This document shows positions 1 to 64,000 of a stretch of 64,000 bases of DNA, piece by piece; position 1 is the stretch's first letter; each line of letters starts with the position of its first letter. Below the pieces are notes generated by a model. The model was not told the origin of the DNA. It ran no database searches and worked only from the letters and a program-made list of their open reading frames with translations. The DNA lies in NCBI GenBank assembly GCA_019243635.1, contig JAFAUB010000008.1:62001-126000 (forward strand), given 5' to 3'. Source of the stretch: Pseudonocardiales bacterium (GTDB lineage Bacteria; Actinomycetota; Actinomycetes; Mycobacteriales; Pseudonocardiaceae). The position numbers and the translations under genes were made by a program.

Positions 1-27
1 GCCTGACGTTGGGCTACCGCAGGTGTC

Positions 28-1023
28 TTACCCCAGCGCCATGTGCATCCGGACCGTGGTGCCGGTGCCGATCCTTCCGGTGGGTATCTCCACCAGGTCG
101 CAGAGCTCGTTGACCAGGACCAGCCCGTGCCCATGCGGCTGGGACCGGTGCGGCGGGATCCGGCCGACCAACCGGTCGCGCAGCTGGCCGCTGTCGCTGA
201 TCTCGCAGACCAGGGTGCCGGTCTGCGAGTCCTGCCACAGCGACAGCACACCTGCGGCATGGGTGTGCACCAGTGTGTTGGTGGCGACCTCGGTGACCGC
301 CAGGCACAGGTCGGTCACTCGATCGACCCGCAGGCCGGCCCGCAGCGCCCGTCCCTCGACGAACTCCCGGATGCCCGGCAGGTCAGCCGAGGAGCTGAAG
401 ACCAGCATGTCACCCCACAGCTCTGGAGGGTCGGGCAGGAATCGGAGGCTCTCGTCGGCGACGGCGCGCGGGTCCCGGTACTCGGCGCTGAGCGCCCGCC
501 GCGACCCCTCGAGCAGCACCGGATGGGTCTGCCGGGCCTGCGCCAGTGCTGTGGCGCCCAGCCGTCGGCAGTCGTACGGGCACAGAATGGTCGCCTCGTG
601 GCCGGCCAGGGCGATGTTGAGGAGAGCCTCGTGCTGCACCGCGGCGCGGTACTCCGCGGCGGAGCGCTCCGGCCAGATCGGTTCGGCGACGACGCGGACC
701 CGGCGCCCCGGCTGCGCCTGGATGAACGCATAGAGCACAGCGGGGATGATCCGGCCAGGGTTACGACCCGCCTGCGCCATGTCCACGAACTGGACACCCT
801 CGCCATCGGAGCCCAGCATCGACCGCAGCACGTCGAGGCGCGACCCTGGCACCGCGACCAGCGCCAGCTCGGACGACTCGAGCCCCTCACGCAGGAACCG
901 CGCGATGTCGATGGCGTAGTCCTGCTCGTCACGGTGGAACAACGCCTCGTGCACCAGCCCGGTACCGTCGAGCGTTACCCCTGCGGGCCGCCCTCCCCCA
1001 GCATCGGTGAGTAGATCCACCAT
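28..1023 (-). CDS. RsbA-like regulator: MEDS domain plus anti-sigma-type ATPase domain
   Basis: The 331-residue protein has an N-terminal MEDS-type sensory half (about residues 25-185: GLVHEALFHRDEQDYAIDIARFL, then an EPIWPERSAAEYRAAVQHEALLN stretch cut here to its sense: a conserved His/Glu region) and a C-terminal HATPase_c_2 half (about 200-331). The ATPase half shows the N-box-like LAVTEVATNTLVHTHA, the G1-like CEISDSG and the G2-like GHGLVLVNELCD. This architecture is that of the RsbA family of anti-sigma regulatory proteins, which by family knowledge act in partner-switching control of alternative sigma factors in the cytosol. No sigma factor or anti-anti-sigma gene lies beside it, so the partner is unknown. 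It is transcribed away from the acyl-CoA dehydrogenase gene; the 230-bp divergent gap holds inverted repeats. The start is ATG at 1023. Confidence 0.85.
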   Translation of the reverse strand: MVDLLTDAGGGRPAGVTLDGTGLVHEALFHRDEQDYAIDIARFLREGLESSELALVAVPGSRLDVLRSMLGSDGEGVQFVDMAQAGRNPGRIIPAVLYAFIQAQPGRRVRVVAEPIWPERSAAEYRAAVQHEALLNIALAGHEATILCPYDCRRLGATALAQARQTHPVLLEGSRRALSAEYRDPRAVADESLRFLPDPPELWGDMLVFSSSADLPGIREFVEGRALRAGLRVDRVTDLCLAVTEVATNTLVHTHAAGVLSLWQDSQTGTLVCEISDSGQLRDRLVGRIPPHRSQPHGHGLVLVNELCDLVEIPTGRIGTGTTVRMHMALG

Positions 1024-1100
1024 GCATCACCTCTTATGCTGGCGTCCATCTCTGAAGTGAAGACAATACAACTCTTCGTGCCTGGTACGCATCCGGTATT

Positions 1101-1177
1101 CACCCACAAGTGACGTCTGGTGATGGGTTGGTGACACCTGTGGGTGGGCATGCACGCGCACTAAGTGATCACTTGTG
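1101..1177. promoter_or_regulatory. Inverted repeats in a divergent promoter region
   Basis: The 230-bp gap between the RsbA-like gene and the acyl-CoA dehydrogenase gene contains a near-perfect 12-bp inverted repeat (1101-1112 with 1135-1146, one mismatch), a perfect 12-bp palindrome AAGTGATCACTT (1163-1174), and CACAAGTGA (1105-1113) repeated inverted as TCACTTGTG (1169-1177). Repeated use of the same half-site suggests a dimeric repressor. Which regulator binds is not known; a TetR-type fatty-acid regulator is a guess from the neighbouring gene. Confidence 0.45.
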
Positions 1178-1253
1178 GTGATGTGGGGCATGAACGGGGG
1201 CGCGGCGGGCGGGAGTCGCGGCGCGGCGAGCGCACCAGGAGGACTATCGGCCC

Positions 1254-2402
1254 ATGCGCCGTCGGTTGTTCGAGGCTGAGCATGAGGCCTTCCGGGAGAG
1301 CGTTCGCGCCTTCGTGAGCAAGGAGATCGCCCCGCATCTAGCAGCCTGGGACGCCGAGGGCATCGTGCCCCGTGAGCTGTTCACCACCGCCGGTGCGGCC
1401 GGTTTTCTCGGGATGGCGATCCCGGAGGAGCTCGGTGGCGGCGGGGTGTCGGACTTCCGGTTCAACGCGGTGCTGGGCGAGGAGGTGATGGTCGCCGGGG
1501 CAGCGGGCGCCGGGCTCGGGCTGACCCTGCACAACGACATCTGCCTGCCTTACTTCCTGGACCTGGCCACCGAGGAGCAGCGGCGTCGGTGGCTGCCGGG
1601 GATCGCCTCCGGGGAACTGATCACGGCCATCGCGATGACCGAACCGGGGATGGGCTCGGATCTGGCGGGCATGACCACCACCGCGGTGCGCCGGTCCGAC
1701 CATTACCTGCTCAACGGATCGAAGACGTTCGTCAGCAGCGGCATCAACGCCGATCTGGTCATCACTGCGGTGAAGACCGACCCGAGGCAACGCGGTCGGA
1801 GTATCAGCCTGCTCGTGGTGGAACGCGGGATGGAAGGCTTCGAGCGCGGTCGCAATCTCGCCAAGCTGGGGCAGCACGCCCAGGACACCGCCGAGCTGTT
1901 CTTCCGTGACGTCCGTGTACCGGTTGCCAACCTGCTCGGCACGCACGGTGCCGGGTTCGCCCACCTGGTGGACCGGCTACCGCAGGAGCGCCTGTCGATG
2001 GCCGTCTGTGCGGTGGCCGGGGCGCGGGCAGCGCTGGAGCTGACGCTGACCTACGTCAAGAACCGCAAGGCATTCGGCCAACCGATCGGGTCGTTCCAGA
2101 ACACCAGGTTCCGGCTGGCCGAGATGGCCACCGAGATCGACATCGCGCAGACCTTCACCGACCGCTGCATCGAGGCCCTCAACGATGGCGAGCTGACCGT
2201 CGCCGACGCCGCCAAGGCCAAGTGGTGGTGCACCGAGCTGCAGGGCCGGGTGCTCGACGCCTGCCTGCAGCTGCACGGCGGCTACGGCTACATGCTCGAG
2301 TACCCCATCGCCCGGGCCTTCGTCGACGCTCGCGTCACCCGGATCTACGGTGGTACCACCGAGATCATGAAGGAAGTAGTCGGCCGGTCATTGGGCCTGT
2401 GA
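1254..2402 (+). CDS. Acyl-CoA dehydrogenase, long-chain type
   Basis: This 382-residue flavoprotein should catalyse FAD-dependent alpha,beta-dehydrogenation of an acyl-CoA thioester (first step of beta-oxidation or a related branch). Family landmarks in order are an N-terminal helical domain, the flavin/substrate motif AMTEPGMGSDL (about 125-135), the beta-barrel middle domain, and the C-terminal helical domain with RKAFGQPIGSFQ and QLHGGYGYMLEYP. The segment LPQERLSMA matches the helix that carries the catalytic glutamate in long-chain and isovaleryl enzymes. The C-terminal YGGTTEIM lacks the Glu used by medium-chain enzymes. ATG 1254 follows AGGAGG. A hairpin lies just after the stop. It stands alone, with no electron-transfer flavoprotein gene nearby, so the substrate is not deducible. 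Confidence 0.93.
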   Translation: MRRRLFEAEHEAFRESVRAFVSKEIAPHLAAWDAEGIVPRELFTTAGAAGFLGMAIPEELGGGGVSDFRFNAVLGEEVMVAGAAGAGLGLTLHNDICLPYFLDLATEEQRRRWLPGIASGELITAIAMTEPGMGSDLAGMTTTAVRRSDHYLLNGSKTFVSSGINADLVITAVKTDPRQRGRSISLLVVERGMEGFERGRNLAKLGQHAQDTAELFFRDVRVPVANLLGTHGAGFAHLVDRLPQERLSMAVCAVAGARAALELTLTYVKNRKAFGQPIGSFQNTRFRLAEMATEIDIAQTFTDRCIEALNDGELTVADAAKAKWWCTELQGRVLDACLQLHGGYGYMLEYPIARAFVDARVTRIYGGTTEIMKEVVGRSLGL

Positions 2403-2442
2403 CCCGTACGCCCTCCCCAGGTACATCACTTGGAGTGAATGT

Positions 2443-2470
2443 GGGGGTCCGGTGGTACGTAGGGACCCCC
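2443..2470 (+). terminator. Hairpin terminator after acyl-CoA dehydrogenase
   Basis: GGGGGTCC (2443-2450) pairs perfectly with GGACCCCC (2463-2470) across a 12-nt loop, 40 bp after the acyl-CoA dehydrogenase stop. There is no T-tract, as is common in high-GC actinobacteria. Confidence 0.55.
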
Positions 2471-2494
2471 CTCGGCGATGTCTTTACTGAGCAC

Positions 2495-2528
2495 ATCAAC
2501 TCCCACTGATCAACTCCCACTGATCAAC
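2495..2528 (+). repeat. 14-bp tandem repeat upstream of the ssgA-like gene
   Basis: The 14-mer ATCAACTCCCACTG occurs twice head to tail (2495-2508, 2509-2522) and is followed by a third partial copy ATCAAC. It ends 60 bp before the ssgA-like start codon and contains TGATCA dyads at each junction. It may be an operator, or a replication-slippage product. Confidence 0.6.
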
Positions 2529-2588
2529 CGGAGAGCGACACAGGCTCGGTACGCATCGAGTCCGAACCACACGGAGAGGCGGCCCACG

Positions 2589-3011
2589 ATGACCAGCTAC
2601 GGCGGTGAGGCGGTTGCCCACGACATGTTCGCGCTGCTGCATGAGGCCGCGGCACCCGTGGTGACCCGCTGGACCTACTGCACCGACGACCCCTTCGCGG
2701 TGACCGTCGAGATCCAGACCCGCGGCAACCGTTTCGTCGACTGGGTGCTGGCCCGTGATCTGCTCGTGGAAGGGCTGCACGCTCCCGCCGGGATCGGTGA
2801 CGTGCGGGTGCGCCCCGCCACCATGGGCGAGTGGGAGGTGACCCTGGTCGAGATCCGCTCACCCGACGGGCACGCCGTGCTGGAGGTGGACCGCGACCTG
2901 CTGCGGGAGTTCGTCGAGGCCACTATCGACGTCATCCCGCTGGGCAGTGAGGGCATGGCCGTCGACATCGACGCCGAGATCGAGAAGATCACCAGGAGCT
3001 GCGCGGACTGA
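2589..3011 (+). CDS. SsgA-family sporulation/cell-division regulator
   Basis: This 140-residue protein matches the SsgA-like family of mycelial actinomycetes, small proteins that (by family knowledge) help position septation and peptidoglycan remodelling. Visible family features are the N-terminal beta-rich half with PFAVTVEIQT, the central VDWVLARDLLVEGL, IGDVRVRP, the strand VLEVDRDLLREFVEAT, and the acidic C-terminal helix. I chose ATG 2589 over the in-frame upstream start because a purine-rich GGAGAGG precedes it and because the family starts at this point. The only other regulatory feature seen is the 14-bp tandem repeat 60 bp upstream. There is no SsgR-type regulator next to it. Confidence 0.9.
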   Translation: MTSYGGEAVAHDMFALLHEAAAPVVTRWTYCTDDPFAVTVEIQTRGNRFVDWVLARDLLVEGLHAPAGIGDVRVRPATMGEWEVTLVEIRSPDGHAVLEVDRDLLREFVEATIDVIPLGSEGMAVDIDAEIEKITRSCAD

Positions 3012-3062
3012 GCCGAGTGCTTTTAGTCGAGGTGACGGCCGTTATCTGCGAGAATGTAGATT

Positions 3063-4844
3063 ATGTCGGCGCCGGGGAAGTACTCTGATGAGTTTCGGCA
3101 GCGCGCTGTGCGGATGGTCTTTGAGGCCCGTCGGGAAGGTGGCGGCCAGCCCGAAGCGATCAGTCGGGTCGCTGAGAAGCTGAGGGTGCACCCCGGGACG
3201 CTGCAACACTGGGTCGAGCGGGCCCACGGTGACGAGCAGACGCAGAGCGACGAGCAGACGCAGAGCGACGAGCAGGCACAGAGGGACGAGCGGACGCCGA
3301 GGCACGAGCAGGCGCAGGCATTCGACGCGACGACGATCACCGAGTCTGATCCGTATGAGGCGGGCGTGCAGCTCGTGGAGTTCGGCGCGCTCGATGAGGC
3401 GCAGACCGTGTGGGGCACCGCCGCCGAGGCCGGCGACACCGAGGCCGCGTTCAACCTGGGTGTGCTGCTGGTGCGGCGCGGCGACCTCGACGAGGCGGCC
3501 ACCTGGTGGCGAAAGGCCGCCGACGCCGGTGACCCGGACGCCGCGGCCGCGTTGGGCATGCTGCTGGTGCAGCGCGGTGAGCTCGATGAGTCGGAGAAGT
3601 TGTGGCGCGCGGCCGCCGAGGCCGGCAACACCGACGCCGCCACCGGTCTCGGCCGGCTGTTGGTGCGGCGCGGTGACCTCGCCGGGGCGGAGACCTGGTG
3701 GCGCACCGCCGCCCGAGCCGGTGACACCGAGGCCGCCACCGGACTGGGTGTGCTGCTGGAAAAACGCGGCGAGCAGGACGAGGCGGAGACCTGGTGGCGC
3801 ACCGCCGCCGAGGCCGGCGACACCGCCGCCGCCACCGGACTGGGTGTCCTGCTGGTGCGGCGCGGCGACGTCGCCGAGGCGGAGACCTGGTGGCGCACCG
3901 CCGCCGAGGCCGGCGACACCGCCGCCGCCACCGGACTGGGTGTCCTGCTGGAGCAGCGCGGCGACGTCGCCGACGCTGAGACCTGGTACCGGAGCGCCGC
4001 GCGGGCCGGTAACACCGACGGCGCCAACTACCTCGGCCGGCTGCTGGAGCAGCGCGGCGACCTAGCCGACGCCGAGACCTGGTGGCGCACCGCCGCCGAG
4101 GCCGGCAACACCACCGCCGCCAACAACCTGGGCCAGCTGTTGGTGCAGCGCGGCGACCTCGACGGGGCGGAGACCTGGTGGCGCCGCGCCGCCGAGGCCG
4201 GCAACACCACAACCGCTGCGGGCCTCGGCGTGCTGTTGGAGGGACGCGGCGAGCTGGACGAGGCGGTGAGGTGGTACCGCGCCGCCGCGCAGGCCGGCAA
4301 CCTGGCCGCCGCCGCCGGTCTCGGTGGGCTGCTGGAGCAGCGCGGCGCGCTGGACGAGGCCGCACGCTGGTACGACGCCGCCGCGCAGGCCGGCAACACC
4401 ACCGCCGCCTACAACCTCGGCCTACTGCTCAAGCGGCGGGGCGACCTCGACGGGGCGGTGCGGTGGTCCCGGGCCGCCGCCGAGGCCGGCAACACCGATG
4501 CCGCCAACAACCTCGGCCTGCTGCTGGAAGAGCGGGGTGACCTCGAGGGGGCGGTGAGCTGGTACCGCACCGCCGCGCAGGCCGGCAACACCACCGCCGC
4601 CTACAACCTCGGCCTACTGCTCAAGCAGCGGGGCGACCTCGACGGGGCGGTGAGCTGGTACCGCACCGCCGCGCAGGCCGGCAACACCAGCGCCGCCAAC
4701 AACCTCGGCGTCCTGCTGGAGCAGCGCGGCGATCTCGACGGAGCGGAAAGCTGGTACCGCACCGCCGCCGAAGCCGGCAACACCAGCGCCGCCTATAATC
4801 TCGGCATCCTGCTGGGGCAGCAGCGGTCCCGGGCCGGCTCATGA
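3063..4844 (+). CDS. Transposase-type HTH fused to Sel1/TPR-like repeat protein
   Basis: The 593-residue product has two clear parts. Residues 1-55 (MSAPGKYSDEFRQRAVRMVF, then AISRVAEKLRVHPGTLQHWVE) look like the N-terminal helix-turn-helix of IS3-family transposase OrfA. A hydrophilic DEQTQS-repeat linker (about 56-95) follows. The rest is fifteen tandem 32-residue repeats of the type LGVLLxQRGDLDGAETWWRTAAEAGNTxAA, which resemble Sel1/TPR solenoid units and normally bind protein partners. There is no integrase catalytic domain (DDE) and no OrfB downstream. One inference is a DNA-binding scaffold derived from a captured transposase start. Another is that the HTH merely donated a start region. 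There is no strong Shine-Dalgarno before ATG 3063. Codon use matches the host. Confidence 0.85.
   Translation: MSAPGKYSDEFRQRAVRMVFEARREGGGQPEAISRVAEKLRVHPGTLQHWVERAHGDEQTQSDEQTQSDEQAQRDERTPRHEQAQAFDATTITESDPYEAGVQLVEFGALDEAQTVWGTAAEAGDTEAAFNLGVLLVRRGDLDEAATWWRKAADAGDPDAAAALGMLLVQRGELDESEKLWRAAAEAGNTDAATGLGRLLVRRGDLAGAETWWRTAARAGDTEAATGLGVLLEKRGEQDEAETWWRTAAEAGDTAAATGLGVLLVRRGDVAEAETWWRTAAEAGDTAAATGLGVLLEQRGDVADAETWYRSAARAGNTDGANYLGRLLEQRGDLADAETWWRTAAEAGNTTAANNLGQLLVQRGDLDGAETWWRRAAEAGNTTTAAGLGVLLEGRGELDEAVRWYRAAAQAGNLAAAAGLGGLLEQRGALDEAARWYDAAAQAGNTTAAYNLGLLLKRRGDLDGAVRWSRAAAEAGNTDAANNLGLLLEERGDLEGAVSWYRTAAQAGNTTAAYNLGLLLKQRGDLDGAVSWYRTAAQAGNTSAANNLGVLLEQRGDLDGAESWYRTAAEAGNTSAAYNLGILLGQQRSRAGS
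3385..4824 (+). repeat. Fifteen tandem 96-bp coding repeats
   Basis: The Sel1/TPR-like region is built from 96-bp units that are very similar at DNA level. For example, the units that start near 3790 and 3886 share a long identical run through GAGACCTGGTGGCGCACCGC and beyond. The strong nucleotide identity between neighbours indicates recent duplication or ongoing gene conversion. Copy number may vary between strains. Confidence 0.8.
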
Positions 4845-4884
4845 CCGCTCGAGCCGGGTTTGTCGAAACCGGGGGCGGTACAAC

Positions 4885-5469
4885 GTGGACATGAGTTCGC
4901 TGCGCTGGCTCTCGGACCTGGTGACTCGACCGGCCAGCACCGTCCTCGAGGCCACTGCGGCGCTGGTGGCGCTGCCGCGTCGGGTGGTCACGATGGTGAT
5001 CGAGGTCGAGCAGACGCTCGCGGCTGTGAACTCGGCCACAACCCGGACCGACGAGCTGATCGACCGCATCAACGGCATCGCCACCAAGGCCGAGGGCGCA
5101 GTGCTGGCCGCCCGCGAGACGGTCGGTGCCGCCGCTGTGGCCATCGAGCAGGCCAGCACCATCACCGCGACCGCCGCGCCGCTGATGGCCAGCTACTCCG
5201 AGCCGCTGCGCCGCCTGGAGCCGGCGCTGCGTCGGCTGGCGGAGACGACCGACACACAGGAGGTCGACGCCCTGGTCAAGCTCATCGACCGGCTACCGCG
5301 CCTGGTCAACGCGATGGACGATGACGTGATGCCGCTGCTGGATCGCCTCGACCAGACCGGCCCCGACCTCAACCAGCTACTGGACAGTGTCTCCGACCTC
5401 AACCGGATGGCCGGCCGCCTGCCCAAGGTCTTCCGTCGCCGCCGCGACACCCCAGCCGACAAAACCTGA
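4885..5469 (+). CDS. Hypothetical helical protein
   Basis: I do not recognise a named family with certainty. The 194-residue protein is predicted to be almost wholly helical: an amphipathic N-terminus (about 5-45), a coiled-coil-like centre rich in Ala, Glu and Thr with LIDRINGIATKAEGAVLAAR, and a C-terminal heptad-like stretch with LLDRLDQTGPDLNQLLDSV that ends in a basic tail (PKVFRRRRDTP). Similar short proteins occur widely in actinobacteria without known function. GTG 4885 sits 6 nt after a GGGGGCGG motif; ATG 4891 is the alternative start. The gene follows the repeat protein by 40 bp, possibly co-transcribed, and converges with the carbamoyltransferase gene with only a 9-bp gap. Confidence 0.7.
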   Translation: MDMSSLRWLSDLVTRPASTVLEATAALVALPRRVVTMVIEVEQTLAAVNSATTRTDELIDRINGIATKAEGAVLAARETVGAAAVAIEQASTITATAAPLMASYSEPLRRLEPALRRLAETTDTQEVDALVKLIDRLPRLVNAMDDDVMPLLDRLDQTGPDLNQLLDSVSDLNRMAGRLPKVFRRRRDTPADKT

Positions 5470-5478
5470 TCAGCCACC

Positions 5479-6417
5479 TCAGCTCTCGACGCTCGACCTG
5501 GTAGCTCCCAACAGATGCAGCAGCAACGCCTGTTGCGCGTGCATCCTGTTCTCGGCCTGCTGGTAGATGATGGAGCGTTCGCTCTCCACCATGTCGGCGG
5601 AAATCTCATAGTCCGGATGGATCGGCATGTCGTGCATGATCCACGGATCCGCTCCGCCCAAGTTCCTCCGGTTCACCTGGAACGGGATCATCAGCTTGAT
5701 CCGATGTTCCTTCTCCTCCGCATACGCCTGGTCGTTGAAGTACTCCATGTCGACCCAGGTGTCGGTGTAGACGAAGTCGGCCTCATGCGCGGCGGAGGCT
5801 AGGTCGTCCCTGCGCTCGACCAGGCCACTAGCCAGCGCCTGCTGCTCCAGCTCCTGGTCGACCGCACTCTCGTGGATCAGTGGCGTCACCAGCAGCAGCC
5901 GTACACCCAGCGCGATGCAGCCTTCGACCAGACTGTTCGCCACGTTGTTGTGTACGCCGACATAGCACAGGGTCACCCCGTCGAACCGGCCACTGACCTC
6001 CAGGATCGTCAGAAAGTCAGCGAGGGCCTGCGAGGGGTGGTAGCGGTCGTCGCAGCCGTTGATCACCGGGACCCGGCTGCTGCCGGCGAGCCTGCGCAGT
6101 GTGCTGTGCGAGCGGAGCCTGGCCACGATGATGTCGGAGTTCCGCGAGACGTACTGAGCCTCATACTCGACCGGGGTGATCGGGAAGTTCGACCTGTGCC
6201 AGTCGAGCACCACGGAGTATCCGCCCATTCGGGCGATCGCCGACTGGTAGGACAGTGCCGTCCTGGTCGAGGTCTTCTCGAACAGCATGAGCAGGCCACG
6301 GCCGTCAGCGGCGTGCCGGAAGCGCGCCGGATCGGCCTTGATCTCCACCGCCTGGCGCAGGATGTCCCCCACTGTGTTCGGGGCAAGGTCCCTGAGCCTC
6401 AACAGGTGTGCTGCCAT
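5479..6417 (-). CDS. Ornithine-carbamoyltransferase-family enzyme, atypical motif
   Basis: This 312-residue protein belongs to the aspartate/ornithine carbamoyltransferase family. The carbamoyl-phosphate loop FEKTSTRT (about 47-54) and HPSQALADF (about 126-134) are intact, so carbamoyl-phosphate binding is expected. The amino-acid side is unusual: the ornithine-enzyme motif HCLP is replaced by HDMP (in MHDMPIHPDYE), and the DxWxSMG loop reads DTWVDMEYF. The catalytic Cys of classical ornithine enzymes is therefore missing. The acceptor may be ornithine or another amine such as putrescine, agmatine or an acylated amino acid; the sequence cannot decide. No other arginine-pathway gene is near, which argues against a standard argF. 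A dispersed palindrome (6648-6706) lies in the 320-bp upstream gap. Confidence 0.85.
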   Translation of the reverse strand: MAAHLLRLRDLAPNTVGDILRQAVEIKADPARFRHAADGRGLLMLFEKTSTRTALSYQSAIARMGGYSVVLDWHRSNFPITPVEYEAQYVSRNSDIIVARLRSHSTLRRLAGSSRVPVINGCDDRYHPSQALADFLTILEVSGRFDGVTLCYVGVHNNVANSLVEGCIALGVRLLLVTPLIHESAVDQELEQQALASGLVERRDDLASAAHEADFVYTDTWVDMEYFNDQAYAEEKEHRIKLMIPFQVNRRNLGGADPWIMHDMPIHPDYEISADMVESERSIIYQQAENRMHAQQALLLHLLGATRSSVES

Positions 6418-6647
6418 GTGCTCCTGCCTCGATCGTGTCCGACCTCAGGAACCGTCCCTGAGCGCGGACAGAACCCCCGTCCCGATCAGTCTCACAGTAG
6501 ATCCCACCATGCCCAGCGCCCACTTCCACTATGGCGTCACAGTCCACCTGGGACAACACAGGGGTGGGAGGCCAGGCCCCGGCGAAGTCCTGTCCCAACA
6601 GCTGGATCCCATGAATCGCCGGTCCCGATCTCGGGTGCACTCAGTAC

Positions 6648-6706
6648 GCCGAGTTCGACAACGGAGCTGCTCGGCAGCTTCAGACAGCTCCGCTGTCGAA
6701 CTCGGC
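6648..6706. repeat. Dispersed palindrome, family 1, copy 1
   Basis: A 22-bp arm (6648-6669) pairs with 6685-6706 with one G/T-type mismatch. The outer part GCCGAGTTCGAC...GTCGAACTCGGC and the left flank CTCAGTAC are shared exactly with a second copy at 42362-42421. The inner stem differs but is still paired. It lies in the 320-bp gap between the carbamoyltransferase start and the ABC permease stop (both leftward), in which I see no gene. It could act as a terminator or be a mobile palindromic element. Confidence 0.75.
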
Positions 6707-6737
6707 GACAGTAGGGTTGATCACTCGGTTCGTGCGG

Positions 6738-7652
6738 TCAGCGGCCGCGGGCGACGGTGAGACCCCGGGCTCGGAGCACCCGGCGCTCCAGGGGAGCGAA
6801 GACGAGGAGCTCGATAGCGACTCCGACCGCCAGGATCAGGAAGATCGAGGCGATCACGAGGTCCATCGCGTTCAGCTGCCGGCCGATGTTGAGCTGCTGT
6901 CCCAGTCCGATGCCCAGCGCGGGCGAGTAGGTGATGAGCTCGGCGGCCATCAGCGATCGCCACGAGAACGCCCAGCCCTGCTTGAGACCGGCCAGGTATC
7001 CCGGCAGCGCCGCTGGTAGCAGCACGTGCCGAAGCCGGCCGACGGCACCCAGTCCCAGCACCCTGCCGACCTTGTCGAGCAACGGTGGTACCTGGTCGAA
7101 CCCGGCGAGTAGCCCGCCCGCGATGGAGGGGACGGCGCCGAGCAGCACCACCGCGTAGATGGCGGCGTCGGACAGGCCGAACCAGATGATCGCCGCGGGG
7201 ACCCACGCGACCGACGGTAGGCTCTGCAGCCCGCTGACGAACGGACCGAGAGCGGCCCGTAGCCACCGGCTTCGCCACATCGCCAGCCCGAGCACGGTGC
7301 CCACCACCAAAGACGCCATGAACCCCAGAGCCCCCCGGGACACGCTGATCGAGATGGCCTCGGCGGCCCGGCCATCGCGCACCGTCTGACCCAATGTCGC
7401 CAGCACGTCACGTGGGCCGGGTAGGGCATAGCTCGGCTTGAGCCCGGCGCTGTAGGCCAGCTGCCAGAGCGCGATGAACGCCACCACCGCGACGAGGGGG
7501 GGCAACACCGATCGCAGGAACACCGTCCCAGGCCCGGGCCGCGGTGGCAAGGCGGGCATCTCCAGGGCATCCAGCCCGGCCTCGAAGGCCCGGCTGTCCT
7601 CGACCGCCGGTGTCGTGCCCGCAGCGGGCATGGTCTCGTCGTCAACGACCAT
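6738..7652 (-). CDS. ABC transporter permease, SsuC-like
   Basis: This 304-residue integral membrane protein has about six membrane segments and the binding-protein-dependent transport signature (the EAA-type loop near ALPGYLAGLKQGWAFSWRSL). It belongs with SsuC/TauC permeases, which take up aliphatic sulfonates, taurine or related organic compounds. An N-terminal cytoplasmic extension (about 1-45) precedes the first membrane segment. It is the last gene of a binding protein-ATPase-permease operon, and its start overlaps the end of the ATPase gene by 11 bp. The substrate is not fixed by sequence; sulfonates, nitrate, riboflavin precursors and thiamine precursors all use this fold. Confidence 0.88.
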   Translation of the reverse strand: MVVDDETMPAAGTTPAVEDSRAFEAGLDALEMPALPPRPGPGTVFLRSVLPPLVAVVAFIALWQLAYSAGLKPSYALPGPRDVLATLGQTVRDGRAAEAISISVSRGALGFMASLVVGTVLGLAMWRSRWLRAALGPFVSGLQSLPSVAWVPAAIIWFGLSDAAIYAVVLLGAVPSIAGGLLAGFDQVPPLLDKVGRVLGLGAVGRLRHVLLPAALPGYLAGLKQGWAFSWRSLMAAELITYSPALGIGLGQQLNIGRQLNAMDLVIASIFLILAVGVAIELLVFAPLERRVLRARGLTVARGR

Positions 7653-8451
7653 AGCGGCTGATCTCCGCTCGGAGGTGATGGGTGATCTCGGTGGCCAGGG
7701 CGCTCACTCCCGGGGACTCGATCGCCCGAGGCTGGCTCAGCTCGAGGCGCCACTCCCGGACGATCCGGCCGGGCCGTGAGCTCATCAGCACGACCCGCTG
7801 CCCCAGCCGGACGGCCTCGCGCACGTTGTGCGTGACGAAGATGATGGACAGCCCTTGCTCCGACCACAGCCGGGTGAGCTCCTCGTGGAGCGCATCACGG
7901 GTGATGGCATCGAGCGCGGCGAATGGCTCGTCCATCAGCAGCAGCCGGCTGTCCTGGGCCAGCGCGCGGGCCAGCGCCACCCGCTGGCGCATCCCACCGG
8001 AGAGCTCATGCACCCGCTTGTGGTCCTGCCCGGCGAGGTTCACCAGCGTGAGCAGCCGCGCGGCTTCGGCTCGGCGCTCACGCCGGCCCACGCCGCGCGC
8101 CCTGAGCGCCAGCTCGACGTTGCCGGCCGCGGTCAGCCACGGCAGCAGGGCAGGCTCCTGGAACATCAGCGCCGGAGCGCCCACCGTGACCTCGATGCTG
8201 CCGGAGGTGGGGGCGTCAAGGCCGGCGATGAGCGAGAGCAGGGTGGATTTCCCGCATCCGGAGGCACCGAGCAGGCAGACGAACTCACCGGGCCCGACGT
8301 CCAGGTCGATCCGGTCCAACACCGGTGGGCGGTCGCGCTCGAAGACCTGGGTGAGCTGCGTGACGCGGACGCCGGCGCTCGGCATCGATGCCTGCTCGTC
8401 CGCAGCCGGTGCTCGGCGGGTGGGTGCCGGCTGGAGAGTCGGATGTGTCAT
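7642..8451 (-). CDS. ABC transporter ATP-binding protein, SsuB-like
   Basis: This 269-residue nucleotide-binding subunit has all expected motifs: Walker A GASGCGKST (about 60-68), Q-loop in MFQEPALLPW, signature LSGGMRQR, Walker B LLLMDEPFAALD and switch His in IFVTHNVREA. These place it with the SsuB/TauB group that powers nitrate/sulfonate/taurine-type importers. A proline/alanine-rich N-terminus of about 25 residues precedes the domain. It lies 5 bp after the binding-protein gene and overlaps the permease gene, which indicates one transcript and coupled translation. Confidence 0.92.
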   Translation of the reverse strand: MTHPTLQPAPTRRAPAADEQASMPSAGVRVTQLTQVFERDRPPVLDRIDLDVGPGEFVCLLGASGCGKSTLLSLIAGLDAPTSGSIEVTVGAPALMFQEPALLPWLTAAGNVELALRARGVGRRERRAEAARLLTLVNLAGQDHKRVHELSGGMRQRVALARALAQDSRLLLMDEPFAALDAITRDALHEELTRLWSEQGLSIIFVTHNVREAVRLGQRVVLMSSRPGRIVREWRLELSQPRAIESPGVSALATEITHHLRAEISRYGR

Positions 8452-8456
8452 GTTCG

Positions 8457-9503
8457 CTACTCTTTCCCGAGCCCGTCGGCCGACACGGTCGGCAGGCCCT
8501 GTTGGGTGAGGATCCGGTTGAGGATCGACAGGTCATAGATGCCGTGCAGGTCGACCCGCTTGGTGGCCACTCCCGCCGTCACCGCGTTCTCAGCACTGCG
8601 TTGCAGGGACGCCGCGATGGGGTCGTCAGTGACCGTCAGGTTCCGCCAGGCGCGGTCGACCACCTCCGGCTTCAAGGATTTGCCGGTCAGGGCGTTGATG
8701 GCGTTGTTCACGACCGCCCCGGCCTCGGTGGGGTGCTGGGTCGCCCACTGCACCGCCTCCACGTGTCCCCGTAGCAAGGCTTCGACCGTCTGCGGGTAAC
8801 GGTCCAGGAACTCGGTGCGGACGATCAGCTGCGTGGTGACGAACCGGCCGCCGGGCCACAGGTCCCGCTCGTCGACCAGCACCTTGGCGCCGGCCTCCAG
8901 CACCAACCGGGACGCCCACGGCTCGGGCACCCAGGCGCCGTCGAGCTTGCCCGACTTGAACAGCTGGAGGGTGTCAGCGTTGGCGGTGGGCGTGATGGTG
9001 ACGTCCCCACCACCTTGCACACTGTTGCGCAGGCCGTGGCTGGTCAGCCACGCGCGCAGCGCCACGTCCTGGGTGTTACCGAGCTCCGGGCTGGCCAGCG
9101 TCTTACCCCGCAGGTCCTGCACGGTGTTGATGCCCTGACGGACAACCAGCTGCGCACCGCCGGAGGTCGCCCCGGCGATGATCCGGACCGCCTTGCCATC
9201 GCTGCGCTCGAAGGCGTTGATCGCCGGGTTCGGGCCGACATACGCCGCATCGAGGCTACCGCCGAACAACGCCTCAACCTCGGCGGGACCAGCGTCGAAG
9301 ATCTGCGTCTCCAGCGCGGTGCCGCCGAGCTGCCTGGCGATGAAGCCCTGGTTGACACCGATGATGGCGGCGGCGTGCGTGACGTTGGCGAAGTAGCCCA
9401 GGCGCACGCTAGGCGCTGGGCCCGGCGCCGCACCGACCCCGCCGTCACCGCCGCCGCACCCCGCCGTGAGCACAAGAGCCCAGAGGGCGATGAGGGCGGC
9501 CAT
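8457..9503 (-). CDS. ABC transporter substrate-binding lipoprotein, SsuA-like
   Basis: From ATG 9503 the product is about 348 residues and starts MAALIALWALVLTAGCGGG, a lipoprotein signal with lipobox LTAGC, so the mature protein is membrane-anchored outside the cell. The body has the SsuA/NMT1-type periplasmic-binding fold: RLGYFANVTHAAAIIG, EALFGGSLDAAYVGPNPA, and DGAWVPEPWAS. The reading frame stays open upstream to 9689, but that extension is made of repeats (9532-9603) and would bury the signal peptide, so I reject it as coding. It is the first gene of the importer operon. The ligand (aliphatic sulfonate, taurine or similar) is inferred from family only. Confidence 0.9.
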   Translation of the reverse strand: MAALIALWALVLTAGCGGGDGGVGAAPGPAPSVRLGYFANVTHAAAIIGVNQGFIARQLGGTALETQIFDAGPAEVEALFGGSLDAAYVGPNPAINAFERSDGKAVRIIAGATSGGAQLVVRQGINTVQDLRGKTLASPELGNTQDVALRAWLTSHGLRNSVQGGGDVTITPTANADTLQLFKSGKLDGAWVPEPWASRLVLEAGAKVLVDERDLWPGGRFVTTQLIVRTEFLDRYPQTVEALLRGHVEAVQWATQHPTEAGAVVNNAINALTGKSLKPEVVDRAWRNLTVTDDPIAASLQRSAENAVTAGVATKRVDLHGIYDLSILNRILTQQGLPTVSADGLGKE

Positions 9504-9531
9504 GATACGTACGACGATGGATCTGTGAAAA

Positions 9532-9603
9532 ACGACTGCTCTGCGAGAAACGACTGCTCTGTGACAGACGACTGCTCGGGGGCGAATGACTGCTCGGGGG
9601 CGA
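9532..9603 (+). repeat. Four 18-bp tandem repeats before the ABC importer operon
   Basis: Four consecutive 18-bp units with core ACGACTGCTC occupy 9532-9549, 9550-9567, 9568-9585 and 9586-9603, starting 28 bp upstream of the binding-protein start codon. A related AGTGACTGCTGGG follows at about 9826. In the 334-bp gap (9504-9837) I see no gene. The array could be a multi-copy operator or a slippage-derived repeat. Confidence 0.65.
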
Positions 9604-9837
9604 ATTGGCATGACGAGCGCGTCCTCGGCGTCTGGGGGGCGCGAGGTGACGTCGCGGCGGCACGAGGCGGCGAGACGGCGCAACCACACGCCCGGCTGAT
9701 GGCGGGTCGGGCAGGGTCAGGCCGACATACAGATCATGCTGCGAGTGCGCCCATAGTCGACGTGGCGACGAACCACGAGCTTGAGAGAGAGGGCGGGCAC
9801 GACGGCCACGTTACACGAAAGAGTGACTGCTGGGCTG

Positions 9838-10419
9838 TCATGGTCTCAGGTTCGGAGCCTCCCAGGGCTGCACCCACGGGCTGGCGGGCCAGCCCTCAGC
9901 GGCAGCCATCAGCGGGAGGGCCGTGGCACCGTCCAGCGACTCCCGAATGATGTCGGCATGACCGGCGTGACGGGCGGTCTCCTCGATCAGGTGGAGCAGG
10001 ACCCACCGCACCGACCACGCCGTGACATCGCTCGGCAACCAGCTCACGCCCGGTGGGACTGGCACTGCCTGCCCCAGGTCGGCGATCTCAGCGATGATCG
10101 CGTCGGTCTCCTTCGCCGCCTGGTCGTACAGGTCGAGCACGTCGGCCAAGGTCTCCTCCGGCTCGAGGCGGAAGCCGGCGTGGTGCTTCTCCACCGACCA
10201 CTCCCGGTCGCGCCGCCGGACAGTGCACATCCACCCGCGCTCCACGCGCGCGACATGCTTGATCAGCCCCGCGACGCTGAGCGGGCTCGCGGTGGGGGTC
10301 GCCCGGGCCTGATCATCTGTCAGCCCGTGCGCGGTGAGGCGGAGTACCAGGCGCTGCTGGGCGAGGTAGGCCAGCAGCGCCTCGCGCTCATCAGCTACCG
10401 GTGCGACGAGTCCAGGCAT
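9838..10419 (-). CDS. DinB-family protein
   Basis: This 193-residue protein fits the DinB/DUF664 four-helix fold, found in metal-dependent thiol transferases and related enzymes. The likely metal histidines are in GLIKHVARVERGW (about 50-62), HLIEETARHAGHADIIRE (about 143-160) and the H-x3-H-like spacing there. Many actinobacterial members use mycothiol or have no known substrate. It is read in the same direction as pheA, 90 bp downstream, possibly in the same transcript. Start ATG 10419. Confidence 0.85.
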   Translation of the reverse strand: MPGLVAPVADEREALLAYLAQQRLVLRLTAHGLTDDQARATPTASPLSVAGLIKHVARVERGWMCTVRRRDREWSVEKHHAGFRLEPEETLADVLDLYDQAAKETDAIIAEIADLGQAVPVPPGVSWLPSDVTAWSVRWVLLHLIEETARHAGHADIIRESLDGATALPLMAAAEGWPASPWVQPWEAPNLRP

Positions 10420-10509
10420 GCGGTGTGCCTCCGGGTTCGGAACGTCGTGAACGGGACCGGCTCATCGTGGCATCGGACCCTGACAGTTTCCGCGCACGCC
10501 GCAGTGGCC

Positions 10510-11424
10510 TCAGGCGCTGCGTCCGGCGCGCACCGCGCGCAGCCACTCCCGGGCGGCGGTGAACCCAGCCTGGTTCGGACCGGGACGGGGTGCCCCAACC
10601 CGGGGGTAGGAGCCCAGGAAGCGCACCCAGACGCACCGCCGACGCAGCTCGGCCAGCGCGTCGCCGACCGCGTCCTGCGCCACGTGGCCCTCGCAGTCCA
10701 GGAAGAACTGGTACTCGCCCAACCTGGCCTTCATCGGCCGCGACTCGATCCGGGTGAGGTTGATCCCGCGCAGGGCGAACTCCGCGAGCACCTCCAGCAG
10801 CGCACCCGGCCGGTCGATGGTCACCGCGACCAGTGAGGTGCGGTCTGTGCCGGTAGGCGGCGGCACCTCCCCCGGGTGACGCAACAGCAGGAACCGGGTC
10901 TTTGCTTCGTCCGTGTCGTGCACCCCGCCGGCCAGCTCGGCGAGCGGGTAGCGCTGTAACGCGACCGGGGCGCACACCGCGGCGTCAGCCTGGCCGTCGA
11001 GGACCGCGAGGGCCGCAGCCGACGTGGAGGCGGTCAGCACCGTCGCCGCACTCGGCAGGTGCGTGCCGAGCCAGCCGCGAACCTGGGCCGCAGCGTGCGG
11101 GTGGGTGGCCACAGTGCGCACATCAGCCGCGCCGGTACCCGGACGGACCAGCACGCTGAACCGGATCGGCAACACGGCCTCGGCCACCGCCAGCACCGGC
11201 TCACCCTCAGTCATCGCGTCCAGCGTGGCCGGCACCGAACCCTCCGACGAGTTCTCCACCGGCACGCACGCCGCGTCCACCTGACGGGCCCGGAGCGCCC
11301 CGATCGCGGCATGCACCGACGCCGCGGAACGGAGCTCGTCACCGGGGGCCAGCACGTGAGCCGCCTGCTCGGCGAAGGTTCCCTCGGGTCCGAGGTACGC
11401 GGTGACGGGCATGGCGCGCATCAT
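10510..11424 (-). CDS. pheA: Prephenate dehydratase
   Basis: This 304-residue enzyme converts prephenate to phenylpyruvate in phenylalanine biosynthesis. The catalytic domain starts at TAYLGPEGTFAEQAA and includes PVENSSEGSV and the TRF motif in DEAKTRFLLL (about 175-184). A C-terminal ACT regulatory domain (about 198-275) has GALLEVLAEFALRGINLTRIESRP, the phenylalanine-binding ESRP motif, so feedback inhibition by phenylalanine is expected. The start ATG 11424 overlaps the previous gene stop as ATGA, which supports translational coupling; ATG 11412 is also possible. The C-terminus has about 35 residues beyond the ACT domain. Confidence 0.95.
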   Translation of the reverse strand: MMRAMPVTAYLGPEGTFAEQAAHVLAPGDELRSAASVHAAIGALRARQVDAACVPVENSSEGSVPATLDAMTEGEPVLAVAEAVLPIRFSVLVRPGTGAADVRTVATHPHAAAQVRGWLGTHLPSAATVLTASTSAAALAVLDGQADAAVCAPVALQRYPLAELAGGVHDTDEAKTRFLLLRHPGEVPPPTGTDRTSLVAVTIDRPGALLEVLAEFALRGINLTRIESRPMKARLGEYQFFLDCEGHVAQDAVGDALAELRRRCVWVRFLGSYPRVGAPRPGPNQAGFTAAREWLRAVRAGRSA

Positions 11425-12320
11425 CCTCGAGACGCCGGCCGGTGCTCGGGGTTCGCGAGCAGTCCCAGCCGGACCAGGTCGGCCACCGGACCGGTCAACG
11501 ACACCGACCCGTAGCAGGCGAACACCTCGCGAACGACTCGCGCGCTGTCCTCGGACAGCGCGCCGGCCTCAGCGGCCAACGCCGCCCCGTCGGTGCACCG
11601 CAGTGCCTCGCGCGCGCTGGCACCGGATACCGCATGGGCGGTGCCGACCAGCATGTTGAGCAGCCCATGGTGGGTCAGCCCGGTGCTCTCGTCGTGATGG
11701 CGAACCGCATGGTGCAGCCCGGCGGTCGCCTTGAACGGCCGGCCGGTGCCGGTCGCGATGGCCAGGAAGTCGGCCACCTCCTCGACGCTGGGAAAAGACT
11801 CCACGGACTTGCCGCCGCACCGCAGCCTGGGCCAGCAGCCGGCCTCGGCGACCCGGCGCACCCCCTGTAGCCACTCCGGCCTGCCGCGGCGTGGCTCGAC
11901 CACCCGGACCACGTCGTCCGGCACGAACTCGGTGAGCTGCACCAACCACGTGGAGTCCACATCGGACGGCGCCGGTACCTCGATCATCCGCAGATCCACC
12001 AGCTCCGCATTGTCCAGCGCGGTGGAGATGGCCTTGGGCAGACCGCCCAGACCGGTGTCGGCCACCAGCGACAAGGCCACCGGTCGCGTGGGACGAGCCT
12101 TGCGCAACGCACTCACCAGCGCGCCAAGCCGCGAGATCGGGCACAGTAGGAAACCGACCACCCCGGCGTAGGGCGCACGACGGGCGGCGAGATGCATCCT
12201 GACCGCGTCGACCACGCTTGCCCCGGACGGCGGGAACAGCGCCGCGTCATCGACCAGCCGAGCCAGCAGGGGTGGGACACCTGGCGGAGCGGGGGGATGC
12301 AGATTCAGCACCGTCGACAC
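11421..12320 (-). CDS. Conserved hypothetical protein coupled to pheA
   Basis: I do not recognise an enzyme family. The protein of about 299 residues is soluble, with no membrane segment. It contains LARLVDDAALFPPSGASVVDAV near the N-terminus, a central MIEVPAPS/VEPRRGR region, PRLRCGGKSVESFPS and a conserved-looking FKATAGLHHAVRHHD with three His. The alternating strand-helix pattern suggests a TIM-barrel-like fold. Similar proteins are seen as hypotheticals in actinobacteria. GTG 12320 is chosen because the sequence upstream is Arg-rich and lacks structure. Its stop overlaps the pheA start by 4 bp, so it is probably in the pheA operon. Confidence 0.75.
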   Translation of the reverse strand: MSTVLNLHPPAPPGVPPLLARLVDDAALFPPSGASVVDAVRMHLAARRAPYAGVVGFLLCPISRLGALVSALRKARPTRPVALSLVADTGLGGLPKAISTALDNAELVDLRMIEVPAPSDVDSTWLVQLTEFVPDDVVRVVEPRRGRPEWLQGVRRVAEAGCWPRLRCGGKSVESFPSVEEVADFLAIATGTGRPFKATAGLHHAVRHHDESTGLTHHGLLNMLVGTAHAVSGASAREALRCTDGAALAAEAGALSEDSARVVREVFACYGSVSLTGPVADLVRLGLLANPEHRPASRG

Positions 12321-12385
12321 TCGACGCACCTTAGCCGGGTCCGCCGGGCGCCGGTCAGCGCGCACCTGGTTCCTTCCTGGGCTTC

Positions 12386-12763
12386 CTACTCGGGTGCGGC
12401 GGCCGACCGTCCGCGTATCTCACCGGTGACGCTGCGCTCGGCCACGAAAGACATCAGTGGGATCGTGCCGGCCAGCGCCACCAGCACCATCCGCCCCGGC
12501 CGCCACCGCACCGACGTGCCCAACAACACCGTGGTGACGAGGTAGCCCATGTAGAGGAAGCCGTGCACGGGTGCGCTCCAGGCCAGCCGATGGTCCCCGA
12601 AGCCGTAGTGCAGCACCACGTCCGCCGTCAGCACGAGCAGCATCACGCCGGTGGCGTAGGCGGCGGTCCGGTAGGCGGCCAACCGGGCCGCGACCTGCTC
12701 GGTGCTACCGCCGGTCCTGCTCAGCGAGCCGGGTGAGGTAGGCGTTGTACGCGGCGAGCTCAT
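12386..12763 (-). CDS. DUF3817 membrane protein
   Basis: From ATG 12763 the product is about 125 residues with three hydrophobic segments: AAYATGVMLLVLTADVVL, APVHGFLYMGYLVTTVLLG and MVLVALAGTIPLMSFVAE. The pattern GxMLLxL...HGxLYxxY...PFxSFxxER is that of DUF3817, small actinobacterial inner-membrane proteins of unknown function. The gene overlaps the end of the upstream membrane-protein gene by 59 bp, a usual arrangement for this pair. The longer frame upstream of 12763 is an out-of-frame reading of the neighbouring gene and is not counted. Confidence 0.8.
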   Translation of the reverse strand: MSSPRTTPTSPGSLSRTGGSTEQVAARLAAYRTAAYATGVMLLVLTADVVLHYGFGDHRLAWSAPVHGFLYMGYLVTTVLLGTSVRWRPGRMVLVALAGTIPLMSFVAERSVTGEIRGRSAAAPE

Positions 12764-13091
12764 CGTCGGGGTCATCCTCCCGGATCGGTGGGTAGGCGGG
12801 GCGTCGAGGAACCGGTGGGGTCGGGTTCGCGGTGGGCACCGTCTCGCGGCTCGGCGGGCCCGCCTCGGGGGCGCGGTGCCGCTCCAGCCACAGGAACCGG
12901 CCCCAGGCCAGGGCCAGCACGACCGCGAACAACGGCCACTGCAGCGCATAGCCCAGGTTCTGCCAGTCCCCCGTGGGGGAGCGCGCCCGGTCCCACTGCC
13001 AACGCCCCAGCCGGACGAACACCGCACAACATGCCGCGACCAGCAGGTGCCCGACCCACCACCGCCGGGCCAGCACAAACCGCCACACGCG
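12705..13091 (-). CDS. Small two-TM membrane protein paired with DUF3817
   Basis: From GTG 13091 the product starts VWRFVLARRWWVGHLLVAAC and has two hydrophobic segments (about 10-28 and 48-66) separated by RLGRWQWDRARSPTGDWQNLGYALQWP, then a Pro-rich cytosolic tail with DELAAYNAYLTRLAEQD. Homologues occur as neighbours of DUF3817 in actinobacteria and often carry a misleading annotation as a regulator of a glucitol operon; nothing here looks DNA-binding. The LGRWQW element resembles the first part of SURF1-type proteins. The frame is open to 13172, but the added residues lack structure. Confidence 0.7.
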   Translation of the reverse strand, partial: RVWRFVLARRWWVGHLLVAACCAVFVRLGRWQWDRARSPTGDWQNLGYALQWPLFAVVLALAWGRFLWLERHRAPEAGPPSRETVPTANPTPPVPRRPAYPPIREDDPDDELAAYNAYLTRLAEQDRR

Positions 13092-13215
13092 CTCACGATA
13101 CGCGCGGTGAGGGGACGCCGAGCACTGCGGGGCTCGGTGATACGGCGGGTTCGGCGATGTGGGCGGGTACACAGGCGAGTACAGGGGTGCCGGAGGTGGT
13201 GGATAGCGTCAGGGG

Positions 13216-14037
13216 GTGAGCACGCGGGTCGCGGGGGTACGGCGGTGGCTCGCCCCGTCGCGGCCGGAGCAGCCCGCGGTGGTCACTGACCCGCAGCAGC
13301 GCCGGGCGCTGGTCGTCGAGATCGTCGTGCTCCTGGCGGTGACCCTGGGACTGTCCGGACTGCGCAGCCTGCTGGCGCTGCTGGACGCGCTGCTGGCGCC
13401 GGGGTCCCTGGCCGACCAGTCGGTGGCGATCAACGCGCCGGTGCGCAGAACCGAGCTGCTGGACCTCGCCTACCAGCTCACCGGGGTGACCCAGCTGCTG
13501 GCCTGGGGTGCTCTGGGCGGCTACCTGCTGTGGCGCGGCGGTATCGCACCGCGCGATCTCGGCCTGGGTCGCCAGCCGACCGGCCGGGACGCGGGGCTCG
13601 GCGTCGGGCTCGCCGCGGTGATCGGCGTGCCGGGGCTGGGCTTGTACCTCCTGGCCCACGCGGCCGGTCTCAACCTCACCGTGCTGCCCTCCGCGTTGGC
13701 CGACACCTGGTGGCGGGTCCCGGTACTGGTCGCCTCGGCGGTGGCCAACGCACTGGCCGAGGAGCTGCTGGTGGTGGGGTACCTGATCACCCGGTTACGC
13801 CAGCTGGGGTCGGGTGAGGGTGGCGCCGTGCTCGCCAGCGCGGCACTGCGCGGCAGCTACCATCTCTACCAGGGGTTCGGCGGTTTCCTGGGGAACCTGG
13901 TGATGGGCCTGGGGTTCGGTCGGCTCTGGCAGCGAACAAACCGCTTATGGCCCCTGATCACCGCGCACGCCCTCCTCGACACCGTCACCTTCGTCGGCTA
14001 CGCACTCCTGCACAGCCACATCATCTGGTTACCGTAG
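13216..14037 (+). CDS. CPBP-family intramembrane protease
   Basis: This 273-residue polytopic membrane protein has about seven hydrophobic segments. The Abi/CPBP signature lies in the C-terminal half: the glutamate pair in NALAEELLVVGYLITRL (about 177-193), a histidine in RGSYHLYQGFGGFLGN, and a third site in PLITAHALLDTVTF. These Glu/His residues are the proposed metal ligands and base of CAAX-type proteases. The Arg that normally follows the EE pair is absent (EELLVVG), so catalytic activity is less sure. GTG 13216 is the start, divergent from the DUF3817 pair. A dispersed palindrome begins right after the stop. Confidence 0.85.
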   Translation: MSTRVAGVRRWLAPSRPEQPAVVTDPQQRRALVVEIVVLLAVTLGLSGLRSLLALLDALLAPGSLADQSVAINAPVRRTELLDLAYQLTGVTQLLAWGALGGYLLWRGGIAPRDLGLGRQPTGRDAGLGVGLAAVIGVPGLGLYLLAHAAGLNLTVLPSALADTWWRVPVLVASAVANALAEELLVVGYLITRLRQLGSGEGGAVLASAALRGSYHLYQGFGGFLGNLVMGLGFGRLWQRTNRLWPLITAHALLDTVTFVGYALLHSHIIWLP

Positions 14038-14098
14038 GCATTCAGCGGGCTCAACGGGGTTATTCGACGCACGAAACCACGCTGAGCCCGCTGAATGC
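14038..14098. repeat. Dispersed palindrome, family 2, copy 1
   Basis: GCATTCAGCGGGCTCA (14038-14053) pairs perfectly with 14083-14098. It fills the space between the CPBP stop (14037) and the DUF4328 stop (14107), which converge, so it may serve as a bidirectional terminator. The same sequence family (GCGGGCTCAxCGGGGTTAT ... CGCTGAGCCCGCTGAA) occurs again at 34066-34113 inside a coding region. Confidence 0.8.
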
Positions 14099-14106
14099 AG
14101 GGGGGT

Positions 14107-14793
14107 TCAGGAGGGGGTGGCACCAGGCACGCGGACTACCACCATGCGGGGGGCTGCGGTTGGTCTCACCGGGCTGAGCAAGCGGGTCAGGCGCCGTACC
14201 ACCATGATCGTGGTGATCGCGACCACCCCGGCTACCAGGTCGGTGGCCACATGCAGCAGCACTCCGTCGGCGCGGGCCTGCACACCGCCGCGCAGGTTCC
14301 ACAGGGCGGCGGTGCCGGTCAGCACCAGCCCCACCACCCAGATCACCCACCACCCGATGACCAGCCGAGAGGGGTGCGGTCGACGGTTCGGATCCTGGCC
14401 CAGCGCCGCATGCTCCACCTCGGCGAGCGCCGCACCCGGCACCACCAGGTTCAGCCCCGGCACCAGGACCGCCACCACCAACCGCCAACCCGACCGCGCT
14501 GGGGTGACCGCGGCGGCCTGGGCCGCGGCCGCGTTGGCGTGCACCAGCCACCCCACCGTGACCGCGCCGGCCAGCCCCGAGAAAAGCAGCGACACCACAC
14601 CGCCGGTGACCACCAACGCATCGCTGGCATGCAGCGGACCGGCGGGCACAGCGTCGGTGCGGCTGTCCAGGAGAAGCGCGTACCGCCACGCCTCGGCGCC
14701 CGCGGTGAGCAGCACCAGCGCGGCGGTCAACCCCAGCAGCGGGACCGCCACAGCGGCCAGTGCGCGCATCTGCTCATCCGCCGGGGTGGACAT
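14107..14793 (-). CDS. DUF4328-like membrane protein
   Basis: This 228-residue protein has four or five hydrophobic segments (about 12-32, 62-84, 103-122, 147-166, 178-198). The order resembles DUF4328, including a first segment, then a central WLVHANAAAA and a VPGLNLVVPGAAL loop, and WWVIWVVG. Function is unknown for this family. It follows the rhodanese gene by 6 bp in the same direction, so the two are probably co-transcribed. It ends in a basic tail after TRLLSPVRPT. Confidence 0.75.
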   Translation of the reverse strand: MSTPADEQMRALAAVAVPLLGLTAALVLLTAGAEAWRYALLLDSRTDAVPAGPLHASDALVVTGGVVSLLFSGLAGAVTVGWLVHANAAAAQAAAVTPARSGWRLVVAVLVPGLNLVVPGAALAEVEHAALGQDPNRRPHPSRLVIGWWVIWVVGLVLTGTAALWNLRGGVQARADGVLLHVATDLVAGVVAITTIMVVRRLTRLLSPVRPTAAPRMVVVRVPGATPS

Positions 14794-14799
14794 GCGGGA

Positions 14800-15138
14800 C
14801 TACAGAACTCGGGGTGCCGCATCCGACTCGGCCACCATGGGGCGACCCGCGGCAGCCCAGGCCCGCATCCCACCGTCGACGTTCACCGCGTCCCAGCCCG
14901 CCTGCGTGAGGTAGGCGGTGACGCGTGCCGAGCGCCCCCCAGAGCGGCACACCACGTGCACCGGGCGCTCGGGGAACACCGTGGCCAGCTCGTCGAGCCG
15001 CTGCGCCACCTGCCCCATCGGAACGTGCACGGCCGCCGGCGCGTGTCCGGCCGCCCACTCGTCGTCCTCGCGGACGTCGAGCAGCGCCGCGAGCTCAGGC
15101 ACGTCGGCCACTGACACGGCCGGGACCGGAGAGGTCAT
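14800..15138 (-). CDS. Rhodanese-like sulfurtransferase
   Basis: This protein of about 112 residues is a single rhodanese domain with LLDVREDDEWAAGHAPAAVH, the active-site loop VVCRSGGRSARV (nucleophile Cys in CRSGGRS) and GWDAVNVDGGMRAWAAAG. It should transfer sulfane sulfur from a persulfide donor in the cytosol; the physiological partner is unknown. ATG 15138 is preferred to GTG 15156. The gene lies downstream of the symporter-propeller fusion but is separated from it by a strong perfect palindrome, so it probably has its own expression. Confidence 0.9.
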   Translation of the reverse strand: MTSPVPAVSVADVPELAALLDVREDDEWAAGHAPAAVHVPMGQVAQRLDELATVFPERPVHVVCRSGGRSARVTAYLTQAGWDAVNVDGGMRAWAAAGRPMVAESDAAPRVL

Positions 15139-15162
15139 AAGCGCCAATCGTGCCACAGATCA

Positions 15163-15218
15163 GCTGACCCGTGAGTGGCGATGCGAGTGATGACTCGCAT
15201 CGCCACTCACGGGTCAGC
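15163..15218. terminator. Perfect 26-bp-arm palindrome overlapping a stop codon
   Basis: Positions 15163-15188 pair perfectly with 15193-15218 around the loop GATG. The right arm contains the stop codon (15214-15216) of the symporter-propeller gene. It is most simply a very strong intrinsic terminator for that gene, without a U-tract. Arms this long and perfect are unusual and could also form a cruciform. Confidence 0.7.
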
Positions 15219-17997
15219 CGGTGAGCTCCAGGACGGTCAGGGTTCCGCTGCTGAGGTCGCTTACGTAGGCCTGCCGGCCGTTGGGCAGCACCGCGATACT
15301 GGTCGGGCCGGCCCCGGTCGGGATGGTCGCGGTGACCCGGTTGGTCCGAGCGTCGATCACGGTGACCGTGTTGCTGCCCTCGTTGACCACGTAGGCGAAG
15401 CGCCCGTCCGGAGCCCAGGTGATGTCCTGCGGGTGGCGCCCGACCGGGACGGTCGCCACCACCCTGTCGGTCACGGTGTTGATCACCGACATAGTGTCGG
15501 CGCCGTAGTTCACGTTGGCGACCAGCGGCAGGTTGGGGTGTACGGCGATGCTGTGCGGGCTGGTCCCGACCGGGATGGTCGCCAGTACCTCGAGGGTGGT
15601 GGTATCGATCACCGAGACCAGGTTGGACTCGTGGTTGGCCGTGTAGGCCCGACGGCCGTCGCGGGAGAACGCGACCCAGTGCGGGTTGGGGGCGACCTTG
15701 ACCTCGGTGATGACGGAGTTGGTGTCGGTATCGATCACCGACAGCGAGGCGGTGTCGTGGTTCGGGACGAAGAGCCGCTTACCGTCCCGACTGACCGCCG
15801 GGAGATACGGGCGCGCCGGCTGCGGGATTGTGGCGATCACGGTGTTCGACTCGGTGTCGAGCACGTCGATCGCATGAACCGTCCGCTGGTCGTTGAAGAC
15901 GGTGACGTAGAGCGTGCGACCGTCCGGCGCGAAGGCGAGGAACTGAGGTGGGCCCGCCGCGATGGGGATGGTCGCGGTCACCTGGTTGACCGCCGTGTCC
16001 ACCACGGTGACGACCCGAGCGTTCCCGTTGGCTATGTAGGCATGCCGGCCGTTCGGGGAGACCGCGACGAAGCCGGGAGTCCCTCCCACCGGGATGGTGG
16101 CGCCGAGCGCGGGTATCGCGACCTCCGGTCCGACGTCCGCCACCGTGTTGGGTCCGAGCTGGAGTGTGGTGTCCGCGCCCGGCGGTGCCGACGCCAGCAC
16201 GCGGGTCATGGAGACGGCGACCACGAGAATGACCACCCCGGCCATCACCCCGGTGGCGAGGACGATCCGCCGCCGGCGGCCGCGGTGTAGGGGTGCCGGC
16301 GCGGACCACGCGGGGATGATCGGGGTACTACCGGAGGGCGTCGTGTCGAGCGGCGGCCTGGGCCGCGACGGGAGCGCCGCCTCGGCTGCCTGCGACCGTT
16401 CAGCGCCGGCTCCGGTCAGCGCGCGCACCTCCATCTCGGCGAACCTCGCCTCCTCGGCGGCCTCACCCTTGCCCAGCACGGTGCCGAGGTATCCGAGAAG
16501 AAAGGCCAGCGGCACCGAGACCAGTGCCGGGTTGCGCAGCGGGAAGATCGCGAAGTCCAGGCTGGGGAACATCGACTTAGGCGTGCCCGACACCGCCGGC
16601 GAGAAGACGATCAGCAGCACGCAGCTGGTCAGACCGCCGTACATGCTCCACAGCACGCCGCTGGTGTTGAACCGCCGCCAGAACAGGGAGTACAGGATCG
16701 TCGGCAGGTTCGCCGAGGCCGCCACCGCGAAAGCCAGCGCCACCAGGAAGGCGACGTTCTGGCCGAGCGCGACGATGCCGCCTCCGACCGCCAGCGCGCC
16801 GATGACACAGGCGGTGATGCGGGCGACCAGCACCTCACGGTCTGGGTCCAGGTTGCCCCGCTTGACCACGTTGGCGTACACGTCGTGCGCGAACGACGCC
16901 GACGCGGTGATCGTCAGCCCCGCCACCACCGCGAGGATGGTGGCGAAGGCCACCGCCGAGATGAAGCCCAGCAGCACCTCCCCGCCCAGCTGGTAGGCCA
17001 GCAGCGGCGCCGCCGAGTTCTCCTCGCCGGGCATGCCGGCGATCCGCTGCGGACCGCCGGCCACCAGCGCCGCGGCGGCGTAGCCGATCACCAGCGAGAA
17101 CAGGTAGAAGATGCCGATCAGCCAGATCGCCCAGACCACCGTGCGGCGGGCCTCCCTGGCTGAGGGCACGGTATAGAAGCGCATCAGGATGTGCGGCAAC
17201 CCGGCGGTACCCAGCACCAGCGCGAGCCCCAACGACACAAAGTCGATCTTTGTTGTGGTGTTCTTGCCGTACTGCAGGCCCGGCGCGAGCACGGCCTGCC
17301 CGTGCGAGGACCTCGCCGCCGCCTCGCCTAGCAGGGCGGACAGGTTGAGCCCGAACGAGCCCAGCGCCCACGCGGTCATCATGCCCGCGCCGATGATCAG
17401 CAGGGTGGCCTTGACGATCTGCACCCACGTGGTGCCGCGCATCCCGCCGACCAGCACGTAGACGATCATCAGCAGCCCGACGACCGCGACCACCAGCGCC
17501 TGGGCTCCCCTGCCCTCGACGTTGAGCAGCAACGCGACCAGACCACCGGCGCCGGCCATCTGGGCCAGCAGGTAGAAGAACGACACCACCAGCGTCGACA
17601 CGGCCGCGGCGGCCCGCACCGGCCGCCGGCGCATCCGGAAGCTCAGCACGTCACCCATGGTGAACTTGCCGGTGTTCCGCAGCAGCTCGGCGACCAGCAG
17701 CAGAGCCACCAGCCACGCGACCAGGAACCCGATCGAGTAGAGGAAACCGTCGTAACCATAGACCGCGATGGCCCCGGCGATGCCCAGGAACGACGCCGCG
17801 GACAGGTAGTCACCGGAGATCGCGACCCCGTTCTGCGGGCCGGTGAACGACCGGCCGGCCGCGTAGTAGTCGGCGGCGGTCTTGGCGCGGCGCGAGGCCC
17901 GGAACACGATCACCAGAGTGACCAGCACGAAGAAGACGAAGATCCCCGCGTTGAGCAGGGGGTCCCCCACGGCGCCCTGGGCTAGCTCTCCGGTCAC
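15214..17997 (-). CDS. Sodium:solute symporter (ActP-like) fused to YVTN beta-propeller
   Basis: One unbroken frame of 927 residues joins two families. Residues 1 to about 530 are a complete acetate/monocarboxylate-type sodium:solute symporter: [27 protein letters not shown] is the conserved TM1-TM2 region (shown in part), then [16 protein letters not shown] and [23 protein letters not shown] Pro-rich linker leads to an extra membrane helix (about 583-608). Residues about 632-927 form seven repeats of about 42 residues (TIPVGxxPxxIAxxPDGRxAYVxNxxSNTVSVIDTxTxxV), a YVTN/YncE-like seven-bladed propeller. If the normal 13-helix topology holds, the extra helix would place the propeller on the outside or tether it there (inference). 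GTG 17997 overlaps the DUF485 stop by 4 bp. Confidence 0.92.
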
Positions 17998-18371
17998 CAG
18001 GTCTCTCCTTCAAGCTGCCGGCGGATCCGGCTGCTGACCGGGTCGAGGCTGCGGTTCGCGAACCGGACGTAGATCGTCGTGATGGCGAAGGTGGAGGCGA
18101 ACTGGAGCAAGCCGAAGATCAACCCGATGTTGATGTTGCCGACCACTGTGATGGCCATGAGGTGCGGGGCGAACGCGGCCAGCAGGACGTACAGGAAGTA
18201 CCAGGCCAGGAAGAAAGCTGTCATCGGGAAGACGAAGGCGCGGAGCCGCTTGCGCAGGACGGCGAACTCCGGACTGGTATGCGCGGCGACCCAGGGGTCC
18301 ACCGGATGCCCGCTGCCGGCACCGCCGACGGACCGACTGTCGGCACCGCCGACGGACGCGGTGGTGCTCAT
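17994..18371 (-). CDS. DUF485 small membrane partner of symporter
   Basis: This 125-residue protein has two membrane helices (about 52-75 and 87-110) within the DUF485 signature: FAVLRKRLRAFVFPMTAFFL ... YVLLAAFAPHLM ... GNINIGLIFGLLQFASTF. DUF485 (YjcH-type) genes usually precede actP, and the product is thought to assist the acetate permease. The N-terminus carries a duplicated SVGGADS/SVGGAGS stretch. Its stop overlaps the symporter start as GTGA, so translation is coupled. Confidence 0.9.
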   Translation of the reverse strand: MSTTASVGGADSRSVGGAGSGHPVDPWVAAHTSPEFAVLRKRLRAFVFPMTAFFLAWYFLYVLLAAFAPHLMAITVVGNINIGLIFGLLQFASTFAITTIYVRFANRSLDPVSSRIRRQLEGETW

Positions 18372-18499
18372 GTAAACCCCTCCAAGGCAGTCATAATGAT
18401 CATGCAGATGCTACGTGCGTGCTGAGGACCGGGACACCCTAGCCGTTAGGCGTTCACCAGCACGCATCGCAATGTTGGACCGTTCGAGTGTTCCAGTGG

Positions 18500-20299
18500 T
18501 CACCGACGGTGCCGGCCAGGGCGTATCCGGGACAGCGCACCCGCAGCCGTCCCGACCCGGGCCCCTGGTCGGCCCCGCTGCCGATTCCCGGACAGGCCCA
18601 ACCGGTCCGGTGCGTGCAGCCGCAGTAGGATACGTGACACGTCGGTCGGGACCCGGTCCCTGGTCCGGCGACTCACCACGACCATGGTCAGAAAGGCCAG
18701 CGGTACGGTGAACGCGGCTGGCTGGGCCGCCACCGCCTGCCACCCCGGCGGCAGCACGCCGGCTGCGGCGGGCAGCACCGCCACGAACGCCACCCCACCA
18801 CCGAGCAGGATGCCGGCCGCCGCACCGGCGTCGGTCAGCCCACGCCACCAGATACCCAGGACCAGCAGCGGGCAGAACGACGAGGCGGCCACCGCGAAAG
18901 CCAGTCCCACCCCTTGGGCAAGGTCCAGCGAGGACACGGCGAGCATGAAGGCCAACGGGACCGTCCAGGCGGCCAGGACGGCCGTCCGGACGTTCCGGAG
19001 CCGACGGGGCAGCACGTCGGTGGACAGCACCCCGGCGACGCTCACCACCAGCCCGGTGGCGGCGGACACGAAGGCGGCGAACGCCCCAGCCACGATCAGG
19101 CCGCCGAGCAGCAGCGCCGGCCACCCGCCCAACGCCGCGCGGGGCAGCAGCAGCACAGCGGCGTCGGTGTTCCCGGCGACCAGCAGGTTCGGGAGATAAA
19201 GCCGGGCGAGCCACCCCGAAGCCACCGAGAACAGGTAGAACAGCCCGAGCAGCACCAGCACCAGCAGCGTGGTCCGGCGCGCCGCCGCCCCTTCGGGATG
19301 GGTGTAGTACCGACCCAGGACATGCGGCAGTCCCATGCTGCCCAGCAGGAGCGCCACGATGAGCGAGTACGCGGCCAGCAACGGGTGGCTGCCATGGCCC
19401 CAGGGGCGCAGCCAGCTGCCGTTGTCGACAGCGGCGCCGCTGACCACCGGGACCGGGCTGCCCGCGCCGAAGTGCAGCATGGTGCCCTTGTCGCAGCGGT
19501 GCTCACCCGGTACCCAGCGCACCGTCCCCCGAGTGGGTCGCCCGTCCTGCGTTCCCGCCACCGTGACCAGAACCGGCTCGGTGACCTCCAGGACGACATC
19601 GTGATCCAGCGAGATGTCGACGTCATGGAAGAAATGCGGTGACGCCGCGGCGCCCGGCGAGTCACGGAACCCCTGGGCGTCCGCGGCGTGGTGGATCAGC
19701 AGCACGAAGACCGGTACGGCCAGCGCGGTCAGCTTGACCCAGTACTGGAGGGCCTGCACGAGGGTGATCGAGGACGTCCACCGGGTGGAGATGTTGAACG
19801 TCACGATCACCATGACCACCGCCGCGCCGACCCACCTCGGCGCCTGCGCGACGGCATGCAGGGTGAGCCCGGCCCCCTGCAGCTGTGGCACCAGGTAAAG
19901 CCAGCCGATGATGACCACGAAGGCAGCGCAGATCCGGCGCAGACATACCGAGCCCAGCCGCGCCTCGGCGAAGTCGGGCAGCGTGTAGGCGCCGGACCGG
20001 CGCAGCGGCGCCGCCACGAACAACAGCAGCGCAAGGTAGCCCGCCGTGAACCCGACCGGGTACCACAGCGCGTCCACCCCGCCCTTGAGCACCAACCCGG
20101 CGACGCCGAGGAAGGAGGCCGCGGACACGTACTCGCCGGAGATCGCCGCGGCGTTCACCCGCGGCCCCATCGTCCGGGAGGCCAGCAGCAGGTCCGAGGT
20201 CGACCGGGCCCTCGTCCCGTAGAGTCTGGTGAGCAGGGTCCACAGGGCGATCGTCACCATCGCGGCAATGGCGACGTAGAGGTCAGCCCGGTCGGGCAC
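18500..20299 (-). CDS. Sodium:solute symporter, cation/monocarboxylate type
   Basis: This 599-residue membrane protein with about 13 helices is a second symporter of the ActP/MctC group. Landmarks are SDLLLASRTMGPRVNAAAIS, GEYVSAASFLGVAGL, GSMGLPHVLGRYYTHPEG and AFAVAASSFCPLLVLGIWW. Between helices there is an extra extracytoplasmic loop of about 80 residues (about 245-325, with SLDHDVVLEVTEPVLVTVAG and a Cys), longer than in the fused paralogue. The C-terminus is a basic tail. Likely substrates are acetate, propionate or pyruvate (inference from family and from the LytSR neighbours). GTG 20299 starts 8 bp after the preceding small membrane-protein gene. Confidence 0.9.
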   Translation of the reverse strand: MPDRADLYVAIAAMVTIALWTLLTRLYGTRARSTSDLLLASRTMGPRVNAAAISGEYVSAASFLGVAGLVLKGGVDALWYPVGFTAGYLALLLFVAAPLRRSGAYTLPDFAEARLGSVCLRRICAAFVVIIGWLYLVPQLQGAGLTLHAVAQAPRWVGAAVVMVIVTFNISTRWTSSITLVQALQYWVKLTALAVPVFVLLIHHAADAQGFRDSPGAAASPHFFHDVDISLDHDVVLEVTEPVLVTVAGTQDGRPTRGTVRWVPGEHRCDKGTMLHFGAGSPVPVVSGAAVDNGSWLRPWGHGSHPLLAAYSLIVALLLGSMGLPHVLGRYYTHPEGAAARRTTLLVLVLLGLFYLFSVASGWLARLYLPNLLVAGNTDAAVLLLPRAALGGWPALLLGGLIVAGAFAAFVSAATGLVVSVAGVLSTDVLPRRLRNVRTAVLAAWTVPLAFMLAVSSLDLAQGVGLAFAVAASSFCPLLVLGIWWRGLTDAGAAAGILLGGGVAFVAVLPAAAGVLPPGWQAVAAQPAAFTVPLAFLTMVVVSRRTRDRVPTDVSRILLRLHAPDRLGLSGNRQRGRPGARVGTAAGALSRIRPGRHRR

Positions 20300-20307
20300 G
20301 CCTGTGC

Positions 20308-20784
20308 TCAGCTCTCAACCCACTCGGCGAAGGCCTGCTCGTTGCGGGCGGCGCCGCGGTTGTAGGACCAGGCCACCACGACGAAGAACGGATAGACCGC
20401 GAACCCGAGCGCCAACCACGGCAGCCGCCAGCCCAGGACGGTCATCGTGTCCAGCGACGGCGCCCGCAGGAACGCCAGCGGGATGCCCGCCAGCACCACC
20501 ACGGTGAGCAGCATCAACCGGAGCGACAACATCAGCTGCACCCACATCAGCTGGCGGACCAGCGCCTCACCGACCCTGGTCTGGTCCTCCACCTCGGCGA
20601 GTGTGCGCACCACCCGCCGGCTCCCGCGCCGCTCCGCGAGCACGACCCGTTCCCGCTTGCCGGGCTTAGGCCGGTCGGCGGACGCCTGGGCGGCCTTCTC
20701 CGCCAGCGCCGTTTCTCGACGCGCCTCGCGGACCGCTTGCTTCATGCCCTCCGACAGGTCGTCATTCGGGGCGGCCGCGCTCAT
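20308..20784 (-). CDS. Small membrane partner of symporter
   Basis: This 158-residue protein has a charged, Ala/Glu/Arg-rich cytosolic N-terminal half (about 1-75) and two membrane helices (about 88-105 and 122-145, VLGWRLPWLALGFAVYPFFV). It ends with YNRGAARNEQAFAEWVES. Position and topology match the DUF485-like subunits that precede actinobacterial solute symporters, although I do not see the exact DUF485 signature. It lies between the LytTR regulator gene (10 bp) and the symporter gene (8 bp), so it should be in one operon with them. Confidence 0.8.
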   Translation of the reverse strand: MSAAAPNDDLSEGMKQAVREARRETALAEKAAQASADRPKPGKRERVVLAERRGSRRVVRTLAEVEDQTRVGEALVRQLMWVQLMLSLRLMLLTVVVLAGIPLAFLRAPSLDTMTVLGWRLPWLALGFAVYPFFVVVAWSYNRGAARNEQAFAEWVES

Positions 20785-20794
20785 GGCCCGGCGC

Positions 20795-21598
20795 TCATCG
20801 GGAGGTCCAACCCTGCTTGGCCGCGCGCACCAGGCGGTCCTTCAGGTCGCGGGTGTGCCTCCGGCTGACCGGCAGCTCGGTGGCGTCGTCTCCGCTGCCC
20901 ACCCGCACCATGTAACCCGACGACGACATGCGCAGCTCGGTGACCAACGGCAGGGCGACCAGGTAAGAGCGATGGATGCGCACGAACCCGGCGTCGGACC
21001 AGCGGTCCTCCAGCTGGGAGAGCGGGATGCGGACCAGGTGGCTGGTGGCCTCGCCGGTGTGGAGCCGCGCGTAGTCCCCATGCGCCTCCACCCAGCGCAC
21101 CGACGAGCGCAGCACCAGCTTGGTGGTGCCGGCGAGCTCGACCGGGATGACCTCGTCCTCGCCGCCCTGCTCCGGGCCCGCGGTGGCCGGGTCACGCCGG
21201 GCGGCTACGATCCGCCGCAGCGTGCTGGCCACTCGCTCCCGGCTCACCGGTTTCATCACGTAGTCGGCCACGCCGAGTTCGAACGCGTCGAGGGCTTGCT
21301 CGTCGTAGGCGGTGGCGAACACGACCGCCGGCGGGTGGGGAAGCTTGGCGAGCAGGTTGGCCAGCTCCAGGCCGTCCAGTCCGGGCATCTTCATGTCCAG
21401 GAACGCGACGTCAACCTCGGGGGGTGGCGTCCCGTTGGCGGGCCGCAGCATCTCCATCGCCTCTTCGCCGTTCGCGGCCGTCAGCACGGTGCCGATCCGC
21501 GGCTCGGCGTTGAGCACGTCAACCAGCATGGACAGGCAATGCGGCTCGTCGTCCACGGCGAGCACGACAAGCCCGGGGTTGTCGTCGTTGCCGCTCAT
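20795..21598 (-). CDS. LytTR-family response regulator
   Basis: The product is about 267 residues from ATG 21598, which follows GGAAAGGCGG. The receiver domain has the acidic pair VDDEP, the phosphoacceptor Asp in VAFLDMKMPGLDG and Lys in YVMKPVS. The C-terminal LytTR DNA-binding domain (about 160-260) has RWVEAHGDYARLHT, FVRIHRSYLVAL and PVSRRHTRDL. LytTR proteins bind imperfect direct repeats. The adjacent symporter genes make a monocarboxylate-responsive system likely, by analogy with LytS/LytTR systems that sense pyruvate. The cognate kinase lies two genes upstream, past an S49 peptidase gene. Confidence 0.92.
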   Translation of the reverse strand: MSGNDDNPGLVVLAVDDEPHCLSMLVDVLNAEPRIGTVLTAANGEEAMEMLRPANGTPPPEVDVAFLDMKMPGLDGLELANLLAKLPHPPAVVFATAYDEQALDAFELGVADYVMKPVSRERVASTLRRIVAARRDPATAGPEQGGEDEVIPVELAGTTKLVLRSSVRWVEAHGDYARLHTGEATSHLVRIPLSQLEDRWSDAGFVRIHRSYLVALPLVTELRMSSSGYMVRVGSGDDATELPVSRRHTRDLKDRLVRAAKQGWTSR

Positions 21599-21727
21599 CA
21601 ACCGCCTTTCCGTCAGTCCAGTACTCACTAACAACCCCCCGACCGCCAATCCTGCACATGGCCGGTGTCGATGTCCACGGTTGGCGTGCTAGTGGCCCGC
21701 CCCGGTACCGAACGTGTTCGGCCGGGC

Positions 21728-22633
21728 CTACAAACCGAAGCGGGACCAGGCGGCGCGGTGCTCGAGCGCCTCGAGCACCGCCAGCACGGACTCCGGGCCA
21801 CCACGCCCGCTCAGCGAGGCCGCCGCGGAGCCCAGCCCGACGCTACCCGGCACGAGGTTACCCAGACCCAGACGAGCCAGCAGCGGCCGGCGTCCCTCCA
21901 CCGTGATGATCTCCGCGTCCGGGTACCGCTTGGCGATCTCCCCGCGCATCGTGCCCAGCCGGTCGACCAAGCCCAGCTCCAGGGCCCGGCGGCCGGTCCA
22001 CACCTCGCCGGTGAACAGATCCTGCTGATCAGTGGCCAGCTGGTCACCCCGGCGCGAGCACACCCAGTCGCGGAACATGCCGTGCAGCTCGGTCTGCATG
22101 CTGCGCAGCCACACCACGTCGTCCTCCCGCTCGGGCAGGAACGGGTCGAGCCGGGCCTTGTTCGCCCCTGCGGTGTACAACCGCCGCTCGACCCCGAAGC
22201 GCTCCAGCAGACCGTGCAGCCCGAAGCCCTGGGTGACCACCCCGATGGAGCCGACCAGCGAGGTGGGATGGGCGACGATCTCATCGGCGGCGCACGCGAG
22301 CCAGTACCCACCGGAGGCGACGACGTCCTCACAGAACGCCAGCACAGGCACGCGCCGGTGGTCAGCGAGGCCGCGAACCCGATCCGCCACCAGCGCCGAC
22401 TGGGTGGCTGAGCCACCCGGAGAGTTGATCAACAACGCCACCGCCCGCAGCCGGTCGTAGCCGAAGGCGCGGGTCAGCGCAGACTCCACGGTGGCCAGGT
22501 TGATCACCCCGCGCCCCAGCGGCGACGACGTCGGTGTGATCACGCCATGCAGTTTCACCGCAGCCACCACCGGGCCACGCTCCCGCTGGGTGCCGGGCAG
22601 CGACAGCCACGCCGTCAGGTCCTTGACGTCCAT
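21728..22633 (-). CDS. S49-family (SppA-like) serine protease
   Basis: This 301-residue protein is a short SppA/ClpP-fold peptidase. The catalytic Ser is in EDVVASGGYWLACAADEI (about 104-121) and the general-base Lys in YTAGANKARLDPF (about 152-164), the Ser/Lys dyad of the family. VALLINSPGGSA is the oxyanion strand. No signal peptide or N-terminal membrane helix is evident, unlike typical membrane-bound SppA, so it may be cytosolic or peripheral. It lies between a LytS-type kinase and its LytTR regulator, all leftward. Whether it works in that pathway is unknown. Confidence 0.9.
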   Translation of the reverse strand: MDVKDLTAWLSLPGTQRERGPVVAAVKLHGVITPTSSPLGRGVINLATVESALTRAFGYDRLRAVALLINSPGGSATQSALVADRVRGLADHRRVPVLAFCEDVVASGGYWLACAADEIVAHPTSLVGSIGVVTQGFGLHGLLERFGVERRLYTAGANKARLDPFLPEREDDVVWLRSMQTELHGMFRDWVCSRRGDQLATDQQDLFTGEVWTGRRALELGLVDRLGTMRGEIAKRYPDAEIITVEGRRPLLARLGLGNLVPGSVGLGSAAASLSGRGGPESVLAVLEALEHRAAWSRFGL

Positions 22634-22670
22634 CCGGCAAGCCTACGGAGACCGGCCGGCGCGAGGCACG

Positions 22671-23921
22671 CTAGGCGCTCACCGACGGTTGCGAACGCGG
22701 CGGGCTCGGCGCCGGTGGAGCGATGGCGCGCACCCCTCGGCTGAACTTGGGCACCTTCATGCTGACCTTGGTACCCATCCCCGGCCCGGTCTCGACCACC
22801 AACCCGCACTGGTCGCCGAAGGCCGCCTGCAGCCGGTCGTGCACGTTGCCCAGCCCGACATGCGCGCCGGTGATGTGGGAGTCGGTCATCTCCTCACGGA
22901 GCCGGTGCGGATCCATCCCGATGCCGTCGTCCTCCACGCTGATCACGCACTCGGACCCGACGTTCTCGGCGACGACCGACACGGTGCCCGACCCTCCCCC
23001 CAGCCCGTGCCGCACGGCGTTCTCCACCAGCGGCTGCAACGCCAGGAACGGCAGCACCACCGGCAGCACCTCGGGTGCGATCTGGACCTTGACCTGCAAC
23101 CGCTCCCCGAACCGGGCCTTCTCCACGATCAGGTAGCGGTCGATGTTGTTGAGCTCCTCGGCGAGCGTGGTGAACTCCGCGTCAGCGCGGAAGGAGTACC
23201 GGGTGAACTCGGAGAACTCCATGATCAGCTCGCGAGCCTGCTCCGGGTCGGTCTTGATGCAGTGCGAGATCGTGGTCAGCGCGTTGTAGATGAAATGCGG
23301 GGAGATCTGCGAGCGCAGCGCCCGGATCTCGGCATAGGCCAGCCGCGACCGCGACTCGTCGAGCTCCGCGAGCTCGAGTTGGGTGGAGACGTACCGGGCG
23401 ACCTCTTTCGTGGCCCGCATCACGCTGGGGTCAGCGGCCCGCCCGCTGATCACACCGAAGGTCCCGACGATGCCGCCGTCCACCTCCAGCGGGGAGACGA
23501 TCACAGCGCGGACCGGGCAGTTGGCGCGCCCGCAGTCCATCTCACGCTGGCTGCGGACCTGCTGGCGACCGGTGCTCAGCACCTCGGTGGCGGCCTCGTG
23601 GGCCCAGTTCGCGTGGTGCCTGGCGTCGACGTCATGCGCCGGCTCGCCATCCCAGGCCAGCATCCCGCCCTCGTCGTCGGTCAGCACGACGGCGAGGCAG
23701 CTCAGCAATGCCCGCAGGTGCGGTGCCGCGCCGGTCGCCGAGGCGGCGGAGAGCCTCTCCCGCAGCGGGGGCGAGGCCTGCGCCATGGTGAGCAGCGCGT
23801 GGTAGGTGGCGAGGTCGGCATCGGTGCCGAAGGGCCGCCGACGCCGCATGCGATACATCAGCCCGGCAGTGAGCGCCGCGGCGAGGACCGCCACCACCGC
23901 AGCGTTACCGAGCAGGCTCAC
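22671..23921 (-). CDS. LytS-type sensor histidine kinase
   Basis: This 416-residue kinase has one N-terminal membrane helix (about 6-24), a GAF-like sensory region (about 45-185, with Cys in DCGRANCPVRAVIVSP), then the LytS-type phosphoacceptor helix ALRSQISPHFIYNALTTISH (His in SPHF) and an ATPase domain with N-box LVENAVRHG and G1 VEDDGIGMD. It lacks the multi-helix 5TM-Lyt domain of classical LytS. The two Cys in the GAF region could bind metal or sense redox (speculative). With the LytTR regulator it should form the two-component system for the symporter cluster. GTG 23921 is the start. Confidence 0.9.
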   Translation of the reverse strand: MSLLGNAAVVAVLAAALTAGLMYRMRRRRPFGTDADLATYHALLTMAQASPPLRERLSAASATGAAPHLRALLSCLAVVLTDDEGGMLAWDGEPAHDVDARHHANWAHEAATEVLSTGRQQVRSQREMDCGRANCPVRAVIVSPLEVDGGIVGTFGVISGRAADPSVMRATKEVARYVSTQLELAELDESRSRLAYAEIRALRSQISPHFIYNALTTISHCIKTDPEQARELIMEFSEFTRYSFRADAEFTTLAEELNNIDRYLIVEKARFGERLQVKVQIAPEVLPVVLPFLALQPLVENAVRHGLGGGSGTVSVVAENVGSECVISVEDDGIGMDPHRLREEMTDSHITGAHVGLGNVHDRLQAAFGDQCGLVVETGPGMGTKVSMKVPKFSRGVRAIAPPAPSPPRSQPSVSA

Positions 23922-24046
23922 GAAACCATAGTCGTGGTCCCACCCTCAGGTGACAACAGCGGGTCACCCCGCTCGGATGCTCCGCAGGCGCCAGGGGCCG
24001 AATGCGGGTGCCCAGCGCCGAATGAGGAGCCTGCCGGGTGAGGAGT

Positions 24047-24487
24047 CTAGTGACTCAACCGGGACAGCGGCCCGTTGCCGTCGTCGGGGATGCCCCGCGT
24101 TCTCAGGTCATCGGCGACCCGGTGGGTCTCCTCCCGGGCCGGAACCATGCCGTGCACGATACCTTCCCAGTGCTCCCCCTCCGCCTCGATCGGCTCACCG
24201 GTGTGCGCCGTGATGACCCAGGGCCGTTGCATCGCCCACAACACCGGCAGCAGCAGCAGAACCAGCAGGATCAACAGCACGAACCAGGCCGGTATGACCA
24301 CCCCCGTCGGGGTCCAGAACACCACGAAGAGCGTCAGCACGACGATGACCCCCAGCATCGCGACGCAGGACACGTAACCGGCGGCCATGTCGTGCTCGAA
24401 CTGGTCGGCCATCGCCGGCTTGGTCCAGCTGATCCTGCTCTGGACCGTCCAGGTGCGCCTGTCGGCGGCCCGCACCACCCGCATCAT
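24047..24487 (-). CDS. Two-TM hypothetical membrane protein
   Basis: From ATG 24487 (GGGAGGG upstream) the product is about 146 residues. It has two adjacent hydrophobic segments, AAGYVSCVAMLGVIVVLTLF and PAWFVLLILLVLLLLPVLWA (about 35-58 and 64-85), then a hydrophilic C-terminus with the conserved-looking RPWVITAHTGEP and EGEHWEGIVHGMVPAREE. It resembles short membrane proteins of mycobacteria and relatives whose function is unknown. Read leftward, alone. Confidence 0.65.
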   Translation of the reverse strand: MMRVVRAADRRTWTVQSRISWTKPAMADQFEHDMAAGYVSCVAMLGVIVVLTLFVVFWTPTGVVIPAWFVLLILLVLLLLPVLWAMQRPWVITAHTGEPIEAEGEHWEGIVHGMVPAREETHRVADDLRTRGIPDDGNGPLSRLSH

Positions 24488-24584
24488 GATGTGATCCCTC
24501 CCGTCAAACTCCGTGCCATCGCGTGAGCGACCCAGCGTAGCGCTGGGCTGACGGAGCGGGCCACAGGTGGAATGCTGGCGGGCG

Positions 24585-24911
24585 ATGACGCGACCGCCCC
24601 GGTTCACCCGTCGCCGGGAGGACTTCACCTGCCTGCGCTGCGCGACCCCGGTGCGCGGCAGCGGCTACACCAACCACTGCCCGCGCTGCCTCTGGTCTCG
24701 GCACGTCGACGTCAACCCCGGCGACCGGGCCGCCGAGTGTGGCGCGGCGATGGAGCCGGTCGGAGCGCTCTGTGAGGGCGGCGAGATCGTCGTGGTGCAG
24801 CAGTGCGTGGCCTGCGGCCACAGCCGGCGTAACCGCAGTGCGGCCGACGACGACCGGGACGCCCTGCTGGGACTGTTCGGCCGGCCAGTGCCCGACCCAC
24901 CGGTTCATTAG
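24585..24911 (+). CDS. RNHCP-domain zinc-ribbon protein
   Basis: The 108-residue protein matches the RNHCP family: RREDFTCLRCATPVRGSGYTNHCPRCLWSRHVDVNPGDRAAEC is its core (given here in short: CLRC, NHCPRC, DVNPGDR) and a second Cys set QQCVACGHSRRN follows. The paired Cys motifs indicate a structural zinc site. Function in bacteria is unknown. ATG 24585 is used; the upstream in-frame ATG 24567 adds residues without conservation. It converges with the DUF4142 gene, 7 bp apart. Confidence 0.85.
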   Translation: MTRPPRFTRRREDFTCLRCATPVRGSGYTNHCPRCLWSRHVDVNPGDRAAECGAAMEPVGALCEGGEIVVVQQCVACGHSRRNRSAADDDRDALLGLFGRPVPDPPVH

Positions 24912-24918
24912 CCGCTGC

Positions 24919-25797
24919 TCACCAACGCTGGGCGGCGTGTCGTCGTCGATGAGGGCCGCCACGGTGCTGGGGGCAACCGGCCCGCCGGACCCGCCGGCCG
25001 GTGGACCCCAGCAGGCAGAGGACGACCAGCAGCGCGGCGATCAAGACCATGGCGGCCGTGGCGTTCACGTTGCCGCCAGGTGCGCGGCCGGTCGGGGAGG
25101 CTGACGTGGCGTTGACCACCTGGTCGACGTGCTGTTCCAGGCCGGCGGGTGGGCCGGCAGCCGCGGCACGCGCGGGAGGCGGCGGCTCGGGCAGTCTGGA
25201 GTAGTCGACCAGCCCGGTGCCCTCCAGGTCCTCCATGTGCCGGCTGAGGACCACCGACGCGTTGGCCGCGAACGAACGGATCAGCTCGTTTCGAGTGCCG
25301 GCTCGCACGCTGGTGATGACCGGCAGCATCGCACCGTCGGTGACGCGCAGCCGTTGCGCGAACATACGGTCGAAGTCCGGGCCGGACCGCGCGGAGAGGT
25401 CTCTCATCCAGCTCTGCTGCTGCGCGGTGGGTTGGTCAGGCAGCGGCACGCCGAGCCTGCCGGCGACGGAGCGAACCTGGCTGTCAAGGCCGCCGTAGTC
25501 CACCCCGGTGCGCTTGGCGACGGCGCGGACTGCGGCGCTGCTGCCCTGTCGCTGGGCCTGCCGCCCGCTCGATCCCCCGCACAGGTCCGCCTGCCGGACC
25601 ATGACCAGCAGGTCTCGGTCCGCGGGCCCCAGCGGCCCCCACGGCGTCTGCGCCCATCCTGTGTCTTGCGCGGTGCTGTGCACGTTTGCCGTCCCGTACT
25701 GCGAGGTACCCCAGTACTGGAACACCGCAGCCGTCAACGCGACGACCATGGCCAGGGCGACGGCCCATCGGACGAATCGGGGTACCGGGGGGCGCAC
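24919..25797 (-). CDS. DUF4142-domain secreted/membrane protein
   Basis: This 292-residue protein has an N-terminal signal anchor (about 9-28), a DUF4142 ferritin-like helical domain (about 55-200: GPADRDLLVMVRQADLCGG ... AVAKRTGVDYG ... WMRDLSARSGPDFDRMFAQRLRV in part ... IRSFAANASVVLSRHMEDLE), a Pro/Ala linker, a C-terminal membrane helix (about 245-265) and a basic His-rich tail. DUF4142 proteins are exported helical bundles of unknown function. It follows the ferric-reductase-like gene by 47 bp in the same direction. Confidence 0.85.
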   Translation of the reverse strand: MRPPVPRFVRWAVALAMVVALTAAVFQYWGTSQYGTANVHSTAQDTGWAQTPWGPLGPADRDLLVMVRQADLCGGSSGRQAQRQGSSAAVRAVAKRTGVDYGGLDSQVRSVAGRLGVPLPDQPTAQQQSWMRDLSARSGPDFDRMFAQRLRVTDGAMLPVITSVRAGTRNELIRSFAANASVVLSRHMEDLEGTGLVDYSRLPEPPPPARAAAAGPPAGLEQHVDQVVNATSASPTGRAPGGNVNATAAMVLIAALLVVLCLLGSTGRRVRRAGCPQHRGGPHRRRHAAQRW

Positions 25798-25844
25798 TAT
25801 GAAGAAACCTTTCTCCGTCGAGGGATCTCAGAGAGGAGTGGAGG

Positions 25845-27215
25845 TCAGACGAAGTCGAACTGCTCGGTGTGGATCCGCGGCTGCGGCACATCCAGCCCGT
25901 CGAGCACCGTCAGCACATCGGTGACCAGCGCGGGTGGCCCACAGAGGTAGTAGTCGAGCTGGTTGCGCCGGAACCTGCCGGGCAGCAGCGCTGTGAGCAC
26001 CTCCTCGTCGACGGCGCCGGACGCGCCGGTCCAGCTGGGTGGCGGCTGGCGGAGCAGCTCGACGACGGTGAGGTCCAGCCGCTGCTGGAGCTGCCTGATC
26101 TCGGCGCGGAAGAGCAGGTCCTCGATGCTCCGGGCGACCATGAGCAGCCGGTGCGGGCGCCGGTCACGGCGATGCGCCAGCGTCCGCAGCATACTCATCA
26201 TCGGCGTGATGCCGACCCCGCCGGCGATCATCACCAGACCGGTGGTGCGCCGCAGGTCGATGGTGAACGCGCCGTGTGGGCCATCGACCCAGACCCGGCT
26301 ACCCCGCTGCAGCAGGCGAAGCTCGCGGGTGAAGTCACCGCTGTGCCGGATCGTGAACTCGGTCCACAGCCCGACATGAGCGCTGGAGGCGATGGTGAAC
26401 GGATGCTCCTGCGCGCCGAGCGAGGGGTTCAGGCGCAGCCAGGCGAACTGACCAGGGGCGAACTCGAGAGTCCGGCAGCGGCGGGACCGATCCCGGCGGG
26501 GCTCCAAGACCAGGGTGCTCACCGTGCTGGTCTCCGGCCGGACCTCGCGGACCACGTACTCGCGGCGGGCACCGAAGACCGGCAGCCACAGCCACCGGTA
26601 CGCCAGCACCAGCAGCACACCCGACGCCAGCGCGGTGAACAAGGCCCGCATCGCGGCATCCCGAACCAGGTGGTGGAGCCACCAGATGTGCAGCCCACTG
26701 AGCACCAGCGCCGTACCGGCCAGCGTCACGTGCACCCAGCGCCACACCTCGTAGCGGTGTCGCAGCCGCCTGCGCAGCACCGTCAGCGCGATCAGCGCAC
26801 CCAGCGCCACGGTGGCGCCGAGCGCCGCGCGAGCCCGGTTGGGCGCGTGCAGCACGTCGAGCAGGGCCACGTTCGCCGGGTTCGCCGCCACCACCAGGAC
26901 GACGTGCAGGCCCACCAGCACGGTAACGGCCAACCCGACGAACCGGTGGATACCGAGCACCCCGTCGATGCCGAGCGTGCGGGTCAACGAGCGCAGCCGA
27001 GACGGCAACACGACCGCACAGGCCAGCATCGAGGTGGCGAGCAACCCCATCCCGACGGAGAGCTCGGAGGGCAGCGACGAGCGGTCCGCTGCCGGCTGAG
27101 CCGACGACAAGGCCCCGGTCCGCGGGCCGTGCAGGATGGCCGCCAGCAGCACAGGCCCGAGGAGCACAGCGAGGAAGGCCGCGGCCCACAGTGTTCTTTC
27201 CAGCTGGTGTCGCAC
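25845..27215 (-). CDS. Ferric-reductase-like transmembrane flavocytochrome
   Basis: This 456-residue protein has about six N-terminal membrane helices (about 8-205) with histidines suited to b-type haem (RFVGLAVTVLVGLHVVLV, WRWVHVTLAGTALVLSGLHIWW in part). A ferredoxin-reductase-type half follows: FAD-binding barrel with HPFTIASSAH (about 262-271), NAD(P)-binding GLVMIAGGVGITPMMSML (about 308-325) and C-terminal YYLCGPPALV. This is the ferric reductase/NADPH-oxidase layout: electrons pass from NAD(P)H through FAD and haem across the membrane. The acceptor is unknown. GTG 27215 starts the gene, divergent from an atypical response-regulator gene. Confidence 0.9.
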   Translation of the reverse strand: MRHQLERTLWAAAFLAVLLGPVLLAAILHGPRTGALSSAQPAADRSSLPSELSVGMGLLATSMLACAVVLPSRLRSLTRTLGIDGVLGIHRFVGLAVTVLVGLHVVLVVAANPANVALLDVLHAPNRARAALGATVALGALIALTVLRRRLRHRYEVWRWVHVTLAGTALVLSGLHIWWLHHLVRDAAMRALFTALASGVLLVLAYRWLWLPVFGARREYVVREVRPETSTVSTLVLEPRRDRSRRCRTLEFAPGQFAWLRLNPSLGAQEHPFTIASSAHVGLWTEFTIRHSGDFTRELRLLQRGSRVWVDGPHGAFTIDLRRTTGLVMIAGGVGITPMMSMLRTLAHRRDRRPHRLLMVARSIEDLLFRAEIRQLQQRLDLTVVELLRQPPPSWTGASGAVDEEVLTALLPGRFRRNQLDYYLCGPPALVTDVLTVLDGLDVPQPRIHTEQFDFV

Positions 27216-27460
27216 GCCACGAACCGTATGGAGAAGCGGGTGCCTAGCCGGCGCAATCTGAGAGCGTTACCGACCCGGGGTCGCCCACCGGCCGTGCGGC
27301 GCGACGAGCGCCCGTCGATTAGCCCGAACGGCACGTCCGTTACTCCGGATGCCGAGCCAGGCACTCAACCAGACTCCGGCCCCGTGTCGAGTCACGCGTT
27401 GGACCGGTCGGGTAGTTCTGCCGCCCATCGATTGCCCAAACACCGCACGACGCGAAAGCC

Positions 27461-28189
27461 TTGCCGCCGATGCAGCCCGACCAGCGGTCAACAGTGCCCT
27501 TCCCTGGCTCCCCTGTCAGGACTTCCCCTGGGCCACCGCATCCGGTTCTTCTCATGGTGCCGCTGCGCCAGACAACGAGCCGGGTGCTTCAAGCGTTACG
27601 GTCCACCGGGTTCGATACCCGGACCCTGGACGCTGTCCCGGAGGTGCTGGACGCCGCCCGCGCGCATACCCTCGCGGCGATCGTGCTCGATGTCGCGCTG
27701 GCCGGCCCGGACCCCTGGGGCTTCCTCGGCGAGCTGCGCAGGATCGCTCCGCAGCTGCCGATCATCGCGCTGACCTCCCGCGAGCAACGGGAGCACACCG
27801 TGTCGCTACTGCGGTGCACCCTGGACGACTACCTGACCACCCCGTTCCCGGTGGAGGAGCTGGTCAGCCGGCTGCGGCTGCGGGTCTCCGACCAGCTGTC
27901 GGTGGACCGGAGCGTGCTCCGCGCGGGGATGGTCACCGTCGACACCGCTCTCGGGCTGGTCAGCGTCGCGGGTCGGTTGGTGACGCTGTCACCGACCGAA
28001 TACGCCTTGCTCGTCGCCTTGGCGAACCGGCCAGGAGAGCCGGTATCGCAGGACCGGCTCGCCGAGGCGGTCTGGGGCCGGCCACAGTCCTCCAACGTCG
28101 TGGAGGTCTACGTCGGGTACCTGCGCCGCAAGCTGGGCCCCGACCGGATCCGCACGGTGCGCGGCGCCGGCTACGTACTCGACGGTTGA
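27461..28189 (+). CDS. Atypical OmpR-type regulator with degenerate receiver
   Basis: The 242-residue product has a C-terminal winged-helix OmpR/PhoB DNA-binding domain (about 145-240: LVTLSPTEYALLVALANRPG, VVEVYVGYLRRKLG, IRTVRGAGYVLDG). The N-terminal receiver is unusual. The first strand VLLMVPLRQ lacks the acidic pair, and the switch Lys is replaced (LTTPFPVEE instead of TKPF). The Asp in AIVLDVALAG remains. Phosphorylation-independent action is therefore likely. No kinase gene adjoins it. The start is uncertain: ATG 27461, ATG 27470 and GTG 27494 are all possible; ATG 27554 would cut the first beta-strand. Confidence 0.8.
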   Translation: MPPMQPDQRSTVPFPGSPVRTSPGPPHPVLLMVPLRQTTSRVLQALRSTGFDTRTLDAVPEVLDAARAHTLAAIVLDVALAGPDPWGFLGELRRIAPQLPIIALTSREQREHTVSLLRCTLDDYLTTPFPVEELVSRLRLRVSDQLSVDRSVLRAGMVTVDTALGLVSVAGRLVTLSPTEYALLVALANRPGEPVSQDRLAEAVWGRPQSSNVVEVYVGYLRRKLGPDRIRTVRGAGYVLDG

Positions 28190-28245
28190 TACCCCCCGTT
28201 CGACCGGATCCTCGCCACCTGTGCCATCACCCCGACCCCACCACG

Positions 28246-28713
28246 GTGGGTCCGCCGAATGATCAGCTCCGGACGGCGCGGCGGCGCACCGCCTCGCTCA
28301 CCCACCCGGACGAGTGCCTGACCCGGCAGGAGCTCGCCGAGCTGGTCAACACCTGGGTCTGGGAGCACCACGACAAGAAGGTGGAGGCCACGGCGAACTA
28401 CGTCGGCAAACTCGAACAAGGCATCATCCGCTGGCCGGGTACGTTGTGCAGGGAAGCCTTCCAGGCGATCTCCGGTGTCTCGACGGACTCCGATCCAGGG
28501 TTCGTCAACGCCCGGTCCCGCCGTGCGGCAGTGAAGCTGGACAAGGTGAAACGCAAACAGTTCATCCACAACGCCGCCGGCACCATCCGCTCCCGTCGTA
28601 CCGCCGAGGAACTGCGCGAGCTGGTCCGCTACGCCGCCGCGCATCAGCACCTCGACGAGGTCGCCCACCTGCGGCACCGGATCAAGACCCTGGTGTGCGT
28701 CGACAGCCCGTAG
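28246..28713 (+). CDS. XRE-type DNA-binding protein, short form
   Basis: From GTG 28246 the 155-residue product starts VGPPNDQLRTARRRTAS and continues with LTRQELAELVNTWVWEHHDKK, ANYVGKLEQGIIRWPG and REAFQAISGVSTDSD. This is the N-terminal XRE-like domain found in large families of regulators in mycelial actinomycetes, usually followed by a helical repeat domain and about 400 residues long. Here the frame ends after a helical LRELVRYAAAHQHLDEVAHL. It is therefore either a natural short form or a truncated remnant. No good ribosome-binding site is seen. It lies 57 bp after the atypical regulator. Confidence 0.7.
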   Translation: MGPPNDQLRTARRRTASLTHPDECLTRQELAELVNTWVWEHHDKKVEATANYVGKLEQGIIRWPGTLCREAFQAISGVSTDSDPGFVNARSRRAAVKLDKVKRKQFIHNAAGTIRSRRTAEELRELVRYAAAHQHLDEVAHLRHRIKTLVCVDSP

Positions 28714-28758
28714 CGGAGCGTGGCGGCGGATACCCGAAGATCCTGGGAACACGGGGGT

Positions 28759-30438
28759 TCAGGACCCAGCCGGGCCGGTCCCGAGCGCGAGTTGGACGAT
28801 TTTGACGATGATCAGCGCCACAGCGATGAGCAGATAGACGCGCAGGGTGGTCAAGCCGACCCGGCGCAGCGGGGTCAGCTCCGGCCGCGTCAGCTCGGCC
28901 AACGCCGGGGCGCGCCACGCCGACAGGTTCCGGTCACGCAACGCCCGGCGTTCCGCGCGGCTGCTCCTGCCGACGCGGTGGTGTAGGTCCCGGTCGAGCG
29001 TGGGACCTACACCACCGGAGCCCGTGCCGGCGGCCTGGGTGCGAGCAGCCCACCACCGGGCCACCCCCACCAGCGCGGCGGCGGCCAGCCCGATGCCCGC
29101 ACCGGTCACCAGACCGATCTCGATCGTGGTAGCCGACAGCTCCGGGAACAGTGTGGAGGCCCCGGAGACGAACGACAGCAGGAGCAGGGCCCACACCACG
29201 ATCCCGGTCACGATGTTCTTCCAGGTCTGGTTGACCCACGGGCCCAGGACCGCCGCGTCGTTGCACAACAAGACCAGGAACACGCTGGTGGCCGGCAACA
29301 ACACCCCGGTCAGCGCCTCCACGCCATCGGTGAGCAGCCCCAACGGCAGCCCAGGCAGGAGCGCGACCACCGCCGCAACGGCGATGACTCCGGCGTAGTA
29401 GCCGTAGAACAGCGGGGCCTGGGGCGCCTTGTGATGCAGCGAGCTCCGATGATGAAGCGCATCACCCAGGGTGTAGGCACTGGTGAGACCGACCAGGTTG
29501 GCGCCGATCAGGGAGCCGTCAAGCAGCACGACGGCGAACAGCACGGCCACGGTGCGTCCGCCGTGGTGGGACAGGTCGTTGATCACGGTGGCGGCGTCGT
29601 TGAAGTGCCCGGCCAAGCCGGTGCCGGCCAACCCGAACGCGGTCACCGCCATCAGCGCGACGGCGCCGCCCATCTCCACAGCCAGACCGAGCGCCAGGTC
29701 CGCGCGCTCATAGCGGACCCAGCGCGATGTGATCCGCTTGTCCACGACGGTGGACTGCTGAAAGAACAGCTGCCAGGGCTCCACGGTGGTGCCGATGAGC
29801 CCGATGAGGAGCAACAACAGCGTGGCGTTGAGCCCGCCGGGCAGGCTCGGCAGCACGCCCCGCGCGAGCTGGGTGAGGCTGGGGTGGACCAGCCAGCCCA
29901 TCGGGAACACCACCAGGTCCACGGCGACCAGAAGGAACAACAGTCGCTCCCAGCGGCGAAACGTCCCCTGCGCAACCATCACGAACAGCGCCACTGCGGC
30001 CACCGGCACGCTCACGTACCGCGGCAAGCCGACGAAGGCCAGCGCCTGGGACACGCCGATGAGCTCCAACACGATCGTGACCGCGTTGATGACCAACAGG
30101 TCAGCCACGCTGAACCAGCCCCAGAACTTCCCGAACCGCTCGAAGATGAGCCGGGCGTGCCCGACACCGGAGACCGCGCCCAGCCGGATGACCATCTCCT
30201 GGTTGAGGTACAGAACCGGGGTGAGGATCACCAGCGCCCAGATCAGCGTGGTGCCGTAGTCCTGCCCGGCCTGGGCGTAGAGGACGACCCCGCCCGCGTC
30301 GTTACCCCCACCCATCACGATCAGACCCGGGCCCATGATGGTCAGCAGTGTGCGTATCCGCCGTCGCCACGACCGGCGCGGACCGACATCCGCTTCCTTG
30401 AGCCGGCCCAACGCGCCGATGACGTCCCGGTCCAGCAC
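28759..30438 (-). CDS. Nramp-family transporter, divergent (second of pair)
   Basis: This 559-residue protein has about 11 membrane helices in the Nramp/SLC11 pattern. The two metal-site motifs are altered. Helix 1 reads MGGGNDAGGVV where manganese transporters have DPGN. Helix 6 reads TTVEPWQLFFQQS where they have MPH, so the metal-binding Met is replaced (Glu nearby). A long C-terminal cytosolic part (about 450-530, basic) precedes one last helix. Substrate may be Mg2+ or another ion rather than Mn2+/Fe2+ (inference from motif change). GTG 30438 begins 4 bp after the stop of the upstream paralogue. Confidence 0.85.
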   Translation of the reverse strand: MLDRDVIGALGRLKEADVGPRRSWRRRIRTLLTIMGPGLIVMGGGNDAGGVVLYAQAGQDYGTTLIWALVILTPVLYLNQEMVIRLGAVSGVGHARLIFERFGKFWGWFSVADLLVINAVTIVLELIGVSQALAFVGLPRYVSVPVAAVALFVMVAQGTFRRWERLLFLLVAVDLVVFPMGWLVHPSLTQLARGVLPSLPGGLNATLLLLLIGLIGTTVEPWQLFFQQSTVVDKRITSRWVRYERADLALGLAVEMGGAVALMAVTAFGLAGTGLAGHFNDAATVINDLSHHGGRTVAVLFAVVLLDGSLIGANLVGLTSAYTLGDALHHRSSLHHKAPQAPLFYGYYAGVIAVAAVVALLPGLPLGLLTDGVEALTGVLLPATSVFLVLLCNDAAVLGPWVNQTWKNIVTGIVVWALLLLSFVSGASTLFPELSATTIEIGLVTGAGIGLAAAALVGVARWWAARTQAAGTGSGGVGPTLDRDLHHRVGRSSRAERRALRDRNLSAWRAPALAELTRPELTPLRRVGLTTLRVYLLIAVALIIVKIVQLALGTGPAGS

Positions 30439-30442
30439 CAGG

Positions 30443-31768
30443 CTAGGTCCAGCCGAGCGTGGAGGGGATCATGTAGACCCCGAACGCGATGACCAGCAGG
30501 CACAGCGCCCAGCTCAGATACTTGCGGACACCGCGCATCCGCCACCGCGCGGGCAGCGCCTTGACCTCCAGGACGAGCAGGAAACCGAGAACGATCGGCA
30601 GCAGCAGAGCGTTCATCACCTCCACGCCCACGGTCAGGCTGACGAGGTTCACGCTGCTCAGGACCAGCACCGCGCCCAGGATATGCGCAAGAGAGTAGGT
30701 CAGGTAGAACTTCGCGGTCCGGCGGCTGGGGCGCTCGTTGAGGGTGTGCTTCCAGCCGAACACCTCCGCCAGCCCCCAGGCCCCCGCCAGCGAGGCGACG
30801 ACGGCGGCGACCAGGGCCGCGCCCAGGATGCCGAGGCCGAACAGCACGGTGCCGCCGAGGTGGCCGAGATACGGGGTCAGCGCGCCGGCGATCTGGCCGA
30901 CGGTGTTCAGCGCGGCACCGGGGTCACGCAGGCCGATGGTCGCGGCCAGCGCGATCACCACCATGACCATGACGAGCTGGGTGAGGAAGGCCCCGAACGC
31001 GGTGTCCTGGCGAGCCTGGCGGATCGTCCTGACCGACAGCTTCTTGTCGATCACAGCTCCCTGCTGGTAGAAGACCATCCACGGCATGATCACGGCGCCG
31101 ACGTTGGCCGCGAGCAGGAACAGGTAGGAACGATCGCCCAGGGGCAACGAGCCCAGCCCGCGGACCAGGGAGTGCAGGTCGGGATGGCTCATGAGCATCG
31201 CCGGGATGAAGGCGAGCTCGGCCAGCCCGACCGCGATGCCGATCCGCTCCACCCGTCCGTAGCTGCCGGTCAGCGCGAGCCCGAGCAGAAATGCCGTGGC
31301 GAGGGGGATGGTGACCCAGCGGGAGATCCCGAACAGCTGGCCCACCCCGGCGATCCCGGCGAACTCGGTGATCAGCGCGCCGATCGCGGAGACGAACAGG
31401 GTGCTCGCCGACAGCAGCGCCCACCGGCGGCCGAACTTCTCACGGATCAGCGCGCCGTGGCCCCGGCCGGTGACCACGCCGAGCCGGACGGTCATCTCCT
31501 GGACGACGTAGAGGATCGGCATCAGGATCATCTGGGGCAGGATCATCCGGTAGCCCCACTGGGCGCCGGACTGGGCCGCGGTGACCAGTGACCCGGCATC
31601 GGTGTCGGCGAGCATGACGACCAGCCCCGGGCCCCAGGCGGCCAGAAACCCTAGCCGAGACCAACGGCGCCGGCGGGAGGGGAACGCGACGAGAGCGGTA
31701 TCGACGCCGCGACCGGTGCCCGACTGTGCTTGTGCCGCTGCCACCACGTCGCCGACCTCGTTCGCCAC
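30443..31768 (-). CDS. Nramp-family transporter, divergent (first of pair)
   Basis: From GTG 31768 (GGAGGGGG upstream) the 441-residue product has about 11 membrane helices. Helix 1 reads LADTDAGSLVTAAQSGAQWG and helix 6 reads GAVIMPWMVFYQQGAVIDK. The Met-Pro is kept but His of MPH is Trp, and DPGN is DTDAG. This pattern fits the Nramp-related group that includes proposed magnesium carriers, but I cannot assign the ion. It is co-directional with its paralogue 4 bp away; the two proteins share the FYQQ/FFQQ...VIDK/VVDK motif and could work as a pair. Confidence 0.85.
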   Translation of the reverse strand: MANEVGDVVAAAQAQSGTGRGVDTALVAFPSRRRRWSRLGFLAAWGPGLVVMLADTDAGSLVTAAQSGAQWGYRMILPQMILMPILYVVQEMTVRLGVVTGRGHGALIREKFGRRWALLSASTLFVSAIGALITEFAGIAGVGQLFGISRWVTIPLATAFLLGLALTGSYGRVERIGIAVGLAELAFIPAMLMSHPDLHSLVRGLGSLPLGDRSYLFLLAANVGAVIMPWMVFYQQGAVIDKKLSVRTIRQARQDTAFGAFLTQLVMVMVVIALAATIGLRDPGAALNTVGQIAGALTPYLGHLGGTVLFGLGILGAALVAAVVASLAGAWGLAEVFGWKHTLNERPSRRTAKFYLTYSLAHILGAVLVLSSVNLVSLTVGVEVMNALLLPIVLGFLLVLEVKALPARWRMRGVRKYLSWALCLLVIAFGVYMIPSTLGWT

Positions 31769-31861
31769 CGTGGTCCCCCTCCGGGTTGCCTGCGCGGTCC
31801 CGGCCTCGCGCACCGCGCCGTCCGGGCCGTGTCAGAGTAACCTCGGGGAGGTAAGGCTCAC

Positions 31862-32572
31862 CTAAACAGAGGGAGGCTGCCAGGCGCCGGCCCCGGTCCG
31901 GGCCCGCTGCACCTCGTCACTCATGATGCGCCCGTCGCGCAGCCGCACCACCCGCTTGGCGAACCGGGCGACCTCCTCCTCGTGGGTGATGACCACCACC
32001 GTGCGGCCGGCGTCGTTCAGCGCGGCGAGCAGCTTCAGGATCTCGATGCTGGAGGCGGTGTCGAGGTTGCCCGTGGGCTCGTCGGCGAGCAGGATCGCCG
32101 GATCGTTGATCAGCGCCCGGGCGATCGCCACCCGCTGCTGCTGACCACCGGAGAGCTCGTTGGGCAGATGCTTCCGGCGCTCGCCCAGCCCGACCTGCTC
32201 CAGCGCCCACCCGGCCCGGGAGCGCCGATCCCGTACTCCGGCGTAGACCAGGGGCAGCTCGACGTTGCGGACCGCGGTGGTGCGCGCGACCAGGTTGAAC
32301 GACTGGAACACGAACCCGATCCTGCGGCTGCGGATCTTGGCCAGCCGGTTGCCGGACAGCCGGCCGACGTCGGTGCCATCGAGCAGGTAGCGCCCACTGG
32401 TCGGGACATCCAGACAGCCCACGATGTTCATGAGCGTGGTCTTGCCCGATCCGGACGGGCCCATGATGGCGACCATGTCACCGTCGGCTATGGTCAGGTC
32501 GACACCGTGGAGTACCGGTACCTCGACCTTACCCATCTGGTACGCCTTGGTGACATCCTCAAGCTGGATCAT
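31862..32572 (-). CDS. ABC ATPase, MacB/LolD type, no permease nearby
   Basis: This 236-residue ATPase has Walker A GPSGSGKTT, signature LSGGQQQR, Walker B ILLADEPTGNLD and switch His VVVITHEEE. PTGNLD and the GCLDVPTSG region put it in the MacB/LolD/FtsE-like group that works with FtsX/MacB-fold permeases in export or mechanotransmission. No such permease is adjacent: Nramp genes follow, and a glycosyltransferase gene is divergent. ATG 32572 follows GAGGGGAG; the longer frame to 32908 has no support. Confidence 0.9.
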   Translation of the reverse strand: MIQLEDVTKAYQMGKVEVPVLHGVDLTIADGDMVAIMGPSGSGKTTLMNIVGCLDVPTSGRYLLDGTDVGRLSGNRLAKIRSRRIGFVFQSFNLVARTTAVRNVELPLVYAGVRDRRSRAGWALEQVGLGERRKHLPNELSGGQQQRVAIARALINDPAILLADEPTGNLDTASSIEILKLLAALNDAGRTVVVITHEEEVARFAKRVVRLRDGRIMSDEVQRARTGAGAWQPPSV

Positions 32573-32784
32573 TCCACTCCCCTCGGCTGGGTATCGATCG
32601 CTCTCGGTCCGCCGGTGCCATGGTCTACCACTTTCCTGTGAGCAGGCTGAAAGTGTCGCGCACCCCGCACCGTCCCGCCGGTAATCGCGCGCTCCCAGGC
32701 AACTGTGAGGTTGTGTCCAGGTCACTTGCACATCACCGGGCCATACCTGATAGCGCGGGTACATAACGGCTCTCGAGGGGTGAG

Positions 32785-34032
32785 GTGAGGTTGGTGACGG
32801 TGACGAGGGAACGCGAGGGCGCTCCCATCGCCGACGCGACACGGTGGTCGGTGGGGCGGATCGCGACGGTGGATGTGGTGATCCCGGTGTACAACGAGGA
32901 ACGCGCATTGCCGGGCTGTCTACGGGTGCTGCGTTCCTATCTGGATGATCGGTTCCCTTTCGAGTGGACGATCACTGTGGTAGACAATGCCAGCACCGAC
33001 GGTGTGCTGCGGGTGGCAGGCGAGCTCGCCAAGTCCGACGATCGGGTGCGGGTGCTGCACCTGGACCGCAAGGGGCGCGGGCACGCGCTGCGCACCGCCT
33101 GGGAGTACAGCGACGCCGACGTCGTGGTCTACATGGACGTCGACCTGTCCACCAGCTTGGACGCACTGCTGCCGTTGGTCGCTCCGCTGGTGAACGGTCA
33201 CTCCGACATCGCGATCGGTTCCCGGCTGGCGCCTGGTGCGCGCACCGTGCGCAGCCCGCGCCGCGAGGTGATCTCCCGGTGCTACAACACGATGGTCCGG
33301 CTCACCCACGGCACCCGGTTCTCCGACGCGCAGTGCGGGTTCAAGGCGGCCCGCACCGACGTGGTCCGTCCGCTGCTGGCGCACGTGCGCGACGACGGGT
33401 GGTTCTTCGACACCGAGCTGCTGCTGCTCGCCGAGCACAACGGGTTGCGGGTGCAGGAGGTGCCGGTCGACTGGGTGGAGGACCTCGACAGCCGGGTCCG
33501 GATAGTGTCCACCGCGATGGCGGACGTTCGTGGGCTGGCGCGGGTGGCCCGAGCCAAGGTCACCGGTGCGGCGCGGGTGCCGGAGCTGCCCCGACGGCCG
33601 GAGCCCCGGTCCGCGCACCCGGATGCGGTACTCGCCACGCGCGAGGGCGGGTTGCGCCGGCAGCTGTGGACTTTCGGTCTGATCGGTCTGGCGTCCACCG
33701 CGGCAACGGCCGTGCTGTACGCACTGTTACGCTCGTGGTCACCGCCGCTGGTGGCGAACCTGATCGCGCTGGTGGGGGTGACCCTGTTGAACACCGAGGC
33801 GAACCGGCGGCTGACCTTCGCCGGCGCCGGTGCGTCACCACAGCGAGTCCACCTGCAGAGCCTGGTCGTCTTCGCGCTGTACTACGCGCTCACCTCGGGG
33901 GCACTGTTGGCGTTGCAGACGATGGTCGCCCAACCGTCACGGTGGCTGGAGGTCGCCGTCCTCCTAGCCGCCTCAGTAATAGGCACCGCCGGCCGCTTCG
34001 TACTCCTGCGCACCTGGGTCTTCCCCTCATGA
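32785..34032 (+). CDS. GT2 glycosyltransferase fused to GtrA domain
   Basis: Residues about 30-250 are a dolichyl-phosphate-mannose-synthase-like GT2 domain: VDVVIPVYNEERALPGCLRV, VDNASTDG, the metal motif VVYMDVDLSTS and GSRLAPGARTV ... FSDAQCGFKA. Residues about 290-415 form a GtrA-like four-helix membrane domain (LWTFGLIGLASTAATAVLYA, VGVTLLNTEANRRLTF). The protein should load a sugar on polyprenyl phosphate at the inner face, and the GtrA part may flip it. Its stop overlaps the next gene as ATGA; the next product is a GT39-like transferase that would use such a lipid-linked sugar. GTG 32785 is used. Confidence 0.92.
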   Translation: MRLVTVTREREGAPIADATRWSVGRIATVDVVIPVYNEERALPGCLRVLRSYLDDRFPFEWTITVVDNASTDGVLRVAGELAKSDDRVRVLHLDRKGRGHALRTAWEYSDADVVVYMDVDLSTSLDALLPLVAPLVNGHSDIAIGSRLAPGARTVRSPRREVISRCYNTMVRLTHGTRFSDAQCGFKAARTDVVRPLLAHVRDDGWFFDTELLLLAEHNGLRVQEVPVDWVEDLDSRVRIVSTAMADVRGLARVARAKVTGAARVPELPRRPEPRSAHPDAVLATREGGLRRQLWTFGLIGLASTAATAVLYALLRSWSPPLVANLIALVGVTLLNTEANRRLTFAGAGASPQRVHLQSLVVFALYYALTSGALLALQTMVAQPSRWLEVAVLLAASVIGTAGRFVLLRTWVFPS

Positions 34033-36248
34033 CCATCGACGCACCCCCGACCACCCCCGCGTCGCGCGGGCTCAGCGGGGTTATCAGGCCGGGTTCTACC
34101 CCGCTGAGCCCGCTGAACGCGGTTCGCCCCCCGGTGGTTTTGGGGGTGATCTGTGTGGTGGGGGCGGTGTTGTACGGGTGGGGGATCGGGGGTGAGGGGT
34201 GGGGGAACCCTTACTACTCCGCCGCAGTGAAGTCCATGTCGGCGAGCCTGACCAACTTCGTGTTCGGCTCCTTCGACCCGCTCGGCGTGGTCACCGTGGA
34301 CAAGCCGCCGATGGCGTTCTGGCCGATGGTCGCCTCCGCCGCGGTCTTCGGCTACCACGGTTGGTCGCTGCTGTTACCTCAGGTCATCGAGGGCGTGGCG
34401 GCGGTGTTCCTGCTGCACCGCACGGTGCGGCTGTGGGCGGGCGAGCGCGTCGCGCTGCTGGCCGCGCTGGTCTTCGCGCTCACCCCGGTGACCGTGGCGA
34501 TCAACCGCGACACCAACCCGGACACCCTGATGGTGCTGCTGCTGGTGGCCGCAGCCTACGCGTTCACCAGGTCTGTGCAACGCCCCCTCGCGCCCGGCAG
34601 GGCGACTCGCTGGCTGCTGCTGGCGGCGGTGTTCCTCGGCCTGAGCTTCGTCACCAAGATGCTGCAACCATGGATCGTGGTCCCGGCGTTCGCGCTGGCC
34701 TACCTGGTGGGCTCACCAGCACCGGCGCGCCGCCGGGTGCTCGACCTGCTCGGTGCCGGCGCCGCGCTGTTGGCCGGCTCGCTGTGGTGGGTGGCGCTGG
34801 TCAGCGCCTGGCCCGGGCCCAAGCCCTATATCGGTGGGAGCACCGATGGGTCCGAGCTCAACCTGGTGATCGGCTACAACGGCCTGGGCCGTATCTTCGG
34901 CCGCGAGGTCGGCCGCAAGCTGGTCGGTGGCGCCGGTGGTCCCGGTGGCGCCGGTGGTCCCGGTGGCGCCGGCGGCGGCGGTGGTCCCGGTGGGGCTCCC
35001 TTCAGTGGGGGCCGTGGCGGTCGTGGTGGGTTCGGCGGCGGCTCCGGCATCACCCGCTTGTTCAGGGAGCAGATGGGCGGCCAGATCAGTTGGCTGCTGC
35101 CGTTGTGCCTGGTGGTGCTGGTCGCAGTCGCCATCGCGGGGATTCGCCGGATGCGGTCCGGGTCGCGCGGCGCGCCGGCGGCAGACTCGGCGCGCCGCGC
35201 CGGCTGGTTCCTCTGGGGCGGCTGGTTGCTGCTGGTGGGGCTGTTACTGAGCTATGCCCAGGGGATCTCCCATTCCTACTACACCACGGAGATGGCCCCG
35301 GCCGTCGCCGCGGTCACCGCCGCCGGGGTGGCCGCGATGTGGCGCCACTACCGCCGGCCGGGTGGGTATCACTGGTTGCTGTTCCCGGCGGCTGTGGCGT
35401 TGACCGCCCTCTGGGCCTGGGTGCAGGTGTCCCGGGACACCTCATGGAACGGCTGGCTCCGCTACGCCGTGGTCGCCGTCGGGATCGTCGCCGTGGTGAT
35501 GCTCATGGCGGGGCGGTTGGCCTCGACAGGGGTGGCCCGGGTGGCCGGGGTGCTGGGTGTCGTCGCGTTGCTGCTCGCCCCCGCGGTGTGGTCGAGCGCC
35601 GCAGCGTTGGCGTCCAACGGCGGCGCAATGGCCCAGGCCGGCCCGCCCGGCTCCGGATTCGGATTCGGTGGCGGCAGGTTCGACCGAGCTGGGTTCGACC
35701 GAGCTGGGTTCGACCAGGCGGGGTTCGACCAGGCGGGGCTCGACCAGGCGGGGCTCGACCGAGCTGGGGGTGGGCCGCCCGCGCGGTTCCTGGGCGCCAT
35801 GGCCGGTGCTCTGACCGCCGATCAGCGCAGGATCCTGGCTTACGCCCAGACCAACTCCGGTCGCAGGCCGATCACCCTGGCCGTGGAGGGCGGGGCGATG
35901 GCCGCCGAGGCATACCTCATCCACAGCGACGCCGTGATCGTGGGGATGGGTGGGTTCAGCGGCCAGGACCCCGCTCCGACCGTGGCGACGCTCGCCCAGT
36001 GGGTCGAGCAGGGTCAGCTGCGGTTCGTCCTGGTCAGCGGCCGAGGTTTCGGCGGCCGTGCTCTGGGTGACCGCGGCCGGCCCGGCGGAGGTAGCCGAGG
36101 CGGGGTGTCCGCGCAGCGCACCCAGTGGGTGCAGCAGCACTGTGCCGTCGTCAACTCCAGCTCCTACGGCGGTTCCGCGCCGGCCGAAAGCACCGCCGCC
36201 GGGCCTTTCGATCGCGCCGATGCGCTCTACGACTGTCAGGCCACCTGA
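34029..36248 (+). CDS. GT39-like membrane glycosyltransferase
   Basis: This 739-residue protein has about a dozen membrane helices and a C-terminal extracytoplasmic domain. Early motifs GWGNPYYSAAVKSM, the acidic VVTVDKPPMAFW and TPVTVAINRDTNPDTLM are those of the YkcB/ArnT/GT39-type family, which transfer sugar from polyprenyl phosphate outside the membrane. SHSYYTTEMAPAVAA is a later conserved loop. Odd features are a Gly-rich loop (about 300-340), six FDRAG/FDQAG pentapeptide repeats (about 550-580) and an N-terminal stretch (about 13-30) encoded by dispersed palindrome copy 34066-34113. ATG 34029 overlaps the GT2-GtrA stop, so the two act together. Acceptor (protein, wall glycan or lipid) unknown. 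Confidence 0.9.
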   Translation: MTIDAPPTTPASRGLSGVIRPGSTPLSPLNAVRPPVVLGVICVVGAVLYGWGIGGEGWGNPYYSAAVKSMSASLTNFVFGSFDPLGVVTVDKPPMAFWPMVASAAVFGYHGWSLLLPQVIEGVAAVFLLHRTVRLWAGERVALLAALVFALTPVTVAINRDTNPDTLMVLLLVAAAYAFTRSVQRPLAPGRATRWLLLAAVFLGLSFVTKMLQPWIVVPAFALAYLVGSPAPARRRVLDLLGAGAALLAGSLWWVALVSAWPGPKPYIGGSTDGSELNLVIGYNGLGRIFGREVGRKLVGGAGGPGGAGGPGGAGGGGGPGGAPFSGGRGGRGGFGGGSGITRLFREQMGGQISWLLPLCLVVLVAVAIAGIRRMRSGSRGAPAADSARRAGWFLWGGWLLLVGLLLSYAQGISHSYYTTEMAPAVAAVTAAGVAAMWRHYRRPGGYHWLLFPAAVALTALWAWVQVSRDTSWNGWLRYAVVAVGIVAVVMLMAGRLASTGVARVAGVLGVVALLLAPAVWSSAAALASNGGAMAQAGPPGSGFGFGGGRFDRAGFDRAGFDQAGFDQAGLDQAGLDRAGGGPPARFLGAMAGALTADQRRILAYAQTNSGRRPITLAVEGGAMAAEAYLIHSDAVIVGMGGFSGQDPAPTVATLAQWVEQGQLRFVLVSGRGFGGRALGDRGRPGGGSRGGVSAQRTQWVQQHCAVVNSSSYGGSAPAESTAAGPFDRADALYDCQAT
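34066..34113. repeat. Dispersed palindrome, family 2, copy 2, inside a gene
   Basis: GCGGGCTCAGCGGGG (34066-34080) pairs perfectly with 34099-34113 around an 18-nt loop. The left part continues TTAT and the right part continues GAACGC, as in copy 1 at 14038-14098. It lies in frame in the first 30 codons of the GT39-like gene, in the predicted cytoplasmic N-terminus. Confidence 0.8.
35679..35768 (+). repeat. 15-bp coding tandem repeat (six units)
   Basis: Six 15-bp units of the type TTCGACCGAGCTGGG encode FDRAG/FDQAG/LDQAG pentapeptides in the extracytoplasmic part of the GT39-like protein. Being a multiple of three, copy changes keep frame. Confidence 0.85.
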
Positions 36249-36282
36249 GGCCGGCGACGGTATTCTCCATTCCCCGCAGTAA

Positions 36283-36319
36283 GAGTCCGCCGGGTCGCCA
36301 ATGGGCGCCCGGCGGACTC
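36283..36319 (+). terminator. Hairpin terminator after the GT39-like gene
   Basis: GAGTCCGCCGGGTCGCC (36283-36299) pairs with 36304-36319 with a single bulged T, around loop AATG, 34 bp after the stop. GC-rich with no strong T-tract. Confidence 0.7.
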
Positions 36320-36447
36320 CTGCGTTTAGTGGTGAGCTGAGAGCTTGCTGTGGAAACGGTGCGCTCGGGCGATCGGATGGGTACTGTGAAAATCGTAGAG
36401 GAAAGCGCATCCGAGCGTTTTCCCGACGAGGAGGAGGGAAGAAGAGA

Positions 36448-36570
36448 ATGAGTGCACAACCCTGGGACTGGCGGCCCAAGTCCGACGACGACCGCGGTCG
36501 GCGGTGGCGGGGCGACAACGACGATCGCCGGGGGGACGACAATGACCGGCGTCAGCAGCGCCGCAGGTAG
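36448..36570 (+). CDS. Small charged hypothetical protein (40 aa)
   Basis: ATG 36448 follows GAGGAGGGAAGAAGAG, a very strong ribosome-binding site. The product starts MSAQPWDWRPKSDDDRGRR and is made almost only of Asp, Arg, Asn, Gly and Gln after the aromatic start. No family is recognised. It sits between two hairpins, upstream of the ABC exporter gene. Composition suggests a disordered peptide, perhaps nucleic-acid-binding; this is a guess. Confidence 0.55.
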   Translation: MSAQPWDWRPKSDDDRGRRWRGDNDDRRGDDNDRRQQRRR

Positions 36571-36605
36571 CGATGAGTCACTGACATTGTCGAGTCACTG
36601 ACATC

Positions 36606-36645
36606 GGGGGCTCCCTTTCGCGACCAGGCGCGAAAGGGAGCCCCC
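36606..36645 (+). terminator. Perfect 17-bp-stem hairpin
   Basis: Positions 36606-36622 pair perfectly with 36629-36645 around loop ACCAGG. It lies 36 bp after the small charged ORF and ends 21 bp before the ABC exporter start codon, next to its ribosome-binding site. It may be a terminator for the small ORF or a leader structure of the exporter mRNA. Two direct repeats GAGTCACTGACAT (36575-36587, 36592-36604) stand just before it. Confidence 0.65.
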
Positions 36646-36666
36646 GCCAGTGGAGGGGGAGCGGGC

Positions 36667-38517
36667 ATGCGGTCGCTGAGGGAACTGATGGGTCGGCCGG
36701 TCCGGCCGGCACCGGTCGAGACCGACGGGCTGACGCCGCCGGCTCCGTCGTTGCGGGTACGGGACATCTTCACCCGGTTCTGGCCCGACGCCCGCCCCTT
36801 CCGGGTCTGGTTGGGACTCAGCCTGACGCTGGTCGTGGTGGCGCCATTACTCGACACGGCCACGATCTGGTTGTTCAAACTACTGATCGATGACGTGCTG
36901 ACAGTTCACAGTCTCTCGGCGTTCCCCCCGATCGCCATCACGTATCTGGCGATCACCGTGGTCCTCGGGGTGGTGGAGTTCACCGACGACTATCTCACCG
37001 CGTGGATCGGGGAGAGTTTCCTGCATCGGCTGCGGACCCGGGTGTTCACCCACCTGCAGACCCTCTCGGCGGGCTTTTTCGACACACGCCCACTGGGAGA
37101 CACCCTGAGCCGACTCACCGGAGACCTCAGCGCGATTGAGAACCTGGTGCTCTCCGGGGTCACCGGGATCGCCGCGCAGGTCGTCAAAATCGGTCTGTTC
37201 GCCGGCGTGTTGTTCTACCTGAGCTGGCAGCTGACATCGGTGTCACTGATCGCGGTGCCGATATGCTGGCTCACCGCCCGGTTCTTCTCCCGGCGGATCA
37301 AGGTCGCGTCCCGGGAGGTACGCCGGCGCGGCGGCTCGATCAACGCCATGGCCGAGGAGAGCCTGGGCAACACCCTCCTGATCCAGGTCTACAACCGCCA
37401 ACAAGCCGAGATCACCCGCTTCACCGAACAGAGCCGGCGAAGCGTCACCGCCGAGCTCGCCGCCACCCGACTCCGCGCGATGTTCTCACCCCTGGTCAAC
37501 CTCCTCGAGGTGGCCGGTGTCATGGTCGTCATCGGAATGGGGGTGTGGGAGCTGACCAGCAACCGCATCACCCTCGGCGGGCTACTGGTGTTCCTGGCCT
37601 ACCTCTCCCAGCTCTACAGCCCCGCCCGCGGTCTCGGGCAGCTGTCCACCACCGTCTACGCCGCCGCCGCCGGCGCCGAACGCGTCATCGACCTGCTCGA
37701 CCAGCAGCCCGACGTCCGCGCCCCCACCCACCCGGTCCCGCTCCCGCACCCCCACGGAACGATCTCTCTCGACCAGGTCGGCTTCCGCTACCCCGGCGCC
37801 ACCACCGACGCGCTGAACGAGATCAGCTTCACCGTGGAGCCAGGCCACAGCCTCGCGCTGGTCGGAACCAGCGGCGCGGGCAAGACCACCCTGACCAAGC
37901 TGCTGCTTCGGCTGCACGACCCCAGCACCGGAGCCGTTCGCCTGGACGGGATCGACGCGCGAGACCTCGACCCGCACCAGCTGCGCGCCACCATGTCCGC
38001 CGTCCTCCAAGAGACCCTGCTACTCGATGGCACCATCGCTGAGAACATCCTCGCCGGCCGCCCCGACGCCACCCAGGCCGAGCTGGTGACCGCCGCGACA
38101 GCCGCCGACGCCCACGAGTTCATCATCGCTCTCCCCGAGGGCTATGACACCCGGGTCGGCCAACGCGGCCGGCTGCTCTCCGGCGGACAGCGTCAACGCA
38201 TCGCGATCGCCCGCGCCATGATCCGAAACACTCCGGTGTTGATCCTCGACGAACCCACCACCGGCCTCGACACCGCAGCCGGCGAGCGCATCCTCACCCC
38301 ACTGCGCCGGCTCATGACCGGGCGCACCACCATCGTCATCTCCCACGACCTGGCCACCGTCACCGAGGTCGACCAGATCATCCACCTCGACCATGGCCGC
38401 ATCATCGACACCGGCACCCACTCCCAGCTGCTCGCCCGCAACGGCGACTACGCCCGCCTCTACCGGACCCACCGCCGCCGGCCACATCGCGCCACTGAAG
38501 TCTCAGCCCCGGCATAG
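36667..38517 (+). CDS. ABC exporter half-transporter (fused permease-ATPase)
   Basis: This 616-residue protein has the usual exporter form: a six-helix membrane domain (about 45-335, with the coupling-helix region FFDTRPLGDTLSRLTGDLS) and an ATPase domain (about 360-600) with Walker A GTSGAGKTT, signature LSGGQRQR, Walker B VLILDEPTTGLD and switch His VISHDLATV. It should work as a homodimer that exports lipid, peptide or drug; the sequence does not decide. ATG 36667 follows GGAGGGGGAG. The gene lies 22 bp before a response-regulator gene, so exporter and two-component system probably share a transcript and a stimulus. Confidence 0.92.
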   Translation: MRSLRELMGRPVRPAPVETDGLTPPAPSLRVRDIFTRFWPDARPFRVWLGLSLTLVVVAPLLDTATIWLFKLLIDDVLTVHSLSAFPPIAITYLAITVVLGVVEFTDDYLTAWIGESFLHRLRTRVFTHLQTLSAGFFDTRPLGDTLSRLTGDLSAIENLVLSGVTGIAAQVVKIGLFAGVLFYLSWQLTSVSLIAVPICWLTARFFSRRIKVASREVRRRGGSINAMAEESLGNTLLIQVYNRQQAEITRFTEQSRRSVTAELAATRLRAMFSPLVNLLEVAGVMVVIGMGVWELTSNRITLGGLLVFLAYLSQLYSPARGLGQLSTTVYAAAAGAERVIDLLDQQPDVRAPTHPVPLPHPHGTISLDQVGFRYPGATTDALNEISFTVEPGHSLALVGTSGAGKTTLTKLLLRLHDPSTGAVRLDGIDARDLDPHQLRATMSAVLQETLLLDGTIAENILAGRPDATQAELVTAATAADAHEFIIALPEGYDTRVGQRGRLLSGGQRQRIAIARAMIRNTPVLILDEPTTGLDTAAGERILTPLRRLMTGRTTIVISHDLATVTEVDQIIHLDHGRIIDTGTHSQLLARNGDYARLYRTHRRRPHRATEVSAPA

Positions 38518-38539
38518 GTTGCTCTCAGGCCACTGCGAG

Positions 38540-39280
38540 ATGCTGCACACCGTGGACGACCAACGCTGCGCCAGTGTGCTCGTAGTCGACGACGAACCGA
38601 ACATCCTGACGTTGCTGTGCTCCTCGCTGCGCCTGTATGGCTTCGAGGTGCATGCCGCGGACAGCGGTGCCCGGGCCCTGACCACCGTCGCGCGGACCGT
38701 GCCGGACATCGTGGTGCTGGACGTGATGTTGCCGGACTGCGACGGGTTCACCCTCGCCCGCCGGCTGCGCGCCGCCCATGATCAGCTGCCGGTGCTGTTC
38801 CTGACCGCCCGCGACGGCGTCGACGACCGGATCGCCGGACTCACCGCGGGCGGTGACGACTACGTGACCAAGCCGTTCAGCCTGGAGGAGCTGGTGCTGC
38901 GGCTGCGCGCGATCCTGCGGCGCACCCAACCGGACCGCAACGGCGAGGCGGACAACCCCACGATGACCTACGCCGACCTGGAGCTGGACGAGGGAGCGCA
39001 CGAGGTGCGTCGCGGCGGCCAGCTCGTGCAGCTCTCGCCGACGGAGTTCAACCTGCTGCGCTACCTGATGGTCAATGCGGGCAAGGTGGTCAGCAAGACG
39101 CAGATCTTGGATCGGGTGTGGAACTACGACTTCGGCGGTGACAGCCGGATCGTCGAGTCCTACATCAGCTACCTGCGCCGCAAGATCGACCGACAGAGCC
39201 CGCCGTTGATCCACACGATCCGCGGCGTCGGCTACACGCTGCGCCTGCCCCGCGAGGCGCTGGACGCCGGTGTCTCATGA
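38540..39280 (+). CDS. OmpR-family response regulator
   Basis: This 246-residue regulator has a complete receiver: acidic pair VVDDEPN, phosphoacceptor Asp in IVVLDVMLPD and Lys in YVTKPFSLEE. The winged helix (about 140-235) has LSPTEFNLLRYLMVNAGKV, IVESYISYLRRKID and IHTIRGVGYTLRLP. It resembles TrcR/PrrA-type actinobacterial regulators. Start ATG 38540 is used; the upstream frame is a reading of the ABC gene end. Its stop overlaps the kinase start by ATGA. Confidence 0.93.
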   Translation: MLHTVDDQRCASVLVVDDEPNILTLLCSSLRLYGFEVHAADSGARALTTVARTVPDIVVLDVMLPDCDGFTLARRLRAAHDQLPVLFLTARDGVDDRIAGLTAGGDDYVTKPFSLEELVLRLRAILRRTQPDRNGEADNPTMTYADLELDEGAHEVRRGGQLVQLSPTEFNLLRYLMVNAGKVVSKTQILDRVWNYDFGGDSRIVESYISYLRRKIDRQSPPLIHTIRGVGYTLRLPREALDAGVS

Positions 39281-40803
39281 GGGTCCTGCGTCGGCCGCTC
39301 ACGCTGCGCATCCGGCTGATCGCCGCACTGCTGGGATTCTCCCTGGTCGGCCTGACCGTGTTCGCCGTGGTGAGCGTGGCGCTGCTGCGGAACTCACTAC
39401 TGCAAGGGGTCGACCGCCGACTGTCCCACTTCACCGGACAGCTTGCTCATGAGCGGGAGCTGTCCCCCCGGTTGCTGTCCCCACGGCTGCCCAGTGACGT
39501 CCAGGAAGCGATCCTCGGACCTGATGGAACCGTCGAGGTCGGACAGCAGCCGGGGCAGTCCGGTGGTCCGGACCTGGCCGCCGTGCAGCGGCATGCGGGT
39601 AGCGGCCCGTTCCGGGTGCGCGACCAGGCCGGTGGCAGCTCCTGGCAGGTTCGCGTGGTGGAGTTCCCGTATGATCGAGTCGGGGTCGTGGCGGTATCAC
39701 TGGCTTCGGTGGACGCGACCATGCGGCCACTACTGATCATCGAACCCATCGTGGGCGGCATCGTTCTGGCGGTGATCGGGATAGTCGCGACAGTCGTCGT
39801 CCGGCTCGGGTTGCGTCCGCTGACCAGGATCGAGCAGACGGCCGAGGCGATCGCCGGCGGTGACCTCGATCGTCGGGTGGCCGACAGCGACCCGCGTACC
39901 GAGACCGGCCGGCTGGGCGCCGCGCTCAACGCCATGCTGGGCCGGCTGGCGGCCGCGCTCCGGGAGCGGGAGCACTCCGAGCACCGGCTGCGCCAGTTCG
40001 TCGCGGACGCGGGGCACGAGCTGCGCACCCCCCTGACCTCGATCCGCGGGTTCGCCGAGTTCTACCGTCGCGGCGGTGCCCGCACCCCCGCCGAGGTCGA
40101 CCTGCTCACCGGCCGGATCGAGGCCGAGGCGACCCGGATGGGCGTGCTCGTGGAGGACCTGCTGCTGCTCGCCCGGCTGGACCAGGAGCGGGCGTTGGAC
40201 ATCACCGACGTCGACCTGCTCGTGCTGGCCGTCGACGCGGTGCACGATGCGAAGGCCCGCGAGCCGGATCGCCCGGTGACCCTGACCCCGGGCAACGGCG
40301 CGGTGCACGTGCTGGGCGACGAGCACAAGCTCCGGCAGGTGGTGACCAACCTGGTCACCAACGCGCTGATGCACACTCCGGCGGGCACTCCGGTGCGTCT
40401 GACGGTCCGCCCACACGTCCCGCCCTCAGCGGAGGATCCCTCAGTGGCGGGCCCCTCGGTGGCGGATCCCTCGGTGGCGGATCCCTCTGTGGGGGGCCCC
40501 TCGGTGGGGGATCCCTCAGGGGACGACCCGCCGGTGGCGCGGGCCGGGGCGGGTCAGCTGCCGCACGGGCCGCTGGGCGTGCTGGAAGTCCACGACGAGG
40601 GCCCCGGCATCCCCATCGACCAGGCCCCGCAGGTGTTCGACCGGTTCCACAGCGCCGACCCCCGCGGCTCAAGCAGCCGTGGCGGATCGGGTCTCGGACT
40701 GGCGATCACCGCAGCCATCCTGGAGGCCCACAACGGCCGCATCGAGTTGCTTACCGCCCCCCGACGCGGCACCACCTTCCGCGTCCTGCTGCCCCTGGCC
40801 TAG
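39277..40803 (+). CDS. Sensor histidine kinase with repeat insert
   Basis: This 508-residue membrane kinase has two membrane helices (about 12-34 and 150-172) flanking an extracytoplasmic sensor of about 115 residues. A HAMP domain follows (RLGLRPLTRIEQTAEAIAGG), then the phosphoacceptor DAGHELRTPLTSIRGF (about 244-259), N-box NLVTNALMHTP, G1 EVHDEGPGIP, F-box VFDRFHSAD and G2 SGLGLAIT. Between N-box and G1 there is an insert of PSVAD-type pentapeptides (about 386-415), longer than usual here. It should phosphorylate the regulator encoded just upstream, with which it shares an ATGA overlap. Confidence 0.93.
   Translation: MRVLRRPLTLRIRLIAALLGFSLVGLTVFAVVSVALLRNSLLQGVDRRLSHFTGQLAHERELSPRLLSPRLPSDVQEAILGPDGTVEVGQQPGQSGGPDLAAVQRHAGSGPFRVRDQAGGSSWQVRVVEFPYDRVGVVAVSLASVDATMRPLLIIEPIVGGIVLAVIGIVATVVVRLGLRPLTRIEQTAEAIAGGDLDRRVADSDPRTETGRLGAALNAMLGRLAAALREREHSEHRLRQFVADAGHELRTPLTSIRGFAEFYRRGGARTPAEVDLLTGRIEAEATRMGVLVEDLLLLARLDQERALDITDVDLLVLAVDAVHDAKAREPDRPVTLTPGNGAVHVLGDEHKLRQVVTNLVTNALMHTPAGTPVRLTVRPHVPPSAEDPSVAGPSVADPSVADPSVGGPSVGDPSGDDPPVARAGAGQLPHGPLGVLEVHDEGPGIPIDQAPQVFDRFHSADPRGSSSRGGSGLGLAITAAILEAHNGRIELLTAPRRGTTFRVLLPLA
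40435..40523 (+). repeat. 15-bp coding tandem repeat in the kinase ATPase domain
   Basis: Six near-identical 15-bp units of the type GATCCCTCGGTGGCG encode PSVAD/PSVGG/PSVGD pentapeptides between the N-box and G1-box. Frame is preserved whatever the copy number. Confidence 0.85.
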
Positions 40804-40816
40804 CCCCTCCGCCTTC

Positions 40817-41095
40817 TCAGCCCCTCTGCCCTGACCGGCCGCGAAGAAGCGCGAGCACCTCATCCAGTTTCGCGCCGAAGTCATCCAGGAAGTCATCCAG
40901 CTTGCGGCCTTGGTCATCGAGCTTGCGGCCGTGCTCAGCGAGCGTCCGACCGTGGTCCTCGAGTGTGGCGCTGTGGCAGGCGAGGGTCGCCTTGATCTCG
41001 CGAAGATCCTTGCCATGATCTGTAAGGATCTCGTAGATCGCCACCAGCTCGTTGTCGTGCTGGCGCACCTTGCGCTGGATGTCGGGCACGGTCAT
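40817..41095 (-). CDS. Small coiled-coil hypothetical protein
   Basis: The 92-residue product is predicted to be one long coiled coil made of heptad-like repeats: IQRKVRQHDNELVAIYEIL, ATLEDHGRTLAEHGRKLDDQ and GRKLDDFLDDFGAKLDEVLA. Similar short proteins with LxxHxxxLxxH periodicity are widespread in actinobacteria without known role. ATG 41095 is the start; it is divergent from the YVTN propeller gene and converges with the kinase gene, 13 bp apart. Confidence 0.7.
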   Translation of the reverse strand: MTVPDIQRKVRQHDNELVAIYEILTDHGKDLREIKATLACHSATLEDHGRTLAEHGRKLDDQGRKLDDFLDDFGAKLDEVLALLRGRSGQRG

Positions 41096-41270
41096 GGGAG
41101 AAGCCTATCGGGACCGCCTCCCAGCCCAGTCTCGGTCGGCCCGCTCGCGGCGGCGGACCCGGAGAACGCCCTCACCTCCGCTGAAATGTGATGGCGCGCG
41201 AAACGCGAGAGCGACACCGTCGTTACTCCCTCTGGTGGAGTCGTGCATCGGCGATCAAGGGGAGAGCGGT

Positions 41271-42329
41271 ATGACGGTCCGATCGGCAGCCAAGCACCGG
41301 AAGAGCAGACCCGTCAGCCGGGTCCGGCTCGGATCCCGACGGTGGACAGGGCTGCTGGTACCGGTGGTGGCGGTGGCCACCGCAGCCACCGTGACCGGTG
41401 GTGGTAGCGTCGCGGTCGCGGCGGACAACCCGAATCCGACCGTGATCGTCGGTGGTGATCCGCAAGGGGTGGCGGTCGACCCCGACGGCAAGCACGTCTA
41501 CGTGGCCAGCTACGCCGACAACGCCCTCCGGGTGATCGACACCGCCAACCAGCGGGTCGCAAGCATTCACGTCGGCGCCAACCCGCGCGGGGTCGCGGTC
41601 GACCCCGACAGCCGACACGCGTTCGTGACCAACTACGCCGAGAACTCGGTGAGCGTGGTCGACACCGCCGGCGGGAAGGTGATCCACAACATCCCCGTCG
41701 GCGCGAACCCCACGGCGGTGGTGGTCTTTCCGCGCGACCATTACGCCTTCGTCACCAACTACTACGGCAACACCGTCAGCGTGATCAATATCACAAATCT
41801 CAAGCTGGTCGGCACCGTGCCGGTCGGAGCTCACCCCGATGGGGTGGCGATCGACCCCAGAGGCGAGTTCGCCTACGTCACCAACAGTGGCAGCAACTCG
41901 GTCAGCGTGATCGACGTCCACACGCAGAAGGTGGCCCGCACCGTGCTGGTCGGCCGCTCCCCGCAGAAGGTCGCGATCGACCCCGACGGCCGTCACGCCT
42001 ACGTGACCAACTACGGCGACAACAACGTAAGTGTGATCGACCTGCCGACCCAGCTCGGCGTGGACCTCTATAACGCGCTCCTGAAGGTCGACAACACCAT
42101 TCCGGTGGGCATCAACCCGCGCGGGCTGGCGGTCGACCGGGACAGCCACCACGCCTTCGTGGTCAATGTCGGTGACGAGACCCTGAGCGTGATCGACACC
42201 GCTACCGGGACAGTGATCAGCACCTCATACGTCGGCCACTCCCCCGACGAGGTGGCGGTCGCCCCCGGCGGCACCGCATACGTGACCGCCAGGGAGGACG
42301 GCACCGTCACGGTCATCCGTCCCTCCTGA
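41271..42329 (+). CDS. Secreted YVTN beta-propeller protein
   Basis: From ATG 41271 (GGGGAGAG upstream) the 352-residue product has an N-terminal signal peptide (basic start, hydrophobic GLLVPVVAVATAATVTGGG, then an AVAADN-type cleavage site). The rest is seven repeats of about 42 residues of the type VGANPRGVAVDPDSRHAFVT ... SVSVVDTA. This is a YVTN/YncE-like propeller, probably a surface or secreted binding protein. It is closely similar in repeat type to the propeller fused to the symporter at 15214-17997. A dispersed palindrome follows its stop. Confidence 0.9.
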   Translation: MTVRSAAKHRKSRPVSRVRLGSRRWTGLLVPVVAVATAATVTGGGSVAVAADNPNPTVIVGGDPQGVAVDPDGKHVYVASYADNALRVIDTANQRVASIHVGANPRGVAVDPDSRHAFVTNYAENSVSVVDTAGGKVIHNIPVGANPTAVVVFPRDHYAFVTNYYGNTVSVINITNLKLVGTVPVGAHPDGVAIDPRGEFAYVTNSGSNSVSVIDVHTQKVARTVLVGRSPQKVAIDPDGRHAYVTNYGDNNVSVIDLPTQLGVDLYNALLKVDNTIPVGINPRGLAVDRDSHHAFVVNVGDETLSVIDTATGTVISTSYVGHSPDEVAVAPGGTAYVTAREDGTVTVIRPS

Positions 42330-42361
42330 GACTGTCGATCTTGCCTCGGTGCTCTCAGTAC

Positions 42362-42421
42362 GCCGAGTTCGACTGGAGAGCTGGTCAGGCTGCTCCCCAC
42401 AGCTCTCCAGTCGAACTCGGC
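42362..42421. repeat. Dispersed palindrome, family 1, copy 2
   Basis: GCCGAGTTCGACTGGAGAGCT (21 nt) pairs perfectly with 42401-42421. The left flank CTCAGTAC and the right flank ACAGT match copy 1 at 6648-6706. Inner stem and loop differ from copy 1 but remain paired. It lies 33 bp after the YVTN gene stop, where it could terminate transcription. Confidence 0.8.
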
Positions 42422-42576
42422 AACAGTGGAGTCGGTCACAAACCGAGCAGGCCACGTCTGATGAGGCGTCCCAGCGAGCTGCGACACCGTCGGACATCGA
42501 GCGCGTCCGGTACGGTACGGCCGCACGCGCGTCATCAGGCTGGCGGCCGGCCGTAACGTCGAGGACGAGGAGACCA

Positions 42577-43521
42577 GTGAGTGACCTGACCTATCTCGAG
42601 GCGATCGTGGTGGGGGCTTTCCAGGGGGTCACCGAGCTGTTCCCGGTCTCCAGTCTCGGGCACTCCGTCCTGGTCCCGGCGCTGGTGGGCGGTCGCTGGG
42701 CGCGCGACCTGGACGTTTCGGCGCCCGAGTCGCCCTACCTCGCCTTCATCGTCGGCCTGCATGTGGCCACCGCCGCCGCGCTACTGATCTTCTTCCGGCG
42801 TGACTGGCTACGCATCATCGCCGGGTTCATCAGCTCGCTGCGTCACCGGCGCATCCACACCTCCAGCGAGCGGCTCGCCTGGCTGCTCATCGTCGGGACC
42901 ATCCCGGTCGGTGTCAGCGGCCTGCTGCTCGAGCATCTGTTCCGCACCACGCTAGGCCGGCCGATCCCGGCGGCGGCGTTCCTGATCGCCAACGGGGTGG
43001 TGCTCTACGTCGGCGAACGGCTCCGTCACCGAGCCGACACCACGGCCCCTGTGGGCGCATCGTCGGGGGTGCCCGCAGCGGCCCCAGCGGACGGGCCGGG
43101 TTCAGCCCGTGACTCCGGGGCGGTCGCGGATACCCGGCTGGCCCGGATGTCACTCAGTCAGGCCACGCTCATCGGTTCCGCGCAGATCCTCGCCCTGCTA
43201 GCCGGGATCAGCCGGTCCGGCGTCACGATGGTCGCCGGGCTGCTGCGTGGGCTGTCCCACACCGACGCCGCGCGCTTCTCCTTCCTGCTCGCCACCCCGG
43301 TCATCCTGGCCGCCGGCGCGCTGAAGATCCCTGACCTGTTCGGCCCGCTCGGCGCCGGCATCCACGGCCCGATCATCGCCGGCAGCATCGCGTCGTTCGT
43401 CAGCGCATACCTGGCGGTCCGCTTCCTCACCCGCTACTTCGAGACCCGCACCCTCACCCCGTTCGCGGTGTACTGCCTGCTCTTCGGTACCGCCAGCCTG
43501 CTCTGGCTCGTGGTCCGCTAG
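42577..43521 (+). CDS. uppP: Undecaprenyl-diphosphatase
   Basis: From GTG 42577 (GAGGACGAGGAG upstream) the 314-residue product is a BacA/UppP membrane phosphatase that recycles undecaprenyl diphosphate to the monophosphate for cell-wall synthesis; it also gives bacitracin tolerance. Motif 1 is GAFQGVTELFPVSSLGHSVL and motif 2 is LALLAGISRSGVTMVAGLL (catalytic Ser/Arg region). A hydrophilic insert of about 45 residues (about 155-195) separates helices. It ends tail to tail with gatD, sharing the CTAG stop overlap (43518-43521). Confidence 0.95.
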   Translation: MSDLTYLEAIVVGAFQGVTELFPVSSLGHSVLVPALVGGRWARDLDVSAPESPYLAFIVGLHVATAAALLIFFRRDWLRIIAGFISSLRHRRIHTSSERLAWLLIVGTIPVGVSGLLLEHLFRTTLGRPIPAAAFLIANGVVLYVGERLRHRADTTAPVGASSGVPAAAPADGPGSARDSGAVADTRLARMSLSQATLIGSAQILALLAGISRSGVTMVAGLLRGLSHTDAARFSFLLATPVILAAGALKIPDLFGPLGAGIHGPIIAGSIASFVSAYLAVRFLTRYFETRTLTPFAVYCLLFGTASLLWLVVR

Positions 43522-44258
43522 CCACAACGCGAGAAGCGTCCCCGCAGGTACGTGTCACGCAGGGCGGCCTGGTCGGGCAGCTGCAGGGGGGGCAGGGCAA
43601 GGCCCGTGACCTTGTGCAGGATGTGGTCGGCCAAGGCCGGGTTGCGGGCCAGCACCGGGCCGTGCAGGTAGGTGCCGATGATGTGGTCGGTGAGCACACC
43701 TTCATTGCGACACGTCGTCGTGCCGTCACCGGTGCCATTGCCGGTGCCGGTGACCACCCGTCCCAGTGGGGCCGTGCCCGGACCCAGGGTGGTGACGCCG
43801 CGGTGGTTCTCGAAGCCGGTCAACGAGCCGACGCCGGGCAGGGCACAGGTGGCGATCACCTCACCGACGGCGCGCCGGCGGCCGGGCGCGGTCGTGATGT
43901 CCAGCAAGTCCAGGCCCGGGTAGTGGTGGCCGCCGGCGTCGGTCATCGTCCGGCCCAGGATCTGCAGCCCGGCGCACACGGCCAGCGTCACCGCACTGGT
44001 CTCCAGCACCCGACGTAGCTGGTCATGGCGACGCAGCCAGTCCGAGGCGAACTGTTGCGCGGTGTCCTCTCCCCCACCCAGCAGGTACACCGCGCAACCG
44101 GTGGCGGGGACGTCGCGGGCCGTGATGGTGCGAACCTCGGCGGGAATGCCACGCCAGCGCAGCCGTTGCGCCAATATCGTGGCGTTGCCGGCATCGGAGT
44201 AGGTGCCCAGCACGTCGGGCAGCAGCAGGCCGATCGTGACCGTGGACTCCGCGCTCAC
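43518..44258 (-). CDS. gatD: Lipid II isoglutaminyl synthase, glutaminase subunit GatD
   Basis: This 246-residue class I glutamine amidotransferase has the nucleophile in TLAVCAGLQILG (Cys about 95) and the catalytic His in IGTYLHGPVLARNP. By family knowledge, GatD releases ammonia from glutamine and passes it to MurT, which amidates the D-glutamate of lipid II. Its start overlaps the murT stop by ATGA, in the usual murT-gatD order. An internal GTGNGTGDGT stretch is a small low-complexity loop. Confidence 0.94.
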   Translation of the reverse strand: MSAESTVTIGLLLPDVLGTYSDAGNATILAQRLRWRGIPAEVRTITARDVPATGCAVYLLGGGEDTAQQFASDWLRRHDQLRRVLETSAVTLAVCAGLQILGRTMTDAGGHHYPGLDLLDITTAPGRRRAVGEVIATCALPGVGSLTGFENHRGVTTLGPGTAPLGRVVTGTGNGTGDGTTTCRNEGVLTDHIIGTYLHGPVLARNPALADHILHKVTGLALPPLQLPDQAALRDTYLRGRFSRCG

Positions 44259-45550
44259 CCGGTCACCCCCGTGTTCGACTTCCTGCCCAGCCGGCGGCGG
44301 AAGTGATGGAAGGCGGTGTAGTTGGCCACCACGTCGATCTCCCCCGAGGGCAGCGCCGCGAGGGCGGCCAGCGGGTCGGCCACGGTCTGGTGCTCCAGCC
44401 CGGCATAGCTGAGCCGCACGCCAAGGTCAGCGGCGCGTTCTCCGCTGGCCACCACGTGCGGAGAAGCGAGCTGCTCGAACGGGACGTCCCATAACCACGA
44501 GGTGTCCCGCCCGTCGGCCTCCCGGGCGTTGATGATCACCAACAGCGGCCGCGCCTCGTCCAGCATGGACAACGTCCCGGCCCAGCCTGCCGGGTTCTTC
44601 GCCAACAACATGCGCAGGCTCTGTGACCCGCAGCGCACCACCGCGTACCGGCCGGCCACGACGTCAACCTCGCGCAGCGCCGAGACGGCCCGCTCGGCCG
44701 GGACACCGACAGCGCAGGCGGCAGCCAACGCCATGGCGGCGTTGCTCCGGTTCACCTGGCCGGGCAGTCGAATGTCCAGTGGTAGCACCACGTCGGCGGT
44801 GCATGCCTTGCCGTCCTCGAGCCACCAGTCCGGGGTGGGGCGGGCCAACCCACACGCACACTCCCACCCGGGCTCGGTGAAAACGAGTGCGCGGCCGCAC
44901 CGAGGACAGCTGGACGCGTCACCTAACCAGCTGGACCCAGCGGCCACCCAGACGCTGCGGGGGGCCGGCCTCGCCGCCGACACCACCATCGGATCATCCG
45001 CGTTGGCCACCACCACCGTGTCGGGCCGCCGGGCCAGCGCACGCCCGACGGCGGACGCGATCGCCCCTACCTCAGTCGCCCGGTCCAGTTGGTCGCGGGT
45101 CAGGTTGAGCAGGACCACCACCGTCGGGTCGACGGCCTCGGCGACCGCCGCCAGGTGCAGCTCGTCGACCTCGATCACCGCGTACTCGGCGTCCGGAGCC
45201 TCGGCCAGCGCCGCCACCGCCCCGTCGGCCATATTCGAGCCGCCGGCGTTGTGCGCCACCGACCCGGCGGTGCGCACCGCCGCCGCCACCAGATGGCTGG
45301 TGGTGGTCTTGCCGTTGGTCCCCGACACCAGCACCACGTGGCGCCCCGCCGCCAAGCGCCGCAGCGCGTGGGCGTCCAGGGCCAGCGTCACCCGACCACC
45401 GATGATCGACCCGGCGCCCAGGCCCAACCGCCGCGACAGCCCCGCCGTCGCCAGCCCGGCCCGCACCGCGGCACGCGTCCACCACCCCAGCCGGCGTCGG
45501 CCAGCGGCGGAGGTCTCCCCCGGACCCACCCCGGGTGTCCGCACCACCAT
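44255..45550 (-). CDS. murT: Lipid II isoglutaminyl synthase, Mur-ligase-like subunit MurT
   Basis: This Mur-ligase-like protein of about 431 residues has the ATP loop VLVSGTNGKTTTSHLVA, the ribbon-forming Cys pairs CPRCG and CACG (about 220-240) that mark MurT, and the C-terminal DUF1727 domain with LLAKNPAGWAGTLSML and the catalytic-site DTSWLWDVPFE. With GatD it amidates lipid II glutamate. I chose ATG 45550, which has GGGAGG and CTGGGGG upstream; GTG 45607 extends it by 19 residues without conservation. The DMT-family gene precedes it by about 100 bp. Confidence 0.94.
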   Translation of the reverse strand: MVVRTPGVGPGETSAAGRRRLGWWTRAAVRAGLATAGLSRRLGLGAGSIIGGRVTLALDAHALRRLAAGRHVVLVSGTNGKTTTSHLVAAAVRTAGSVAHNAGGSNMADGAVAALAEAPDAEYAVIEVDELHLAAVAEAVDPTVVVLLNLTRDQLDRATEVGAIASAVGRALARRPDTVVVANADDPMVVSAARPAPRSVWVAAGSSWLGDASSCPRCGRALVFTEPGWECACGLARPTPDWWLEDGKACTADVVLPLDIRLPGQVNRSNAAMALAAACAVGVPAERAVSALREVDVVAGRYAVVRCGSQSLRMLLAKNPAGWAGTLSMLDEARPLLVIINAREADGRDTSWLWDVPFEQLASPHVVASGERAADLGVRLSYAGLEHQTVADPLAALAALPSGEIDVVANYTAFHHFRRRLGRKSNTGVTG

Positions 45551-45651
45551 CGCCCCCAGCCTCCCACCATCCCTGCCCAGCGATGCGCTGACGCGCCCCT
45601 CCACCACGGTGATCTGATGACCCGTGAGCAGAGGGCTGGCGGCAGTATTCC

Positions 45652-46584
45652 CTATCCGGTCAGCCTGCGTTCGAGGCCCCGTTGTATCGGCGACCTTTCG
45701 GGCGCCTGGCGACTGCCGGGTGACTCGCGACCGGTACCGGTGGCGGCCGCGCGTCGATCACCGGTGGCGAGCAGCCATACCCCGGCCAGGGTCAGCGCCA
45801 GCCCAGCGGCCTGGACGACGGCCAGCGGCCCGGTGGAGAAGGACTCACCGAAGACGATGGCGCCGAGGCTGACCGCGATAACGGGGTCGACCACCATCAT
45901 CGCGGCCAGCGGGCCGCGGAGCGGACCGGACTGGAAAGCGGCCTGGCTCAGCAGCGCACCCAGCAGGCCGCAGCTCAGCGCCGTCCACAGCTCCCAGCTG
46001 GTCGCCAGCGCGGGGAGCCCACCGGCGCCCAGGATCTCACCCCAGGTCTTGACCAGCGCGGCGGACAGCGCGAACGTCGTCCCCGCTGCGGCGCCCAGTC
46101 CCAGCGACCTGGCCCGCCCCCGCCGGGCCAGCGCGACGCCCAGCGCGGCGAGCGCCGCCGTCGCGGCCACCAGCAGCCCCGGTAGCCAGTCCGTGAAGCG
46201 ATCCGGGTCTCGGGACTCCACGGTCGGTTGGACCGCCAGGAAGACCGCCAGACCGGCGACGGTCAGGGTCGCGGATAGCAGCGCCCTGCGACTCAGCGGG
46301 TGCCCGAGCACGACCTGCAGCGGCAGGGCGACCACCAGGCCCACCGTCAGCAGAGGCTGCACGACCGACAGCGCCCCGAGGTTGACCGCCACCATGTGCA
46401 GCGCCACACCGGCCACTTCGGCCACGATCCCCAGCAGCCACAACGGTTGGTGGGCGACATCGATCAGCAGCCCAGGGCTCAGCGGGAACCGTCGGCGTAC
46501 CCGGTTCGCGCCCTGATGCTGGAGCACCGAGGCGGTCCCGAAGCACACCGCGGCCATGAGCGACAACACGACGGCAAGTGTCAC
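45652..46584 (-). CDS. DMT-superfamily membrane protein
   Basis: From GTG 46584 the 310-residue product has about nine or ten membrane helices in two EamA-like halves, starting VVTLAVVLSLMAAVCFGTAS with FGTASVLQHQGA. The second half has LSCGLLGALLSQAAFQSGPL and DPVIAVSLGAIVFGES. This is a drug/metabolite transporter fold typical of actinobacterial proteins of unknown substrate. A basic tail ends the protein. It is co-directional with murT-gatD, about 100 bp upstream. Confidence 0.85.
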   Translation of the reverse strand: MTLAVVLSLMAAVCFGTASVLQHQGANRVRRRFPLSPGLLIDVAHQPLWLLGIVAEVAGVALHMVAVNLGALSVVQPLLTVGLVVALPLQVVLGHPLSRRALLSATLTVAGLAVFLAVQPTVESRDPDRFTDWLPGLLVAATAALAALGVALARRGRARSLGLGAAAGTTFALSAALVKTWGEILGAGGLPALATSWELWTALSCGLLGALLSQAAFQSGPLRGPLAAMMVVDPVIAVSLGAIVFGESFSTGPLAVVQAAGLALTLAGVWLLATGDRRAAATGTGRESPGSRQAPERSPIQRGLERRLTG

Positions 46585-46767
46585 AACCTGAGCGAGCCTA
46601 CACGGTGTAGGTGCACAGCCGCGCCAACGCCCGGCCAACCGAGAGCGAACACAGCCGGCGCCAGCCTCCGACATCATGCCCGAACCCGGGTCGTCAAGCA
46701 GCTCAGAGGGAGAGAACCAACCGCTCGCACGGATCGACGTGGGGGGGCTGAAACGGGACCTCACACA

Positions 46768-47472
46768 TCACCGCGCCAGCCCCCGACCCGACCAGACACC
46801 ACCATCGGCCGCCAGCCGGTAGCCTGCGCCGCGGACGGTCTCGATCGCGCATCGCCCGAAGGCGATGTCAATCTTTTTGCGCAGGTAGCGGACATACACC
46901 TCGATGATGTTGGGATCGCCGTCGAAGGCGTCGTCCCATACGTGCTCGAGGATGTCGCGCTTCGATACCACCCGCCCGGTGTTGCGAAGCAGGTATTCCA
47001 GGATCGCCACTTCCTTGGTGGTCAGGCTCAGCAGTTGATCACCGCGCCAGACTCGCCGGCTCGCCGGGTCCAGCCGTAGATCGCCGGCTGCGAGGATGGG
47101 AGGGCATGGCGCCGCGCCGCGCCGAAGCAGCGATCGCAGCCGGGCCACCAGGACCGGGAAGGAGAACGGCTTGGTCAGGTAGTCGTCCGCGCCGATGTTG
47201 AGGCCCATGGTCTCATCGAGCTCGCCGTCCTTGGCGGTGAGAACGAGGATCGGGGTCCAATCTCGGTGATCGCGCAGTGTGGCGCAGATCTGGTAACCGT
47301 GGACGTCGGGCAGCATGAGGTCCAGCACGATGGCGTCGTAGCGATGTTCGCGCGCCATCGACAGCCCGTTGTTGCCGTCGAATGCGACGTCTACCGCGAA
47401 CCCGTTGGTTTTCAACCCGCGTTGCAAGGACAGGGCGAGCGGCTGTTCGTCCTCAACGATCAAGACGCGCAT
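46768..47472 (-). CDS. OmpR-family response regulator, orphan
   Basis: From ATG 47472 the product is 234 residues. The receiver has the acidic pair IVEDEQP, phosphoacceptor Asp in IVLDLMLPD and Lys in YLTKPFSFPV. The winged helix has LLSLTTKEVAILEYLLRN, IIEVYVRYLRKKID and IETVRGAGYRLA. All phosphorylation residues are present, but no histidine kinase gene is adjacent: a DMT gene follows and the GH18 gene precedes. It could serve the exopolysaccharide locus or be an orphan paired elsewhere (inference). Confidence 0.9.
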   Translation of the reverse strand: MRVLIVEDEQPLALSLQRGLKTNGFAVDVAFDGNNGLSMAREHRYDAIVLDLMLPDVHGYQICATLRDHRDWTPILVLTAKDGELDETMGLNIGADDYLTKPFSFPVLVARLRSLLRRGAAPCPPILAAGDLRLDPASRRVWRGDQLLSLTTKEVAILEYLLRNTGRVVSKRDILEHVWDDAFDGDPNIIEVYVRYLRKKIDIAFGRCAIETVRGAGYRLAADGGVWSGRGLAR

Positions 47473-47726
47473 GGCGCCTCCTGTGTGGTCCGGGCGGTAA
47501 TCCAGCTGTGGCACGGTAAAACGTGTAGCTCGGCTTAGACGGCAGGGCCGTCAGGCGGCCGAGTCGGTCAGTCAGATTGTGGTGCGCCGAGATCTGACCT
47601 TCCCCGAGCAGACAAACGACATTTGCCGGCCACCAGGTCTGGGGGACACCGCGACTGCATTCTACCCCGTGAGCGCTGGTAGCGGTCAGCCGATCACGAG
47701 AGTTCACCGATCTGGATCCGCCCAGT

Positions 47727-48998
47727 TCATGAGGGGGTGTGGTGTCGGTCGGTCAGCGGTGTCCAGAACCCGGGGTCCTGGGCGCCGAGGCGCCACAGTT
47801 CGACCCCGCCGAGGCGGTACCTGGTCGCGAGGTCGAGCTTGAGGGTGAGGCTGCGGGCGTTTTCGTACCAGACCTCGTGGTGCGCACCGTCGCGGTCGTA
47901 ACTCAGGTAGGGGGCGTTGCTGACCGGGTCCCAGCCGCTGGTCACGTCGGGGATGTGAGCGAGGGTGTCGGCCTGCCGCCAGGTGATGGCCTGTCCTTGT
48001 CGGCCGACCCAGTCGTAGCCGTAGAGGCCCAGCCCGAGGACCAGCTTGTCGGCGGGGATGCGGGAGCTCGCGTAGCGCAGGACGTCGTTGACCCAGTTCA
48101 GTGGAGCGATCGGCCCGGCGGCGCTGGTGGACCAGCGCCAGTCGTAGGCCATCACGATGACCTTGTCGGCGCTGCGGCCGAGCGCGGTGTAGTCCTGGGC
48201 CAGGTTGCGTTGGTCGTAGCCGGCGTCGGTGGTCTTGGGGTGCACGGTGACGTAGAGGACCTTGCTGCGGGCGTGGAGCGCATCAGCGAGCTCGCTGATG
48301 AATCGGGTGAAGATGTCGCGGTCGGCTAGCGTGAGGTCCTCGTAGTCGATCTGTAGGCCGGTGAACCCCCGTGTCGTGGCGAGCGTGACCAGCTGCTGTT
48401 CGTGGGCGTGGCGGCGAGTGGGGTCGTGCAGGATCGCCTGGATGACCATAGGCGCCCAGACGTGGTCGGTCGTGTCCGCGATCGAGGGCACCAGCCCGAC
48501 ACCGGTGGCGGCCAGGCGGTTCAGCACGCCCTGCTCGGCGCCGCCGCCGCCGGGCACTTCGGATATCACCGAACCGTCGTTGCCCAGGCTGTACCACCAA
48601 GGCGTCACTTCGTCGATGACGTGCCGGTGGTCGGTCACCGTCTGGAGGGATTGGGGCAGGTCCCAGAAGGGCACGGCCCCGATCACCAGCGGTAACCGGT
48701 AGGGCCGCTCGAGCAGTCGATACATGCTGATCCCGCCCGCGACGAGCGTCGCGATGATCACCAGTGCTGTCAGGAGCCGCGCCGCGCGCCGGGAGCCGGG
48801 AGCGGTACGGGTGGTGCGCTGGGCAGGCCAGTGCCGGGGCTCGGCAGGCATCACCGTCGGGCCAGGCATCGATTCCACACGTTCGCGAAGATCCTCGCCT
48901 CCATGGACATCCGTTCGGCGCTCGGGCAGGCGGGTCGGCCGTGCGCTGGGCCGGGGGGCTAGAGTACGACGCCCTGTGTGGTCACGAGGGTCCGCCAT
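47727..48998 (-). CDS. Membrane-anchored GH18 glycoside hydrolase
   Basis: The 423-residue product has a cytosolic N-terminus, one membrane helix (about 74-93) and an extracytoplasmic GH18 domain (about 100-415). The catalytic signature is GFTGLQIDYEDL (about 218-229), with the acid in the DxxDxxE-like motif, followed by VMAYDWRWST and ELWRLGAQDPGFW. GH18 enzymes of this YaaH/chitinase-like group cut beta-1,4-linked GlcNAc-containing glycans. In a locus with an amino-sugar polymerase it may trim or release the exopolysaccharide. It is last in the leftward set epimerase-GT2-small ORF-GH18. Confidence 0.88.
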   Translation of the reverse strand: MADPRDHTGRRTLAPRPSARPTRLPERRTDVHGGEDLRERVESMPGPTVMPAEPRHWPAQRTTRTAPGSRRAARLLTALVIIATLVAGGISMYRLLERPYRLPLVIGAVPFWDLPQSLQTVTDHRHVIDEVTPWWYSLGNDGSVISEVPGGGGAEQGVLNRLAATGVGLVPSIADTTDHVWAPMVIQAILHDPTRRHAHEQQLVTLATTRGFTGLQIDYEDLTLADRDIFTRFISELADALHARSKVLYVTVHPKTTDAGYDQRNLAQDYTALGRSADKVIVMAYDWRWSTSAAGPIAPLNWVNDVLRYASSRIPADKLVLGLGLYGYDWVGRQGQAITWRQADTLAHIPDVTSGWDPVSNAPYLSYDRDGAHHEVWYENARSLTLKLDLATRYRLGGVELWRLGAQDPGFWTPLTDRHHTPS

Positions 48999-49023
48999 GG
49001 TCCTGCCGGGACGTCGGCGCCGT

Positions 49024-49188
49024 TCACGAGCTGCCAGTTGACCGGTCGTTCTGGTCGCTGAGCTCAGCGAATCCCAGACAGCCGTTGAGCACGGAGGAGA
49101 CGTCCATGCCGGCGTTGTTGAACCGGATGTTCGCGCCGAAGCCGTACGCGGCGTCGTCGTAGACTGCGGGGCCTGCGTCTTCGAACAC
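49024..49188 (-). CDS. Small hypothetical protein (54 aa) in exopolysaccharide locus
   Basis: GTG 49188 is 7 nt after the strong ribosome-binding site GGTGAGGGG, 12 bp after the GT2 gene stop, and the frame ends 25 bp before the GH18 start. The product begins VFEDAGPAVYDDAAYGFGAN and continues with IRFNNAGMDVSSVLNGCLGF. Third-position GC is high, as in real genes here. It has one Cys, no signal peptide and no membrane helix. I recognise no family. It may be a small accessory protein of the polysaccharide synthase, a secreted peptide precursor or a gene remnant. Confidence 0.5.
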   Translation of the reverse strand: MFEDAGPAVYDDAAYGFGANIRFNNAGMDVSSVLNGCLGFAELSDQNDRSTGSS

Positions 49189-49199
49189 GGCCCGACCCC

Positions 49200-50513
49200 T
49201 CACCTGAGGCGCGATCCGGCGCGGGACGAGCTGCCTCCCGGAGGCGCCGGACCCGGGGCGCGGCGTTGTGGGCTGGCCCAGATCCCGGCGGACTGCGTGG
49301 ACCGAGTCTGCCAGAGGGAGCGCAGGCACAGCCACGCGTCGAGGCAGCGCAGCGGCAGGAATCCCAGCCCCAGCAACAGGTAGGCCGGACGCCGTTGAAG
49401 CACGGCTACCAGCACGGTGAGCGCATAGTCAGGCACCGCGACACCGAGCAGCACGTCGCGGGGTGGCAGCACGGATATGGTGGCGTCGGCCAGGCCGCCG
49501 AGTGTGCCGTGCGCGCTGGCCAGGTTCACCCACAGCTCCGCGGCGGCGGTCAGGGCCAGGGCGGGACCGAGCAGGACGAACAACACGCTGCTGGTGAGGA
49601 GCTCGGCGACGAACGCGACCAACGCGACCCAGAATCTGCCCAGGCGCAGGCCGTGACGGCGCAGTGTCTGCCAGAACCCGAGGTTCCAGCGCCTGACCTG
49701 CTTGATGTAGTCGGGCAGGGTATGCGGGTCCTGGGTGTAGGCGATCGCGGCACGGGGATGGAAGGCGATGCGACCCAGCCGGTGGGCGTGCACCTCGAAG
49801 GTCATGTTGAAGTCTTCGATCGCCAGCCCTCGGGCCTCGATGTGGATCGAGCCGAGCACCCGGGTGCGGTACATGCTGGCGAAGCCGGGCACGATCGTGA
49901 CCACGTTTGTATACGCGCATGCCTGGCCGTACTTGAACAGCACCTGGAACGCCACGTACACCCGCTCGCGGTAGCCGCGCAGAACCTGGCCGAGGACGCC
50001 GAGCCGGTCGCCGCGCTCCCAGACGGTCGCGGCGCGACCGGCCACGGCGACGACGTCGGGGTCGTCGAACAGCGGCAGCCCGGTGTCGAGGTAATCCGGG
50101 GCGGGCGCGGTGTCGGCGTCGAGCAGCATCACGACCTCGAAGCGTCCACGCAGGTCGAAGTGGTCGATCCCGGCCGCCAGCGCCCCGGCTTTGCCGCGGT
50201 TGGGGTGTAGGTCATAGACGTTCGCGTCGGCCTCGCGGGCGCGCTGCACGGTCTGGTCGGTGGAGCCGTCGGAGATGACGAAGACGTTGCCGCGGGGCAC
50301 CTGCCGGTGCGCGGCGGCGACGGTGGCGCCGACGCCGAGCTCCTCGTTGTGCGCGGCGATCAGGACGGCGACCTGCCCAGGCTTGATCCGCCGGTCGTCG
50401 CTGAGGTCGGGCCGGGTGCGGTGCAGGCACCCGGCCACCCAGCGCACGGCGCCGATGGTCGTCCAGAACAGCACGTTGACGCCCAGGGTCAGGACAAGCA
50501 GCATCCAGGTCAT
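49200..50513 (-). CDS. Processive GT2 glycosyltransferase (poly-GlcNAc/hyaluronan-synthase-like)
   Basis: This 437-residue membrane enzyme has a helix at the N-terminus (about 3-24), a GT2 domain and about three or four C-terminal helices. The processive-synthase motifs are all present: VAVLIAAHNEE, VVMLLDADTAPAP (DxD), IEDFNMTFEVHAHR (ED acceptor-site motif) and QVRRWNLGFW (QxxRW). Relatives polymerise N-acetylglucosamine or alternate it with glucuronic acid. Upstream 8 bp is the sugar epimerase gene. The polymer is inferred from the nearby dehydrogenase, GlmS and deacetylase genes. Confidence 0.9.
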   Translation of the reverse strand: MTWMLLVLTLGVNVLFWTTIGAVRWVAGCLHRTRPDLSDDRRIKPGQVAVLIAAHNEELGVGATVAAAHRQVPRGNVFVISDGSTDQTVQRAREADANVYDLHPNRGKAGALAAGIDHFDLRGRFEVVMLLDADTAPAPDYLDTGLPLFDDPDVVAVAGRAATVWERGDRLGVLGQVLRGYRERVYVAFQVLFKYGQACAYTNVVTIVPGFASMYRTRVLGSIHIEARGLAIEDFNMTFEVHAHRLGRIAFHPRAAIAYTQDPHTLPDYIKQVRRWNLGFWQTLRRHGLRLGRFWVALVAFVAELLTSSVLFVLLGPALALTAAAELWVNLASAHGTLGGLADATISVLPPRDVLLGVAVPDYALTVLVAVLQRRPAYLLLGLGFLPLRCLDAWLCLRSLWQTRSTQSAGIWASPQRRAPGPAPPGGSSSRAGSRLR

Positions 50514-50521
50514 GAGGCGGC

Positions 50522-51532
50522 TCAGCCGGGCACGATCGCGGTGCGGGCCCCCGGTGGGGCACCGGAGGTGACCACCGTGGTCGTCGCGGCGGCGACGCGC
50601 CGGATGATGTCGTCGACCGTGGTCCGCGGCGAGAAGCCGACCAGCTCACCCGCGAGGGTGTTGTCCGGGACGCGGCGGCGCATGTCCTCGAAGCCCGCCC
50701 CGTAGGCCTGCCCGTAAGGCACCAGGACGATCTCGCTGGGGCTGTTGAGCACCTCGACGGTCCGCCGGGCCAGCGCACCGATGGAGATCTCGGTGGCCCC
50801 ACCCAGGTTCACCGCCCGACCCAGCGCCGCCGGGTGCTCGGCGAGCGCGGTGATGGCCGGCACGATGTCGGCGACGTAGGAGAAGCAGCGGGTCTGGGTG
50901 CCGTCACCGAACACCGTGAGCGGCTCACCGCGCAGCGCCTGCCCGACCAGGGTGGGCACGACCATGCCGTAGCGCCCGGTCTGGCGGGGGCCCACGGTGT
51001 TGAACAACCGCACGATGGCCACTTGCAAGTCCCGCTCGCGCCAGTAGGCGTGCGCGAACGCCTCGTCGATGCCCTTGGCCGCGGCGTAGGTCCAGCGCGA
51101 GACCAGCGGTGAGCCCAGGATGCGGTCGGCGTCCTCGGACAGCCGGTCGGCGGTGTTCTTGCCATAGATCTCACTGGTGGAGGCGAGCAGCACCCGGGCC
51201 CCGGCTCCCAGCGCGGCATCGAGCACGTTCTCGGTGCCGTGAAGGTTCACCCGCAGGCTCTGCAGCGGCTCCTCGATGATCACACGCACACCGACTGCGG
51301 CGGCCAGGTGGAAGACCCGGTCGCACCCGGCGACGGTGTCCACGACCAGGGCACGGTCGAGCACGGAACCGTGCAAGAAAGACAACCGCGGATGCCGGTC
51401 AACAGCCTGCAGATTGTCCAGCGTGCCGGTCGACAGATCGTCGAGGACAACCACATCGTCGCCCGCAGCCAACAGATACTCCACCAGATGGCTGCCGATG
51501 AACCCGGCGCCTCCGGTCACCACACTACGCAT
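50522..51532 (-). CDS. NAD-dependent nucleotide-sugar epimerase/dehydratase
   Basis: From ATG 51532 the 336-residue product is an extended short-chain dehydrogenase. NAD is bound by VVTGGAGFIGSHLVEYLL. The catalytic YxxxK is in WTYAAAKGIDEAFAH, with a preceding STSEIYG. The RLFNTVGPRQTGRYGMVVP and DGTQTRCFSYVAD motifs are those of UDP-glucuronate decarboxylase/UDP-HexNAc epimerase-type enzymes. The substrate is most likely a UDP-hexuronate or UDP-HexNAcA made by the divergent dehydrogenase (inference). It is the first gene of the leftward operon. Confidence 0.9.
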   Translation of the reverse strand: MRSVVTGGAGFIGSHLVEYLLAAGDDVVVLDDLSTGTLDNLQAVDRHPRLSFLHGSVLDRALVVDTVAGCDRVFHLAAAVGVRVIIEEPLQSLRVNLHGTENVLDAALGAGARVLLASTSEIYGKNTADRLSEDADRILGSPLVSRWTYAAAKGIDEAFAHAYWRERDLQVAIVRLFNTVGPRQTGRYGMVVPTLVGQALRGEPLTVFGDGTQTRCFSYVADIVPAITALAEHPAALGRAVNLGGATEISIGALARRTVEVLNSPSEIVLVPYGQAYGAGFEDMRRRVPDNTLAGELVGFSPRTTVDDIIRRVAAATTTVVTSGAPPGARTAIVPG

Positions 51533-52253
51533 CCGAAAACTCTCCTGTCGTGTCCGGAACCAGAACGCGGGCCGCGAACCATGACAACGCATCGTCGCCA
51601 TTAATCCGCTACCTTCAAGCATGACTTTCCCTACCGTTCGACCACTGTCGACCACATCTGGGGTCGAGTCGACGGTCGGACTCGAGGCCTCGGCTCCGGT
51701 CCGGTCCACTCCATTTTCGTCCGTTACCGGAAGAGTCGTCATCCACCGGGATGGTGTTACCGAAAAACCGACGACATCCTCCGAACCCCACCCGACCAGA
51801 CCAGTGACTCCGTGGGTTTTAAGCTCTCCTTCACCTGTGCCTGCCGATTTAAGCTCTCCTTCAGCTTGAGGTTAATATGCAGCTCAAGACGGTTGCAGGT
51901 AGATCAACTGGCATCGATGCAACCGGGTGAGAGTCTGCCGCCGCCAGCCGTCCGGTTATCCCTGAAGGGAAGCTGAAAAACTTGCCGACATCTCCGGAGC
52001 CAAGTGGCTCGACTAGTCCACCCATCTGGTTCACGTCACCTCGTGAGCGCGCTCAGTCGCGGGCGGTAATACGTTGACTGATCGTTTCATGAACCGGCTG
52101 AGCCCCTCTGGAACGTCGTGGAGCGTTGTGGCATCCTTGCCCGGGGCGAGCCGCTCCTCCCGGGGAGTGCTCGAATTCGCTCCACACCAACACTAAGCGC
52201 GAATGCGTCCGCTTGATTACCTCAACGGCGCGAACAACCCTCTAGGAGTTCTC
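51533..52253. promoter_or_regulatory. Divergent promoter region of the exopolysaccharide locus with repeated 16-bp motif
   Basis: This 720-bp region has lower GC than its surroundings and no convincing gene. It contains TTTAAGCTCTCCTTCA at 51818-51833 and again at 51848-51863, exactly 30 bp apart, and a related site TGAAGGGAAGCTGAAA in opposite orientation at 51963-51978 (13 of 16 matches to the reverse complement). An inverted CTTGAG/CTCAAG pair lies after the second copy. Helically phased repeats suggest binding of a dimeric regulator that controls both operons. Confidence 0.6.
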
Positions 52254-53585
52254 ATGACAGCCCCACTGTCCGCGCCGGCGCGCTCCGGGTCAACCTTTAT
52301 GCCGTCGTCGGCTGAACCGGTTTTCCGGTATGACGTCGGCATCGTCGGGCTCGGCTACGTCGGGCTGCCCACCGCGCTCGCGTTTCATGCGGCGGGGCGC
52401 AGCGTGCTGGGCTTCGATGTCAGTGAGGGCCGGCTCGAGGACATCCGCGCCGGTCGTGTCGATCTCCTGGAGTCCGACCGCGATCGGCTGAAGGCCGCTC
52501 TCGACGCGTCGGCGGAGACGTACGAGCTGAGCAGCGACCTTGGTCGGCTGGCTGAGACCCGGGTGGTCATCGTGTGTGTACCCACCCCGGTGGACGAGTA
52601 CCTGGTGCCCGACCTGACGATCCTGGAACAGGCCTGCGCGGCCGTCGTCGCGCAGGCCGTCCGGGGCCAGGTTCTGGTCCTGACCTCGACGACGTATGTC
52701 GGCACCACCGCCGAGCTGCTCGTCGGCCCCCTCGCCGCCCGCGGGCTGCGGGCTGGGGTCGACATCGCGGTCGCGTTCAGCCCCGAGCGCATCAACCCCG
52801 GTGATGACACTCACGCCCACGAGATCGTGCCGCGCGTCGTGGGCGGGGCGACGCCGGACTGCACGGACAAGGCCGCCTGTGCCCTTTCCGGCTACGCGCT
52901 TCAGGTACATCCGATGTCCTCTAGCGGTGCCGCCGAGATGACCAAGCTGGTGGAGAACACCTTCCGGGCGGTCAACATCGCACTGGCCAACGAACTCGCC
53001 GAGATCGCCGGCGTCCTGGACCTGGACGTCATGGAGGTCATCAACGCGGCCGCGACCAAGCCGTATGGCTTCATGCCCTTTTTCCCCGGGCCCGGCGTCG
53101 GTGGGCACTGCATCCCGTGCGACCCGCACTACCTGCTCTGGCAGCTGCGCAAACGGCGACTGAGCACCCCGGTGATCGAGCAGGCCATGAACGGCATCGC
53201 CGGGCGCCCCCGGCGGGTCGTCGAGCGCTGCGCCGAGGTGCTCGCCGCAGCCGGCCGCCGCGTCGCCGGTGCCCGGGTGCTGGTCGTGGGTGTCGCGTAC
53301 AAGCCCGACGTCGCCGACGTCCGGGAGTCCCCGGCGGTGGAGATCCTCGCCCAGCTGGCGGCGCAGGGCGCGCACGTCGGCTACCACGACCCGCTCGTCG
53401 CGCACCTGATCCTGCCTCCGGGCGCCCGGCTCACTCACCTCGCGGACCCGATGGCGTTCGGCGCGGACCTCGTCGTGGTGCACACGGCCCACGCCTGCCT
53501 GGACCTGGACTGGCTGGCCGCGGCGCCGGCGGTGCTCGACACGACCTACCGGATGACCGGCCTGCCGCGCCGCGTCGTCGTCTAG
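52254..53585 (+). CDS. UDP-HexNAc-type nucleotide-sugar dehydrogenase
   Basis: From ATG 52254, preceded by TAGGAG at good spacing, the 443-residue product is a UDP-glucose/GDP-mannose dehydrogenase-family enzyme. It has the NAD site VGIVGLGYVGLPTALAFHAA, CVPTPVDEYLVPDLT, FSPERINPGDDTH, and the catalytic Cys in GPGVGGHCIPCDPHYL (about 277). PERINPGD and GGHCIPxDPxYL fit the WbpA/WecC subgroup (UDP-GlcNAc or UDP-ManNAc 6-dehydrogenase) better than UDP-glucose enzymes. It would supply a HexNAc-uronic-acid donor. GTG/ATG 52203 is an alternative start. The glmS paralogue follows 9 bp downstream. Confidence 0.9.
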   Translation: MTAPLSAPARSGSTFMPSSAEPVFRYDVGIVGLGYVGLPTALAFHAAGRSVLGFDVSEGRLEDIRAGRVDLLESDRDRLKAALDASAETYELSSDLGRLAETRVVIVCVPTPVDEYLVPDLTILEQACAAVVAQAVRGQVLVLTSTTYVGTTAELLVGPLAARGLRAGVDIAVAFSPERINPGDDTHAHEIVPRVVGGATPDCTDKAACALSGYALQVHPMSSSGAAEMTKLVENTFRAVNIALANELAEIAGVLDLDVMEVINAAATKPYGFMPFFPGPGVGGHCIPCDPHYLLWQLRKRRLSTPVIEQAMNGIAGRPRRVVERCAEVLAAAGRRVAGARVLVVGVAYKPDVADVRESPAVEILAQLAAQGAHVGYHDPLVAHLILPPGARLTHLADPMAFGADLVVVHTAHACLDLDWLAAAPAVLDTTYRMTGLPRRVVV

Positions 53586-53594
53586 GCGGGCGGC

Positions 53595-55397
53595 ATGTGC
53601 GGCATCATCGCCTGCCGGACGCCGGTACCGGCGCTGGAGTTCCTCCTCCCCGGCCTGCGCAGGCTGGAGTACCGGGGATACGACTCCGCGGGGGTCGCGG
53701 TGCACACCACGACCGGTGCGATCGCCCGGCTGCGCGCGGTCGGGCGGATCGAGACGCTCCAGAAGCGGCTGCCCGGCTGGGCCGGCCCGGACCTCGACGG
53801 CGTGGGCATCGGGCACACCCGCTGGGCCACCCACGGCGCGGTCACCGAGCAGAACGCGCACCCGCACAACGACTGCTCCGGGCGGATCAGCCTGGTGCAC
53901 AACGGGATCATCGACAACGCCGGGGAGCTGCGTGCCGAGCTCGCCGCAGCCGGCCACGTCTTCGAGTCCGTGGTGGACAGCGAGGTCATCGCCCACCTCG
54001 TGGAGGACCGGTTCGACGAACTCGGTGACCTCCGCGCCGCGGTGCGCGCCGCGCTGACCCGGCTGCGTGGCTCGTGGGCACTGGCCGTTCTTCAGGGCAC
54101 GACCGGACGGCTGGTGGTCGCCGCCCACCGGTCCCCACTCGTGGTGGCTCGCGGCGAGCACGGCGACTTCGCGGCCAGCGACCCCGCCGCGATCACCGAG
54201 TGGGTCGAACACCTGCGGGTGCTCCGCGACGGCGACGTGGTCGAGCTCGCTGACGAGCACCGCTGGAGCGGCCTGGAGGCGCCGCTCGCGGCCCCACCCG
54301 CCGTGCCGTGCACCTGGAGTGCGGAGACCGTGCAGCTCGGTGACTACCGCGACTTCATGGCCAAGGAGATCGACCAACAGCCCCAGGTGGCCGCCCGAAT
54401 ACTCGACGAGCTCGGTCCGGGCATCGTCGACGGCGCGGTGTGGACCGGCCTTGGCCTGCCACCACTGCGCCGGATACACATGCTCGCCTGCGGCACCTCG
54501 CTGCACGCCGGGCAGGTCATCGCAGGGCTGCTGCGCCGCGTCGGCGGGATCCCGGTCACGCTGTCGGTGGCCAGCGAGGTCGACGAGGAGATCCTCGAGG
54601 CCGACACCCTGACCGTCGCGATCAGCCAGTCCGGCGAGACCGCCGACGTACTCCGCGCCGTGGAGGGATCCTCCGCGGCGTCCGGCTCGCCGCTGCTGGC
54701 GCTGACCAACAACCCGCACTCCACGCTGGCCCGCCGCGCCGACGCCGTCCTCAGCTGCAGTGCAGGGCCGGAGATCGCCGTCGCGGCGACCAAGACCTTC
54801 CTCAGCCAGGTGCTGACCGGGGTCGGTGTCGCGCTGTCGGGCCTCGTCGCCTGCGGACGACTCGACACCACCCGAGCCCGGGCGCTGGTCACCGAGCTCG
54901 ACGCCCTACCCGACCGGCTCGCCACCGCAGCCCTCACCGCCAACCAGTTGCTGCCCACCCTGGCCGCCGAGCTGACCCAGGCCTCCGGCTTCCTGTTCCT
55001 GGCCCGCGGCACCGGGCTGCCCTACGCCGCCGAGGGCGCACTCAAGCTCAAAGAGCTGACCTACCGCTGGGCCCAGAGCTACCCGGCCGGTGAGCTCAAA
55101 CACGGCCCGCTGGCCTTGGTCGAGGCCGGCACCCCGGTCATCGTGATCGACGACGGCGACCCCCGCATGCCCGGCAACCTCGCCGCAGTCCAGGCCCGCG
55201 GCGCCCGGATGATCAGTATCGGCGGCCCGGGCTGCGCCGTGCCGGTGATCCTGCCCCGGGCGACCGCCGGGCCGCCACCATGGGGGCCCCTGGAGACAGT
55301 AGTCCCGCTGCAGGTGCTGGCCCGCACGCTGGCCCTCGCGCTGGGTCGTGACATCGACAAACCGCGCAACCTCGCCAAGTCCGTGACCGTCGAGTAG
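53595..55397 (+). CDS. glmS: Glutamine-fructose-6-phosphate aminotransferase
   Basis: This 600-residue enzyme makes glucosamine-6-phosphate from fructose-6-phosphate and glutamine. The N-terminal glutaminase starts MCGIIACRT (Cys2 nucleophile) and has RRLEYRGYDSAG and GHTRWATHGAVTEQNAHPH. Two SIS domains follow, with LACGTSLHAG, ISQSGETADVL and KELTYRWAQSYPAGELKHGP. The C-terminus DKPRNLAKSVTVE is complete. Its position in a polysaccharide locus suggests a dedicated paralogue that raises amino-sugar supply, distinct from a housekeeping glmS (inference). Confidence 0.94.
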   Translation: MCGIIACRTPVPALEFLLPGLRRLEYRGYDSAGVAVHTTTGAIARLRAVGRIETLQKRLPGWAGPDLDGVGIGHTRWATHGAVTEQNAHPHNDCSGRISLVHNGIIDNAGELRAELAAAGHVFESVVDSEVIAHLVEDRFDELGDLRAAVRAALTRLRGSWALAVLQGTTGRLVVAAHRSPLVVARGEHGDFAASDPAAITEWVEHLRVLRDGDVVELADEHRWSGLEAPLAAPPAVPCTWSAETVQLGDYRDFMAKEIDQQPQVAARILDELGPGIVDGAVWTGLGLPPLRRIHMLACGTSLHAGQVIAGLLRRVGGIPVTLSVASEVDEEILEADTLTVAISQSGETADVLRAVEGSSAASGSPLLALTNNPHSTLARRADAVLSCSAGPEIAVAATKTFLSQVLTGVGVALSGLVACGRLDTTRARALVTELDALPDRLATAALTANQLLPTLAAELTQASGFLFLARGTGLPYAAEGALKLKELTYRWAQSYPAGELKHGPLALVEAGTPVIVIDDGDPRMPGNLAAVQARGARMISIGGPGCAVPVILPRATAGPPPWGPLETVVPLQVLARTLALALGRDIDKPRNLAKSVTVE

Positions 55398-55462
55398 CAC
55401 CGACCCCCCGAAGCCCACCCGGGCCACAACCGACGACCCGGTCCTGTCATAAGGAGTCACAC

Positions 55463-57106
55463 ATGTCCATCCCAGCGCCTCCGCGCCCGTCACGGGCCGG
55501 GGGGCTGCCAGCACACCGACGGATCATTCTCGGTGCACTCGCGATGATGATGATCACCGCAGTCGGGGTGATCGGACCGACCAGCGCCGCGGCTGCGGCG
55601 CCGCTCACCAGGGTCAGCTTGACCTTCGACGACTCCAACGCCGACGAGTTGACCGCCGAACAGACACTGGACACCAACGGGCTGCACGGGACCTTCTACA
55701 CCATCTCGAGCTACATCAACGCACCCGACCACTTCACCCTGGCCAACCTGAACACCATCGCCGCGGATGGCAACGAGATCGCCGGGCACACCGTGACCCA
55801 CCCCGACCTCACGACGCTCTCCACGGACGAGGCCACCCGGCAGATCTGCAACGATCGGGTCAACCTCACCAACTGGGGCTTTCAGGTCACCGACTTCGCC
55901 TACCCCTTCGCCGCAGCCACCGCCGCGACCGAAGCAATCGCGAAGGGCTGTGGCTACAACAGCGCCCGCGGGCTGGGTGATATCAAAACCCAGATCGGCT
56001 GCGGCGGATGCGCCTTCGCCGAGACCACCCCACCGGCCGATCCCTACTACACCAAGGCCCCCGACGAGGTCGACAGCACCTGGACACTGACCGACCTGCA
56101 AAACGTCGTCACCAACGCCGAGACCCATGGCGGCGGCTGGGTCCAGCTGACCTTCCACCACATCTGCGCCGGCTGCAACCCACTCTCGATCACACCCGAC
56201 CTGTTCAACCAGTTCGTCGCCTGGCTCGCCCCCCGCGCGGTGACGAACAACACCGTCGTGCAGACCGTGCAGCAGGTCATCGGCGGCCCCCTCCAGCCCG
56301 CCGTCGCCGGCCCCGCCGTGCCCCCGGCCGCCCCGGGCGTCAACGGCGCCCAGAACCCCTCGCTGGAGACCGCCGGCACCACCGCCCTGCCGCAGTGCTG
56401 GATGGCCGGCGGCTACGGCGCCAACACACCCACCTTCACCACCACGACCAACCCGGCCGCCGCGCACACCGGCGCCAAGGCCGAGCAACTCGGGGTGAGC
56501 GGATACTCCTCTGGCGACGCGAAACTCCTGCCCACCCTCGACCTCGGAGCGTGCGCGCCCAGCGTCACCACCGGCCACACCTACTCGCTGCGGGCCTGGT
56601 ACACGTCCACCGCGGTCACCCAGTTCGTCGTGTACTACCGCACCAGTCTCGGAAGCTGGGCCTACTGGACATCCAGCCCCTGGTTCGCCTCAGCCCCGGC
56701 CTGGACCCAGGCGGTCTGGACCACTCCCGCGATCCCGGCCGGCGCCACCGGCCTGAGCTTCGGACTCAACCTGTTCGGCAACGCCACGCTGAACACCGAC
56801 GACTACAGCCTCTACGACACCATGGGCGCACCCGCGACCGCCGCGACCCGCGCACCTGCGGGTGCCTCGGCCGGCCGGCTCGCGCCGATCGTGCCCGCGC
56901 CGCCGGGGGCCTCGGTCAAGGTCACCACCCAGTCGCCGCTCTACGCGCCACCCGACAACGACGAACCCGTCGGCCCCGCCGCCCACAAGGCCCGCGCCGA
57001 CCGGCACGCGCCCTCACCACCACGCAAGATCCACCTGGTGCCAGGACCGAACCTCCTCAAACCCGGAGTGCCCTTCGTGCTTGAAGAGGGAGCGATGACC
57101 GGCTGA
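55463..57106 (+). CDS. Secreted polysaccharide deacetylase with C-terminal extension
   Basis: ATG 55463 follows AAGGAG. The 547-residue product has a signal peptide (hydrophobic IILGALAMMMITAVGVIG, AAAAA-type cleavage near residue 45), a NodB-like domain with VSLTFDDSNADEL (Asp pair) and GHTVTHPDLTTL (His-x3-His metal site), then a beta-rich domain (about 290-455, carbohydrate-binding-like with LPQCWMAGGYG ... GLSFGLNLFG) and a basic, Pro-rich tail. It should remove acetyl groups from GlcNAc-containing polymer outside the cell. It is the last gene of the rightward operon, followed by a hairpin. Confidence 0.9.
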   Translation: MSIPAPPRPSRAGGLPAHRRIILGALAMMMITAVGVIGPTSAAAAAPLTRVSLTFDDSNADELTAEQTLDTNGLHGTFYTISSYINAPDHFTLANLNTIAADGNEIAGHTVTHPDLTTLSTDEATRQICNDRVNLTNWGFQVTDFAYPFAAATAATEAIAKGCGYNSARGLGDIKTQIGCGGCAFAETTPPADPYYTKAPDEVDSTWTLTDLQNVVTNAETHGGGWVQLTFHHICAGCNPLSITPDLFNQFVAWLAPRAVTNNTVVQTVQQVIGGPLQPAVAGPAVPPAAPGVNGAQNPSLETAGTTALPQCWMAGGYGANTPTFTTTTNPAAAHTGAKAEQLGVSGYSSGDAKLLPTLDLGACAPSVTTGHTYSLRAWYTSTAVTQFVVYYRTSLGSWAYWTSSPWFASAPAWTQAVWTTPAIPAGATGLSFGLNLFGNATLNTDDYSLYDTMGAPATAATRAPAGASAGRLAPIVPAPPGASVKVTTQSPLYAPPDNDEPVGPAAHKARADRHAPSPPRKIHLVPGPNLLKPGVPFVLEEGAMTG

Positions 57107-57111
57107 CCCGA

Positions 57112-57145
57112 GCCGGCAGCCGGGCACCGTGACCCGGCTGCCGGC
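57112..57145. terminator. Perfect 13-bp-stem hairpin between convergent genes
   Basis: GCCGGCAGCCGGG (57112-57124) pairs perfectly with 57133-57145 around an 8-nt loop. It follows the deacetylase stop and faces the DUF190 stop, so it probably terminates both. Confidence 0.75.
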
Positions 57146-57229
57146 CCCGGCGCGCACTGTCGCAGGAGCGCGCCATCGCCGCCACCATCGCCCAGCGCAT
57201 CACCACGGTCGTCGCCGCCCACGGCTCGT

Positions 57230-58267
57230 TTACTCCCCGAACCTCGCACCCAGGGCCGGCACCATCTCGCTGGTGACCACGCCGTGCTCGGCAGTGAGCT
57301 CGTCGACGATGTCGAAGGAGGTCGCGATCCGGTCGGTGGTGTCGATGATGATCGTCACCACCGGGACGCGGCGGCCCAGTTGCAGGAGGCGGTCGCCGTG
57401 CGGGGCGGTCTCGCCGTGGAACCCCCACATTCCGCGCAGGACGGTCGCGCCCCGGGCGCCGGAGGAGCGCAGCCGCCGCACCAGTGCCCGGTGCACCGGC
57501 TGCCCGTCATGCAACGCCCGTTCCGAGGTGTAGACCATGAGCTTCTGCCACATCGCCGTGCCGAGCTCGTCGGTGGTCGGCGGAGCGTGCGGGCGCTCGA
57601 CGAGCTCGCCGTCGCGCTTGCACACCCGGACCTGTTCGAGTGTGATCAACGGCTGGCGCAGCAGGCCGCCGAGCTCGGGAACGATCCGGCCGATCCGCTC
57701 ACCCGAGCCGACCGCGATGATCATCATGGGCACTTCGGCGTTGCGTCCGAGGAACCGAGCACGCCTGCGCCGGCCGTGGGCCGTCCCGTCGACGCCCAGC
57801 AGCGCGGTGGCGCCGGCGATGCCGCGGCGATGCAGCAGCTCGCACACCGCGGCGAAGGCCGGCACCCGGTACACCCGCTCCTGCCGGCCGACATAGACGG
57901 TCAGCTTGACCGCTCCCATCAGCTCATCGGGCAGGCGCAGGGGACCGAGGTCACCACGCAGCATGCGGGCACTCTCCAGCGTCACCAGCCCGCGGTGCTC
58001 GACCGCGGGAAGGTCCTCGAGCAGCGCCTCGATCCTGGGCCGGGTGTCCACCGCGACCGAGACGACCGGCAGGTCCTCGGACAAGGTGAGCAGCCGGTCG
58101 GTCCGCAGGTGATGCTTGAGCCCGAACCCCTCCGCGCCGCGGAGCAGGATGCTGGTGGTGATCTCCCGCCGCCCGAACAGGTCCAGCTGAGCGTCGGCGA
58201 GGAAAGTCCGGCCGCTGCGGTGCCGCTCACCGGAATACGTGGTCAGCTTCAGGCAGTCCGCGATCAC
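57230..58267 (-). CDS. Triple DUF190 (PII-like) protein
   Basis: The 345-residue protein is three DUF190 domains in a row, at about 1-108, 115-225 and 238-345. Each starts with a KLTTYSGE/KLTVYVGR/KLMVYTSE strand, then a GxxGATxLxGxxG-type loop and a PVVxxxxD strand. DUF190 proteins have a PII-like ferredoxin fold, are usually single-domain (about 110 residues) and often accompany CrcB fluoride channels. Three domains in one chain could form the trimer that PII proteins normally make from three subunits. ATG 58267 overlaps the crcB stop by 4 bp. Confidence 0.9.
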   Translation of the reverse strand: MIADCLKLTTYSGERHRSGRTFLADAQLDLFGRREITTSILLRGAEGFGLKHHLRTDRLLTLSEDLPVVSVAVDTRPRIEALLEDLPAVEHRGLVTLESARMLRGDLGPLRLPDELMGAVKLTVYVGRQERVYRVPAFAAVCELLHRRGIAGATALLGVDGTAHGRRRRARFLGRNAEVPMMIIAVGSGERIGRIVPELGGLLRQPLITLEQVRVCKRDGELVERPHAPPTTDELGTAMWQKLMVYTSERALHDGQPVHRALVRRLRSSGARGATVLRGMWGFHGETAPHGDRLLQLGRRVPVVTIIIDTTDRIATSFDIVDELTAEHGVVTSEMVPALGARFGE

Positions 58268-58629
58268 AGATGGCTCCCGACCAGCCGGCCCAGCGCCGCC
58301 GCGGCGACGCCGGCGAACAGGCTCACCACCACGTTGGCCGCCAGGTTCCGCATCTGGCGATCCTCACCGAGGCGCTGGGTCTCGAACATCCAGGTGGAGA
58401 AGGTGGTGTACGAGCCCACCGCGGCGGTGCCGGCCAGCAGCGCCTCATCACGGCCGGGCGCCAGGCCGGTGATCAGGCCGAGCAGGACCGCGCCGGAGAG
58501 GTTGACCACCAACGTGCCGTACGGGAAGGCGCTCCCCGTTCGGGAGGCGATCACGCCGTCGACGGCGAAGCGGAGCACCGAGCCCGCGCCGCCGATCAGC
58601 ACCACCCCGACCCACAGCACCACGGTCAT
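58264..58629 (-). CDS. crcB: Fluoride channel subunit CrcB/Fluc
   Basis: This 121-residue protein has four membrane helices: [20 protein letters not shown], the conserved [19 protein letters not shown] (Asn in NxxG), [12 protein letters not shown] (Phe-box) and [16 protein letters not shown]. These are Fluc fluoride-channel motifs; two subunits form one antiparallel dual-pore channel. It starts within an ATGA overlap with the upstream crcB, and its own stop overlaps the DUF190 start, so the operon is tightly coupled. Confidence 0.93.
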
Positions 58630-59027
58630 GCCCGGATCCGTACCCGTCGCACCATGGCGGTCGCGAGGTGGACCGCGCCGTAGCCGCCGACGACGCTCGC
58701 CGACGTGTAACCGGCGGCAAGCCCGAAGTGCCGCGCGTCGATCATCATGAGCAGCTCGACCTGCATCGTCGAGAACGTGGTGAGCCCACCGCACAGACCA
58801 GTGCCCAGCAGCGGCCGCCGGTAGCTGGACAGCGGCAACCGCTCCTGCAGGCGGGTGACGAAGTAGCCCAGCAGGAAGGCGCCACCAAGGTTCACCGCGA
58901 AGGTCACCCACGGCCAGCTCCCCGCCGCTGCGGGGTACACCTCCGCCAGAAGCCCACGACACAGCGCCCCGATCGCGCCAACGGTGAAGACCGCCGCCAG
59001 CTCCCGGCGGTCCGGTAGGGGCATCAT
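58626..59027 (-). CDS. crcB: Fluoride channel subunit CrcB/Fluc (partner)
   Basis: From ATG 59027 the 133-residue protein has four helices with Fluc motifs: [14 protein letters not shown] (Arg), [18 protein letters not shown] (Asn), [20 protein letters not shown] (Phe-box) and a final [16 protein letters not shown]. With the downstream crcB it probably makes a heterodimeric channel, as in many Gram-positive bacteria. There is no clear Shine-Dalgarno. A TTTAAAT element lies 6 nt before the ATG and could be the -10 of a leaderless transcript. ATG 59024 is an alternative start. Confidence 0.9.
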
Positions 59028-59080
59028 CGTCGGATTTAAACACGGGTGGTTCGCGGTCGACCGGGCGACGGGTGCTTCAC

Positions 59081-59116
59081 GGTCGCCCGGGGCGCTTGTC
59101 CCGGCCCCGGGCGACC
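59081..59116. promoter_or_regulatory. 13-bp-stem hairpin upstream of the crcB operon
   Basis: GGTCGCCCGGGGC (59081-59093) pairs perfectly with 59104-59116 around a 10-nt loop. It lies 55 bp upstream of the first crcB start. It could be a leader hairpin if transcription starts upstream. It does not resemble the fluoride riboswitch. Confidence 0.5.
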
Positions 59117-59190
59117 TCACCCCCTCGGGACCCCCACACAGTCGACGCCTATCGAGTGTCGCTCATAACACCAGGCGTGACCACCCATAA

Positions 59191-59210
59191 AACATACCAG
59201 TGGGTATGTT
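59191..59210. promoter_or_regulatory. ARE-like palindromic operator of the TetR-family gene
   Basis: AACATACCAGTGGGTATGTT is a perfect 8-bp dyad (AACATACC / GGTATGTT) with a 4-bp centre. It matches the general form of the autoregulatory elements bound by gamma-butyrolactone receptors (ACATACC...GGTATGT). It lies 78 bp before the TetR-family start codon, so autorepression is expected; control of the divergent crcB operon is possible. Confidence 0.7.
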
Positions 59211-59287
59211 AGCACCGCCACTGAAAATCCACCACCCGTAAACTGGTTACAGCTCAACAGGCCCAGCACGGGTAGCTTCGAGGAGTC

Positions 59288-59971
59288 ATGTCCAGCACCG
59301 GTCACCCAAGACCCGGAGCCGGCGACAGCGATGCCCGCTCACGCCGGGTCAAGCCGCAGCCGCGGGCCCGGGCCACCCGGCTGGCGATCCTGACCGCCGC
59401 CGCTGAGCACTTCGCCCGAAACGGCTACCACGCCACCTCGCTGGACGGCGTGCTGGCCGACAGCGGCGGGACCAAGGGGGCGCTGTACTTCCACTTCGCC
59501 TCCAAGGACGCCCTGGCGCGAGCGGTCATCGCCGTGATGGCGCGGGGATGGGGAGATCTCCGCGAGCATGTCAGCGCTCGCGGGCTCGACCCGCTCTCGG
59601 CGCTGCTGGCGATGGCCGACGAGGTGGTCGCGCGGCTGGTCGACAACCCGATCGCCCGAGGCGGCATCCGGCTGGTCAACGACCGGCCACTGAGCGCCCA
59701 GGACACACCCTGGCACTACGGGTTCGCCGAACGTGACGTCCTCGCTCTGTTGACCCAGGCCGCGCAGGCCGGCCTGCTCCAGACAGGGATCGAGCCGGCG
59801 CTACTCGCCCGGCAGGTCGTCGCCGTGGTAGCCGGCCACCGGCAGGTATGCGAGTCGATGGGCGGCCGCCACGACCTAGGACAGCGCGTTGAGGAGGCCT
59901 GGGACCTGCTGCTCCCCGCAGTCGCCACCGAGGCATGGCTGGCTGCCTGGCGCGCCACACGATCCCGGTAG
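59288..59971 (+). CDS. TetR-family regulator, gamma-butyrolactone-receptor-like
   Basis: The 227-residue product starts at ATG 59288 (GAGGAG upstream). The N-terminal HTH (about 25-75) reads RATRLAILTAAAEHFARNGY, ATSLDGVLADSGGTKGALYFHFASKDALARAVI (in part: TKGALYFHF), which closely follows the ArpA/ScbR receptor pattern. The C-terminal ligand domain has Trp residues (DTPWHYGF, EEAWDLLLPA). Together with the ARE-like operator this suggests a receptor for a small diffusible signal or a derived pseudo-receptor. No butyrolactone synthase (AfsA) gene is in the window. Confidence 0.85.
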   Translation: MSSTGHPRPGAGDSDARSRRVKPQPRARATRLAILTAAAEHFARNGYHATSLDGVLADSGGTKGALYFHFASKDALARAVIAVMARGWGDLREHVSARGLDPLSALLAMADEVVARLVDNPIARGGIRLVNDRPLSAQDTPWHYGFAERDVLALLTQAAQAGLLQTGIEPALLARQVVAVVAGHRQVCESMGGRHDLGQRVEEAWDLLLPAVATEAWLAAWRATRSR

Positions 59972-60135
59972 CCCTGGTCGGTGTGCGGAGTGACGGGATG
60001 ATCGTGCGGGAGCGACCGGTGATGATGAGGGCCCCGACGTCACGGGGGCAACGCGACGCCGGGGCCGTGAACCCGATCCGCCCGGGCGCGGTCGGACAGA
60101 TCGGGGGCTTGTTGCGGCGGGGGTTGGTCGACCGG

Positions 60136-60154
60136 GGACCGGCCAGGCCGGTCC
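60136..60154. terminator. Short GC hairpin between convergent genes
   Basis: GGACCGG (60136-60142) pairs with CCGGTCC (60148-60154) around 5 nt. It lies in the 230-bp gap between the TetR gene stop and the stop of the secreted hypothetical gene. No gene seen in that gap. Confidence 0.45.
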
Positions 60155-60201
60155 GTGGGACCGGTCGCCGGCAGCGGCGACCTAACCCAGGTGTCGCGAG
60201 G

Positions 60202-61059
60202 TCAGCCCGGTGATGTGGAGGGCCGCGCGGCGGGAGACTGCGGGAGGTCGCCGGCGCTGAGGTAGCGCGGGCGATGCCCCGGGGCCGGCCCCGCGCTCGC
60301 CCAGCCGGCGCTGACCGCGACGTGCGATGCGCTCTTGGGGCTCGCGCCGCTTCCGGTGCCGCCGGTCATCAGTACTGAGGTGGTGCGTCCAGCGGGGCTC
60401 ACCGGAACCGGTGCCGATGGGTTGTCGCCGAGCGCCGGCCACCCGGCGAGGGGGTCGGCGGTGGTGGCACGGGTCAGGTCGACGGCGCGGCTGCGGTCCA
60501 CCGTGGTATGCGCGATGGCGGGCCGCGCACTGGGCCCCAGAATGGGCGCGGGTGCCGTTGCGATGGCCACCCGAGTGGTGGGCTCAGCCGGCGGGACCGC
60601 CGCAGGTTCGTCGGCCGGTGCCCGGGACCGGACATCGGCGTCGTGCTCCGCGGGGCGAGACAGTGCCGCCAGGGTTCGGGACGCCAGGGCTGGGGACTCC
60701 AGGACTCGGGACTCCACGACTCGGGCCAGCGGTTTCGCGTCACCTGTGACGTCCACGACGGATGTCAGAACGCCGGGTCCTAGATCATCGAGGCGCGCCG
60801 GTGGTCGGAGGGATCGCAGCGGTACCCCGACGGCGGAGCACGCGCTCGTGACGGCCGAGACGACCGCGGGCGAGGCACCGAGCTGACCGCTGGTCCCCTC
60901 GTCGGGTCGCGCGGCACGGGGACCCGGGTCGCCGGCCGGCTGGACCAGGCCGGTGCCCGGATGCCCCAGGCTCTCACTCGCCAGGCCGACTCCCGATCCC
61001 AGCAGCCACCCCGCGACGACCAAGCCGCCGAGCACGACGAGCCGCGACAGCGCGCGCAT
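60202..61059 (-). CDS. Hypothetical exported/anchored Ala-Pro-rich protein
   Basis: From ATG 61059 the 285-residue product has an N-terminal hydrophobic segment RLVVLGGLVVAGWLLGSGVG with AXA-like residues, then a low-complexity Pro/Ala/Thr/Ser-rich body with two Cys region (SAVTSACSAVGVPL) and ADEPAAVPPAEPTTR. No fold or family is recognised. Such exported, poorly conserved proteins are common in Pseudonocardiales. The start at 61167 is possible but adds 36 residues in front of the signal-like segment. Confidence 0.55.
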   Translation of the reverse strand: MRALSRLVVLGGLVVAGWLLGSGVGLASESLGHPGTGLVQPAGDPGPRAARPDEGTSGQLGASPAVVSAVTSACSAVGVPLRSLRPPARLDDLGPGVLTSVVDVTGDAKPLARVVESRVLESPALASRTLAALSRPAEHDADVRSRAPADEPAAVPPAEPTTRVAIATAPAPILGPSARPAIAHTTVDRSRAVDLTRATTADPLAGWPALGDNPSAPVPVSPAGRTTSVLMTGGTGSGASPKSASHVAVSAGWASAGPAPGHRPRYLSAGDLPQSPAARPSTSPG

Positions 61060-61258
61060 CACCCCGCGGGGCGCGCACCGCGCGCCACCTGCGTCGGGGA
61101 TGGCGGCCACCGGTTCCCCCTCGACCTTCCGCCCAGTCCGGCCTTGCCCGGACAGTGGTGAGGCCACACTACACGCTGTGACCGCTCAGCGTAAGATCTG
61201 TAAGGACCGCCGGTAATGGGCTCTGCGGTACTGCCGGCTGACGGGCACAATCGGCAGC

Positions 61259-62509
61259 GTGGAGCTGACCAGCAACGAACGGGCCAAGCAGCGAGGGCTG
61301 CGCCGGATGAAGGCGGTCGCGCTGGCGTTCCTGCTGGGTGCCGCGGTGGTGTACGTGGTGGCGGGGCGCAACGGGAACGCCGCCCCCTGGGTCGGGTATG
61401 CGCAGGCGATGGCCGAGGCCGGCATGGTCGGCGCCCTGGCCGACTGGTTCGCCGTGACCGCACTGTTCCGACACCCCCTCGGGTTACCGATCCCGCACAC
61501 CGCGATCATCGCGCGCAAGAAGGACGCGCTCGGGGAGAACCTCGGCGACTTCGTGAGCGACAACTTCCTTGCCCAGGAGGTGGTGGCCGACAAACTGCGC
61601 CGGGTGGGGATCGGCGGTCGGCTCGGCGGCTGGCTGGTGCAGCCCCGCAACGCCGAGCGCGTCACCGCTGAGCTCGCCACCGCGGTGCGCGGCGCGGTGG
61701 CTGTGCTGCGCGATGAGGACGTCCAAGCTGTGCTGGAGAATGCGCTGGTGAAACGCCTGGTCGAGCAGCCGTGGGGGCCGCCGCTGGGTCGGTTGCTCGG
61801 TCAGCTGCTCGCCGACGGGGCGCACCACAAACTCGTTGACCTGGTCACCGAGCGGGCCTATGAGTGGGTACGCGACAACCACGGCGCGGTACTGCGGGTG
61901 GTCAGCCAGCGCTTGCCGGGGTGGTCGCCGAGGTTCGTCGACGAGCTGGTCGCCGACAGGCTGTACGCGGAGGTGTTGGCGTTCGCCTGGTCGGTGCACA
62001 CCGAGCCCGATCACCCCATGCGCAAGGCGGTGGACACCTTCCTGATGGAGTTCGCCCAGGACCTGCGGACGGACCCGGCCACGATCGAGCGCGCTGAGGC
62101 GGTCAAGCTGCAGGTCATGGCGCACCCCGAGGTGCGGATCCTGGTCGGGTCGGCGTGGGGAACCGCGAAGAAGATGCTGCTCGCCGCCGCCGAGGACCCG
62201 TCCTCGGAGCTGCGACGCCGGGTGCGTGACGGGCTGGTCACGCTCGGCGAGCGGCTGACCGGGGACGCGGAGCTGCGATCCAAGGTGGACACCTGGCTTC
62301 AGGGCGTGGCCGGCTACGTGGTCTCCAACTACCGCAGGGAGATCATCACCCTGATCACCGACACGGTGCAGCGCTGGGACGCCCAGGAGACCTCCCGCAA
62401 GGTGGAGCTGCAGGTCGGCCGGGATCTCCAGTTCATCCGGATCAACGGCACCGTGGTGGGTGCCCTGGCCGGTCTGGCCATCCACATCGTCTCCCGGCTC
62501 ATCATGTGA
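61259..62509 (+). CDS. DUF445 membrane protein
   Basis: This 416-residue protein has an N-terminal membrane helix (about 17-38), a helical pair AGMVGALADWFAVTALFRHPLG (conserved DUF445 signature with DWFAV and FRHPLGLPIPHTAII), a long amphipathic helical body and a final membrane helix (about 395-415, VVGALAGLAIHIVSRLIM). DUF445 (YjiN/YheB type) function is unknown. GTG 61259 is used; it is divergent from the exported hypothetical gene. Confidence 0.9.
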   Translation: MELTSNERAKQRGLRRMKAVALAFLLGAAVVYVVAGRNGNAAPWVGYAQAMAEAGMVGALADWFAVTALFRHPLGLPIPHTAIIARKKDALGENLGDFVSDNFLAQEVVADKLRRVGIGGRLGGWLVQPRNAERVTAELATAVRGAVAVLRDEDVQAVLENALVKRLVEQPWGPPLGRLLGQLLADGAHHKLVDLVTERAYEWVRDNHGAVLRVVSQRLPGWSPRFVDELVADRLYAEVLAFAWSVHTEPDHPMRKAVDTFLMEFAQDLRTDPATIERAEAVKLQVMAHPEVRILVGSAWGTAKKMLLAAAEDPSSELRRRVRDGLVTLGERLTGDAELRSKVDTWLQGVAGYVVSNYRREIITLITDTVQRWDAQETSRKVELQVGRDLQFIRINGTVVGALAGLAIHIVSRLIM

Positions 62510-62600
62510 CGATCTCCGGATGGCGGGGACGACCAGGGACGCGGACCGGCTGTCAGGTTCGGGCACCCCGGGTCGGCCGTCGTCTGCGTATCCTGGGCGG

Positions 62601-62900
62601 GTGCTGCTCCAGTCGCTGGACATCTGGGTCTTCGAGATCCTGCACTGGCTCGCGATCCCAGTCGGGCTCTTCACGTTCATTCACGCCGCGCTCCAGCGAG
62701 CCGATGCCTACACCGCAACCGACAAGCTGACCAAACCGGCCTGGCTGGGCATCACCGGCGCCGCCACCGCCGCCCTGGTCCTGTTCGACCCGGGAGACAG
62801 CTTCCTGCTGCTCTGGCTGATCGCCCTGGTGGCGGTGCTGGTCTATCTGGTGGACGTCAAACCGGCGGTGACCGAGGTACAACGCGGTCCCCGCTGGTGA
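62601..62900 (+). CDS. DUF2516 membrane protein
   Basis: From GTG 62601 the 99-residue product has three hydrophobic segments (about 8-30, 45-62, 65-85). It contains LHWLAIPVGLFTFIHAALQRADAY and KLTKPAWLGITGAA in part, which is the DUF2516 pattern of small actinobacterial membrane proteins of unknown function. The longer frame begins inside the DUF445 gene and is rejected. It is likely co-transcribed with it. Confidence 0.85.
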   Translation: MLLQSLDIWVFEILHWLAIPVGLFTFIHAALQRADAYTATDKLTKPAWLGITGAATAALVLFDPGDSFLLLWLIALVAVLVYLVDVKPAVTEVQRGPRW

Positions 62901-62962
62901 GGGGGGAACAGACCAGTATCCGGTTGCCACCGGCTCGGAGTTCGTAGCCGAGAACTCACCTT

Positions 62963-62996
62963 ATGCGCGGATACGCATGTGTGTAGGGTGACGCGC
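62963..62996 (+). promoter_or_regulatory. Operator-like dyad and -10 box of a probable leaderless promoter
   Basis: ATGCGCGGATACGCAT (62963-62978) is a dyad with 5-bp arms ATGCG/CGCAT. It lies where the -35 box would be. TAGGGT (62984-62989) fits an actinobacterial -10 box and ends 7 nt before ATG 62997, so transcription would start at or next to the start codon. The dyad could bind a metal-responsive repressor of the ArsR or MerR type (inference). Confidence 0.5.
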
Positions 62997-63938
62997 ATGG
63001 GTGGCCATGGGCATGGGCATGGTGGCGAAGCGTCAGACCGCGGCCGGCTCGGCTCGGCGCTGGTGATCATCTCGGTGGTGTTGCTGGCAGAGGTCCTCGG
63101 CGCCGCCCTCACCGGTTCGCTGGCATTGCTCGCCGATGCCGGACATCTGGCCACTGACGCGCTGGGCCTGGCGGTCGCGCTGATCGCCACCGTGCTCGCG
63201 CAACGCCCACCGAGCCACCACCGGACCTACGGTCTGGGCCGCGCGGAGGTTCTCGCCGCCGCGCTCAACGCGCTGGCGCTACTTGTGGTGGGCGTGGTGG
63301 TGGCAGCGGAGGCGGCGGCCCGGCTGGCCGCTCCGCCACCGGTCGCCGGGGTGCCGCTGCTGGTGCTCGGCGCGCTCGGGTTGGTCGGCAATCTGGCCGC
63401 GCTGGCGGTGCTCACCCGCGGTGGGCCACCCCAGAACGAGTCTGGCCAGAAGGGTTCTGACCAGCGCAGTCTCAACCTGCGCGGCGCGCTGCTGGAGGTG
63501 ATGGGCGATGTGCTCGGCTCCGTCGCGGTGCTCGGGGTGGCGGTGGTGATGCTCACCACCGGCTGGCGTCAGGCCGACCCGGTGGCGTCCCTGGTGATCG
63601 CCGCCCTGATCGTGCCGAGAGCGCTGGCGCTGCTCCGCGAGGCGGCGCACGTGCTGCTGGAGGGCACTCCGCGAGACGTGGACACCGCGGAGGTGGACCG
63701 GGTGCTGCGGAGGGTGCCGGGCGTGCACGGCGTGCACGACCTGCACCTATGGACGATCACCTCGGGCCGGCATGCAGTCTCCGCGCACCTGGTGGTCGAC
63801 GAGGCCCGGTCGCTGCGCTGCGGGGACGCCTGCGTCCTCGACGCCGCCGCGACGGCGCTGCGCAGCAACTTCGGGCTCACCCACAGCACCCTGCAGGTCG
63901 AGCACGCCGACCACGCCGACCACGAGCACACCTGCTGA
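62997..63938 (+). CDS. Cation diffusion facilitator (CDF), Zn/Co/Cd-type
   Basis: The 313-residue product starts MGGHGHGHGGEA, a metal-binding His-rich N-terminus. Six membrane helices follow. The two metal-site motifs are LLADAGHLATDALG (HxxxD in helix 2) and LLEVMGDVLGSVAVL (in helix 5, HxxxD replaced by EVMGD with a Glu/Asp pair). The C-terminal cytosolic domain has GVHGVHDLHLWTITSG (HDLHLW), and the tail HADHADHEHTC is again His-rich. The protein should export Zn2+ or similar ions by proton antiport. ATG 62997 immediately follows a -10-like box; no ribosome-binding site is present. Confidence 0.9.
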   Translation: MGGHGHGHGGEASDRGRLGSALVIISVVLLAEVLGAALTGSLALLADAGHLATDALGLAVALIATVLAQRPPSHHRTYGLGRAEVLAAALNALALLVVGVVVAAEAAARLAAPPPVAGVPLLVLGALGLVGNLAALAVLTRGGPPQNESGQKGSDQRSLNLRGALLEVMGDVLGSVAVLGVAVVMLTTGWRQADPVASLVIAALIVPRALALLREAAHVLLEGTPRDVDTAEVDRVLRRVPGVHGVHDLHLWTITSGRHAVSAHLVVDEARSLRCGDACVLDAAATALRSNFGLTHSTLQVEHADHADHEHTC

Positions 63939-64000
63939 GCTCGTATGATCGGATCATCGGCACCTGCGCCGCGCGCCGTATCCCCTGGGCATGGTACGAC

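Follow-up and report, generated by a model that had tools for sequence, protein, structure and literature searches.

The tetR gene described here probably encodes an orphan member of the ScbR/ArpA family that acts as a local autorepressor, with a remodelled ligand pocket and a fluoride operon as a positional neighbour. It lies in a 64,000-nt stretch of DNA from a Pseudonocardiales bacterium (hereafter the window). Judged from their sequences, the gene and its operator are a real, conserved and self-contained ScbR-family autoregulatory unit of a known kind. In the mechanism we propose, a dimer of the protein would bind a 20-bp operator that lies about 100 bp ahead of the tetR start and, once bound, would repress tetR and perhaps also the adjacent divergent transcription. 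Because the pocket is remodelled, the inducer, if there is any, would not be a classical gamma-butyrolactone (GBL) or butenolide. The fluoride operon would lie at the margin of a variable region as a positional neighbour, rather than being the defining target of the regulator.

Family placement and operator

The 227-aa product of tetR (59,288 to 59,971, plus strand) contains the helix-turn-helix string TKGALYFHF that the preliminary description had reported. Its proposed place among ArpA/ScbR-like receptors is confirmed by a family model, by sequence and fold matches in the PDB, and by trees. The protein scores 155.8 bits against NF041196, the NCBIfam equivalog model for ScbR autoregulator-binding proteins, for which the cut-off is 150, and the other clade members tested likewise exceed the cut-off (orthologs at 157.8 and 166.7 bits). 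Among solved structures, its best sequence matches are MmfR, CprB and AvaR1. When an AlphaFold model made with 20 aligned relatives as input (mean pLDDT 86.7) was used for a PDB fold search, places 1 to 34 were all occupied by MmfR, CprB, AvaR1 or TylP. The best PDB match is MmfR, the methylenomycin furan receptor (PDB 6srn/7ky1), which leads both in sequence (96.8 bits) and in fold.

A phylogeny within the TetR proteins, which had been suggested as a check, gave the same placement. The protein falls among CprB/AvaR1/MmfR-type receptors, does not group with unrelated TetR repressors, and stands apart from five other TetR proteins of its own genome. The split between these receptors and the own-genome outgroups has moderate support (SH-aLRT 86), and the outgroup branches are long.

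The perfect ARE-like operator claimed for the tetR promoter is present as well. Positions 59,191 to 59,210, a feature to which no strand is assigned, read AACATACC-AGTG-GGTATGTT and form a perfect 20-bp palindrome about a 4-bp centre. Its first position is 97 bp before the start of tetR, which leaves 77 bp between operator and gene, and it is 163 bp from the start of crcB1, the nearest gene on the other side. It is the sole match in the window at up to three mismatches, with no matches in 100 dinucleotide shuffles, and the only match to ACATACC-4-GGTATGT at up to two mismatches in the 4.52-Mb genome.

Both gene and operator are conserved. Ten of 11 genus genomes have tetR, the nine other proteins being 65-76% identical to the window protein, and in all ten the operator precedes the start codon by 82-97 bp. 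The AACATACC half is invariant in the genus, the other half is usually GGTGTGTT (in the window GGTATGTT), and the most diverged operator is that of species G048, AGTTTGTT. Sites resembling AACATACC-4-GGTCTCTT are found upstream of about 20 deeper orthologs (approximately 40% identity) in other genera of the family; such an upstream site was sought and not found for loci L019, L023, L025 and L044. Autoregulation is the usual behaviour of the ScbR-type receptor family. The persistence of the site in front of this gene from one genus to the next argues for it here too, and autoregulation appears to be the best-supported function of tetR.

Control of secondary metabolism, which the preliminary description associated with such receptors, found no support. 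The genome-wide operator search proposed there produced no strong second site and no sign of control over a biosynthetic cluster. A regulon scan at up to two mismatches returned six further operator-like sites in the genome, a count close to that of the control. Four of the six are inside predicted genes, and no operator-like site other than that of tetR was found to be shared with the sister species. A wider operator regulon was rejected on these grounds. The single strong site in the genome, with none other common to the species, suggests a narrow regulon.

Fluoride genes and the operator-hairpin block

As previously noted, tetR is located next to fluoride genes. Three genes on the minus strand are divergent from it: crcB1 (58,626 to 59,027; PRK14216, 202 bits) and crcB2 (58,264 to 58,629; PRK14228, 173.6 bits), which code for two fluoride channel (Fluc) subunits, and a gene for a DUF190 (COG1993) protein (57,230 to 58,267; PF02641, 231 bits, three stretches). 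This third protein of the operon, after the two-subunit CrcB pair, has three tandem DUF190 stretches in one chain. On the downstream side of tetR, a DUF445 gene (61,259 to 62,509, plus strand; PF04286) is a conserved neighbour by genus synteny; it is present wherever the contig reaches, in most species with an aminotransferase gene between the two.

The divergent crcB1-crcB2-DUF190 arrangement is found beside tetR in five of the ten species (G000, G048, G002, G103 and G106). In the remaining five (G080, G102, G105, G100 and G104) no crcB adjoins tetR, and the gene and its operator are still there; the divergent neighbour is ettA in G080, G104 and G105. Genomes G105 and G048 carry this fluoride operon at another site, where tetR is lacking. 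The operator therefore does not track with crcB (ten of ten for the operator, five of ten for adjacent crcB). The earlier suggestion that the fluoride pairing could be chance is largely upheld: half of the genus has the pairing, but tetR and its operator are retained where crcB is missing. Because crcB is absent beside five of ten tetR genes and the fluoride operon occurs elsewhere without tetR, the pairing, recurrent in the genus yet separable from the regulator, seems to be positional.

The unlinked copy in G048 (L138, G048:C234:6594-8376) is a second crcB1-crcB2-DUF190 set, 79-84% identical to that of the window and without tetR or operator. It may be a duplication or MAG contamination.

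Fluoride riboswitches are associated with other fluoride genes, in the sister species. None was found before crcB in the window, and a search of the window genome returned no credible match (best E 0.87). Just past DUF190 in G002, G048 and G106 there is a fluoride riboswitch that precedes a hydrogenase/Nuo-like gene; one of the three matches is above the gathering score and two are just below it. Four more riboswitch matches are 17-20 kb away in G002, one of them just before a predicted enolase gene and near a predicted pyrophosphatase gene, both named from sequence inspection. The region in G002 (L194, G002:C31:384138-387246; L046:6547-6614) is a fluoride island. Its five riboswitch matches all fall in about 20 kb around the tetR ortholog, and it also holds a hydrogenase/Nuo-like operon and the predicted enolase and pyrophosphatase genes.

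The genus has a conserved hairpin, GGTCGCCCGGGGC-loop-GCCCCGGGCGACC (59,081 to 59,116, minus strand), in the interval that separates crcB (or ettA) from the operator; it has 16 pairs in the genus alignment and shows covariation. In an alignment of nine genus species, from which the degenerate copy of G048 was left out, 98.6% of cells pair over these 16 pairs, compared with 28-55% in slid controls. Six pairs have changed on both sides, a number reached by none of 500 shuffles. Hairpin and operator together delimit a single-copy conserved non-coding block of about 140 bp (59,075 to 59,210, minus strand; cmsearch match, 136 bits). A covariance model of this block finds a single strong match per genome in the ten genomes, always before tetR, and the idea that the hairpin is a repeated element was consequently rejected. 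The same kind of search found no match in the loci of other genera, and the block has no match in Rfam. A candidate pseudoknot between the loop and GTCCC was also discarded, since G100 and G103 have uncompensated changes in the loop.

The G-U pairs of the hairpin are confined to the minus sense; read in the plus sense, it has none. They represent about four independent events and are a weak sign of an RNA whose transcription runs leftward from the operator. Candidates for what the block encodes are a small RNA, a leader and an insulating terminator; a scan for a sigma-70 promoter and a U-tailed terminator found neither. The operator-hairpin block gives the idea of a divergent small RNA a concrete and testable locus.

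Two readings would give this region a larger role. According to the first, the operator-bound repressor represses both tetR and crcB1-crcB2-DUF190 in species having both. The fluoride operon of the crcB-bearing species begins only about 160 bp from the operator (in the window, 163 bp for crcB1, against 77 bp for tetR), the adjacency recurs in five species, the interval of about 30-95 bp from hairpin to crcB leaves little room for a separate promoter, and a riboswitch that might otherwise serve crcB was not found in the window. Even so, the five species without adjacent crcB conserve the operator and hairpin just as well, neither of the fetched loci with the unlinked operons of G048 and G105 matches the operator-hairpin block, and the riboswitches of the sister species go with other fluoride genes. 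We regard such divergent control as possible, if unlikely. A second reading, which we consider rather unlikely, is that a repurposed hormone-receptor-type repressor, its lactone pocket lost, uses one operator to control itself and a divergent small RNA of about 110 nt ending in the hairpin, and that the fluoride operon is also controlled where it has settled downstream of that RNA. A local autorepressor that would leave crcB uncontrolled is the reading we prefer.

A further feature was encountered in other genera. In 11 of the 12 other-genus loci examined, a small protein of approximately 90-100 aa (VSEEQVHRARMAVAR..LDSEDCRDLLDMLGL..PPVRR) is encoded directly upstream of the orphan ScbR-like gene (loci L049-L059 include examples at L052:7165-7455 and L051:5573-5887). 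It has no Pfam or NCBIfam match and is missing in the genus of the window.

Ligand pocket and the hormone synthase

Receptors of this family have a conserved Trp (W119 in ArpA, W127 in CprB and W121 in ScbR) that is needed for ligand binding, and the W119A change in ArpA eliminates ligand binding and leaves DNA binding intact (PMC3461410). Among 90 putative butenolide receptors, Trp127, Gln64 and Thr108 are conserved (PMC7347384). The window protein has Ala147 at the canonical Trp position. In the alignment, every one of the ten genus orthologs has A, G, S or V in this column and none has Trp, whereas 57 of the 61 rows from outside the genus have Trp, AfsA-adjacent paralogs included; L019, also outside the genus, has V. 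The column of AvaR1 Gln64 is Met in ten of ten genus orthologs and Gln in none.

These substitutions indicate that the pocket has probably been remodelled in the genus orthologs, with the ligand Trp and Gln lost clade-wide, and the protein would not be expected to respond to classical lactones. The missing Trp could be functionally replaced, in which case a lactone ligand remains conceivable.

It is also doubtful that the protein is a pseudo-receptor answering an antibiotic or other foreign small molecule, like ScbR2, JadR2 and SfbR2. No synthase was found, and the pI of 9.7 falls within the range that PMC7480387 gives for pseudo-receptors. The tetR protein nevertheless departs from the usual pattern, because the pseudo-receptor SfbR2 keeps its Trp (W128; PMC7480387) and the window protein has none. 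Moreover, the pI of the orthologs spans 6.6-10.7, and there is no GBL cluster near tetR.

The preliminary description was correct that no synthase gene is nearby. A search for synthases of the AfsA (PF03756) type found none near tetR and none in the whole draft genome, a 4.52-Mb assembly in 177 contigs with an estimated completeness of 97.9% and contamination of 5.1%. The gene could be missing through draft assembly. Its absence is nonetheless informative because the same search matches in 32 of 100 family genomes, including the sister species G002 and G048. In both sisters, AfsA directly adjoins another ScbR paralog, which is 38-40% identical to the window protein and keeps Trp. In a tree, all 15 AfsA-adjacent receptor rows are outside a 34-row orphan clade (support 98) that consists of the window protein and other orphans not seen beside AfsA. 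Because the AfsA-adjacent receptors lie outside its clade, the window tetR lineage is better described as an old paralog than as the hormone receptor of the genus. The AfsA/ScbR pair of the two sister species (L060 and L061, from G048 and G002) is absent from the window genome, which may reflect a recent loss of hormone signalling.

That the protein is a true GBL or butenolide receptor, eavesdropping on the hormone of neighbours or sensing that of a synthase which escaped recognition, agrees with its family, fold and ARE-like operator but is quite improbable, and the receptor identity first suggested for it is not supported in the strict sense, given the loss of Trp and Gln64 in ten of ten orthologs when 57 of 61 other rows keep Trp, the lack of any AfsA found in the genome, and the separate Trp-bearing receptor beside AfsA in sister species. 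A literature search for a GBL receptor linked to fluoride, or for GBL receptors in Pseudonocardiaceae, found nothing relevant in the collection of papers searched.

Significance and comparison with known systems

The gene and operator are of an already known kind; what is variant at this locus is that the ligand signature is lost throughout the genus and that a covarying hairpin is attached. A branch of the Streptomyces-type hormone-receptor family persists here without the synthase and, in the genus of the window, without a supposedly essential ligand residue, and yet the operator is kept. The clade therefore represents a natural test of the role of such receptors once they are uncoupled from quorum signals. 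It also serves as a caution that neither the label "autoregulator-binding (GBL) receptor" nor the presence of a stress operon next door establishes a ligand or a regulon.

With the ScbR/ArpA/CprB/AvaR1 receptors (NF041196), tetR shares the TetR subfamily, the fold, the helix-turn-helix signature, the operator half-site ACATACC and the position of the operator before its own gene. It differs in that it has neither the ligand-contact Trp nor Gln64, has no AfsA in its genome, and belongs to a clade separate from the AfsA-adjacent receptors. MmfR, whose hormone is not a GBL, is the closest to tetR by sequence and fold, but it keeps Trp and sits in a cluster for a furan hormone and antibiotic, neither of which is true of tetR. 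The pseudo-GBL receptors ScbR2, JadR2 and SfbR2, which bind ARE sites and not GBLs, are of the same family as tetR; SfbR2 keeps its Trp, unlike tetR, and all three genes are located in antibiotic or GBL clusters. Finally, the locus resembles the crcB, eno and ppa genes under fluoride riboswitch control in that a fluoride exporter operon directly adjoins tetR and a sister species has a riboswitch before a predicted enolase gene in the same region. It differs from them in that no such riboswitch was found in the window genome, and the exporter operon instead adjoins the gene of a protein repressor, the operator of which does not follow crcB from species to species.
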